This document shows, piece after piece, positions 1-35,170 of a stretch of DNA of 35,170 nucleotides (the first letter of the stretch is position 1; each line of letters begins with the position of its first letter). The stretch comes from a virus. The notes beneath the pieces were generated by a model that was not told where the DNA came from, did not search any database, and saw only the letters and a program-made list of their open reading frames with translations. The stretch lies in the IMG/VR virus record IMGVR_UViG_3300037502_001007, positions 1-35,170 of that record; one strand, given 5' to 3'. A program made the position numbers and the translations under genes.

Positions 1-440
1 TAATCTCCACCAATAGCAGTCAGGTGGAATCCTGCCGCGACTGCTGTACCAAACGTAGCGTACACACGGTAACCTGCCGCCAAGCTAATACCCAAAGGCA
101 AGATGATGTCGGGCTGTTCTGCTGTTTCCGAAATAGTTGTTGCAGACAGTGTGCGCTCAAGATACAGCGTGTTGTTGGTTGCTGTTGTCGTTGCAGCGCC
201 GTTGTTGATCCAGATGCGGATAACAGTTTGGACGTTAGTGCCAAGCGCCCTGACCTTGATGAAGTCCAGCCGTGAGCCTTCCACAGCCCCCGCTGTTTCA
301 ATCGGGCCATAGATCGTGCCGCTGGTCAGGTCTTTAGTGGTGTTGGCTGTAACACCGGGAGTTGCTGCGTTAGCTGCTGGTCCGCTTACCCAAGCATTGA
401 CAGGGACTAACGGAAAAATAGGGTTTGTGTTCTGTGCCAT
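1..440 (-). CDS. Putative virion protein downstream of the collagen-like fibre (last base of the stop codon lies outside the window)
   Basis: Reading leftward from an ATG at 440, 146 codons are open and the window then ends on 'TA' of the next codon. The N-terminus is MAQNTNPIFPLVPVNAW and the visible C-terminus is HLTAIGGD. The protein is rich in Thr and Ala, has no Cys, and reads as beta-rich (segments such as LDFIKVRA, VQTVIRIWI, YRVYATFGT), which suits a small virion or fibre-associated protein. The ATG follows the TAA of the collagen-like gene directly (TAAATG), so the two are translationally coupled. If the window is circular, the base before position 1 is 35170 and completes a TAA stop, giving exactly 146 aa. 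I do not recognise a named family; function is inferred only from position. Confidence 0.75.
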   Translation of the reverse strand, partial: MAQNTNPIFPLVPVNAWVSGPAANAATPGVTANTTKDLTSGTIYGPIETAGAVEGSRLDFIKVRALGTNVQTVIRIWINNGAATTTATNNTLYLERTLSATTISETAEQPDIILPLGISLAAGYRVYATFGTAVAAGFHLTAIGGD

Positions 441-1933
<1,493 letters not shown>

Positions 1934-1937
<4 letters not shown>

Positions 1938-2416
1938 AACACGATCACACCATCAGAGCGAACGAGGAACAACAAGAAAATAATCATGTCGTCCGCTGGA
2001 TTAGCGCCAGAAGCAGGAAAGGAAACCTTTACCCGACCAGAGTAGCCTACGCAATTTTGAGCGTTAATGTCAAGCTGTGGATCGGTTGCCATCAAACCCC
2101 ATGCGCCAGCGTCAATGACAAGGGTACAAGTGCCAGCAACAGCAGCAATGTTTGTGATTGTCAGAGGAATAGCCGCCGGAGTTGGCGTGTAATCCGCAAT
2201 GTCAAAGGTCAACCCGTTACGGGTGTCCTGAATGTTGGTGACGTTACGGCGAACAATTTGAGCATCAATGGTTGCGCCCGTAAGGTTGACAGGCAAGCCA
2301 AGAGATGTAAAAGACAAGTTCCAATACGTTTGCTGATCCCAAACAAGTTCGCCAGCAAGGATTGGATTGTCGAAGCCACTCACTTGTGCGAGTGCGTTAC
2401 GAGCGAAAATCGCCAT
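1934..2416 (-). CDS. Putative tail fibre/baseplate-associated protein (160 aa)
   Basis: The protein starts [20 protein letters not shown] and has an Ig-like, beta-rich composition ([45 protein letters not shown]). The layout 'NLTG..I.A.I' followed by 'GTCTLVID' resembles the N-terminal beta-sandwich of phage baseplate upper proteins and of small proteins next to fibre genes, but I cannot name a family with confidence. It sits between the collar-type fibre gene and the collagen-like gene and overlaps the latter's start by 4 bases, so a role in fibre attachment is likely. An 86-base gap (2417-2502) follows the collar-type gene and holds nothing that I recognise. Confidence 0.7.
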
Positions 2417-2502
2417 GATAATTCCCTGTTCTCAGGTGGTGACGCTCCCCATGTACTCACAGGGCTACGAGTCTTGTCATGTGTTGATGAGATTATGCCT
2501 TA

Positions 2503-3096
2503 TTAGGCAGTTCGTAGCCACATGCAAACAGTGATGTACGGCTGAAGATTTGCATTGGTCGCGCTAGAACCTGTTGCATCAGTTGTAAATGTGTGGTTAT
2601 GGCTACCAGCTCCTTGAGTCAAATTACTACCACTTGGGTACAAAGAAGCACCACCCCCGCCATAGATACCTCCCGGCGTAGTAGTGATGAATTGCTGGTT
2701 GTCTGGTGATAAGTGCTGGTGATTGCCGACAGTGCTTGTTGTGCCTGTGTGAACGTGAGAAACAACAACCGCATCCTTACTACCGCCTGTTTCTTGCAAT
2801 GTATCAAAAGCTGAATCAGATGTATTTAATCCAACAAGAACACGACCAGCACCAAAAGCTGTCCAAGTTCCAAAACCCAACAATGTTGCAGGATTTGTTG
2901 TAACTCCAGCATTGATGTAAATAGAACCAACAGGATAGATGGATGCTGACAAATTGGAAACCGCAGCAGCGACTGACGATGCGCCAGTGCCGCCATTGGC
3001 AACAGGTACAGCGTTTACAAGACCATCAGTAGCATCCAATCGACCACTTGAGTCAAGGTTGTTTGCAAGTTGCGCTAAATTAAAGGCTTGGGTCAT
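2503..3096 (-). CDS. Tail fibre protein with collar-like C-terminal domain (197 aa)
   Basis: The N-terminal part (MTQAFNLAQLANNLDSSG) contains the segment VPVANGGTGASS, common at the start of phage fibre tip proteins. The middle part SIYPVGSIYINAG...GFGTWTAFGAGRVLVG matches the 'PVGSIY...LGFGTW...G.GRV' signature of phage collar/gp10-like tip domains. A His-rich segment follows (VSHVHTG, GNHQHL, GSHNHTF), and the end ANLQPYITVCMWLRTA fits the usual 'N.QPYI..Y.W.RTA' ending. The His pattern is known to coordinate metal in related T4 fibre tips. It lies 9 bases after the tip protein stop, so it is probably a receptor-facing fibre. No tail fibre chaperone is seen beside it. Confidence 0.87.
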   Translation of the reverse strand: MTQAFNLAQLANNLDSSGRLDATDGLVNAVPVANGGTGASSVAAAVSNLSASIYPVGSIYINAGVTTNPATLLGFGTWTAFGAGRVLVGLNTSDSAFDTLQETGGSKDAVVVSHVHTGTTSTVGNHQHLSPDNQQFITTTPGGIYGGGGASLYPSGSNLTQGAGSHNHTFTTDATGSSATNANLQPYITVCMWLRTA

Positions 3097-3105
3097 GTTA
3101 TGTCC

Positions 3106-6100
3106 TTATGCTGCGCCATCTCTGGCAAATGTTTGCTGATTCAACAAGGTAAAGTTGTTGTTAAACGCCGTTACCAAATTATAGTTTGATGTGCTTGCCG
3201 TGTAATCCAATCCGCTACCTTGAGCAAGCAAAACGCCGTTTGCGTAAATTTCAAGCGCCAAAGGATTGCTTGTAAACGGGTATGTCAATGCGCCGTTTAC
3301 TGAATACGCCACAGTGTTTGTTACGTTAGAAGCAGGGATGCCAAGGTTGTTCTCTGAGTACATGATAAGCGTCATCTTGCCTGTCACGTTAGCAGGAAAA
3401 CCCGTAATCGCATTGCCCGACAAGTCATAATCAATCTCACTAAATTGTGTTCCATTAACATACACAGATTCAAAACCATTACGCACAGTCACATCTGAAG
3501 GATCAATTGACGATACGTTGACTAGATCGTATGTGTATCGGCTAAACGGCCTGTAAGCAGCACCAGCAGCACGTTGCCTAAACACGCCAAGACCTGCTGT
3601 TGCGCCAGAGATAGTGGTTGTAAACGTAATTGTCTTTGTAGACACGTTAACCGACTGAACCGTAAATGTTGTCTGTGTAGATGTTGCGTCTGGTTGTGTC
3701 GCAGCAAAACACAACTTGTCACCAGCTTCAATGATTTGGTCTGTGGCATCGTTGTAGACAATAGTGGTTGAGCCGCTTGACGCAATCGTTGTTCCAAGCA
3801 CCTCATAATATTGACTTGTACTGACTGCTCTCATGTTGTATACAATCACAATCTCACCAACAGCACAAGCAGTGTTCAAAACAACAGTCGTTGTTGTTTC
3901 TGTGTATAAAGATGTGTCTAACAAGCAACCATTCTTAAAAACAAGGATGTTGCCAACAACGTGAGTTACAGAGAATGATGTTTGACCTGCTGTAGCAACA
4001 AAAACTGATTCTGTGTAAAAGAATTCATCTTGTTCTGTAAAGCCAACTACACGACCATAAATATCAACAGTCAAAGTTGCTGCGTTAAAGGATTTAGAGT
4101 AAACGCCAGAACCAAAGTTTAAGAACTTTTCCAATGACACAACCATTGAGCCATTTGTGTTGTTTGTAACGCTTAATAAACCGTCAGCAGAACTAATGGC
4201 TGTTGTGCCAGCTTGCGTCAATTGTCCTGTACGCTGGTCAAGATCAATAAAGTTAAAACCATCTTCCAATGCGCCCCATACAGATGAGTCATATACAGAA
4301 GTCTCTGTTGGCACAAACGCACCACCCAAGTTGGCAAAGCCAGCATTGCCCACAGCAAAACTAAACTTTCTATTTGATCTGTTGGCAAACAACAAATAAT
4401 TGTTTGTTTCAAAACTACCTGCGTACCATGTGTAATCAGCAGGGTTTGGGCTACCGTTTGCTGTTGAGTTGTTTAGCAGACCGTAATATGTTTTGTTGCG
4501 AGGGTTTGTGCTAAATCCTGATGTGCCTGTTGCATTGTCGGCATAGGCCACAGCAATCCATCGCTCAACATACTGAAAGGTTGTTGGCCTCCAGTTAAAC
4601 ACTGTAGATGCTGGCGAGTATTCGCTGGTAGCAATTGGGTTGACCAAACGAGCAAACAGATACCAATTACCAGCAGGTATTTGAAGGTTAACTGTTGGCA
4701 GTGTTTGACCAACAGTAAATGGAACGCCGTTGCTTGGCAGTGATGTAGTGCCGCCAAGGAATCGTTGCGTTGCAGTTGGTGTTGGGAAAGCCGAATACCA
4801 AATCTCCGCATACGTTGCAAAACTAGCAGACCCCATAAACGGCTGCACGTTAAAACTAGGAACAGCCGCAGAAGGAAAGCTAGAGGTCACTGTAGGGGCT
4901 GGAACAGGACCAAAGAAGGATGGATCAGGCAAGTCTGAATTAGGAGCAGGAACATATTTTGTGATGTCTTGATTGTCATACACTTGTGCGTTGTATTCGT
5001 TCAATTCAAACGATGCGCCAAGGTTGCCATCAGGCAAAGATACTTCAGAGACACGCATCACCCTAAACGGCTTGTTTGTCCAGCCGTAAGATGAGTTGGT
5101 CACAGTCACCACATCGCCAGCGTCAACTTGAATGCCGACATATGCTGTGCTGAAACTGACAATTAGGTCTTCACGGGCTTGCTCAAGGATTCGCGTTGCA
5201 AGGTACTGAGCCTGTACCGAATCGTTGGTCATCGCAAACTGAACAGATTGCTTATTGATCGGCTCGTTGGGATAAAGTAATCCCGCTGGTGTTTCATAGT
5301 AAACAAAGTCAGATTGATCGCGGTTTTCACCACTAGGGAACTCGGCTTCAATCTGGTTTACGCTGCTTGTGATGTCGTAAGCACTGACACGAATCTCGCC
5401 AACAATAGAGTCATCATCAAACGCATAAGCCACTGAAGACTCTTTGTTGATAACAATACTCCACTTGCCTTGTGCTGCGTTGTACTGGTTCCATGAATCG
5501 CACACAATCATGATGGAGTTAATGTTGTTCAGGCATGACTGTCCTGTATCAATAACACCGTTGATGCGATAACGAGGTTGCGTCAAAACTCCTACGCCGG
5601 GTTGTGTGTATGGAATTAAGCCATCACTATATGTGTTCAAAGCAGTAGCAGATGCAGAATCCACCAAGTCTGCTGGCATAGCGCCACCGTACTTTTCGTT
5701 AGTAATGTAGTCATACCAAACATCTCCCGGCTTTGCTGCGCCTGTACCATTGAGGTAGTGGCTGACAGAATAAGTCAGGGTCTGCATATTTGTTGTTTCT
5801 GCTTCACGGTTGTAATTCATTTTTACAATCGCAAAAGCAAGACCGTTCATCTGACGGTTAGTTGCTGACCACCGCAACTCAACAGGCAGGTCAGAGCCAC
5901 CCATGTATGTCGATGGCAAAGCCGCCCCGTTGACGGAAGTAATGACACCAGCTTCTGTTGATTTATACAAAGCAATAAACAGGTTGCCACTAACCTTAGT
6001 GTCTACGTTACCTGCGCTGTCAGTCAAACTAACGACCTTTGTTTGGTCTGTGCCATCAAGAGTAATCCTGCGATCACCCCAATACATATCTGCCAAATCA

Positions 6101-6429
6101 AAAGAGAACTGACCATTTGGGCTGATGTGCGAAATCGCCAGAACGTAATACATCGTCTTGGCATTAGTGCTAAGAGCAGCATCTACAAACGATCCACCCA
6201 TGTAAGCGTCACCGTAAACAATAGGAATGCTGTTTGTTGACGATGGTGGAACTTGTTGACGCACGCCGTTGTCTACTGCTTGACTACTGCTTGCATCAGG
6301 AGCAAATGCGCGAGACAGCAGTGAAGAAACAGCAAAGTTAATTGCAAAAGCAACTGCCATTTGTCCAGCAGTTAAAGCGACCCCGGTTGCAATGCCGTAG
6401 TACGCCGCAACAATCATCGTCCCTACCAT
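3106..6429 (-). CDS. Tail tip / host specificity protein J-like (1107 aa)
   Basis: This is the largest gene of the window and sits at the usual place of lambda J, between small distal tail genes and fibre genes. The N-terminal 45 residues are hydrophobic and Ala-rich (MVGTMIVAAYYGIATGV...). A J-like central region follows, with DLADMYWGDRRITLDG, VWYDYITNEKYGGAMP ('D...Y..t...YG' motif of J central domains) and VQAQYLATRILEQAREDL, then VDAGDVVTVTNSSYGW and FRVMRVSEV typical of the gpJ hub region. The C-terminal half is beta-rich and repetitive, and is likely to form the host-contacting part. The role, closing the tail tube and binding the receptor, is inferred from the family. Confidence 0.87.
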   Translation of the reverse strand: MVGTMIVAAYYGIATGVALTAGQMAVAFAINFAVSSLLSRAFAPDASSSQAVDNGVRQQVPPSSTNSIPIVYGDAYMGGSFVDAALSTNAKTMYYVLAISHISPNGQFSFDLADMYWGDRRITLDGTDQTKVVSLTDSAGNVDTKVSGNLFIALYKSTEAGVITSVNGAALPSTYMGGSDLPVELRWSATNRQMNGLAFAIVKMNYNREAETTNMQTLTYSVSHYLNGTGAAKPGDVWYDYITNEKYGGAMPADLVDSASATALNTYSDGLIPYTQPGVGVLTQPRYRINGVIDTGQSCLNNINSIMIVCDSWNQYNAAQGKWSIVINKESSVAYAFDDDSIVGEIRVSAYDITSSVNQIEAEFPSGENRDQSDFVYYETPAGLLYPNEPINKQSVQFAMTNDSVQAQYLATRILEQAREDLIVSFSTAYVGIQVDAGDVVTVTNSSYGWTNKPFRVMRVSEVSLPDGNLGASFELNEYNAQVYDNQDITKYVPAPNSDLPDPSFFGPVPAPTVTSSFPSAAVPSFNVQPFMGSASFATYAEIWYSAFPTPTATQRFLGGTTSLPSNGVPFTVGQTLPTVNLQIPAGNWYLFARLVNPIATSEYSPASTVFNWRPTTFQYVERWIAVAYADNATGTSGFSTNPRNKTYYGLLNNSTANGSPNPADYTWYAGSFETNNYLLFANRSNRKFSFAVGNAGFANLGGAFVPTETSVYDSSVWGALEDGFNFIDLDQRTGQLTQAGTTAISSADGLLSVTNNTNGSMVVSLEKFLNFGSGVYSKSFNAATLTVDIYGRVVGFTEQDEFFYTESVFVATAGQTSFSVTHVVGNILVFKNGCLLDTSLYTETTTTVVLNTACAVGEIVIVYNMRAVSTSQYYEVLGTTIASSGSTTIVYNDATDQIIEAGDKLCFAATQPDATSTQTTFTVQSVNVSTKTITFTTTISGATAGLGVFRQRAAGAAYRPFSRYTYDLVNVSSIDPSDVTVRNGFESVYVNGTQFSEIDYDLSGNAITGFPANVTGKMTLIMYSENNLGIPASNVTNTVAYSVNGALTYPFTSNPLALEIYANGVLLAQGSGLDYTASTSNYNLVTAFNNNFTLLNQQTFARDGAA

Positions 6430-6431
6430 AT

Positions 6432-6878
6432 CTATTCCTTCACGAAACTAGCGCCGACAGCTTTATATCCACGCTTTGTGTAATTTATCAATGGCCCATT
6501 TGCTGACACTGATGTGTAGGCACAATTTACAACGCCATCAGCAATCAGTTTACTGGCTATCTTGTCGTATTCAATCCACAGCTTGCCACCAACAAGATTG
6601 TTTCTGTGTTCGTGATCTACCCACCACAACAACTCATGCAACTCCACAACATCAGGACACCAAATATTGTTCTGCTTAATCGCAATCAGTGTCCCGGTCA
6701 TGTGCTTATCAATCAAAATAAACCCACGACCATTGATGATGGAGAACAACAATTGCTCAACATGCTTTGGTGAATGTTTTGTCGTGTCGCCTAGAACGTC
6801 TACAGGGTACTCTTTTGAGTAAGCCTCTACGAACTCTAGCAATCTTGGAATGTCGTATCTTGTCGCAAGTCGGATCAT
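6432..6878 (-). CDS. GNAT-like acetyltransferase in the tail module (148 aa)
   Basis: The start MIRLATRYDIPRLLEFVEAY is the usual first strand and helix of GNAT N-acetyltransferases ('iR.at..Di..l..l'). The middle has VELHELLWWVDHEHRNNLVGGKLW, matching the 'E..WWV.PE.Rg...G..L' acetyl-CoA-binding motif A, and the end has NYTKRGYKAVGASFVKE, matching 'Y.k.GY....'. The gene is 2 bases from the J-like gene and overlaps the upstream tail gene by 4 bases, at the position where lambda-like phages often carry the K/I tail-tip genes. Its substrate is unknown. I recall similar small GNAT genes near tail genes of other phages, but a structural role is unproven. Confidence 0.75.
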   Translation of the reverse strand: MIRLATRYDIPRLLEFVEAYSKEYPVDVLGDTTKHSPKHVEQLLFSIINGRGFILIDKHMTGTLIAIKQNNIWCPDVVELHELLWWVDHEHRNNLVGGKLWIEYDKIASKLIADGVVNCAYTSVSANGPLINYTKRGYKAVGASFVKE

Positions 6879-7510
6879 ATGCCGAATCGTCTTTGTGATG
6901 GTGCTTGTGTAACTGCTTGACTGCCTGATGTTGGCTCACCACCAAAGTCAAAGTATGACCCTGCAATAGATGGCACACGGTTCATGCTGTTGTCGCCGGG
7001 ATAGAAGGCTTGCCAAATCTTAGGAGTGGTGCGAACACCACCAACCCTGTTTTCCAAGATCGTGCGAAAGGAAGCACACGACAAGCCTACAGTAGCCACA
7101 CGGCTTCTGATCTGTTCGTTCCAATCTTCAGTGATGGAATAGTTAGAAACGATGCCCTGATAGCGTTTAAAGAACTGCTGTGTAGGCGTTGTAATGATCT
7201 GGTTGTTAGAGTCAAGAAATCCACGCCAAACCTCAATGCGCGACCCTTTAATGTCAGAGCTTAAAACGATAGACACGTTTGTTCCATCAACACCTGTCAA
7301 TGAAATGCTCAAGTCAGAACTATTGGCTTTGATGTCTCGTTTGATGTCCGACAGTTGCAACAAGCTACCAAGGTTTGTAAAGGTAATTCCACTGACCGTA
7401 ATAGGTGCAGCAGCATTGCAAAAGGTGTAAGTGTTAGACGGCATTGTTAGCCGAATAAACTCAGCATGTCGAATAGATGAACTATCCAATGCTGTCATTG
7501 TCGTACTCAT
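6875..7510 (-). CDS. Minor tail protein, DUF2163/hub-like (211 aa)
   Basis: Segments HAEFIRLTMPSNTYTFCNAAAP, ITVSGITFTNLGSLLQLSDI, SSDLSISLTGVDGTNVSIVL and SRIEVWRGFLDSNN...QQFFKRYQGIVSNYSI follow the order typical of phage tail hub proteins (lambda gpL, DUF2163-like): first describe a field, then 'i.l.g....' and 'g.v..wrG.v'. The C-terminus contains the segment GDNSMNRVPSIAGSYFDFG followed by PSQRRFGI. Cys residues are few (C32 and one near 156), so an iron-sulphur cluster as in lambda gpL is not evident. It lies between the distal tail gene and the GNAT gene, with 4-base overlaps on both sides. Confidence 0.65.
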   Translation of the reverse strand: MSTTMTALDSSSIRHAEFIRLTMPSNTYTFCNAAAPITVSGITFTNLGSLLQLSDIKRDIKANSSDLSISLTGVDGTNVSIVLSSDIKGSRIEVWRGFLDSNNQIITTPTQQFFKRYQGIVSNYSITEDWNEQIRSRVATVGLSCASFRTILENRVGGVRTTPKIWQAFYPGDNSMNRVPSIAGSYFDFGGEPTSGSQAVTQAPSQRRFGI

Positions 7511-8145
7511 GTAATGTCCTCTCTAAATACAAACGCATCATCCCAATTCACAAGTGCGCTTGATGGATATGGCGTAAGTGTATAGGTCGGGCATCTTTCT
7601 GCCAAGACTCTGAATGTGCAATTGTTCCCGCAAGCCACAGCATCACCAGACACAGCAGAACCAATTACGGGTCTATGGATAGACACAGTAGCCGTTGCGC
7701 CCGTGTAAGGTACGTCAGCAGTAATTTTGTAGCTGTAGCCACCAATCATTATGAAATCACCAGCCCTAAAAATTGGGCCAGTAGACACAGGCAAGTTAGC
7801 CAGAGACAAGGTTTGCGAGTTAGCAGCGGGTGTAGCGCCTAGCGTTACTGTTGTTGGGGTTGTAGCAGCACCACCTTGGTAAGCCGTAAACCACCGCAAG
7901 TTTGCGCTGTTAAACACAATCGTTTCTGGCAACTGCCTGTCAAGATTGTCAATCGTTTGAATGATCTGTCGAGAAGTTGCATAAGCCAGATAATTGTGTG
8001 GCGTAACAGTAAATACCCACGGCACAGCAGTCAAGTATTGAGCCACACGCATTTGACCAGAGCGACTGACCTGTTGGCCTACCGTCCTGCGGTTGTTAAC
8101 AGTCATAGATTGTTGAATCTCAAAAATGTCTTGGAATCCGGGCAT
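7507..8145 (-). CDS. Distal tail protein / minor tail protein (212 aa)
   Basis: The protein starts MPGFQDIFEIQQSMTVNNRR, then VSRSGQMRVAQYLTAVPWVFTV and a long middle segment with IFRAGDFIMIGGYSYKIT, and ends VNWDDAFVFREDIT. The pattern of 'R.....s.sG....a......pw.f.v' at the start and 'F...GD.i...g..Y.v...' in the middle is like the small distal tail proteins found just after the tape measure gene in siphoviruses (lambda gpM position). No catalytic motif is visible. The homing endonuclease gene now separates it from the tape measure gene. Confidence 0.65.
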   Translation of the reverse strand: MPGFQDIFEIQQSMTVNNRRTVGQQVSRSGQMRVAQYLTAVPWVFTVTPHNYLAYATSRQIIQTIDNLDRQLPETIVFNSANLRWFTAYQGGAATTPTTVTLGATPAANSQTLSLANLPVSTGPIFRAGDFIMIGGYSYKITADVPYTGATATVSIHRPVIGSAVSGDAVACGNNCTFRVLAERCPTYTLTPYPSSALVNWDDAFVFREDIT

Positions 8146-8147
8146 AG

Positions 8148-8741
8148 TTATTTACTCCTTTGTGCTGCGCGTCTTGCTTCTGTCCAAGGAACACCTTTTC
8201 TAGCCATAGATGCTTTCAATTTTGCCGCATCGGTATGTTTTTTACCTTTGTGACCAAAAGTTGGCGGCTTTCCTTTAGAAGATTCGCTCAATTTTTTCTT
8301 GGCCTCATCTGACATTGAACAATCTCTGTTTGCATGAGACGCTCTCATTTTTTGTTTTGTTTCTTCAGAATGTTTTTTACCAAGCATACCTTTTGGACTT
8401 TTATAGCCATTGGCATATAGCTCTTTATGCACAATGCTCATCTTTTCTTTTTGTTGTGCAGAAAATTTTTGCCCGGAAGGGCCGTCTCCACCATCTGTCA
8501 AGTTGACAAGATTTGCGCCCATGTCTTTAAAGCAAGCAATTAAAAGTTTTTCATGCTCAAAAGCATCGTTTTCATTTTCCCAATTGGCTAGGATTTCCAC
8601 ATCAAAACCATGTTTTTTAGCAATGTTTGACCAATGCTTGTTTCGACCATGCGCCCAAAACGCTCTATTGCCAGAACCTTTGCCAATGTAAAAAGGTTTA
8701 TTGCTGTCTTTTCGGATGTGCATATATGTGTAAAATGACAT
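8148..8741 (-). CDS. GIY-YIG homing endonuclease with NUMOD3 motifs (197 aa)
   Basis: The N-terminus has a variant GIY-YIG module: FYTYMHIRKDSNKPFYIGKG, where YTY stands for GIY and YIGKG for YIG, with an NRA segment after it and ENENDAFEHEKLLIACF holding the conserved Glu helix. The C-terminal half has repeated NUMOD3-type DNA-binding motifs (GMLGKKHSEETKQKMR, MSDEAKKKLSESSKGK, GHKGKKHTDAAKLKAS). I chose the ATG at 8741, which forms a TGATG overlap with the tape measure stop and is preceded by GGGAG at good spacing. Its AT-rich, Lys-rich composition differs from the flanking tail genes and it has no structural role, so it is probably a selfish insertion in the tail operon. Confidence 0.9.
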   Translation of the reverse strand: MSFYTYMHIRKDSNKPFYIGKGSGNRAFWAHGRNKHWSNIAKKHGFDVEILANWENENDAFEHEKLLIACFKDMGANLVNLTDGGDGPSGQKFSAQQKEKMSIVHKELYANGYKSPKGMLGKKHSEETKQKMRASHANRDCSMSDEAKKKLSESSKGKPPTFGHKGKKHTDAAKLKASMARKGVPWTEARRAAQRSK

Positions 8742-11158
8742 CAAGTTCTCCCGAAATTAGTAGACAGGTTTTTGTTGGCGTATTGGTTAGCCGCCCAAAT
8801 AGTGTTTGAGCTACCAAGCAAACGATCTTCAAACGATTTAACGTCAATTGCGTTGATGTTGTAGTTTGTGACGTTGGTAGTGCTACCCATGTTGTTGACT
8901 TGATTGTTGGGAATAATTGTTCCAGAGCCAGAAGGCACAAACAACTCTGGACCACGCTCACCCACCATGTATGGGCTACCTGCGTTTACAGGACCACCAG
9001 TGGCTCTTGGCTGTGCCATATAAACATTTTTAAACCATCCATCATTTGAACCGCTACCACTTGTAACTGCTCCAAATGCAAAATTCAGAAATCGCATAGC
9101 AGCAGCCTTCATCTGGATTGCAATCAAATCCTGAATGATGCTACGAGCCAAATCCTTCATGCTCAATTTGCCAGTTTTGACAAAATTGTCAATGGCAGAA
9201 GACAAACTGCCAAACACAGTGTCAAACACTTGTTGTGTGCGCTGTGCAGACTCTTGCATCACGACAAACATTCGCTCCATTTGCTCTTGCTTGTCAAGTT
9301 CACCAGACAAAAAATCCTTATCTGCACTGCCTTCTATTTGTTGACGTTTACGTGCGTACTCAAGAGAAATCCGAGCCAACTTTTGCTCAGTCTCTGTTGC
9401 GTAGATCATTTGATATTTCAGGTCAAGAGACTGACGTTGAAATTCAAGTTCACGAGTTTGCGCTTGTGATGTAGTGCGAGCAGCTTCGTTAGCTTTATCT
9501 CTTGCAACATTCGCAGCGTTTTTCTCGTCTTCTATTTTTTGACTTTCAGCAAATTCCAACAAAGCATATTTGGTTTTGATTTCACTTTGTTTTTTTGCTG
9601 TTTCAATTGCAATTGCAATAGCTTTGTTCTTGTAGATTTCAAGATTCTGTGCTGTTGCACGACCATCTTCTTGCTTATTTTTTTCCAGCATCTCTCTATG
9701 AGCTTCAGCAAGCTGATGCTTCATGTCAAGATCAATTTGGATTAGCTCATGAGCGTTTTGTTTTGCAATAGCAAGTTCAGCCGCAGATCGTGACTTTGCC
9801 AACTCACTTGCTTTGCTTGTGAGCATCCCTTTGTACTTGTCGTATTCCTCAATCTTTTCCTTGGCAGTGCCAACATCTTTTGCTGATGTTGAACGGTTCT
9901 GCAATCGCTGAATTTCGAGCAGGTTTTCTTTAGACGCTTGCAATGAATCCAAGACTTTTCGTAGACCACGGACAAAGCCGCTATCTTCATTGTCTTTGCC
10001 AGCAAGTTTTTGTTTAATGCTGTCAATCTGCTTATCCAAAGCCATCATCGTTTCCGATTGCGTTGGGCCAGCAAGCAAAGACTTAAAAGTATCCCAATAG
10101 TTACTTACCGATTTGGTTAAAGAATTCCATGCGCCTTCAAGCAATCCAAGCTCTCTGCGTTGTTGCTCAAGTTTTGTGTTCAAAGCGACTGCAACCAATT
10201 GTGCAGCCTCTTGTCTCTTACCTGCTTTTTCCAATGCTTCTATTTGCTTGTATTGCTCAAGCGTCAAGAAGTTCATTTCTTTGTTAAGAGCCTTTGCGCC
10301 TTCTGCTGTTCCACTCAAGCCGCCTTTGAGTTTTTGCGTTGCTTCTGTCGCAGATACACCAGCAATTTCTGCATAAGTAACAATTGCTTTTGATACAGCG
10401 CCAATAGATTCTTCAGTAAATTGACCAGAAGAAATCAAACCCAACAATGCCTCTTTTGCATCAGCAATGCTTGATCTGGTTTGACCAGCTAAAGTGTTTG
10501 CTAATTTGACAAACGATTCTTGCGTCATGCCAGAATAGTTGCCACTCAAAGTTAAAGCATCTTTAAGCCTTGCAACATCTTCTGAGGCTTGCCAAGCAGC
10601 CAAGCCAACAGCACCAAGCCCAAGAGCGACAGAACCAAGACCAACACTAAATGGAGTAAACAAAGTTCCGATGGCACGGAACATATTGCCCAAGCCACCC
10701 ATCACATCTTTCAATTGACCACCTTGCTGCAAAATGGCAATAAACGGGCTTTGACCAGACGCAATCTGCGTAAACAAGTCAGTTGTTTGGTAAGTCAGTT
10801 GAATCTTTTGCTGCTCGTTTAATTTGAACTGAGCGCCAGCAGCATTCTTTGCTGATGCAGCAACCTTGTCGTAAGCAGCCGCTTGTTGCAACAAGCGATC
10901 CTTCATGTCCTTTGTGGCGTTCATGAACTTACCAGAGGTAACTTCACGCTGAATCAATTCTACTTTTGTAAGTATTTTGCCGTAATCTTCTGTGGCATGA
11001 GTCAATGCTTTCAACTCACCCGCAGCAGAATTTGTATCTCTGCGAATAGCATTTTTCAGCTTGGCATTTTCCGAAATCGCCTTATCAATAGATGCAGTAA
11101 ATTCAGCCGTGTCCAAACCAAGGACAACACCAAGTCGGGCAATGTTTTGTGACGCCAT
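8741..11158 (-). CDS. Tail tape measure protein (805 aa)
   Basis: The N-terminus (NIARLGVVLGLDTAEFTASIDKA) and the following QQKIQLTYQTTDLFTQIASGQSPFIAILQQGGQLKD (given here as parts LTYQTTDLFTQIASGQ and PFIAILQQGGQLKD) are hallmarks of lambda H / prophage tape measure proteins. A hydrophobic stretch around 165-190 (SVGLGSVALGLGAVGLAAW) is followed by long charged helical, coiled-coil-like segments to about residue 650. The end contains the segments ATGGPVNAGSPYMVGERGPE and LFVPSGSG, a common C-terminal signature of these proteins. The length would set a tail of roughly 120 nm by the usual 1.5 angstrom per residue rule. The start overlaps the gp10-like stop (TAATG). Confidence 0.93.
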   Translation of the reverse strand: MASQNIARLGVVLGLDTAEFTASIDKAISENAKLKNAIRRDTNSAAGELKALTHATEDYGKILTKVELIQREVTSGKFMNATKDMKDRLLQQAAAYDKVAASAKNAAGAQFKLNEQQKIQLTYQTTDLFTQIASGQSPFIAILQQGGQLKDVMGGLGNMFRAIGTLFTPFSVGLGSVALGLGAVGLAAWQASEDVARLKDALTLSGNYSGMTQESFVKLANTLAGQTRSSIADAKEALLGLISSGQFTEESIGAVSKAIVTYAEIAGVSATEATQKLKGGLSGTAEGAKALNKEMNFLTLEQYKQIEALEKAGKRQEAAQLVAVALNTKLEQQRRELGLLEGAWNSLTKSVSNYWDTFKSLLAGPTQSETMMALDKQIDSIKQKLAGKDNEDSGFVRGLRKVLDSLQASKENLLEIQRLQNRSTSAKDVGTAKEKIEEYDKYKGMLTSKASELAKSRSAAELAIAKQNAHELIQIDLDMKHQLAEAHREMLEKNKQEDGRATAQNLEIYKNKAIAIAIETAKKQSEIKTKYALLEFAESQKIEDEKNAANVARDKANEAARTTSQAQTRELEFQRQSLDLKYQMIYATETEQKLARISLEYARKRQQIEGSADKDFLSGELDKQEQMERMFVVMQESAQRTQQVFDTVFGSLSSAIDNFVKTGKLSMKDLARSIIQDLIAIQMKAAAMRFLNFAFGAVTSGSGSNDGWFKNVYMAQPRATGGPVNAGSPYMVGERGPELFVPSGSGTIIPNNQVNNMGSTTNVTNYNINAIDVKSFEDRLLGSSNTIWAANQYANKNLSTNFGRT

Positions 11159-11649
11159 TATTTTCTCCTGCGTTCCAGTTTCTTGGCGTAGTCAGTTATG
11201 CCAACAGCCAAGGCAGATTTTAGTTCAGTCAACACGTTATTGATGTTCTCTTGCAGCGCAGGACGCAAAAAGGGTTTTGCTGGTCTTTTTGATGTGCCAA
11301 ATTCGTTAGCCAACGACACAGCACTTTTCTTGACAGACACCACGGCAATTGCACCGTCAGTGTCGTTCACATAATCACTTTGCTTGTCTTTCTCACTTGG
11401 AATACGAGCATCAAGACGAATAGTGTCTCTCATGTGAATTGGATTTTTGCTATCCCTTGGTTTGTCACCAACTGGAGCGCGAGTTTTGGCTGTCTGCAAA
11501 ACCGCATCCATTGCAGATTTGGCGGCAGGGACAAGCGTATTTCTGGCAACTAAATCCCCTCTAAAGCCTTCAGCCATTTGCTTTAGCTGTTGCTCAAACT
11601 CAGCAAAGCCTTCTAGCTTGACAGACTTGCTCTCGGGAACATAAGCCAT
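11158..11649 (-). CDS. HK97 gp10-like protein (163 aa)
   Basis: The segment VKLEGFAEFEQQLKQMAEGF, then LVPAAKSAMDAVLQTAKTRAPV, HMRDTIRLDA and SLANEFGTSKRPAKPFLRPALQ match the HK97-gp10 family order: 'l.Gl.el...L', 'a..v...ak..aP..tG.L...i' and 'EfGt....a.PFlrPA'. Family members act in the neck or at the tail terminator position. Here the gene lies between the chaperone pair and the tape measure rather than next to the neck genes 14354-15370, which is unusual. The gene before it ends one base upstream. Confidence 0.85.
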   Translation of the reverse strand: MAYVPESKSVKLEGFAEFEQQLKQMAEGFRGDLVARNTLVPAAKSAMDAVLQTAKTRAPVGDKPRDSKNPIHMRDTIRLDARIPSEKDKQSDYVNDTDGAIAVVSVKKSAVSLANEFGTSKRPAKPFLRPALQENINNVLTELKSALAVGITDYAKKLERRRK

Positions 11650-11650
11650 G

Positions 11651-12444
11651 CTACTCTTTCAGGTAAGCCTCCGAACCCGGTCTGGTAGCCAAGAATGCCA
11701 TCAATTGCTTGCTGGCTTGCTCTTGCTGTTGTTCCTTTGTCAGCGGCGGGACAATGTATTCGTGCGTTGATGGAAGAACATCTTTCATCGTAAACGGTCT
11801 TGTCGTCTTCTGTATTTTCGAGTTTAAGTTACCTGTGGTCAAGGAACTCAGAGCCAATAAAACAGCTTTGTTTCCCAACATACCATCCGACAACATAATC
11901 TCAATATTCCGCATATCATCCGCAGGAACATCATCAGGACACCCGCCATGAGCGTAAATGTACGCTCTGGCTTGAAGGCGAATGTCCCAGATTAGTTTTT
12001 TCGGGAATCCTTGTATCCGGGCTGAATTGCCTCAGAAATTTTGGCAAGGATTTCCAACTGAACAGCAGTAGGCCATTCAGCTTCAATGTCTTCATAAGTA
12101 ATTTCATCAAGCGTTCCATTCACGGGAACCAGCAGCCTGATGTATTCAACCATTCGGTTTTCCATCTGCAAGATGGTTTCAACCAATTCTTTGGTAGAAC
12201 GACCTTCAACAATCACATCGTTATCAGTCACTACAACACCATCAAAAGTGCCAGTGCGAAAAGATGCTGTCATCTTGTCAAAGCGTTTTTGGAATTCGGC
12301 TTGATCGAACTTCTCAATACGATCTTGCATAGCATCAAGCTCTTTTGTCAGAGGAACACGAACTTTGAAGTTGTATCCTGCAAGCTCAAAAGACTTGGTA
12401 CGCAGATTGGGAATTTCGCCAAAGGCAGATGTGAGTTTTGTCAT
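11651..12444 (-). CDS. Tail assembly chaperone long form (G-T-like, -1 frameshift product, 264 aa)
   Basis: If ribosomes slip -1 at A_AAA_AAC (11995-12001), the 150-residue short chaperone continues as LIWDIRLQARAYIYAHGGCP and then through MRNIEIMLSDGMLGNK to the stop at 11651, adding 114 residues. No ATG with a good ribosome-binding site occurs where the extension frame begins, while the frame is open from the slip site onward. This is the standard G/GT arrangement of lambda-like phages, where the T part recruits the tail tube protein to the tape measure. The frame relation was checked codon by codon here. Confidence 0.85.
11992..12444 (-). CDS. Tail assembly chaperone short form (G-like, 150 aa)
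   Basis: The protein begins MTKLTSAFGEIPNLRTKSFE and continues with LAGYNFKVRVPLTKELDAMQ, DRIEKFDQAEFQKRFDKMT and WPTAVQLEILAKISEAI, ending YKDSRKN. The 'F...G..f.vr.Plt.e...l...' start is typical of tail assembly chaperones located just before the tape measure gene. The last two codons AAA AAC and the TAA stop form the slippery site for the long product. Start overlaps the preceding small gene by ATGA. It acts in the cytoplasm on the tape measure protein and is not expected in the virion. Confidence 0.82.
   Translation of the reverse strand: MTKLTSAFGEIPNLRTKSFELAGYNFKVRVPLTKELDAMQDRIEKFDQAEFQKRFDKMTASFRTGTFDGVVVTDNDVIVEGRSTKELVETILQMENRMVEYIRLLVPVNGTLDEITYEDIEAEWPTAVQLEILAKISEAIQPGYKDSRKN
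11995..12001 (-). promoter_or_regulatory. Programmed -1 ribosomal frameshift site (A_AAA_AAC)
   Basis: On the minus strand the zero frame reads CGA AAA AAC TAA. The heptamer A_AAA_AAC is a canonical X_XXY_YYZ slippery site in the right phase, immediately followed by the stop codon, and the -1 frame is open for 115 codons including its stop. No strong downstream stem-loop was found by eye; the adjacent stop codon may provide the pause. Confidence 0.85.
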
Positions 12445-12662
12445 GGTCGTGTTTTAATAATCTTGTGGTAAATAGATTCGTTCAGATTAAAAGCGTATTC
12501 CACCACTTCATCTGGAGTCATCTTGTCAGCATGATGTCTTGCAATGTCGTGTGCAAGAGCAATAGCTGTAATTCTCTGTTGTGGAAATCCGAACCAATTT
12601 TTAGTTGATTCGGATTGTGCTATCAAAAAGTTTAGAAGGTCGTTACTGTCTTTTACTATCAT
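12441..12662 (-). CDS. Small tail-operon protein of unknown function (73 aa)
   Basis: The protein starts MIVKDSNDLLNFLIAQSEST and contains WFGFPQQRITAIALAHDIA and DEVVEYAFNLNESIYHKI. It looks all-helical and soluble, with no Cys and no membrane segment. It is located between a 68-residue protein and the chaperone pair, overlapping the latter by ATGA. Siphoviruses often carry small genes here between tail tube and chaperones; no family was recognised. Confidence 0.6.
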   Translation of the reverse strand: MIVKDSNDLLNFLIAQSESTKNWFGFPQQRITAIALAHDIARHHADKMTPDEVVEYAFNLNESIYHKIIKTRP

Positions 12663-12668
12663 GTTTTG

Positions 12669-12875
12669 TTACTCTGTTGTTTTGACTTCTTCAATGACCA
12701 CCACAGGAGCAGTCATGTTGTACTTCTTCAGCAGGGCCAAAGCAACGGCTTCGGCTGTATCAGGTTTTGCAGTGGCCTTTGCAAGCTCACCAGCGTCAAC
12801 CACCATGCCACGTGCGACAAGATCAATGTCGCCGTAGCTGGTCACAATTGCTTCAATTGCGTCTGAGACTTTCAT
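12669..12875 (-). CDS. Small protein after the tail-tube gene, unknown function (68 aa)
   Basis: I choose the ATG at 12875, which overlaps the stop of the second tail-tube gene (TGATG), giving MKVSDAIEAIVTSYGDIDLV and an end at EEVKTTE. An upstream start at 12929 in the same frame would overlap the tail-tube gene by 55 bases and is less likely. The product is acidic, helical and Ala-rich (AGELAKATAKPDTAEAVALA). It could be a tail assembly factor by position; nothing else supports a function. Confidence 0.6.
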   Translation of the reverse strand: MKVSDAIEAIVTSYGDIDLVARGMVVDAGELAKATAKPDTAEAVALALLKKYNMTAPVVVIEEVKTTE

Positions 12876-13393
12876 CAGTTGTTCGACCAGCCGTACTGGT
12901 TGCCTCGCGGATGAATGGTAAACATACATTTAGCTTCAGCGCCGGGAGCAGCGTCAATTTGGAATTGACCCACGCGACCATTGAACGCATAAGCGACAGT
13001 GTTTGAACCCTCAACTGCTGCAACCACGAAAGTGCGGTCCACAACACCAGAGTAAGCGTCAGAACGAATCTGCAACAACGCTGTGTCAGCAGGATTCCAA
13101 GCAGCCGTAATGGTCATGCTTGTAGGAGCCGCTTGCACAGGAATTTTGTCGCTTTGACGAGAGCCAGCAACACCGAAACTTGCAACAGCATCATCCTGAC
13201 CAAAAGCAGGAATCGCCTCGACAGGAACAGCAACGCCAGCCGCGCCTGTGCCGCCAGCAGAAGTGCCAACAATGGTGGCAACTTGAGCAGACCAGACAGA
13301 CAGGTTAGCTGTTGTCAAAGGCGTTGGAGTGGCAGACGATTGCATCCAAAGTGATGCGCTAAATCCGGGTAGAACTTTTGCAGGGATAGACAT
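12875..13393 (-). CDS. Tail tube protein paralog 2 (172 aa)
   Basis: It shares long identical blocks with the gene just upstream: IPAFGQDDAVASF, VAGSRQSDKIPVQAAP, TSMTITAAWNPAD, DAYSGV, FNGRVGQFQID, PGAEAK and the end TIHPRGNQYGWSNN. The 'P....G.......' layout with a 'TITAAWNPAD' block and a C-terminal 'F.i...G....W' block fits small major tail proteins of siphoviruses. Differences cluster in the N-terminal third, where this copy has an insertion (TSAGGTGAAGVAV). One copy may form the tube and the other a minor or terminal ring; which is which cannot be told from sequence. A good spacing and AGGAG lie before the start. Confidence 0.82.
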   Translation of the reverse strand: MSIPAKVLPGFSASLWMQSSATPTPLTTANLSVWSAQVATIVGTSAGGTGAAGVAVPVEAIPAFGQDDAVASFGVAGSRQSDKIPVQAAPTSMTITAAWNPADTALLQIRSDAYSGVVDRTFVVAAVEGSNTVAYAFNGRVGQFQIDAAPGAEAKCMFTIHPRGNQYGWSNN

Positions 13394-13402
13394 CTCAACT
13401 CC

Positions 13403-13897
13403 TTATGCGTTGTTAGACCAACCGTACTGGTTGCCACGGGGATGGATCGTGAATGTAGCTTTTGCTTCTGCACCGGGAGCAGAATCAATCTGGAACTGGC
13501 CTACACGCCCGTTAAAGGCGTAATAAACGATGTTTGACCCCTCAGTAGCCGAAACTACGAAAGTGCGGTCAATGACCCCAGAATAAGCATCTGCTCGCAT
13601 CAACAGCAAGTTAATATCGGCAGGATTCCATGCAGCCGTAATGGTCATGGAAGTTGGAGCAGCCTGAACCGGAATTTTGTCGGATTGACGCGAACCAGCC
13701 ACGCTGAAACTAGCCACAGCATCATCTTGACCAAAAGCAGGGATTGCTTCGACAGGAATCAGGTTGCCGCTAACAGCAAGAGGAGCAACACTGGCGACCA
13801 AGGACAACTGTGCAGTAGTCAAAGGAGTAGGTGTGGCTCCGGGTTGTGCGTACAACGCCGCGCTAAAACCGGGGAGAACTTTGTTTGGTAAAGCCAT
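13403..13897 (-). CDS. Major tail tube protein paralog 1 (164 aa)
   Basis: The protein starts MALPNKVLPGFSAALYAQPG and carries the same blocks as paralog 2 (VEAIPAFGQDDAVASF, SRQSDKIPVQAAPTSM, AWNPAD, FNGRVGQFQID, HPRGNQYGWSNNA). It comes first in the transcript and lies after the tail terminator-like gene, the normal place of the major tail protein. The two genes are separated by 9 bases. An AGGAT-type ribosome-binding site precedes the ATG. No Ig-like C-terminal extension is present. Confidence 0.84.
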   Translation of the reverse strand: MALPNKVLPGFSAALYAQPGATPTPLTTAQLSLVASVAPLAVSGNLIPVEAIPAFGQDDAVASFSVAGSRQSDKIPVQAAPTSMTITAAWNPADINLLLMRADAYSGVIDRTFVVSATEGSNIVYYAFNGRVGQFQIDSAPGAEAKATFTIHPRGNQYGWSNNA

Positions 13898-13934
13898 TTT
13901 GAGTATCCTTCAAAAGTTGAACAATTGTCTTGTA

Positions 13935-14354
13935 TTACGCAGGAATGTCAATGGTGCAATCTAAGAAGATTTGCGCCATCTTTTCCTCGTCGTTGTAACT
14001 GTTGTACAGCCACATGACATCAGCTTTAGAGATGTAAAAGCCTTCTGCTGGACTGCCCAAAATCCCACTATACCCATGCAAGGCTTGCAGAATCTGATTT
14101 GAGATTGTAAAACCATCTTCAATCTGTTGAGTGAAAATAGAAATCTGAAATACAGGACGATCAATGCCTTTGTTGCTTTGCTGTGTACCTGTATATACAG
14201 GCTGATGCACGTTACGCAGCATCCAAGTAATGAACTTAGGCTGAGTCGCAAAATTGCGGTTAAAAGACGCATACACAGGCACTGGCGTGACAATGTTAGC
14301 CAGTTGATACTGGATGGCTTTGCCGTAAACAACAGGATTGAGTTGAGTTGCCAT
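13935..14354 (-). CDS. Tail terminator-like protein (139 aa)
   Basis: The segments VPVYASFNRNFATQPKFITW, PVFQISIFTQQIEDGFTISN, QILQALHGYSG and ADVMWLYNSYNDEEKMAQIF are consistent with the gpU-type tail terminator fold ('p.v....p......Pfv...', 'Q...g....a..i'), and the end IFLDCTIDIPA fits the usual last strand. The gene stands between the head closure-like gene and the tail tube, where a terminator is expected. It overlaps the upstream gene by one base. Confidence 0.6.
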   Translation of the reverse strand: MATQLNPVVYGKAIQYQLANIVTPVPVYASFNRNFATQPKFITWMLRNVHQPVYTGTQQSNKGIDRPVFQISIFTQQIEDGFTISNQILQALHGYSGILGSPAEGFYISKADVMWLYNSYNDEEKMAQIFLDCTIDIPA

Positions 14355-14698
14355 TACACCGCCGTAACTGGATCAGAACGGTAGCACAGGATGATGACGT
14401 TCATACGATCATCAGATTCCCGAACATTGTCAATACGCCAATCCTTACCACGCCATGTGATCGAATAGAGGTTTTGGTCATCTACTATTTTTTTCATGTT
14501 TGGCGTGTAGTTCAGCGTGAAGTTGGTCAGGTCTTGGTACAGACGATACTTGTCAGCAATCTTCAGGCTGTTAGCAACAGAAGATACCCTTGCCCGTGTC
14601 GCAAACCACAATGTCTGAACTGTCGCAGACTCACCAAAATCCGACTTGGTAAAAGTCAGATTGTTGATGTTGATGTTCTCAAAACGAGCGATTGACAT
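14354..14698 (-). CDS. Head closure / head-tail stopper-like protein (114 aa)
   Basis: The protein has MSIARFENININNLTFTKSD at the start and, later, LYQDLTNFTLNYTPNMKKI, QNLYSITWRGKDWRIDNVRE and MNVIILCYRSD. The block 'Y.I.W.g..y.I..v.e.d..r..i.l.c.r' is characteristic of phage head-tail joining (stopper) proteins of about 110 residues. It lies between the gp6-like connector and the terminator-like gene and its start abuts the connector's stop. Confidence 0.72.
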   Translation of the reverse strand: MSIARFENININNLTFTKSDFGESATVQTLWFATRARVSSVANSLKIADKYRLYQDLTNFTLNYTPNMKKIVDDQNLYSITWRGKDWRIDNVRESDDRMNVIILCYRSDPVTAV

Positions 14699-15370
14699 TT
14701 ACATCACCAATGGTTTGTACGAACGCAGCAAGGTGGTCACGCCAAACGGAATGTCTTTCAGCTTAGTCTCTGTCGCATTGGCACGGTTGTTATACAAATG
14801 CGTGAGCAACAACAAGCCAGCTTGCTTGATGACAGGGTAAGCAGACAAAGGATTGGCAACAGTTGTGTATTGCACAATGATTGGCGCAGTCATCACCGAA
14901 TTAACATCAGTGGGCAAGTTGTTCACAATCACTTTGTTGCCAGAGGCATCGTAGTAATAGCTTGAACTTGGCAATGTCATAAACACTGGAGGAAAAGCAT
15001 CATTCCAGTATCCAACCAAATCAATTGTTACAGCAGCCTGATTTGCATAAAAATTCTGACTGACTTCAGGCAAATCAAAACTAATAGGTGATGCCACAAG
15101 GCTCTCAGAACCGTACCAAACGCGATAACTTACCGGGAAGATAGACATTCCCAAGTAGTCTTCAATTGCTTGCCGTGTAGCCAGTTCAAGAGAAGACAAA
15201 TAAGTGTCTTGGCTCTCGTCTTGGAACAAATTTAGTTGTTGCGTGATTTCATCAAGCGTCAACCAAGCTGTAGAACTATCACGCCCAATCTGTTCAACTT
15301 TTGCATAGTTAAACGGATTGCGTGTTTGCGCCCCAAAAGGCGCGGCGTATTGATAGTTGTCAAAGCTCAT
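14699..15370 (-). CDS. Head-tail connector gp6-like protein (223 aa)
   Basis: The segment AWLTLDEITQQLNLFQDESQ ('lt.de...l.l...d..d..l..li..A....e...g....' in the family) is followed by YLSSLELATRQAIEDYLGMS, RVWYGSE and the C-terminal helix block YPVIKQAGLLLLTHLYNNRA ending in FGVTTLLRSYKPL. This is the classical gp6/phiE125-type adaptor layout ('P..i..A.l.lvah.yenR......... P.gv..Ll..yr'). It forms the ring under the portal. It lies 2 bases downstream of the second capsid gene. Confidence 0.85.
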   Translation of the reverse strand: MSFDNYQYAAPFGAQTRNPFNYAKVEQIGRDSSTAWLTLDEITQQLNLFQDESQDTYLSSLELATRQAIEDYLGMSIFPVSYRVWYGSESLVASPISFDLPEVSQNFYANQAAVTIDLVGYWNDAFPPVFMTLPSSSYYYDASGNKVIVNNLPTDVNSVMTAPIIVQYTTVANPLSAYPVIKQAGLLLLTHLYNNRANATETKLKDIPFGVTTLLRSYKPLVM

Positions 15371-15372
15371 GT

Positions 15373-16416
15373 TTAAGTCTCAATTGCACGAACACCAGCA
15401 AAAACGTCACGCACAGTAGTGACCATGCGCTTTTCAGCATACATTTGCACAAAGCCGGGAGTGGTTTGCTCCATTGCTTGAATGGTCATTTCTTCCACAT
15501 CGGCAATCGTCATAAAACGAGGCCAGTTGGCAAGATAGACAGGCTTTGCACCAACAGTTCCGATTGCATCCAAATATGGGTTTGGAATCACAGGAAAACC
15601 AAAAACGTGCAGCAAAGAACCCGCTTCAGCAGAGCCAGTTTCAACAAAACTGTATGCGCCGTTTTGGTGAGCATATTTACGCAAAGCACTGATGGCAGAT
15701 GGCGACATCATCCAAGCCGTACCGGGAAGATTCCAGTATTGACCCGGCAAAACACTTGCCATGTCCACCAGAGTTTCCATGTCCAAGCCAGCAGTGTTGT
15801 TAAAGCCCACGGAAGCGATGTTGTGGCGACCGTTGGTGATAGCCGTACCACTTGTACCAAAAGCAGCAGCAGAGCCAGCAACGCCGGGATAGCTGTTAAG
15901 GCCACGCAGACCATCAGTTGCACCAGTTGCTGTGGTAGTAGAACCAGCTTGGTCGTTGTTGAGGCCAGCAGATGCGCCTTCGATCTGAGCGAATTCCATC
16001 ATCAGGTCTTCAACCAACTCAGCATTCAAGCCGTTGACATCGGACAGCACTGCCGAGCGAATAGGCATTTGTGCGGAGATGACGCGAGTTGGCAGTTGCC
16101 AGATGCTTGTGTCAATGTTGGGCGAACCGCTGTTGGGGTTGACTGTGTAGCCCCAAGGGTTTGTGCTGTTAGCAGCGTTACCAGTTTTGGCAACAAACTG
16201 AACAGCGGAATTTCCGGGTACTTTGATGTTTCGTGCGACTAGGCGAAACGGGTTCGCATAACGCAGCGTAGCAAACGCATCATCAAAGTGAGTGCGACCA
16301 CCGACATTCAGTCCTGAACCAGTGATAGCAGATGCCTCGCGCAAGTCAATCGTGACTTTATCGCCAGTTTCCAAGGTTTGCTTAAACCCAGACAGGATGC
16401 GTTCGGTAATGGTCAT
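15373..16416 (-). CDS. Second HK97-fold capsid protein, no scaffold domain (347 aa)
   Basis: From about residue 26 the protein aligns with the larger capsid gene: REASAITGSGLNVGGRTHFD against the LKEASALTGG...GGRTAYD segment, DTSIWQLPTR against DTSIWQIVLQ, the NNDQ motif, PGQYWNLPGTAWMMSP against PQQYWTTNAKFMVSP, and PGFVQMYAEKRMVTTVRD against PGFITFFGEKRLATSVRD. It lacks the roughly 100-residue N-terminal coiled-coil delta region. A terminator precedes it, and it has its own AGGAA ribosome-binding site. It may be a pentamer/vertex protein, a minor shell subunit or an alternative capsid subunit; position and similarity cannot decide. Confidence 0.85.
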   Translation of the reverse strand: MTITERILSGFKQTLETGDKVTIDLREASAITGSGLNVGGRTHFDDAFATLRYANPFRLVARNIKVPGNSAVQFVAKTGNAANSTNPWGYTVNPNSGSPNIDTSIWQLPTRVISAQMPIRSAVLSDVNGLNAELVEDLMMEFAQIEGASAGLNNDQAGSTTTATGATDGLRGLNSYPGVAGSAAAFGTSGTAITNGRHNIASVGFNNTAGLDMETLVDMASVLPGQYWNLPGTAWMMSPSAISALRKYAHQNGAYSFVETGSAEAGSLLHVFGFPVIPNPYLDAIGTVGAKPVYLANWPRFMTIADVEEMTIQAMEQTTPGFVQMYAEKRMVTTVRDVFAGVRAIET

Positions 16417-16439
16417 ATCAGTTCCTAAATTATTGGCAC

Positions 16440-16466
16440 AAAAAGGAGGGGGAATTAACCCCCTCC
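16440..16466 (-). terminator. Intrinsic terminator between the two capsid genes
   Basis: On the minus strand an 8-bp perfect GC-rich stem (GGAGGGGG with CCCCCTCC, 16445-16466) with a 6-base loop is followed by a run of five T (16440-16444). It lies 7 bases after the stop of the large capsid gene and before the second capsid gene's ribosome-binding site. It probably lowers, but does not abolish, expression of the downstream genes, since no separate promoter is evident. Confidence 0.85.
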
Positions 16467-16472
16467 GATTTA

Positions 16473-17822
16473 TCAGGTAGCTGTACCTGTCGAGCGATAA
16501 CGCACACCTGCGTTTGGATCGCGCACAGACGTTGCCAAACGCTTCTCACCAAAGAAGGTAATAAAGCCGGGCAATGTCTGGTCATAACGGCGCATGACCA
16601 TGTTCAAGCGATCCACGATAGTGTGGAAGCGGCTCCAATCAGCAAAGTACATTGGGTACAGGCTGTTAGTGCCAGCAGTGCCAGTTGTGGCTTGGCTAGG
16701 AGCGTCCAAATAGCGGTTCATTACAACGTCAAAGCCGAGCATTTGACCGATGATGCCATCGGGGTTCAACGACTCAGTAGAGTTGAAGATCGGACGACCA
16801 TTAGTGTCTTGCAGACCACGGATGGCTTGGGCCAAGATTGGGCTAACCATAAACTTGGCGTTAGTAGTCCAATACTGCTGTGGCAAAGCGTAGATCAAGT
16901 TGATAACGTCTTTGTACTGGATGTTGTTAGCACCCACAGTGTTGGCGTTGGTGGTCAACTGGTCGTAAGTAGCCAGCGAGTGCAGACCGCTTGTAGAACC
17001 AGTACCAGAGCTACCAAAAGCAGGAGCAGAAGTTGTACCGCCAGTGTAAGTTGCGTTAGAACCAGCGTACTGATCCAAACCGCGCAAACCGTTAGTACCA
17101 CCGTAAGGGTTGTTAACGCCTTGAGCAACTTGGTCGTTGTTCTGGATCATGCTGAGTGCCTCGCTCTGCGAGAAGGAGGCGAGCATGTCATCAACAACAA
17201 CAGCTTCCAAACCATCAATGTCGTCCAGCGCGGCTGTACGGATTGGGAACTGGACGTTCAAGTCTTGCAAAACAATTTGCCAGATAGAAGTGTCTTCAGT
17301 TGTAGGAACGCCGTTGTTCTGAATGGCATAGCCCCACTGCTCACCGGGGTTGCCCACGCGAACACGGAACTGATAGGACGAACCATCAGTTGCAACAGTG
17401 CGAGAAACACCGCGCATTGGGTTCATCAGACGCAGAGCCGTAAAGGTTGGATCGTAAGCAGTACGACCACCCTTACCATCACCACCACCTGTCAGAGCCG
17501 AGGCTTCTTTCAAGTACGCATCCATTTGGGCTTCATCTGCAAAGATTTGCAGTTCTTTTTCCAAACGGTTGTTGCCTTTGTAGAAGCTAGACAGTTGCTC
17601 ACGCACATGACGGTTCACATCTTGGCGAACAGTTTTTGCAGGAGTGCGAATGAACTCAGGAATCTGAATGGAGGCAACTTTGGCTTCCAGAGCAGACACC
17701 ATTTCGGTCATTTCAGCTTTGACAGCCTCAACAGCAGCAGGGATTTTGGCTTCAACAGCCGAGATGCCTTCAGCTTGTTTAGCTTCAATGGCATCCAATT
17801 TTTCGAGGATAACTTGGGACAT
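16473..17822 (-). CDS. Major capsid protein, HK97 fold (449 aa)
   Basis: Residues 1-55 form an Ala/Glu-rich coiled-coil-like region (MSQVILEKLDAIEAKQAEGI, then EAVKAEMTEMVSALEAKVAS), the delta-type internal scaffold of HK97-family capsids. The shell part begins near residue 105 (KEASALTGGGDGKGGRTAYD) and ends at GEKRLATSVRDPNAGVRYR. The typical 'P.R' and 'TS..' features of the E-loop region are present as FRVRVGNPGEQWGYAI. The upstream protease gene supports removal of the delta region during maturation. Directly followed by a strong terminator, consistent with very high expression of this gene relative to those downstream. Confidence 0.9.
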   Translation of the reverse strand: MSQVILEKLDAIEAKQAEGISAVEAKIPAAVEAVKAEMTEMVSALEAKVASIQIPEFIRTPAKTVRQDVNRHVREQLSSFYKGNNRLEKELQIFADEAQMDAYLKEASALTGGGDGKGGRTAYDPTFTALRLMNPMRGVSRTVATDGSSYQFRVRVGNPGEQWGYAIQNNGVPTTEDTSIWQIVLQDLNVQFPIRTAALDDIDGLEAVVVDDMLASFSQSEALSMIQNNDQVAQGVNNPYGGTNGLRGLDQYAGSNATYTGGTTSAPAFGSSGTGSTSGLHSLATYDQLTTNANTVGANNIQYKDVINLIYALPQQYWTTNAKFMVSPILAQAIRGLQDTNGRPIFNSTESLNPDGIIGQMLGFDVVMNRYLDAPSQATTGTAGTNSLYPMYFADWSRFHTIVDRLNMVMRRYDQTLPGFITFFGEKRLATSVRDPNAGVRYRSTGTAT

Positions 17823-17825
17823 GAT

Positions 17826-18626
17826 TTAACCTTTAAGACGTTGGTCAAGGAGTTTAAGAAGTTCACGCTGCTCAAGAGCCGCAAGAATTTCTGCTTCGGT
17901 TGCCTCCGCATCAGAATCACTCTGAATTGGCGCATTTTCAATAGGCTCTTTTACAGCATCACGCTGCTCAATTACCGTCTTGAACACAGATGCGGCGGCA
18001 ACCGACATCTGCTTGGACAGACCTGCATCCCGCAAGGCTTCTTCCAATACTTTCAAATCAGCAGAGCCATCAGGTCGGAAATATTCCAACTTTTTGATTT
18101 CTGCTTTCATGTTATTTGGGTACATCACAACGCTAGTTTCGCGCAAACCACCTTTAATGATTTGGAAATAGCCTGACTCATGTGGATCGTCATAATCCTT
18201 GTCCATAGAATCACCATTTTCATTAACAAACTGGTATTCGTCAGCATAAGCGCCAACAGAAACCCCGCCAAACATATTGGGGGATTCCTTCATGACTTGA
18301 TACAAATCAGAGCCAGTTGTGGTGTTGAGATACAAGCGACCAGTAGCGTTCATGCCCTCGTCATCCATCTCAATGCTTGTCCATTCACCAACAGGGATAG
18401 CGTCAGCATTGTGGTTGACGTACATGGGAAGTGGTCGGCCCATTTCGGCAAACTCTTTGGCCCATTGCATAAAGCCTTCTGGCTTGTAGTAAAACTTACG
18501 ACCATCAGCGCCTTCCCGTGCGCCCCAAGTCGTAATGCGAGCCTCAATCTGTCCAGACGGTTCGCCGTTGTTGGCTTTCTCGTTGAGATTGAGCTTGGCT
18601 TCGCAGATTAGATTCAATGTCTTCAT
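17826..18626 (-). CDS. Prohead maturation protease, U35-like (266 aa)
   Basis: The protein carries GQIEARITTWGAREGADGRK near the start, the conserved His motif PMYVNHNADAIPVGEW (His72), and the Ser motif MFGGVSVGAYADEY (Ser123), the catalytic pair of HK97-type prohead proteases; the segment LRETSVVMYPNN is the usual following 'E.S.v..Pan' block. The last 70 residues form a charged, helical tail. It lies between portal and major capsid, 3 bases before the latter. An AGGGG ribosome-binding site precedes the ATG. Confidence 0.92.
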   Translation of the reverse strand: MKTLNLICEAKLNLNEKANNGEPSGQIEARITTWGAREGADGRKFYYKPEGFMQWAKEFAEMGRPLPMYVNHNADAIPVGEWTSIEMDDEGMNATGRLYLNTTTGSDLYQVMKESPNMFGGVSVGAYADEYQFVNENGDSMDKDYDDPHESGYFQIIKGGLRETSVVMYPNNMKAEIKKLEYFRPDGSADLKVLEEALRDAGLSKQMSVAAASVFKTVIEQRDAVKEPIENAPIQSDSDAEATEAEILAALEQRELLKLLDQRLKG

Positions 18627-18668
18627 TGATTGCCCCTAAAGCAATGGATTGGTTATTGTCCTGTATTT

Positions 18669-18716
18669 TAGGGCGTTGCCCTAGAAGAACAGGCAACTGT
18701 TTAGGTCGTTTGACCT
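18669..18716 (-). promoter_or_regulatory. Three consecutive stem-loops in the protease leader
   Basis: In the 136-base gap between portal and protease three perfect short hairpins follow one another in the transcript: AGGTC/GACCT with loop AAAC (18703-18716), AACAG/CTGTT with loop TTGC (18688-18701) and TAGGGC/GCCCTA with loop AAC (18669-18683). They are separated by only 1 and 4 bases. No T-run follows the third one, so they are not a plain terminator. They may be an mRNA-stabilising or processing structure, or a protein-binding leader. Confidence 0.6.
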
Positions 18717-18737
18717 GTTTGTGTAATGCTACCAGAT

Positions 18738-18766
18738 ATTGTGTATCAGTTTGCATGATATATCAA
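18738..18766 (-). promoter_or_regulatory. Possible sigma70-type promoter for the capsid module
   Basis: On the minus strand TTGATA (18761-18766) and CACAAT (18738-18743) are 17 bases apart, overlapping the end of the portal gene. The -35 box matches the consensus at 5 of 6 bases; the -10 box at 4 of 6. A transcript from here would have a leader of about 100 bases containing three hairpins. By-eye call only. Confidence 0.35.
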
Positions 18767-20160
18767 GTAGTGCCAATATTCATTTTTCTGGTCTGATTAC
18801 CACCACCGCCACCAGTATCTTGACTGCTTGTGCCGGGTACAGGTTCAGCGTCCTTTGTATCCTTGACCAACTCATTGCCATCTTCTACCGATGGCAAATT
18901 CATGTAGTTACGGGCTTCGTTAGGTGTCATGATGCCACCTTTTACGCCAGCAGTGGCAAAGTTCATCTGATCCAAAGGCGCACCCTTCAAGAAATCCTTT
19001 GTATCAAATTCGATACACAAAGAAGGATAGCCCTCAAGCAAATGTTGCGTCAACTTCTGTTGAATGTTGACGATTGTCGGGTACATGGTGGTCTTGTAGA
19101 ACTCATCCAAAGCCGTTTGGCTGTTGTTGAACTTGCCATCATGAATACCAATCATAGAAGGCGGCACACCAAACAAACCGCAGATTCGGCGCATAGTCAT
19201 GAGCTTCAAAGCGGCTGCGTCAGTGTCCTGCAAGGTCAGCATCTCCAGCTTCTCATACTTCATGCCCTGATCCAGCAACATACCCTGACCCGGCTTGCTT
19301 GGGTCACTGGTCTTGCTGCCTGTCATGTTGTTCCACGCCTCTTTCAGACGGGCGGCAATCTCTTTGTATTTGCCATCAGGAATAACCTGATCGGTCACAA
19401 ACATCCCGCTAGGCTTTGCACCATTCTGCATGACAAAGTTGGCGTACAGGTCAATGTCTTGGTCAAGGCCAACCAATTCAGTCGCCAAAATTGCTTTGTT
19501 GAAGCCAGCCGAGCCTTGCCATGCCATTTCCTTGCCGTGCATGACTTGGTAATACTTGAACTCATGGTCTTTGTTAAAACCATAGCTCGGGGTAGACAGT
19601 CGGAATGTCGGATAGCGTGTAGGCGTAATGTTCACCGCAATCAGCGTTGAATCCAGCACATACATCTCAAGCGGAGTCTCGGTGGAACTGTTCTGGTCTT
19701 TCCTCCACCACAAGGTAAAGGCTTCACCAGACAACTCGTACCACATCAGCCACTGATACCAGAACTCATATTTGCTCTGAAAGTTGTTCGGGTTGCCCAA
19801 AAGCCTAGCAACTTGCTTTGCTTTGGCCCTGTCTCGCGCACCAACACCTTCGCCTCTGATGGCATCAACCATTTTGCCATCAGCCATTTCGCAGCAAACT
19901 TTGATTGGCAATTGAGCCAAAGCACGGGCTTTTACACCCACACAGGACATGATTGTGCTGTTTCTGGTCAGCACAGACATATCCACCGGGCGACCAGCAG
20001 TTGTTGTGCTGGCAGTGGTTACATAAAGGATTTGGGTATTGACACCAGCACGTTTATCGCTTCCTTGATAAACTATGTTGTTGCCGAGGGCTGTCTGACC
20101 GAACAATGTATTGCTCTCAGACTGAGTGTTTTTGCGCTTGAAAATGTCAAAAATCGCCAT
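18763..20160 (-). CDS. Portal protein, HK97 family (465 aa)
   Basis: Key segments follow the HK97-portal order: MSVLTRNSTIMSCVGVKARA LAQLPI (split here as MSVLTRNSTIMSCVG and VKARALAQLPI), LLGNPNNFQSKYEFW, LSGEAFTLWWRK, LGVPPSMIGIHD-like segment in the form LFGVPPSMIGIHDGKFNNS, and the C-terminal MTPNEARNYMNLPSVEDGNE. The C-terminal tail is Gly-rich and polar (GTSSQDTGGGGGNQTRK). It forms the 12-mer ring through which DNA is packaged. It is downstream of the terminase genes by 24 bases. No clip-domain abnormality was seen. Confidence 0.93.
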   Translation of the reverse strand: MAIFDIFKRKNTQSESNTLFGQTALGNNIVYQGSDKRAGVNTQILYVTTASTTTAGRPVDMSVLTRNSTIMSCVGVKARALAQLPIKVCCEMADGKMVDAIRGEGVGARDRAKAKQVARLLGNPNNFQSKYEFWYQWLMWYELSGEAFTLWWRKDQNSSTETPLEMYVLDSTLIAVNITPTRYPTFRLSTPSYGFNKDHEFKYYQVMHGKEMAWQGSAGFNKAILATELVGLDQDIDLYANFVMQNGAKPSGMFVTDQVIPDGKYKEIAARLKEAWNNMTGSKTSDPSKPGQGMLLDQGMKYEKLEMLTLQDTDAAALKLMTMRRICGLFGVPPSMIGIHDGKFNNSQTALDEFYKTTMYPTIVNIQQKLTQHLLEGYPSLCIEFDTKDFLKGAPLDQMNFATAGVKGGIMTPNEARNYMNLPSVEDGNELVKDTKDAEPVPGTSSQDTGGGGGNQTRKMNIGTT

Positions 20161-20184
20161 GATTTCCCCTCAATTTCCTACACT

Positions 20185-21864
20185 TTACCACTCAATTGAC
20201 CTAAAGCCAAATGATTCGCTGACAAATACGTTATCCAAATGACAGTGCAAAGCCATAATCATGGCAATAATACCGTCCACTTTAGCTGACGGGTCTGCTT
20301 CGTTCTTTCTGACCTTCACGTTGCCGTTCACATCAGTGTAAACCTCACAGTTTCCTAGCTGCCAACCAACAAACGGGTTGCCATCATGATGAATTGCCTT
20401 CTTCAAAATCAGTTGCTCAGTAGTCTTGGACGGGTTTGACAGCATCGCCATGCCCTGACCAACCTTTTTAACAGGCAAGCCATCAGCGTACAGGTTAGCC
20501 ACCAAAGCAGCGGCGTTGTACGGGTCATAGGCAATTTCTTTGACGTTGTGCTTCTCGCATTCCTGCTTGATGTAGTTCTGAATCTCAGTCAAGTCAGTCA
20601 CGTTGCCGGGTGTGAGCCTCAAAATGCCAGTTGAGTGAGCCTGAGAAAAAATACTCTTGTAGTGGTTCGGGATTAGCTCAATCGATTCCTCTGGCAAGAA
20701 GAATTGAAACTTGGCATAGAAATTTTCCTCACTGTACCTGTGCAAAGTACAGACAGCGTTCAAATCTCGGGTATGCGCCAAGTCAAACGCAACAAATGTC
20801 GATTCTGGTTTGTCAGTCGGGAAAGGCGCAATCGACTCATCCCAATACCTACGGTCAACCCAAGCAGAGTTAGCCGACACATAGATGTTTAGCTGCTTAC
20901 ACAGAAATTCGTTTAGGCTTGCTGGCTTGGCAGACGCTTCTTCAGCCATCTGCTGAATGTGCTGCGTAGTGACAGACACCCCAAGCATCGGGTTCGCTTT
21001 GCCCCATACCGCAGGATCAGCCCAATTATCTCCGGGATCAATGCTATAGAGTAGACCAAACCAGCGGAAACTATCAGGAGCAGCGCCACGCAGGACAGTG
21101 CGAAAGTGTGAAAGGTCTTCAAAGAACTTGGTTTCCTTGGTGAAGCTGGCAGTTGTTAGATACATCCGCAATGGGTTCTTCCGAGCGCCCATACCAGAGT
21201 GCAACACCTCAATTGACTGTCTCTCAGTAATCTGAGCAGCTTCGTCAATCATGGCGCAAGACGGGTTTTTACCGTCACCAGTTTTGCGGTTTTCCCGTGA
21301 TAGCGCACGGTAGGTAGAAGTCGAGTCACCAGCCTTTTTCAGTTCACTACGGTAGGCAATGAACTTAGCCCCCAACTCAGGCTTCATGTTCTCTACGATT
21401 GCCTTGGACGAATCAAAGCAAATGCTCGCCTGATCCCTGTTGGTAGCCAGAGTAAACACTTCAGCACCAGCATCACCAAACTGCAACTCATACAGCGCAA
21501 TGATGGACGCAATGGTTGTCTTGCCAGATTTTCGAGGCACAAACAAAATGACATCAGTGACATAGCGATATGTGTGGTCTTTCCTGTCTCTGAACCCATA
21601 GATAGCCGCCAAGTACATGATTTGGAACGGCTGAAGCTCAATGGATTTCCCGGCATCCGGGCCTTTGACATGGCGGCAAAACTTGACGAATTTGAGGATG
21701 TGTTCAGCCTTGGCAGGGACAAACTCGTAAGGCGCATCCTTACGTTCGACCATATCCAAAAACCGTTGGCAAGCTAGTTTGACATCCTCACACGCCTGAA
21801 TGTCACCCCTAGTTACCGCTACCGCATACTCAAACGCAGGGTTAAGCAGTGGCGAATAACTCAT
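20185..21864 (-). CDS. terL: Terminase large subunit (559 aa)
   Basis: The ATPase domain has Walker A FVPRKSGKTT (residues 109-117) and Walker B SCAMIDEAAQ (residues 202-210, DE at 207-208), and the 'ELQPFQIMYLAAIYG' block before them is the Q-motif-like segment of Terminase_1-type proteins. The C-terminal nuclease has candidate metal-binding Asp residues in FVAFDLAHTRDL (Asp361), EIAYDPYNAA (Asp447) and KVDGIIAMIMAL (Asp530). Length and layout fit the HK97-like terminases that package via cohesive ends; the packaging mode is inferred. The start overlaps the small subunit gene by 23 bases. Confidence 0.94.
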   Translation of the reverse strand: MSYSPLLNPAFEYAVAVTRGDIQACEDVKLACQRFLDMVERKDAPYEFVPAKAEHILKFVKFCRHVKGPDAGKSIELQPFQIMYLAAIYGFRDRKDHTYRYVTDVILFVPRKSGKTTIASIIALYELQFGDAGAEVFTLATNRDQASICFDSSKAIVENMKPELGAKFIAYRSELKKAGDSTSTYRALSRENRKTGDGKNPSCAMIDEAAQITERQSIEVLHSGMGARKNPLRMYLTTASFTKETKFFEDLSHFRTVLRGAAPDSFRWFGLLYSIDPGDNWADPAVWGKANPMLGVSVTTQHIQQMAEEASAKPASLNEFLCKQLNIYVSANSAWVDRRYWDESIAPFPTDKPESTFVAFDLAHTRDLNAVCTLHRYSEENFYAKFQFFLPEESIELIPNHYKSIFSQAHSTGILRLTPGNVTDLTEIQNYIKQECEKHNVKEIAYDPYNAAALVANLYADGLPVKKVGQGMAMLSNPSKTTEQLILKKAIHHDGNPFVGWQLGNCEVYTDVNGNVKVRKNEADPSAKVDGIIAMIMALHCHLDNVFVSESFGFRSIEW

Positions 21865-22213
21865 CTACATCACTCACTTTTGCCTTCAACTTTGGACGAC
21901 CACGGGCCACAAGACCTAGTTCAGCCAGCATCTTGATAGCCTTGTCAGCCATTTCAGTGCGAATCTTGAACCAAGCTGTCACGCCTTCGTTGTTGCCGTA
22001 CACAGTGACATGGCCTCTCTCGCGGATGTTGATTTCAGCAGCCAGCAAGCTGTCCACCGTGATGACCAGTGCGCCAACCAACAGTTCGTCAGAAGCCGTG
22101 AGCGTTCCTGTCGAGGCTTCGACTTCTGCGCGAATGGCAGTCTCAAACGCACCCTTGTCCCAAGTGGACGGGTCGTTTAAGTAGCCGAGAATGTGACGAG
22201 GTTTTTTTGCCAT
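21842..22213 (-). CDS. terS: Terminase small subunit (P27-like, 123 aa)
   Basis: Start chosen at the ATG at 22213 because it follows AAGGAAC at good spacing; an in-frame start at 22255 has no such site. The protein reads MAKKPRHILGYLNDPSTWDK, then LTASDELLVGALVITVDSLL, GVTAWFKIRTEMADKAIKML and LGLVARGRPKLK, followed by an acidic end. The order, helix-rich N-terminus, 'G....n........A...i...l..lGltP..R.k..' resembles P27/phage terminase small subunits, and the position directly before the large subunit gene agrees. Confidence 0.8.
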   Translation of the reverse strand: MAKKPRHILGYLNDPSTWDKGAFETAIRAEVEASTGTLTASDELLVGALVITVDSLLAAEINIRERGHVTVYGNNEGVTAWFKIRTEMADKAIKMLAELGLVARGRPKLKAKVSDVDELFATA

Positions 22214-22473
22214 AGGGTGAGTTCCTTTTGTCTTGTCCACGCAAGCGTAACACATTCAGGGAATTCCCACAAAATACTCCCCCCTCTTGACTTTGTACCC
22301 CTACGGATTCGTCCCCGCGCCTGCTCCTTCGCCAAACCGGGTATTTTTAGTTTCAAAATCGCAGTTTGGTAACCCGCATGTACTACAGTTTGATGCATGA
22401 GATGGCTTGGTGATGCACTATTGCAAACCCAAGCATTACAAAACGCTTATTGATGGCTGATGATGGCCTGACA
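22214..22473. other. Gene-free 260 bases between HNH gene and terminase genes; possible cos region
   Basis: No credible gene is seen here. The stretch contains a 10-bp perfect palindrome GGGAATTCCC (22259-22268), a run of C (from about 22278) and a GC-rich segment near 22310-22325 inside otherwise average sequence. In HNH-plus-terminase phages of the HK97 type the cohesive-end site usually lies beside these genes, so this is the best place to look for it. A weak promoter-like pair (TTGTGG, 17 bases, TACGCT on the minus strand) lies near 22245-22275 but is poor. Confidence 0.35.
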
Positions 22474-22899
22474 TTAGGCAGAAGTAGTTACAGAGTGATA
22501 ATCTGATAATGAATAATCGATTGCACCATTAACTGTGTAATGTCTGTATATGCCCTTTGATTCAAGGCCTGTTTTAAATGAATGATGGGATTCGCACAGG
22601 CTTTGGAATATGTTGGATTTAAAGGCATATTCGCCAATTGCAGACCATGCAAACAGGTGGTCTATATGTTCTGCTTGGGTTATCTGGTTATTTAATAAAC
22701 AGGCTTGGCAGAGTGGCTGTTTAGTGAGTTGGATAACCCTTTGCTTTTGCCATGCAGCCGTTTTGTAATGGGCATTAAATAAGTGCCTGTCTTGTGTGGT
22801 GGTCTTAGGTGGTGAATGCTCCACACAAAAGACGCTGCCTTTGATGGATGGCTGCTTGCATCGGTATTTGCTGCACTGTGCTGGTGGTGATGTGGGCAT
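22474..22899 (-). CDS. HNH endonuclease next to terminase (141 aa)
   Basis: The start at ATG 22899 gives MPTSPPAQCSKYRCKQPSIK; a GTG at 22944 in frame would add 15 residues but lies inside the DnaA-box region. An N-terminal zinc-binding-like set (CSKYRC, then FCVEH) is followed by QPLCQACLLNNQITQAEHIDHLF, holding the CxxC and the HxDH metal motif, and FQSLCESHHSFKTGLESKG, the closing 'N..LC..HH..Kt' motif. HNH proteins beside terminase genes stimulate cos cleavage in HK97-like phages. No clear Shine-Dalgarno is visible; the initiation context is weak. Confidence 0.85.
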   Translation of the reverse strand: MPTSPPAQCSKYRCKQPSIKGSVFCVEHSPPKTTTQDRHLFNAHYKTAAWQKQRVIQLTKQPLCQACLLNNQITQAEHIDHLFAWSAIGEYAFKSNIFQSLCESHHSFKTGLESKGIYRHYTVNGAIDYSLSDYHSVTTSA

Positions 22900-22906
22900 C
22901 TGCAAA

Positions 22907-23037
22907 TTATGCACAGGATATGCACACAAGGCAAAGTTATCCACAAATGTGCAAGATATGGGCCTGACTTATACACAGGTTGTCAGTCTTATATAAGACT
23001 CAAAACTGTGGATTGATAGCACTAGCAGTGTGGATAA
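22907..23037. other. Candidate replication origin with clustered DnaA boxes
   Basis: Four perfect matches to the DnaA-box consensus TTATNCACA occur in 131 bases: TTATGCACA (22907-22915), TTATCCACA (22937-22945), TTATACACA (22969-22977) and, on the minus strand, TTATCCACA (23029-23037). A one-mismatch copy ATATGCACA lies at 22918-22926. By chance one such match is expected per about 32 kb on both strands. The cluster lies in the divergent region between the leftward HNH/terminase genes and the rightward early operon, next to AT-rich sequence. The phage would recruit host DnaA there. Confidence 0.7.
22985..23000. repeat. 16-bp perfect palindrome in the origin region
   Basis: AGTCTTATATAAGACT reads the same on both strands. 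It lies between the third and fourth DnaA boxes. It may be an operator for a dimeric regulator or an origin unwinding or initiator site. Half-sites of the same core (CTTATAT and ATATAAG) recur near 25607-25627 in the gap after the early operon. Confidence 0.7.
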
Positions 23038-23080
23038 CTTTTTTCAAGGGGTAAGTATGGACAAAGCCCAAAACCTCTCA

Positions 23081-23100
23081 AAAGGGCTTCTAAGGGCTTC
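23081..23100 (+). repeat. Tandem AAGGGCTTC copies upstream of the early operon
   Basis: Two copies of AAGGGCTTC, the first followed by TA, lie side by side at 23082-23090 and 23092-23100. They are about 45 bases upstream of the promoter call at 23144 and may bind a regulator or be chance. Confidence 0.35.
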
Positions 23101-23143
23101 TGTGAGCCTGTGCGAAAAAGAGACAGGAAAACATAATTTTTTG

Positions 23144-23172
23144 TTGATAACTTGCCCTATATATAGTGCAAT
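23144..23172 (+). promoter_or_regulatory. Putative promoter of the rightward early operon
   Basis: TTGATA (23144-23149), a 17-base spacer containing a TATATATA stretch, and TGCAAT (23167-23172) precede the first gene at 23206. The -35 box matches 5 of 6 consensus bases and the -10 box 4 of 6. The placement just before a strong AGGAG ribosome-binding site and after the origin supports it. Confidence 0.45.
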
Positions 23173-23205
23173 AGAGACTCCATCTTTTTTATAGGAGCTT
23201 CCACC

Positions 23206-23397
23206 ATGCAACAAGCAGTCATCAAGACAGTGAAACAGGGCGAATACATCAAGCGCAAAGCTGATGCCAAAACTGTCTACATCAAGGGTGCATATGACAG
23301 GTCAACCAAAACTTACGAATGCACAGACACCGAAGACATCAATAAGCAGATTTACATTAAGGCAGACAAGCCTGTGTTTATTGGCTTTACTTACTAA
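23206..23397 (+). CDS. Small early protein, unknown function (63 aa)
   Basis: The protein is basic and beta-like: MQQAVIKTVKQGEYIKRKAD, then TVYIKGAYDRSTKTYECTDT and an end PVFIGFTY. TAGGAG precedes the ATG at 8 bases. It is first in the rightward operon. I recall short proteins of this type ('KQGEYIKRK...VY.KG.YDR') in other phages but know of no assigned role. Confidence 0.75.
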   Translation: MQQAVIKTVKQGEYIKRKADAKTVYIKGAYDRSTKTYECTDTEDINKQIYIKADKPVFIGFTY

Positions 23398-23409
23398 GGA
23401 GCAGACACC

Positions 23410-23634
23410 ATGAAATATCAACCAGCTTTTAACGTGTGGGCCATGCCTGATGCCTTCTACAAGCACATTCAACCGGGCCAATGGGTCTATGCGGGATCGA
23501 AAGACAATAAGGGCATCTTCTTGGGTGTCAGGAAGTCAGGCACTGTGGTGGTTGCTTGGTACATGAACGCCAAGGCACATAAGTCATTTAGAGACTACGT
23601 GAAGACCCTGCACCATTACGCATCAGGCAAGTAA
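23410..23634 (+). CDS. Small early protein, unknown function (74 aa)
   Basis: The protein reads MKYQPAFNVWAMPDAFYKHI, QPGQWVYAGSKDNKGIFLGV and VVVAWYMNAKAHKSFRDYV. The core 'G.W..a......G..lG...sG..vvaW' suggests a small beta-barrel-like domain. Aggag precedes the ATG. Composition resembles the first gene of the operon. No family recognised. Confidence 0.75.
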   Translation: MKYQPAFNVWAMPDAFYKHIQPGQWVYAGSKDNKGIFLGVRKSGTVVVAWYMNAKAHKSFRDYVKTLHHYASGK

Positions 23635-23644
23635 GGGGCAAACC

Positions 23645-23929
23645 ATGAAAGCCTACAAGCACTTAATAAAACACGCCCTTTCTATGAATTGCACTGTTTC
23701 TGTGTGGGATGGTGAGGAGTGGCAAGTTAGAAGGAACAACTGTTACAGCTTCATCATTGATGCCATTGAATCAGTGGAAGAAGCACAGTTAAGAATCCGG
23801 CAAAAAGATGAAATTATTGGATGGGCTTTGGTGTCTGCCTTTGGCCTTGAAGATGATGAGACAGTGGTAGACCACACTTGCACATCATTTATGGATGAGT
23901 GGTCAGAAGTTTATGAATCAACAATCTAA
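23645..23929 (+). CDS. Small acidic early protein (94 aa)
   Basis: The protein starts MKAYKHLIKHALSMNCTVSV, followed by WDGEEWQVRRNNCYSFIIDA and a strongly acidic end (EDDETVVDHTCTSFMDEWSE). The block 'H......s.sVwdGeew.....' with 'I.eaIesveea.l.i....' is recalled from other phage early proteins, without assigned function. A weak GGGGC ribosome-binding site lies before the ATG. Confidence 0.72.
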   Translation: MKAYKHLIKHALSMNCTVSVWDGEEWQVRRNNCYSFIIDAIESVEEAQLRIRQKDEIIGWALVSAFGLEDDETVVDHTCTSFMDEWSEVYESTI

Positions 23930-23942
23930 GGAGAAACACAAA

Positions 23943-24038
23943 ATGAAAGACACCATTAAAGACATATTGACTGCGATTGTTTTGGGCCTTGTCCTTTGTG
24001 GCTTTGCCCTTGCTTACTTTGACATTCTCACTTATTAA
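23943..24038 (+). CDS. Very small membrane protein (31 aa)
   Basis: The ORF MKDTIKDILTAIVLGLVLCG FALAYFDILTY (given in two parts) has one predicted membrane segment of about 18 residues (residues 9-26) after a short charged N-terminus. AAGGAG precedes the ATG at 7-8 bases and it fits the gap between two operon genes exactly, which supports that it is translated. Its role is unknown; a small early inner-membrane protein may act on host physiology or on superinfection. Confidence 0.65.
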   Translation: MKDTIKDILTAIVLGLVLCGFALAYFDILTY

Positions 24039-24059
24039 CCAACACTGAAAGATAAGACA

Positions 24060-24386
24060 ATGAAAACCACTATTTCACGTTATGACTTTGAACGCGCATT
24101 CATTGATGCAGACCGAAAAGAAAACTTTTCTTATGAGGGCTTGGGCTTGCTTTTTGACTATCTTGAAGAATATGAAGAAAGCACAGGAACAGAGATTGAA
24201 TTGGATGTAATCGCCATATGCTGCGACTACTCCGAAAATAACCCAGATGACATTATTTCAAATTATTCAATTGATGTAGAAGGCTTGGACGATGATGAAA
24301 AAATAGAGGCAGTACGTGAATATCTGGAAGAAAACACACAGTTAGTAGGCGAAACCTCTACAGGTTTTGTTTATGCTTGTTTTTAA
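24060..24386 (+). CDS. Highly acidic early protein (108 aa)
   Basis: About 29 of 108 residues are Asp or Glu and about 8 are Lys or Arg. It starts MKTTISRYDFERAFIDADRK and continues with LGLLFDYLEEYEESTGTEIE and LDVIAICCDYSENNPDDII. The fixed layout 'Ydf..aF.dadR...FSyegL..LfdYLe..ee.tg..ieLDviaiCcd' is one that I recall from phages of several hosts. The charge suggests a DNA mimic, for instance an anti-restriction or similar inhibitor, but this is only inference. Confidence 0.75.
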   Translation: MKTTISRYDFERAFIDADRKENFSYEGLGLLFDYLEEYEESTGTEIELDVIAICCDYSENNPDDIISNYSIDVEGLDDDEKIEAVREYLEENTQLVGETSTGFVYACF

Positions 24387-24398
24387 GGAGATTTGAAA

Positions 24399-24575
24399 AT
24401 GAATAACACATATACAGAAGAAGATATTGAATCTATTGTTGAAGAAATGTTTGACAAACTTGATAGGCGATTAATTAGCCACAAAATCACTCAAGAGGAA
24501 TATGAAGCAGCAGCAATAGAGATAGACAATTTTGCCCAAAAACTTACAGATGAAATGAAGGAGCAGGCAGCATGA
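24399..24575 (+). CDS. Small acidic helical early protein (58 aa)
   Basis: Start at the ATG at 24399, preceded by AAGGAG at 9-10 bases; an in-frame TTG 6 bases upstream is less likely. The protein MNNTYTEEDIESIVEEMFDK, then LDRRLISHKITQEEYEAAAI, is almost fully helical and acidic. It overlaps the following gene by ATGA, so the two are coupled. Function unknown. Confidence 0.7.
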   Translation: MNNTYTEEDIESIVEEMFDKLDRRLISHKITQEEYEAAAIEIDNFAQKLTDEMKEQAA

Positions 24576-25048
24576 GAACAATAGAAACCACAATATATAG
24601 ATTTGATGAGTTATCAGATGAGGCAAAAGAAAGGGCCATTAGTCACCACATGCAGAATATTGAGTATCCTTGGTTTAGCGAGTGCTTAGACAGCCTTAAA
24701 ACATTCTGTAGTGAATTTGGAGTGAAAGTTACTGACTACTATTTGTCAGACTGCTACAGGGCATCTATATCCACAGATGCAACACCAAAACATTTTAGAG
24801 GCATCAAACTGTCAGGCTTTAACCGAGAGGCCATGCCTACAGGTTTTTGTTTTGATTCTGATTTGAGATATACATTCCATGATGAATTTAAAAGGACAGG
24901 TGATGCCTTTTATGCTTTTAATGATGCTTTGCAGACTTTTTTAATATCTGTCAAAAAAGATATTGAATGGCATTATTCTGATGAAGAAGTTACAGAATTA
25001 ATCCAAATCAATGGTTATGAATTTACAGAAGAAGGGGATATTGCATGA
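24572..25048 (+). CDS. Early protein with N-terminal 'FDELSDEAKERAI' motif (158 aa)
   Basis: The start MRTIETTIYRFDELSDEAKE RAI is one that I recall in many phage and prophage proteins of unknown function ('tiyrFdELsdeAkekAi...'). The rest is acidic with many aromatic residues (YPWFSECLDSLKTFCSEFGV, GFNREAMPTGFCFDSDLRYT). It is in the middle of the early operon with ATGA-type overlaps at both ends. The annotation stays 'unknown'; a role in takeover or anti-defence is plausible by context only. Confidence 0.75.
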   Translation: MRTIETTIYRFDELSDEAKERAISHHMQNIEYPWFSECLDSLKTFCSEFGVKVTDYYLSDCYRASISTDATPKHFRGIKLSGFNREAMPTGFCFDSDLRYTFHDEFKRTGDAFYAFNDALQTFLISVKKDIEWHYSDEEVTELIQINGYEFTEEGDIA

Positions 25049-25287
25049 GTTATTTTTCCAATTTAGATACAGCCATTCAGGAAAAAGAACAAGGCAGAGG
25101 CAGAGAATCTGTCTATTATGGAGCAATAGGGGTCTGCCTAGAAGATGATGGACAACCCGTCAGGCTTTATGTGGTTGACACCATTTATGCCTGTGGGTCT
25201 TTGGATGTTTTCCCATTGGATAAATCAGACCCTGAATATAACAACCCAAGACAGGTAGAGAGTGCAGACTTCTGGTGTCTGGTTTAA
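25045..25287 (+). CDS. Last gene of the early operon, unknown function (80 aa)
   Basis: The protein reads MSYFSNLDTAIQEKEQGRGR, ESVYYGAIGVCLEDDGQPVR and LYVVDTIYACGSLDVFPLDK, and ends FWCLV. It overlaps the previous gene by ATGA and is followed after about 20 bases by a terminator. No recognised family. Confidence 0.68.
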   Translation: MSYFSNLDTAIQEKEQGRGRESVYYGAIGVCLEDDGQPVRLYVVDTIYACGSLDVFPLDKSDPEYNNPRQVESADFWCLV

Positions 25288-25307
25288 CTAGATAGACCCA
25301 AGAGAAT

Positions 25308-25330
25308 CCGGTCATTGACCGGGTTTTTTT
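25308..25330 (+). terminator. Intrinsic terminator of the rightward early operon
   Basis: CCGGTCATTGACCGG (25308-25322) forms a stem with a short loop, followed by G and seven T (25324-25330). It ends the plus-strand operon that begins at 23206. Confidence 0.87.
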
Positions 25331-25680
25331 GGGCCTGTTATGTAAGTGAGTGCTCACTTATTGATGTAGGGGTCTACAAGCCATTTTTAGATGGTCAAGC
25401 CACTACCCTACAGGCAAGCATAAAACAGGCTGATGTGGGCCTTGTATGGGCTGCTATGGGCCTATGGTCTGTGCTGTGGGCTGCTGCTGGTCTGCCTGTG
25501 GCTGTGCCATCAGATAAACCAAGGGTTTACCCTTACGGGTTTTCCCCTACGTAGTAGAGGTTTACCCTGATGTGAAGTGAGTGCTTACACACATGGCCTA
25601 TGGCTTATATATCGAATGACTAATATAAGGCCAAAAAAAGCCATAAGGCCACTACGCATTTCGGAAAAAAAATTTTGAAG
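25331..25680. other. Gene-free segment with operator-like repeats
   Basis: No credible gene is seen in these 350 bases; a 79-codon open frame at 25315-25554 has poor coding character. The segment holds AAGTGAG-TG-CTCACTT (25344-25359), a 7+7 dyad, and a related copy AAGTGAGTGCTTAC (25575-25588). Between them runs a T/G-rich stretch rich in TGGGC and CTG words (25430-25510). A 7-bp dyad CTTATAT/ATATAAG lies near 25607-25627. These may be binding sites for a regulator of the flanking convergent operons. Confidence 0.45.
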
Positions 25681-25709
25681 AAAAAAAATTGCCCCGACCA
25701 GCAGGGCAA
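25681..25709 (-). terminator. Intrinsic terminator of the leftward early/middle operon
   Basis: On the minus strand TTGCCC and GGGCAA (arms at 25704-25709 and 25689-25694) form a stem with a 9-base loop, and eight T (25681-25688) follow. It lies 43 bases after the stop of the last leftward gene (25753). Confidence 0.7.
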
Positions 25710-25714
25710 AAAAT

Positions 25715-25733
25715 AGCTTTTTTTTAAAAAGCT
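25715..25733. terminator. T/A-rich inverted repeat before the leftward terminator
   Basis: AGCTTTTT and AAAAAGCT flank three T. The dyad may help termination in either direction in this convergent gap. Confidence 0.4.
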
Positions 25734-25752
25734 CCGCACCAAGGAAAAAAAT

Positions 25753-25956
25753 TTATCCGACTATCTCAAATTTTTTGACCAGATTTGACGGTGGTTTCCA
25801 GCCGTTTTCGTCAATTCTGTAGGTCAGCACATCTTTGCTTTGTGCTTTGTAGCCAAAAGCGTATGCGGCTCTAGCGACTTGCAGTGCTTTGGCTTTGGTG
25901 TCGAATGGCCCTTGCGAACCCCAATACCAGCCTGATGATTTCTTTGTGAGTGGCAT
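25753..25956 (-). CDS. Small basic protein, unknown function (67 aa)
   Basis: The protein starts MPLTKKSSGWYWGSQGPFDT and continues KAKALQVARAAYAFGYKA. The 'sGWyWGsqGPFdtkakAlqVaraAyasGy' type I recall from other phages; no role is known. It is the last gene of the leftward operon and shares one base with the upstream stop. Confidence in coding is good due to tight packing. Confidence 0.7.
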   Translation of the reverse strand: MPLTKKSSGWYWGSQGPFDTKAKALQVARAAYAFGYKAQSKDVLTYRIDENGWKPPSNLVKKFEIVG

Positions 25957-26345
25957 TACTTTAGAAATCTGAGTTTGTATTTGGTGGAATCTGTCAGGTC
26001 AAGCAGTTCATCCACGATGTTTTGCAGTTCGCTGTCCTGCGGGAATCCGGGCATCTTGCGATAGCTTTCGATCTGGTCGCAGACGTACTGAACAAGCTCC
26101 AGACCATTTTCCCCCAGAAAAAGTGCCTTTTCCGCGAAAATTATTTTGGAATATCGACCTTGGTAGGCTTCGATAAATTTGTCTGCCAGATCATCAAGAC
26201 CATCGTAAAAGTCACCCAAAGCCATGTGCTGTGAGTAGCTGTCAGTGCCAAGATGGTGGATATGCCCTGCTGTCACGCCATTGAGCAGACACATAGCGAA
26301 TTCGCCCATGACGTTTTGAGGGGCTTCTTTGATGCTGAATTTCAT
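25956..26345 (-). CDS. Protein related to the DUF5856 type, unknown role (129 aa)
   Basis: Start set at the ATG at 26345, preceded by AGGAG at 8 bases; an in-frame ATG at 26366 overlaps the upstream stop and would add 7 residues. The protein has VMGEFAMCLLNGVTAGHIHH, HLGTDSYSQHMALGDFYDGL and DDLADKFIEAYQGRYSKII. The 'H..H..t.sya.H.Al..fY..l...iD...E..QG' pattern suggests a ferritin-like or DUF5856-type helical fold with possible metal residues; the DUF assignment is from memory and should be checked. The last third has FPQDSELQNIVDELLDLTDS, fitting the same fold. Confidence 0.65.
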   Translation of the reverse strand: MKFSIKEAPQNVMGEFAMCLLNGVTAGHIHHLGTDSYSQHMALGDFYDGLDDLADKFIEAYQGRYSKIIFAEKALFLGENGLELVQYVCDQIESYRKMPGFPQDSELQNIVDELLDLTDSTKYKLRFLK

Positions 26346-26362
26346 GGTGGATTCTCCTGCTG

Positions 26363-26821
26363 TCATTGTATAACCGTAACGTCTTTTGACCTAGAGCGAA
26401 TCTTGTTGCGGGTTTTTTCAATCATGCGTTCGTATTCTGAGCGACTGATTGATGAACGCTGGAGGTGATGCCACTCTAAAACCTCGTTAATGGCTTTAAG
26501 ACCTGTTCCTGTGAGCAGCATCTTACCTGTGGCCTCAAATCGCTTGGCGGCGTGTTTAAGCTCAATCTCAGCCATCATAGCGTCAGGCAGTGCTTCTGGC
26601 CCTATTCCGCTTCTTGCCATAACTTGACAAATGTTATTCATATCCACCAGTTCTTGCCATGTGTAGACGGTAGCGTTACCTGTTCTCATGGCTTTGATGG
26701 CTGCAAGCTCTTTGTCTTTGAGTTGTTTTAAGCAATCGTCTGTTGTGATGGCTGCTCCTGCGATGGCATGACCTACAACGTCAACCAGCTTGTAGATTTT
26801 TCTGCGGCACTGCTTTCTCAT
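26363..26821 (-). CDS. Helical protein of unknown function (152 aa)
   Basis: The start at 26821 (MRKQCRRKIYKLVDVVGHAI) is inside the repeated AAGGAGAAGAACACATG cassette and overlaps the upstream stop by ATGA; a longer open frame up to 27070 overlaps two real genes and is rejected. The protein has HAAMTAL-type segments (AAIKAMRTGNATVYTWQELV, DMNNICQVMARSGIG) and ends KIRSRSKDVTVIQ. I recall proteins of this layout in phages of Betaproteobacteria, without function. Confidence 0.72.
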   Translation of the reverse strand: MRKQCRRKIYKLVDVVGHAIAGAAITTDDCLKQLKDKELAAIKAMRTGNATVYTWQELVDMNNICQVMARSGIGPEALPDAMMAEIELKHAAKRFEATGKMLLTGTGLKAINEVLEWHHLQRSSISRSEYERMIEKTRNKIRSRSKDVTVIQ

Positions 26822-26846
26822 GTGTTCTTCTCCTTGAGTTTGGCTT
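26818..26846 (-). repeat. 29-bp direct repeat, copy 2 (gene end + SD + start codon)
   Basis: A perfect 29-bp match to 27000-27028. On the minus strand each copy encodes the C-terminal KLKEKNT of one gene, contains AAGGAG, and ends with the ATGA that starts the next gene. Confidence 0.9.
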
Positions 26847-27003
26847 GGAAATCTTCGCACTTGCGCTTCCAGCCCCATGTCTCTCTCTGGAAGTACACAG
26901 GCGCATAGAAACGTGGCTTGTGCAGCATGGCGCAGATCAGCACCGGCTTTGGCAGTGCTCGCATGGTGGCGTACTTGCACTCGTCGCAGTGCTGGGTTTT
27001 CAT
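26818..27003 (-). CDS. Small Cys-containing protein (61 aa)
   Basis: The protein starts MKTQHCDECKYATMRALPKP, then VLICAMLHKPRFYAPVYFQR and WGWKRKCEDFQAKLKEKNT. The CDEC, C(AMLH)KPRFY and WGWKRKCEDF words suggest a small zinc-binding fold. The last codons, ribosome-binding site and start of the next gene are contained in a 29-bp repeat shared with the upstream gene end. Function unknown. Confidence 0.75.
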   Translation of the reverse strand: MKTQHCDECKYATMRALPKPVLICAMLHKPRFYAPVYFQRETWGWKRKCEDFQAKLKEKNT

Positions 27004-27028
27004 GTGTTCTTCTCCTTGAGTTTGGCTT
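27000..27028 (-). repeat. 29-bp direct repeat, copy 1 (gene end + SD + start codon)
   Basis: Perfect match to 26818-26846, 182 bases apart. The repeat makes the C-termini of two otherwise unrelated proteins identical (AKLKEKNT) and carries the ribosome-binding site of the downstream gene. Confidence 0.9.
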
Positions 27029-27545
27029 CAATGGCTTTGGCGTATTCAAAGTTAACAATGCCAGCACCAAGATTCAAAATGTCTTCTGTTGTCAGCCCAA
27101 CCCAAGAACGCTGTGCTGCGGGTGGGGTGGCTCTGACCTTCTGTAGCAAAGCAACGCGCTCCATGTCCCAGCCCTTTTGTCTCTCGGCCATCGTGCGGTT
27201 GCCGATGTGGTCACATCTCTCTGCGTGATCCATCTGAACTCGAATCATGCCGTCAATCAGCTCTATTTCACGGGCAGTCCACGCCACAGGCTCCTGCACA
27301 GGTGCTGGCTGTGCGGGTGGGGTGGCAACACTGCGGGCAAACTTCCGTAAATCATCTGCACTGGCGCGGACAAATGACCCGGCATCAGGCCATACTTTGT
27401 GCCACAGAGTTTCGTAACTAGGCTCCTGCACAGGTGCTGAACGGGCTTGCTTGATGTAACGGCGTAACTTATCAATTGCAACGCCATGATTTTGTCCAGT
27501 CTCCAGCGCCTCCAGCGCCAAGTCGAGTGCTTCGTCTTTGGTCAT
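27000..27545 (-). CDS. Modular 'QEPVAW'-type protein (181 aa)
   Basis: Start at ATG 27545 with GAGGAG before it; the longer frame to 27605 overlaps a real small gene. The N-terminus MTKDEALDLALEALETGQNH is a common start of these proteins. Proline-rich linkers (SAPVQEP, TPPAQPAPVQEPVAW, ATPPAAQRSWVGLT) join helical modules (TAREIELIDGMIRVQMDHAE). This mosaic type, with short modules swapped between 'QEP' and 'PAAQR.WVGLT' linkers, is one that I recall from phages of Burkholderiales. Function unknown. The linkers look like recombination points. Confidence 0.78.
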   Translation of the reverse strand: MTKDEALDLALEALETGQNHGVAIDKLRRYIKQARSAPVQEPSYETLWHKVWPDAGSFVRASADDLRKFARSVATPPAQPAPVQEPVAWTAREIELIDGMIRVQMDHAERCDHIGNRTMAERQKGWDMERVALLQKVRATPPAAQRSWVGLTTEDILNLGAGIVNFEYAKAIEAKLKEKNT

Positions 27546-27709
27546 AAACAACTCCTCAATGTCAACAGACCAAGCATCAGGACAATGAATCCCAACACAG
27601 CCCATACCAACTGCCCATCAGCAGGGGTGGGCTTTTCGTTTTCTAGTTGCTTGCGTATCGGGCAATCTCTGCCTTGCTGACAGTTACCGTATTCATCACA
27701 ACAGTTCAT
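27542..27709 (-). CDS. Small Cys-rich membrane protein (55 aa)
   Basis: The ORF MNCCDEYGNCQQGRDCPIRK continues with a Pro-containing linker and a membrane segment (LVWAVLGFIVLMLGLLTL, about residues 34-51), ending RSCL. The N-terminal CC...C.....C set is of the 'YGNC.qGRdCP.R' type that I have seen in phage small proteins. It overlaps the downstream gene by ATGA and the upstream zinc-ribbon-like gene by ATGA. Too short for common ORF cut-offs. Confidence 0.75.
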   Translation of the reverse strand: MNCCDEYGNCQQGRDCPIRKQLENEKPTPADGQLVWAVLGFIVLMLGLLTLRSCL

Positions 27710-27801
27710 TTGATAATCCTAAGAAAAGCGCCACAACGAGCGCATCGGTACAAAGGAAGGTCGTTTAACGGCTCCCATAAATGTTTGCATTCGGACATCA
27801 T
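27706..27801 (-). CDS. Very small zinc-ribbon-like protein (31 aa)
   Basis: The ORF MMSECKHLWEPLNDLPLYRC is followed by ARCGAFLRIIK. The C..(K)H...CARC layout gives one C/H and one CxxC pair, enough for a small zinc knuckle. The first ATG overlaps the upstream stop by 4 bases (27798-27801), and its own stop overlaps the next start by ATGA. Reading frame and neighbour overlaps support it as a real gene. Confidence 0.68.
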   Translation of the reverse strand: MMSECKHLWEPLNDLPLYRCARCGAFLRIIK

Positions 27802-28052
27802 GTACCCTTTGTCCCCCAATCAGGCATCTTTTCTTTCGCTGCAAGCGCCTCAAGCTCTACAAACAATTCGTGCAATTCGTGGCTGTTGAATGTGCGGCTG
27901 CAATAGCATCCCCAAAAGTAGGCTGCTTCTTCCCACAAGCATTCTTTGAACAATTTGTCCCGCACAAATGCGCCGGGGCTGTTGGGCATATATAGCTTTT
28001 GCGGGTCTTCAATCTCGGCTCTCATAGCCGCTGCGATAGCTGTGTAGTTCAT
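27798..28052 (-). CDS. Small protein of unknown function (84 aa)
   Basis: The protein starts MNYTAIAAAMRAEIEDPQKL, then FVRDKLFKECLWEEAAYFWG and CYCSRTFNSHELHELFVELE. It is helical and acidic. GAGGGAAGC precedes the ATG, which overlaps the upstream stop by 4 bases. No family recognised. Confidence 0.7.
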   Translation of the reverse strand: MNYTAIAAAMRAEIEDPQKLYMPNSPGAFVRDKLFKECLWEEAAYFWGCYCSRTFNSHELHELFVELEALAAKEKMPDWGTKGT

Positions 28053-28273
28053 GCTTCCCTCGCTTTCAGCATGGCATCAGCAGTGTTGTATGCGTCTTGA
28101 GCAATGATTTCGTCAGGGCTAGTGCATGAAGAATCTCGCGACAAAAATGCTTGCATCGCCTTGGCTGCAAAGTAGTCGCGCAGGGTCATGCCGTCGCACG
28201 TTGTAACGCTGCGCTCGTAAGGGTCCACCGTAGAAAGTGGAAACGCTGGCCCACCTGTGTTTGTATTGCTCAT
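28049..28273 (-). CDS. Small protein with 'GMTLRDYFAAKAMQ' motif (74 aa)
   Basis: The block GGPAFPLSTVDPYERSVTTC and the following DGMTLRDYFAAKAMQAFLSR are very typical of a small phage protein family of unknown function found across many phages and prophages ('GGpAFP........G.tLRDyfAa.am'). The C-terminus AQDAYNTADAMLKAREA is also typical ('A..aY..ADamL.aR'). AGGAC precedes the ATG. No role is known. Confidence 0.85.
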   Translation of the reverse strand: MSNTNTGGPAFPLSTVDPYERSVTTCDGMTLRDYFAAKAMQAFLSRDSSCTSPDEIIAQDAYNTADAMLKAREA

Positions 28274-28306
28274 TTTTGTCCTATCTTGTTGCTGATAACT
28301 CTATTA

Positions 28307-28660
28307 TCAAGAAATCCATTCTTTTGCACATAAGGATAAACCCTTGGGTATGGGCACATCGTCAGGCCACAAACCAAGTTGCACCAATTTTTTTACTGTC
28401 ATGTAATGAGCGAGAAACCACTTTTCTTGACGTTCGTCTTTAGGCAAATCTTTGCCTTGGTCAATCATCATGTGACATTCATGGCAAAGGCTTGCAATTA
28501 GGTTGTCATCAGCTTTAATGCCACGACCTTTTCCGCCACCCCAATTAGTGTGTGCCGCCACAACAGTTCCATCTTCAGCGCCACAACGCTGACAAGGGAT
28601 TAGCCTTGCGTTTTCCAACAGCTTCTTGCTGCGAACGTATTTATGTTTTGGAAACATCAT
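28307..28660 (-). CDS. HNH-like nuclease, DUF1364-type (117 aa)
   Basis: Start set at ATG 28660, 9 bases after GGAG. The protein has FPKHKYVRSKKLLENARLIP, CQRCGAEDG, VAAHTNWGGGKGRGIKADDN and ASLCHECHMMIDQGK. The CxxC, AH....... GGKG and LC..CH...DqG words are the signature of DUF1364/HNH proteins of lambdoid phages. These proteins are taken to be nucleases in recombination or replication; activity is not shown here. The start lies inside the end of the NinB-like gene. Confidence 0.87.
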   Translation of the reverse strand: MMFPKHKYVRSKKLLENARLIPCQRCGAEDGTVVAAHTNWGGGKGRGIKADDNLIASLCHECHMMIDQGKDLPKDERQEKWFLAHYMTVKKLVQLGLWPDDVPIPKGLSLCAKEWIS

Positions 28661-28961
28661 CAATCGTGACTCCATTGGTGTTAGCCCAATACAACAGCCA
28701 CTCGGTAAAGCTGATGGCTTGCTCTTTAGTGAACCGTCTGCTTTGGTGGCCTAGCTGGACGATGCGTTCGCCATCAATGCTTGGCATGACCTTGCTGATG
28801 GTTTTCATTTCGCCACTTTCGTGCGCCCATTGGTCAATTAGGAATCGTTTCCACGACTCTGCTGTCCAGCGACTGCCGTGCAACTGGCTTTGTTTGGCAA
28901 TCTGACCAATGATGCTGTGCATCAGTTTGTTTTGTTGGTCTGTTCTGATGCTAGGTGTCAT
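28641..28961 (-). CDS. NinB-like recombination protein (106 aa)
   Basis: The segments TDQQNKLMHSIIGQIAKQSQ, LHGSRWTAESWKRFLIDQW and RFTKEQAISFTEWLLYWANT match the lambda NinB (Orf) family order ('t..QN...ha.l.dia.q......l.aEsWk..l', 's.kefs.fie...a.G...GV.'). The family binds ssDNA and assists recombination. The next gene is a DUF1364-type nuclease, a common pairing. The Shine-Dalgarno is weak. Confidence 0.85.
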   Translation of the reverse strand: MTPSIRTDQQNKLMHSIIGQIAKQSQLHGSRWTAESWKRFLIDQWAHESGEMKTISKVMPSIDGERIVQLGHQSRRFTKEQAISFTEWLLYWANTNGVTIDDVSKT

Positions 28962-29529
28962 TTTTTATTCCAAGTGCTTCTAATGCTGAATTAACACTGT
29001 CAACCACAAAATAAGAGCCACCAATCCAAGAATCTCGCCATTTCAATTGATTTTTGTTTAAACCTTTTTTGCCGTAAGTTGTTTTTGGGTTTTTTATTTC
29101 TATAAGAATAGTTCTTTGTTGAAATCCTACAATCAAATCTGGAAATCCAGCACCAACATGAGACATATCTAAAACATAAGCGCCAGCTTGTTTTAAAACA
29201 CTTACAATTTCATTGTGGTTATCGTCTTTTCTACAGCCATAACCTTTTGGCATATTTCTACTCCATGCTTGATTCGTACATTCTTTGCTGCAATACTTTC
29301 TATTTTTATGATATGCAGAAAATTCTTTGTTGCACTCAACGCAAGTATAAGAATTTAATTTGCCGTGACCTGTAGAAATAGACCCGTTGGCTTTTCCAGC
29401 ACACACATTGCTGCAATACTTTGCCTTGTCTCCTGTTTTTTTCCATCCAAAAGTTATGCCGCAGGAACCACAAACCTTGCTCCAATTTTGTCTTCTATAA
29501 AGTTCGTTGGGAGTTATGTTTTTAGGCAT
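28951..29529 (-). CDS. Zinc-finger / VRR-NUC-like nuclease fusion (192 aa)
   Basis: Two Cys4 zinc-finger-like modules occupy the N-terminal half: C20/C23 with C39/C43, and C63/C66 with C80/C84 (KYCSNVC and KYCSKEC words). The C-terminal half is a PD-(D/E)xK nuclease: Glu107 in the first helix, GFPDLIVGF (Asp131) and ILIEIKNPK (Glu144, Lys146), closest to VRR-NUC/Holliday-resolvase-like enzymes. AAGGAC precedes the ATG. Its Lys/Asn-rich, AT-rich content differs from neighbours and suggests transfer. The function may be junction or branched DNA cleavage, or homing; both are inferred. Confidence 0.8.
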   Translation of the reverse strand: MPKNITPNELYRRQNWSKVCGSCGITFGWKKTGDKAKYCSNVCAGKANGSISTGHGKLNSYTCVECNKEFSAYHKNRKYCSKECTNQAWSRNMPKGYGCRKDDNHNEIVSVLKQAGAYVLDMSHVGAGFPDLIVGFQQRTILIEIKNPKTTYGKKGLNKNQLKWRDSWIGGSYFVVDSVNSALEALGIKNDT

Positions 29530-29547
29530 ATGCGTCCTTTGTTTATT

Positions 29548-29658
29548 TTAAAACGGGGCATCCCCTGCGTCATCACGCTTTTGCTTTTCGTACTCACGAA
29601 TTTGCTTGCGTGTCCAAGGTGTTGGGCCTGATGGTGGGGGAAAGGGCCAAGTATTCAT
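29548..29658 (-). CDS. Very small protein, unknown function (36 aa)
   Basis: The ORF MNTWPFPPPSGPTPWTRKQI continues REYEKQKRDDAGDAPF. It is Pro-rich at the start and basic-acidic helical after. Its ATG overlaps the upstream gene's stop (ATGA), and its end is 18 bases before the next start. Packing supports coding; function unknown. Confidence 0.6.
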   Translation of the reverse strand: MNTWPFPPPSGPTPWTRKQIREYEKQKRDDAGDAPF

Positions 29659-29861
29659 TCCAGTTCTCCGTCTTGTAGTTGTTTCATATATTTACGAATA
29701 CGAGCAACAGCGCCCGTACCGTATTGCTTTTCCAACCATTCCATTCTGGCTTGCGTCAGAACTTTTTGCTTGGTCACTTGGTAGGTGCAAAGCAGCACTC
29801 TTGCTTCGCCCAACTCAATCATGTACCTGTCGCCAGAGTCTTGAATCTGTCTGCGTGTCAT
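29655..29861 (-). CDS. Small helical protein, DUF7696-like (68 aa)
   Basis: Start chosen at ATG 29861 (ATGA overlap with the upstream stop) rather than the in-frame start at 29873. The protein reads MTRRQIQDSGDRYMIELGEA, RVLLCTYQVTKQKVLTQARM and YGTGAVARIRKYMKQLQDG. The 'R.......r...C....v' layout with a basic C-terminal helix resembles small phage proteins that I recall under DUF7696; the name should be checked. Function unknown. Confidence 0.65.
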   Translation of the reverse strand: MTRRQIQDSGDRYMIELGEARVLLCTYQVTKQKVLTQARMEWLEKQYGTGAVARIRKYMKQLQDGELE

Positions 29862-30046
29862 GGGTAAGGCCAAAGTTTAATTAAACCCCACTTCATCTTG
29901 GGGTACTTGCGAACAATGTTGGTCTTTTGCAAACACTGAATAGTTGCCCAAACTTGTTTTGTTGTCCAGCAAGTGATTTCTTGAATCTCTTTGCTGGACA
30001 GTTCGCCGTGTTCAAGCAGTCGTCTAAGAGCGTAAGTGCGTGTCAT
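29858..30046 (-). CDS. Small winged-helix-like protein (62 aa)
   Basis: The protein MTRTYALRRLLEHGELSSKE IQEITCWTTKQVWATIQCLQ (two parts) fits a helix-turn-helix ('LL.hG.lt..Ei...tgw....v...l..L...') and ends with the wing-like KTNIVRKYPKMKWGLIKLW. It could bind DNA in regulation or replication. Overlaps on both sides support expression in the operon. Confidence 0.65.
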   Translation of the reverse strand: MTRTYALRRLLEHGELSSKEIQEITCWTTKQVWATIQCLQKTNIVRKYPKMKWGLIKLWPYP

Positions 30047-30183
30047 TTGATTTCACCATTTTGTTGTGCCAATTTCCAAGTTTCTTGAAGCATCCAACAA
30101 ATTTTTTCTTCATCATCATCAAACTTTGGCATATCTGTTTTTTGAAGTTCTTCAAGAATAAAGTTAATTAAATTCCAATTCAT
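30043..30183 (-). CDS. Very small acidic protein (46 aa)
   Basis: The ORF MNWNLINFILEELQKTDMPK continues FDDDEEKICWMLQETWKLAQ and ends QNGEIK. It fills the gap between the DUF1376 gene and the winged-helix gene with ATGA overlaps on both sides. It is helical; AT-rich codons. Function unknown. Confidence 0.65.
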   Translation of the reverse strand: MNWNLINFILEELQKTDMPKFDDDEEKICWMLQETWKLAQQNGEIK

Positions 30184-31007
30184 TTCGCAATACTCCTTCT
30201 CAGTGCAGCCATTTTTTCTAATTGTTCGATAGTTGGAGGTACGGCCTTTAATCTGTCTTGCTCAATTTTTACAAGCACTGGATCACGACCTGTATGTTGG
30301 GCAGGGACTGTTGTTCGGGCAATGTCAGCAGCTTGTTGGGCAAAAGAAGGCTTTGCACGAATCTTTGCCCAATCCTCCCGAACAGCCTCCATAAACGCCA
30401 AGTCCCAATCAAGGTATTGATATCCGTTCATTTTGGCTTTTCGAGTAAAAGCATCAAGATGCTCATCAAGTTTGTCAAAGCCTTTTTGTTTAGCCCACTC
30501 TTTGACTCTCTGGCTAACAGAAAAATCATCTGATATTGAAGTCTTGCGCTTGGGTTTAGCAGGCTTGCCCTGCGTCAATTCTTTCTTGTGTTCTGTGTTT
30601 TGTGTAATGTGTTCTGTGTTATGTGTAGCATTGCCTTCGGATTGCGTTCGCAATGCGTTCGCATCAACAAATAAGTCTTTGTTTTTGTTAGACTTTTTGT
30701 CCCAACGAGCCTTTGCACTCTGACTTGCCTTGCTAGATTTCTCTCCAGCCTTTGCCAATTCCTTGTTAGCACGATGATGAATCCAACCATCTTCAGTGCG
30801 CTCAAAATACTCTCGCAATACGACCGCAATGCAATCGCTATGCGAACGCATACGAATCTGTCTTGCAATTTCAGACTCATTCAAAGGGATTGGGCTTTCG
30901 TGAAGGTAGTACCAATCAAGCAAACGCCGATAGGTAAGATCTTCCATCTCAGAAAGATGTTCGGTATGGCTTTTGTAGTCGCCAATGTTAAATTGGTAAT
31001 AGTGCAT
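30180..31007 (-). CDS. DUF1376-type replication protein (275 aa)
   Basis: Start at ATG 31007 with GGAG upstream; a longer frame to 31061 reaches into the structured leader. The N-terminus MHYYQFNIGDYKSHTEHLSE MEDLTYRRLLDWYYLHE (two parts) is the DUF1376 signature ('h.yq.nigDy...T.hLs.....aYr.Ll..yy....plp'), followed by RSHSDCIAVVLREYFER and a positively charged middle. The C-terminal part SQRVKEWAKQKGFDKLDEHL resembles the DnaC/O-like ssDNA-loading region. DUF1376 proteins occur next to phage replication genes; a role in initiator/helicase loading is inferred. It lacks any visible Walker motif. Confidence 0.85.
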   Translation of the reverse strand: MHYYQFNIGDYKSHTEHLSEMEDLTYRRLLDWYYLHESPIPLNESEIARQIRMRSHSDCIAVVLREYFERTEDGWIHHRANKELAKAGEKSSKASQSAKARWDKKSNKNKDLFVDANALRTQSEGNATHNTEHITQNTEHKKELTQGKPAKPKRKTSISDDFSVSQRVKEWAKQKGFDKLDEHLDAFTRKAKMNGYQYLDWDLAFMEAVREDWAKIRAKPSFAQQAADIARTTVPAQHTGRDPVLVKIEQDRLKAVPPTIEQLEKMAALRRSIAK

Positions 31008-31118
31008 TAAAGCAACTCCGCAAATCTCCCGGAAGAAACGCACGGCAGGTGGGGAGTTCACTTTTCCCGAGGCTCATGACTTCCTCGGTAGCCGGGTTTC
31101 ATCAAACTATACCACCAC
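31008..31118 (-). other. Structured leader of the DUF1376 gene
   Basis: This 111-base gap has no gene and is GC-rich compared with its surroundings. On the minus strand CCGAGG/CCTCGG (31067-31088) form a hairpin with a 10-base loop; next, GGG and CCC words and a CTCCC...GGGAG pair can form further stems around the start site. A promoter call lies just upstream. It may be a regulatory leader or a small RNA. Confidence 0.5.
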
Positions 31119-31135
31119 TTACGCTCGGCTGTAAA
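31106..31135 (-). promoter_or_regulatory. Putative promoter before the DUF1376 leader
   Basis: On the minus strand TTTACA (31130-31135), an 18-base spacer and TATAGT (31106-31111) match the sigma70 consensus at 5 of 6 bases each. It overlaps the end of the upstream gene and would start the transcript near 31099, just before the hairpins. Confidence 0.5.
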
Positions 31136-31508
31136 TAGTGATTGGATTGTTGTGGTTGTACTTTTGTTGAGCAATCACAATCTCACGCCTTGACATGAAT
31201 GACTGCTCTTTGTTGCGCCAATCAAACGCATTGCCTTTGGACTTGACTGTGCCATCTTCCCATATGTCGCTGTGTATGTGTTGCTTTTGTGCAACAAATT
31301 CTTTGCCTGTCAATTTGTAGAAGTAGGCGTTTTTGCCGTTGTTTTGCATGACCTTTTTGACCAGCACAATGAACCCTTCAGCAACCAGTGTGTCTCTAAT
31401 TACAGTCGCAGATACATTAAATTTTGGAGCCAATCGCTTCATGATGTTTCGATGGTTCTTAGGGCCATTTGCAAGTTCATTTAGATAGAAGATTTTGGCT
31501 TGTAGCAC
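31119..31508 (-). CDS. Winged-helix DNA-binding protein (129 aa)
   Basis: The start is a GTG at 31508, 8 bases after AAGGAA. The N-terminal region LNELANGPKNHRNIMKRLAP KFNVSATVIRDTLVAEGFIV (two parts) has the layout of a winged helix: 'L..gp.....i...l..kfn.s..vvr..L...gfi', then a wing YFYKLTGKEFVAQ. The C-terminal 50 residues are basic and uncharacterised. It lies by the divergent junction with the plus-strand replication operon, so it may regulate both. This is inference. Confidence 0.68.
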   Translation of the reverse strand: MLQAKIFYLNELANGPKNHRNIMKRLAPKFNVSATVIRDTLVAEGFIVLVKKVMQNNGKNAYFYKLTGKEFVAQKQHIHSDIWEDGTVKSKGNAFDWRNKEQSFMSRREIVIAQQKYNHNNPITIYSRA

Positions 31509-31708
31509 AGTGTCAGTTCCTTTTTGGTGGTGAGTTCAATAGCCCGAGCCAAGAGTGCAACAGTTGCTGCCTCAAAGTCGCCGGGATCGAAAGTGTACTG
31601 TTTGACAGCTTGGATTGCAGTAACGCAAACCTCTTGTGCTGCCACAGTTTCGTGGTGGTCTGGTGTAGTCATACCGCCGAGGTTATCATTGTTGACCTGC
31701 TTGTACAT
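31481..31708 (-). CDS. Small protein of unknown function (75 aa, start uncertain)
   Basis: Candidate starts are ATG 31708 and ATG 31672; the longest start at 31777 overlaps the ribosome-binding site of the divergent gene and is unlikely. From 31708 the protein reads MYKQVNNDNLGGMTTPDHHE, followed by TVAAQEVCVTAIQAVKQYTF and ends CYKPKSSI. It is helical and overlaps the following gene by 28 bases. No clear Shine-Dalgarno decides the start; function unknown. Confidence 0.5.
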   Translation of the reverse strand: MYKQVNNDNLGGMTTPDHHETVAAQEVCVTAIQAVKQYTFDPGDFEAATVALLARAIELTTKKELTLCYKPKSSI

Positions 31709-31777
31709 AGGGGTAAACACCGATGTTTTTTTTGTTGATGCGTCATAACATGGAGGCTCAACAAGACAGGAGTTCAC

Positions 31778-31933
31778 ATGAACACAACATTTTTAACACG
31801 GGTTCGCAGCCTGTACTGCATCGATGGTGTGCCAGTTAGCACCCAACGTCACAACTGCCGACAGTGGATTAAATCTATCAGAATTCTTGGCGACAGATGG
31901 CTGCTTGCCAAACCAATCAATCGTAAAAGTTAA
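31778..31933 (+). CDS. Small basic protein at the start of the rightward replication operon (51 aa)
   Basis: The ORF MNTTFLTRVRSLYCIDGVPV, STQRHNCRQWIKSIRILGDR and the end WLLAKPINRKS is rich in Arg/Lys. AGGAG precedes the ATG at 6 bases. I recall similar short proteins ('fi.RVrsLy.iD.vP...qr.nr..Wv.s.r.LGdrWLLA.p') in other phages. It may bind nucleic acid given its charge; not proven. Confidence 0.75.
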   Translation: MNTTFLTRVRSLYCIDGVPVSTQRHNCRQWIKSIRILGDRWLLAKPINRKS

Positions 31934-31940
31934 GGTGTTC

Positions 31941-31967
31941 AGCCAACCTATTTAATGGCTGTTTTTT
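31941..31967 (+). terminator. Possible attenuator before the SSB-like gene
   Basis: AGCCA (31941-31945) and TGGCT (31956-31960) pair around a 10-base loop, and GTTTTTT follows. The stem is short, so this may be a weak terminator or attenuator between the small basic gene and the SSB-like gene. Confidence 0.35.
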
Positions 31968-31979
31968 AAGGAGAATGAA

Positions 31980-32606
31980 ATGGGCTTTGTAGCTTCGGAT
32001 AGTGGTGGTGGTAACTTCAAACGTGTGCCTTCTGGCGTTCACATTGGTCGTTGCTATTCGTTAATTGACCTTGGCACTCAGTTGTCTAGCGGTCAATATG
32101 GCGAGAAATTGCAGCACAAGATTCGTGTTGCTTGGGAGTTGTTTGGTGAGGATGAGGAAGGCAAGCCTTTGACCGTTGAGTTTGACGGTAAAGAGATGCC
32201 CATGACTATCAGCAAGTCATACACATTGTCGCTCAACGAGAAGTCTTCATTGCGTAAAGACTTGCAATCTTGGCGAGGTCGTGAGTTTACAGATGAAGAA
32301 GCAAAGGGCTTCGACATTAGCAAACTGATTGGTGCGTACTGCATGGTCAACGTGACGACCAGCGAAACAAACGGCAAGACGTACAGCAACGTGGCTAACT
32401 TGACTCCATTGCCAACAGCATTGAAGGCCAGCAAACCATCGGCTGTTCATGAAACAGTTATGTTTGACCTAGACAATCCTGATTGGGCTGTGTTTGATTC
32501 TTTCCACGACAAGCTCAAGGATGCTATCAAGCGTAGCCCTGAGTTTGCCAAGGCTGCTGGTCACTCGGTTGCGCCTACTGGTTTTAGTGACGAACCTGAT
32601 TTCTGA
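31980..32606 (+). CDS. Putative single-stranded-DNA-binding (SSB-like) protein (208 aa)
   Basis: The protein starts MGFVASDSGGGNFKRVPSGV HIGRCYSLIDLGTQ (two parts), then KIRVAWELFG, ITISKSYTLSL-like MTISKSYTLSLNEKSSLRKD, LQSWRGREFTDEE and YCMVNVTTSETNGKTYSNVA. The OB-like layout ('G.h...y..idlGtq......gk......ik..WEl.g....g...t.sk.yt.Sl.eks.Lrk.L..WRGr.Ft..E') is one that I recall in phage proteins treated as SSB-like. The acidic tip SDEPDF resembles the C-terminal tail of SSB. It is co-transcribed with Gp157-like and other replication genes. AAGGAG precedes the ATG. Confidence 0.72.
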   Translation: MGFVASDSGGGNFKRVPSGVHIGRCYSLIDLGTQLSSGQYGEKLQHKIRVAWELFGEDEEGKPLTVEFDGKEMPMTISKSYTLSLNEKSSLRKDLQSWRGREFTDEEAKGFDISKLIGAYCMVNVTTSETNGKTYSNVANLTPLPTALKASKPSAVHETVMFDLDNPDWAVFDSFHDKLKDAIKRSPEFAKAAGHSVAPTGFSDEPDF

Positions 32607-32608
32607 CC

Positions 32609-33103
32609 ATGACCAGTCTCTACGAATTAGCAACATCGTTTCGTGAACAACTTGATAACCTGTTTGATCCAGAAACAGGTGAGGCTTTGCCAGCGTTTGA
32701 CGAGTTCCGAGTCATGCTCGGTAATAAGGCAAACGCTGTCGCTGCCTACGTCTTGAATTGCGAGTCAGATGCTGAACAAGCAAAAGCCGCTATCAAGCGC
32801 ATTAAAGCCCTTCAAACGGCCTACGAGCGCAAAGCAGAGAAGTTGAGGGATTACCTTGCCGAGAACATGAAAACGGCTGGAATCCACGAAATAAAGGCTG
32901 CTGACGGGTCTTTTGTGGTCAAGCTGTATCTTGACCGTGATGAGTCTGTTGTCATTGAGGAAGGTGTTATTTTTCCGATGCACCTCCGCGCTGACCCCAA
33001 GCCACCAGAGCCAAGCAAAACCAAGATCAAGAATGCCATTCTTGCTGGTGAGCCTGTAGCTGGTGCTTACATTGTTCGCAAAGATCGTTTGACGATTAAA
33101 TGA
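32609..33103 (+). CDS. Siphovirus Gp157-like protein (164 aa)
   Basis: The segment LRDYLAENMKTAGIHEIKAA and the surrounding helices (AAIKRIKALQTAYERKAEKL), followed by FVVKLYLDRDESVVIEEGVI, FPMHLRADPKPPEPSKTKI and KNAILAGEPVAGAYIV, match the Gp157 family ('l..y....m......ki.....tf.l......v.i.de..iP.ey......v..kk.ikkaik.Ge.vpGA.l'). The family was named from Streptococcus phage Sfi11 gp157, with a proposed link to phage resistance; the molecular role is unclear. It often lies beside SSB-like genes, as here (2 bases apart). Confidence 0.9.
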   Translation: MTSLYELATSFREQLDNLFDPETGEALPAFDEFRVMLGNKANAVAAYVLNCESDAEQAKAAIKRIKALQTAYERKAEKLRDYLAENMKTAGIHEIKAADGSFVVKLYLDRDESVVIEEGVIFPMHLRADPKPPEPSKTKIKNAILAGEPVAGAYIVRKDRLTIK

Positions 33104-33194
33104 TTAACGGGCCTGAAAGCGGATGCTGGCTTCTGGGGATTCCCGGTAGAGCGCACCAGTGCAGCGAGTAAGGCCCACCTTACAAGGACAAGAC
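33104..33194 (+). other. Structured non-coding element in the replication operon
   Basis: This 91-base gap has no gene. GGGCCT (33109-33114) pairs perfectly with AGGCCC (33171-33176) to close about 56 bases containing inner pairs: GGG/CCC in GGGGATTCCC (33135-33144), GCAC/GTGC (33153-33162 region) and GCTG/CAGC (33124-33127 with about 33162-33165). It looks like a compact RNA fold, GC-rich and highly structured relative to flanking genes. The following gene's AAGGAC lies just after the closing stem. It does not match a tRNA pattern. It might be a riboswitch-like leader, a processing site or a small RNA. Confidence 0.55.
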
Positions 33195-33506
33195 ATGAAA
33201 CTAAAAGACCTTTTTGGCGGTCATCCGCTTGACCTTTTCCCAAGGGTTAGGAAAGACGATCCCATCACATCGTTTGAAGCAGCAGATTCAGCAAAAGAAC
33301 TGTCTGCAAAGCATTGGAATATCATTGTCGATTGCTTGAAAGAATACGGGCCGCTTGGCAAAGATGGCATTGCAAGGCTAACGGGTCTTGATGGCAATCA
33401 AGTTGCTCGACGCATGAACGAAATGAAAGTTATGGGCATAGTGTTCTTAACTGGCAAAACAGTCAAATCCGATTCTGGTCGTAATGAAAGAGAATGGACA
33501 GTATGA
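33195..33506 (+). CDS. Winged-helix-like protein (103 aa)
   Basis: Start at ATG 33195 with AAGGAC upstream; the longer frame from 33159 runs into the structured element. The protein starts MKLKDLFGGHPLDLFPRVRK, then DDPITSFEAADSAKELSAKH and the winged-helix block DCLKEYGPLGKDGIARLTGL, followed by VARRMNEMKVMGIVFLTGKT and SDSGRNEREWTV. The layout 'l...g.lt..eia..tGl.....arrl.eL...Giv..tg......sGr....W.' is typical of small phage DNA-binding proteins that I recall. A role in replication or regulation is likely but unproven. Confidence 0.72.
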   Translation: MKLKDLFGGHPLDLFPRVRKDDPITSFEAADSAKELSAKHWNIIVDCLKEYGPLGKDGIARLTGLDGNQVARRMNEMKVMGIVFLTGKTVKSDSGRNEREWTV

Positions 33507-33823
33507 AAGAAACACAATCGTTTGGCATGACAGAGTTTGAGGTCATGCAGTGGGCAGAAGCGCGAGGCATCTATGAAAACGGCACAGCATTAGGCCAAGC
33601 AAAGAAAACGCTTGAAGAAGCTGGTGAGTTGCTTGCTGCTGTTGCTGCCAATGACCGTAAAGAAATTGCAGATGCGATTGGTGACGTTGTGGTCACACTG
33701 GTTAACGTAGCAGTGTTGACCGACATGGATGTTCGTCAATGCTTCTATAACGCTTACAAGGTCATTGAACCACGCAAAGGCTACATGAACAAAAATGGTC
33801 AGTTCGTTAAGGAGCAATCATGA
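33503..33823 (+). CDS. MazG-like nucleotide pyrophosphohydrolase (106 aa)
   Basis: The ATG at 33503 overlaps the preceding stop by ATGA; an in-frame ATG at 33494 would add three residues. The motif KTLEEAGELLAAVA (EExxE type) and EIADAIGDVVVTLVNVAVL (ExxD type) are the metal-binding motifs of MazG and all-alpha NTP pyrophosphatases, which hydrolyse NTPs or dNTPs to monophosphates. In phages such enzymes may modify nucleotide or (p)ppGpp pools; that role is inferred. The C-terminus contains 'GYMNKNGQFVKEQS'. It is followed by a DUF3310 gene, a common companion in phages. Confidence 0.88.
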   Translation: MKETQSFGMTEFEVMQWAEARGIYENGTALGQAKKTLEEAGELLAAVAANDRKEIADAIGDVVVTLVNVAVLTDMDVRQCFYNAYKVIEPRKGYMNKNGQFVKEQS

Positions 33824-34047
33824 GCGCCCTACAACAACAAGTTGGTGGCGACCACTACCGCGCTAAAGGCATCCAGCCTATTGAATACATCCACGCAAAT
33901 AATTTAGGTTTTTGCGAGGGCAACGTAGTGAAATATGTTACCCGGTGGAAAGACAAAGGTGGCGAATCTGATCTGCGTAAAGCAATTCACTACCTTGAGT
34001 TGCTTATTCAGCTAGAAACAGAGCAATCTCAGCCTGACGCCGTTTAA
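33820..34047 (+). CDS. DUF3310 protein, nucleotide kinase-like (75 aa)
   Basis: The segments QVGGDHYRAKGIQPIEYIHA and LGFCEGNVVKYVTRWKDKGG followed by SDLRKAIHYLELLIQLE are the DUF3310 signature ('GgdHY......qp.e.i...l.f..GNvvKYv.R.k.K.g..DL.KA..yle.l'). T7 gene 1.7-like nucleotide kinases belong to the same group, so a nucleotide role is probable. It overlaps the MazG-like gene by ATGA and converges with the lysozyme gene, sharing 44 bases at the ends. Confidence 0.92.
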   Translation: MSALQQQVGGDHYRAKGIQPIEYIHANNLGFCEGNVVKYVTRWKDKGGESDLRKAIHYLELLIQLETEQSQPDAV

Positions 34048-34510
34048 CGAGTCCGGGCAGGACTTTGCCACCACCCTTAGTCCAAGCCATAAAAGCCTCC
34101 GCAGCGCCCTCCCAATCGCCTCTATTGGCCTTCATTCGGATGGTGCTGCGTTGCAGATTGCCTAGTCCTGCATTAAAGGCAAAAGAGACAAGAGCGTCAA
34201 AAGCGCCTTGACGCCCAACCACGCCGGGAACAAGTCGTAGAACACCACGTTCAAAATTTGCGAGGTCAGCCTTGAATATCGTAACCAGTTCTTCTTTTGA
34301 CCAGACACGGTTGTCTTCTGGTTTAAGTTGATATTCATCACGAATCATCCCGCTATAGGTTTTTGTTCGCACATTAGGCAAACGTAGCTGGTCGCCATAC
34401 ATTGCATGGCCCCACCCAACCGTCCAAATTTTTGCACTGCATTTGTATGGTTTGTTTCGGTAACCCTCAAAATAGTGCATTAAATGAATGCCTTTATCCG
34501 AAGTTTTCAC
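34004..34510 (-). CDS. GH24 lysozyme endolysin (168 aa)
   Basis: The start is a GTG at 34510, with GGAG 6 bases upstream, giving a 4-base overlap (GTGA) with the holin stop; a TTG further upstream is less likely. The catalytic part YFEGYRNKPYKCSAKIWTVG WGH (two parts) has Glu15, Cys24 and Thr30 (numbered from the GTG), the E-8-C-5-T pattern where Cys replaces the Asp of T4 lysozyme. Downstream, QGAFDALVSFAFNAGLGNLQ, STIRMKANRGDW and GLVKRRQAEIALF are standard GH24 words. No signal peptide or SAR membrane segment is seen, so holin-dependent release is expected. It hydrolyses peptidoglycan. Confidence 0.93.
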   Translation of the reverse strand: MKTSDKGIHLMHYFEGYRNKPYKCSAKIWTVGWGHAMYGDQLRLPNVRTKTYSGMIRDEYQLKPEDNRVWSKEELVTIFKADLANFERGVLRLVPGVVGRQGAFDALVSFAFNAGLGNLQRSTIRMKANRGDWEGAAEAFMAWTKGGGKVLPGLVKRRQAEIALFLAE

Positions 34511-35010
34511 TTCTTGCTCCAAGTCCTAGACCCAAACCAAAAGCCCAAAATTCCTCCAAGCATAGCCATTTCATCAGAACTGAAAATGATGTCGGAGTAG
34601 CGAATCACATCGTCAATGCTGGTAATGAGTGTTGGGTGATTCCACAGGTAGACAGCCATAAAAGCGTTGATGGCAACCAGTTCCAACACAAAGATGTAGG
34701 TCACTGTTGGTCGCACAGTGCCAACATAATTGGACACCCATACGGAAGCCTTGTCCAGCACCTTGGCGTCATGCTCCAGCGCGGCTTCGGTCATTTGCGC
34801 TTCAGTCTGCATTGCCACCTGCTCAGTGCGAATTTCTTCAATCTTTGCTTGTGCTGCAAAGCCAGCAGCAGCCAGTTGAAGCTCGCGCTCGGTCTGCATC
34901 TGAGCCAGAGCCAGTTCATGTTTCTGGTCAGCCTTGTTCTGAAAGTACTCAAGCAATTTGGGAAGACCGGAGATCAGCAGACCTCCAAGAGTTGAAATAA
35001 GTGAAAGCAT
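34507..35010 (-). CDS. Holin, GTA-type 3-TM-like (167 aa)
   Basis: The N-terminal helix (MLSLISTLGGLLISGLPKLL) is followed by a charged coiled-coil-like segment (QNKADQKHELALAQMQTERE), a membrane segment near 100-122 (VRPTVTYIFVLELVAINAFM) and a last membrane segment near the end (MAMLGGILGFWFGSRTWSKK). 'fGSRt..K' at the C-terminus and 'RP..ty.f' in the middle are words typical of the GTA_holin_3TM family that I recall. It lies immediately before the lysozyme gene. It forms lesions in the inner membrane for endolysin release; inferred from family and context. Confidence 0.82.
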   Translation of the reverse strand: MLSLISTLGGLLISGLPKLLEYFQNKADQKHELALAQMQTERELQLAAAGFAAQAKIEEIRTEQVAMQTEAQMTEAALEHDAKVLDKASVWVSNYVGTVRPTVTYIFVLELVAINAFMAVYLWNHPTLITSIDDVIRYSDIIFSSDEMAMLGGILGFWFGSRTWSKK

Positions 35011-35170
35011 CAGTTGCCCCTTTTGGTTAGCATTGCGCTGGCAATCTCCAGCATGAATTTGGTTTGCTCAATGTTCTGTGGTGGCTCTGTCCAACCAACA
35101 GTGATCTGCCCAACAAACTTATAGCTGTCTGGTGGAACACTTACCCTGCAAGTGTAGGCCACACCCTTCT
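35010..35170 (-). CDS. Short gene before the holin, partial at the window end
   Basis: Reading leftward from the window edge the frame is open and gives KGVAYTCRVSVPPDSYKFVG, QITVGWTEPPQNIEQTKFML and EIASAMLTKRGN before the stop at 35010, which overlaps the holin start (TGATG). If the sequence is circular, a GTG at 35162 (GVAYTCRV) lies 8 bases after the stop of the preceding gene and would give a 50-residue protein; an AAGG word is upstream at short spacing. Function unknown. Confidence 0.6.
   Translation of the reverse strand, partial: KGVAYTCRVSVPPDSYKFVGQITVGWTEPPQNIEQTKFMLEIASAMLTKRGN

Follow-up and report, generated by a model that had tools for sequence, protein, structure and literature searches.

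A conserved second HK97-fold capsid gene, proposed to encode a vertex subunit, in a group of small freshwater phages

Two divergent HK97-fold capsid genes lie side by side in the head operon of a virus whose IMG/VR record, 35,170 bases long, is hereafter called the window. The first, A, encodes a major capsid protein with an N-terminal delta-type region, and the second, B, encodes a shorter paralog without that region, which accompanies A throughout a large group of relatives and occurs as divergent alleles that are repeatedly exchanged between phages with nearly identical A proteins. In the reading that we prefer, and to which we assign a probability of about 55%, B is a dedicated shell subunit that forms homomeric pentamers, with A providing the hexamers and the scaffold. 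In most tailed phages a single protein makes up both pentamers and hexamers, the vertex protein of T4 being the textbook exception. If the proposal is true, these phages would offer a second, seemingly independent split shell with a cultured member at hand, and a simple system for asking how and why a shell splits in two and whether loss of the scaffold domain belongs to that step.

Two HK97-fold genes in one head operon

The head operon is encoded on the minus strand in the order terminase, portal, S78 protease, A, B and head-tail adaptor Ad1, followed by the tail genes (Table 1), and only 2 nt separate B from Ad1 directly downstream. BLASTP aligns A with B from B18/A95 to B343/A441 at 39% identity and 53% positives over 355 columns (E = 6e-61), a similarity far beyond chance, and both proteins exceed the 24.2-bit cut-off of Phage_capsid (PF05065), A scoring 92.4 bits and B 69.3 bits. 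The earlier note had described the two genes as divergent HK97-fold paralogs, the second of them lacking the scaffold domain, and both parts of that description hold. In A, a delta/coiled-coil region takes up approximately residues 1-95, and AF2 predicts a long helix for residues 2-51, at the position of the HK97 delta domain; B has no equivalent, and its N-terminus is predicted to form only a short helix (residues 3-17). When a delta-type scaffold is defined by a helical region of ~100 residues before the shell domain together with an adjoining S78 protease, A has one and B does not. The S78-type protease would be expected to remove the delta region of A. B begins approximately where the shell domain of A begins, so that its N-terminal region is shorter than that of the major capsid protein; in every B protein sampled, the part that aligns with A is preceded by only some 20-25 residues, and across the pairs B is always the shorter protein (326-360 aa versus 423-477 aa).

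Table 1. Features of the window and of related loci, with positions as start and end on the strand given.
Feature	Position	Strand	Details
Source record	35,170 bases		IMGVR_UViG_3300037502_001007, IMG/VR virus record
Terminase large subunit	20185..21864	-	PF20441, PF03354
Portal protein	18763..20160	-	PF04860 2e-59
S78-type prohead protease	17826..18626	-	PF04586 1e-7; phrog_80
Gene A, 449-aa HK97-fold major capsid protein	16473..17822	-	PF05065 4e-26; phrog_10 major head protein 8e-25
Terminator-like GC hairpin, then T-run	16445..16466	-	8 bp, 7 GC
Gene B, 347-aa HK97-fold paralog of A, allele type I	15373..16416	-	PF05065 5e-19
Conserved first ~100 nt of B, upstream swap junction	16317..16416	-	high nucleotide identity between swapped alleles
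B codons 1-25	16342..16416	-	low dS
A-domain of B, aa 161-298	15523..15936	-	limits from AF2 secondary structure
Head-tail adaptor Ad1	14699..15370	-	phrog_40 5e-12
Major-tail-protein-like gene	13403..13897	-	weak phrog_158
Major-tail-protein-like gene	12875..13393	-	weak phrog_158
498-aa tail-region protein	441..1937	-	collagen-like repeats (PF01391, E 2e-39)
Inserted ORF, L024	5355-6000
Inserted ORF, L050	5356-6000
Inserted ORF, L003	7616-8245
Inserted ORF, L012	7594-8220
Inserted ORF, L059	7702-8328
Inserted ORF, L075	2901-3437

Both AF2 models are of moderate confidence, with poor E-loops (pLDDT 67 and pTM 0.69 for B; pLDDT 59 for A). The capsid protein of the Rhodobacter capsulatus gene transfer agent (RcGTA; 6tb9) is the best PDB match of the A model (Foldseek E 8e-15) and is also matched by the B model (Foldseek 2e-15; VIA Z 21.6, 264 aligned, rmsd 4.0), which in addition matches HK97 prohead I (Z 17.9). 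The predicted HK97 fold of B is thus well supported, and a comparison of predicted structures, proposed earlier as a check, gives the same fold for the two shells rather than different folds.

Spread, age and setting of the pair

Wherever a locus carries A with at least 900 nt of downstream sequence, B adjoins it (190 of 190 loci, some on contigs fetched twice, with 122 distinct A+B pairs). Since loci fetched with an A query are included, this figure is not an artefact of a B-based search, and the proposal that the pair be sought in related genomes is thereby answered. In viral contigs, 371 stretches encode relatives of A and 248 encode relatives of B. Among cultured phages, close relatives of A and B occur in one of 50,697 phage records, that of the Methylophilaceae phage P19250A, in line with the earlier remark that such a pair is unusual in small siphoviruses. 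Our genome collection contains relatives on 6 contigs only, all of them in metagenome-assembled genomes and with the same A-B order where both genes are present, so that no firm host can be named. The group is one of small freshwater phages, large and common in metagenomes, and neither the group-wide conservation of the pair nor the two-allele state of B is visible from one genome. A search for tandem PF05065 pairs across 300 genomes from the order of G001 was discarded because it failed on its positive control, the known second copy in G001, and apparent inserts or introns inside A turned out to be match ranges in which A and B matches had been merged.

In a tree built from 103 proteins of each kind, which has no root relative to other phages, A and B stand on opposite sides of a long branch with a support of 100, and identity as A or B changes once on the tree. 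Two fully separated clades imply one old split, and the single, fully supported branch between them places this split before the radiation of the group. A tblastn search with A against the 50,697 phage records at E values up to 1 yielded, beyond P19250A, weak matches of 20-34% identity. Without an outgroup beyond these, the split cannot be rooted, and duplication, which would be the simple reading of the origin of the pair, is indistinguishable from capture of a distant capsid gene, which might be the alternative. A-B identity is no different within genomes than between genomes, so that nothing points to gene conversion within the pair.

Median dN/dS values of 0.092 for the A shell and 0.098 for B indicate purifying selection on both proteins. 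These values bear on the proposal that B acts outside the virion, whether as a decoy for a capsid-sensing defence, as an assembly factor, or as a poison of the heads of competing phages or satellites. By analogy with HK97, B alone would probably be unable to build shells without a delta region, and capsid homologs acting against other elements do exist, Ccm being an example (PMC8569155). A protein with such a role would hardly be expected, however, to keep its whole HK97 body under selection about as strong as that on A, to share 55-odd identical columns across all sampled A and B proteins, or to lie inside the head operon and never be missing, and we therefore consider a non-virion role improbable. 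The decoy idea, which the earlier note had raised, is disfavored in particular because strong purifying selection acts along all of B and because B is always present.

The 56 nt between A and B contain a hairpin followed by a T-run, as had been noticed before, which reads GGAGGGGG-TTAATT-CCCCCTCC-TTTTT on the minus strand, the hairpin running from 16466 to 16445. The intergenic sequence varies widely among relatives but the hairpin structure is kept: all 120 of the relatives' intergenic regions examined fold with a z below -1.5, and a fixed rule finds a stem followed by a T-run in 106 of them, compared with 5 of 600 shuffles. A scan of the whole region for terminator-like sites shows no excess over shuffles (15 versus 13 +/- 4). 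A Shine-Dalgarno-like site precedes B in 113 of 122 cases. Our interpretation is that the hairpin acts as a leaky terminator or forms a 3'-end, which would make A the most expressed gene. A lower dose of B had been deduced from this element in the earlier note; the hairpin is indeed conserved, but the connector and tail genes downstream of A are equally behind it, and it is therefore not specific to B. Its position would say only that B is unneeded at the level of A and is grouped with lower-copy parts.

Allele exchange of B

In the window's clade, B falls into two main allele types that are approximately 67% identical and about equally common (40 and 38). When loci with A proteins at least 95% identical are paired, the identity of B is bimodal, at 65-70% in 25 of the 55 pairs and at least 90% in 18. 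In L099 and L058, for example, A differs at 3 residues and B at 31%, and across swaps A can be up to 99% identical. For this pair, as for others such as L047 and L141, the nucleotide sequences are 87-100% identical (mostly above 95%) across A, the spacer and roughly the first 100 nt of B. Within the body of B the identity falls to 47-83%, and immediately past the B stop codon it is back at 98-100%; the B types thus swap almost cleanly at the gene borders. Similar exchange of B is seen in the clade of P19250A (L168/L157). The first 25 codons of B show a dS of 0.28, compared with 0.5-1.0 in the rest of the gene, as would be expected of a shared recombination junction or of a constrained translation start.

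Mapped onto the A tree, B type changes 20 times, compared with a mean of 26.2 in 100 label shuffles, so that B type is only weakly associated with A ancestry. Among loci with an A at least 85% like that of the window, a divergent B (below 75% identity) is found in 52%, whereas the corresponding share for the terminase, portal, protease, adaptor, tail terminator and tail genes is 0-16%. No gene partner tracks B type among the 50 ORFs of the window across 8 long contigs, and two genomes that carry type I (G316) and type II (G307) are equally similar to the window in nearly all shared genes except B and the tape-measure region. The exchange of B is probably the most unusual point of the pair. It may be that this exchange is the main point, B being a face of the capsid on which balancing or diversifying selection acts, with two allele pools kept and swapped by the phages, a reading that is compatible with a vertex role and that we hold only tentatively. 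The selective agents offered as examples are an exposed ligand at the vertices and host defences that sense capsid proteins, a kind of defence that exists in CapRel, which is reported to be activated by a phage capsid protein (PMC9712102). Selection on B would agree with the excess of divergent alleles over every other gene tested, with the weak link between B type and A ancestry, and with the lack of any window gene that tracks the type. Nevertheless, dN/dS within B types, a coarse measure, is 0.098 with no sign of recent positive selection, and frequent homologous recombination with little selection could yield the same picture. Equally tentative is the combined possibility that the vertex subunit exists as two long-lived, freely exchanged alleles, the five-fold corners being variable under balancing selection and the remainder of the shell constant. 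Each swap is in effect a natural replacement experiment and yields predictions as to the surfaces in contact with the major protein; the question that follows is why selection should favour two versions of a capsid component.

Two further observations were made in these loci. In several relatives (Table 1), free-standing ORFs of ~176-207 aa have been inserted in the space between A and B or in that separating Ad1 from the gene after it. They resemble homing endonucleases in that one of them has a match to NUMOD3 and a weak one to GIY-YIG, and elements of this kind could promote the local exchange of genes around B. The large terminase also has a second allele, ~60% identical, which is carried by 6 of the 38 loci having an A of at least 85% identity (relatives L029, L057 and L081).

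Proposed role of A and B, and known two-protein shells

The A-domain is the part of an HK97-type shell subunit that packs about the centre of the capsomer. Column entropy in B peaks at aa 201-220, 241-260 and 281-300, and types I and II are 53% identical in the A-domain compared with 74-77% in aa 26-160 and 299-347, which comprise the N-arm/E-loop, spine and P-domain. Among all B proteins, the A-domain is 57% identical and the other parts 69-73%; between A and B the corresponding values are 36% and 45-48% for the other shell parts. This pattern fits self-contacts within homomeric capsomers, as would be expected of B if it meets only itself around an axis. Among all A proteins, however, variability is likewise higher in the A-domain than elsewhere (74% versus 80-85% identity), and the pattern is therefore partly a general property of the fold.

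These values also bear on the possibility that B is a shell subunit but not a vertex protein, being mixed into hexamers or occupying a special place, such as the portal surround or a size-setting position, with its dose determined by the hairpin. A could alone form the pentamers, as in most phages, with B elsewhere. The HK97 fold of B, with its conserved P-domain, E-loop and N-arm, its fixed presence, and its location 2 nt from the connector gene Ad1 would all suit such a subunit. If B were randomly mixed with A in one ring, however, the opposite pattern of variation would be expected, in that B should keep an A-domain that fits A, and this is the very region in which A and B are 36% identical and the B types 53% identical while A is up to 99% the same. 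On these grounds we regard a non-vertex position as doubtful.

Our preferred reading, in which B forms the pentamers, can be put as a sequence of steps. A, with its delta region, would nucleate and scaffold the procapsid and form its hexamers. B, descended from one old capsid-gene split and without a scaffold of its own, would join shells nucleated by A at their curved five-fold positions, where it would most likely form homomeric pentamers at the eleven vertices not taken by the portal. The hairpin after A would keep the level of B, like that of the connector and tail genes, lower than that of A, and the protease would cut off the delta region of A, B needing little or no trimming. Around the five-fold axis the A-domain of B would touch only B, and its N-arm, E-loop and P-domain would face the A hexamers; because the A-domain contacts only B in this arrangement, a divergent B could replace the whole of B without any change in A, and replacements of this kind are seen in the genomes. 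The homology of A and B, their fold, the fixed pairing, the old split, purifying selection, the conserved hairpin and the swapping are shown by the data; the pentamer position, the presence in virions and the stoichiometry of B are inferred. The earlier interpretation, which had listed a vertex or pentamer subunit among its options, is right in outline and partly supported, and this option would be the best fit.

In both HK97 and RcGTA, one capsid protein forms pentamers and hexamers; HK97 gp5 and the RcGTA capsid protein share their fold with A and B, and their fused-scaffold logic with A. T4 provides a close parallel, in one phage, of two HK97-fold paralogs, the second with the shorter N-terminal region: gp24* forms the pentamers and is ~20% identical to gp23*, an origin by duplication being thought likely, gp24 loses 10 N-terminal residues and gp23 65, and some gp24-bypass mutations map to the A domain of gp23 (PMC9958956). 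Unlike T4, the present phages are of siphovirus type with genomes of ~36-39 kb, their scaffold is fused to A, the protease is of the S78 type, A and B are 39% identical, and B is swapped between phages. In the satellite SaPIbov5, the capsid-protein homolog Ccm (24% identity) forms all pentamers and the phi12 capsid protein all hexamers, and contacts inside the capsomers of procapsids are made only between like proteins (PMC8569155). Ccm therefore replaces the main protein in HK97-like pentamers, as is proposed for B, but it is satellite-encoded, has its own delta domain (residue 88 is the first of the mature sequence) and redirects capsid size, whereas B lacks a delta domain and lies in the phage's own head operon between the major capsid protein and connector genes.

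Of the paralogs found for B, the nearest belong to the A proteins of the group itself, and gp24 and Ccm are absent among the listed structural matches of the models, a result with which similarity is still compatible. The origin of the A/B pair looks independent of gp24. As no kinship with gp24 was seen and B is not of satellite origin, we place the pair with neither system. Family 2B encapsulins (PDB 9bje and 9bix), which are among the structural matches of B (Z 16-17), also have two-subunit HK97-fold shells, but these are cellular compartments rather than phage heads. We found no description of paralogous HK97-fold capsid genes in small siphophages in the open-access literature, which is weak evidence of absence; the pair would be a variant of the two-protein HK97 shell, new in the searched literature, in small phages.

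The sole cultured relative known, P19250A (KX815270), is a more distant member of the group with the same gene order, in which A is 58% and B 56% identical to the window's proteins; its A is annotated as 'gene transfer agent capsid protein' and its B as 'hypothetical protein'. Venkman EXVC282S (L215, MT375522) has been reported as similar in synteny to P19250A (PMC8163748), but neither A nor B has a match in it at E 1e-5, and the annotation lists a separate scaffold gene, a single 326-aa capsid gene and 'tail tube A/B' names. In the window, two tandem major-tail-protein-like genes, 74% identical to each other, follow the head genes; many relatives have both, and P19250A and some others have one match. 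With the A/B pair, the main head and main tail subunits are thus both doubled in this phage. The tail-region protein with collagen-like repeats (Table 1) is poorly conserved among relatives.
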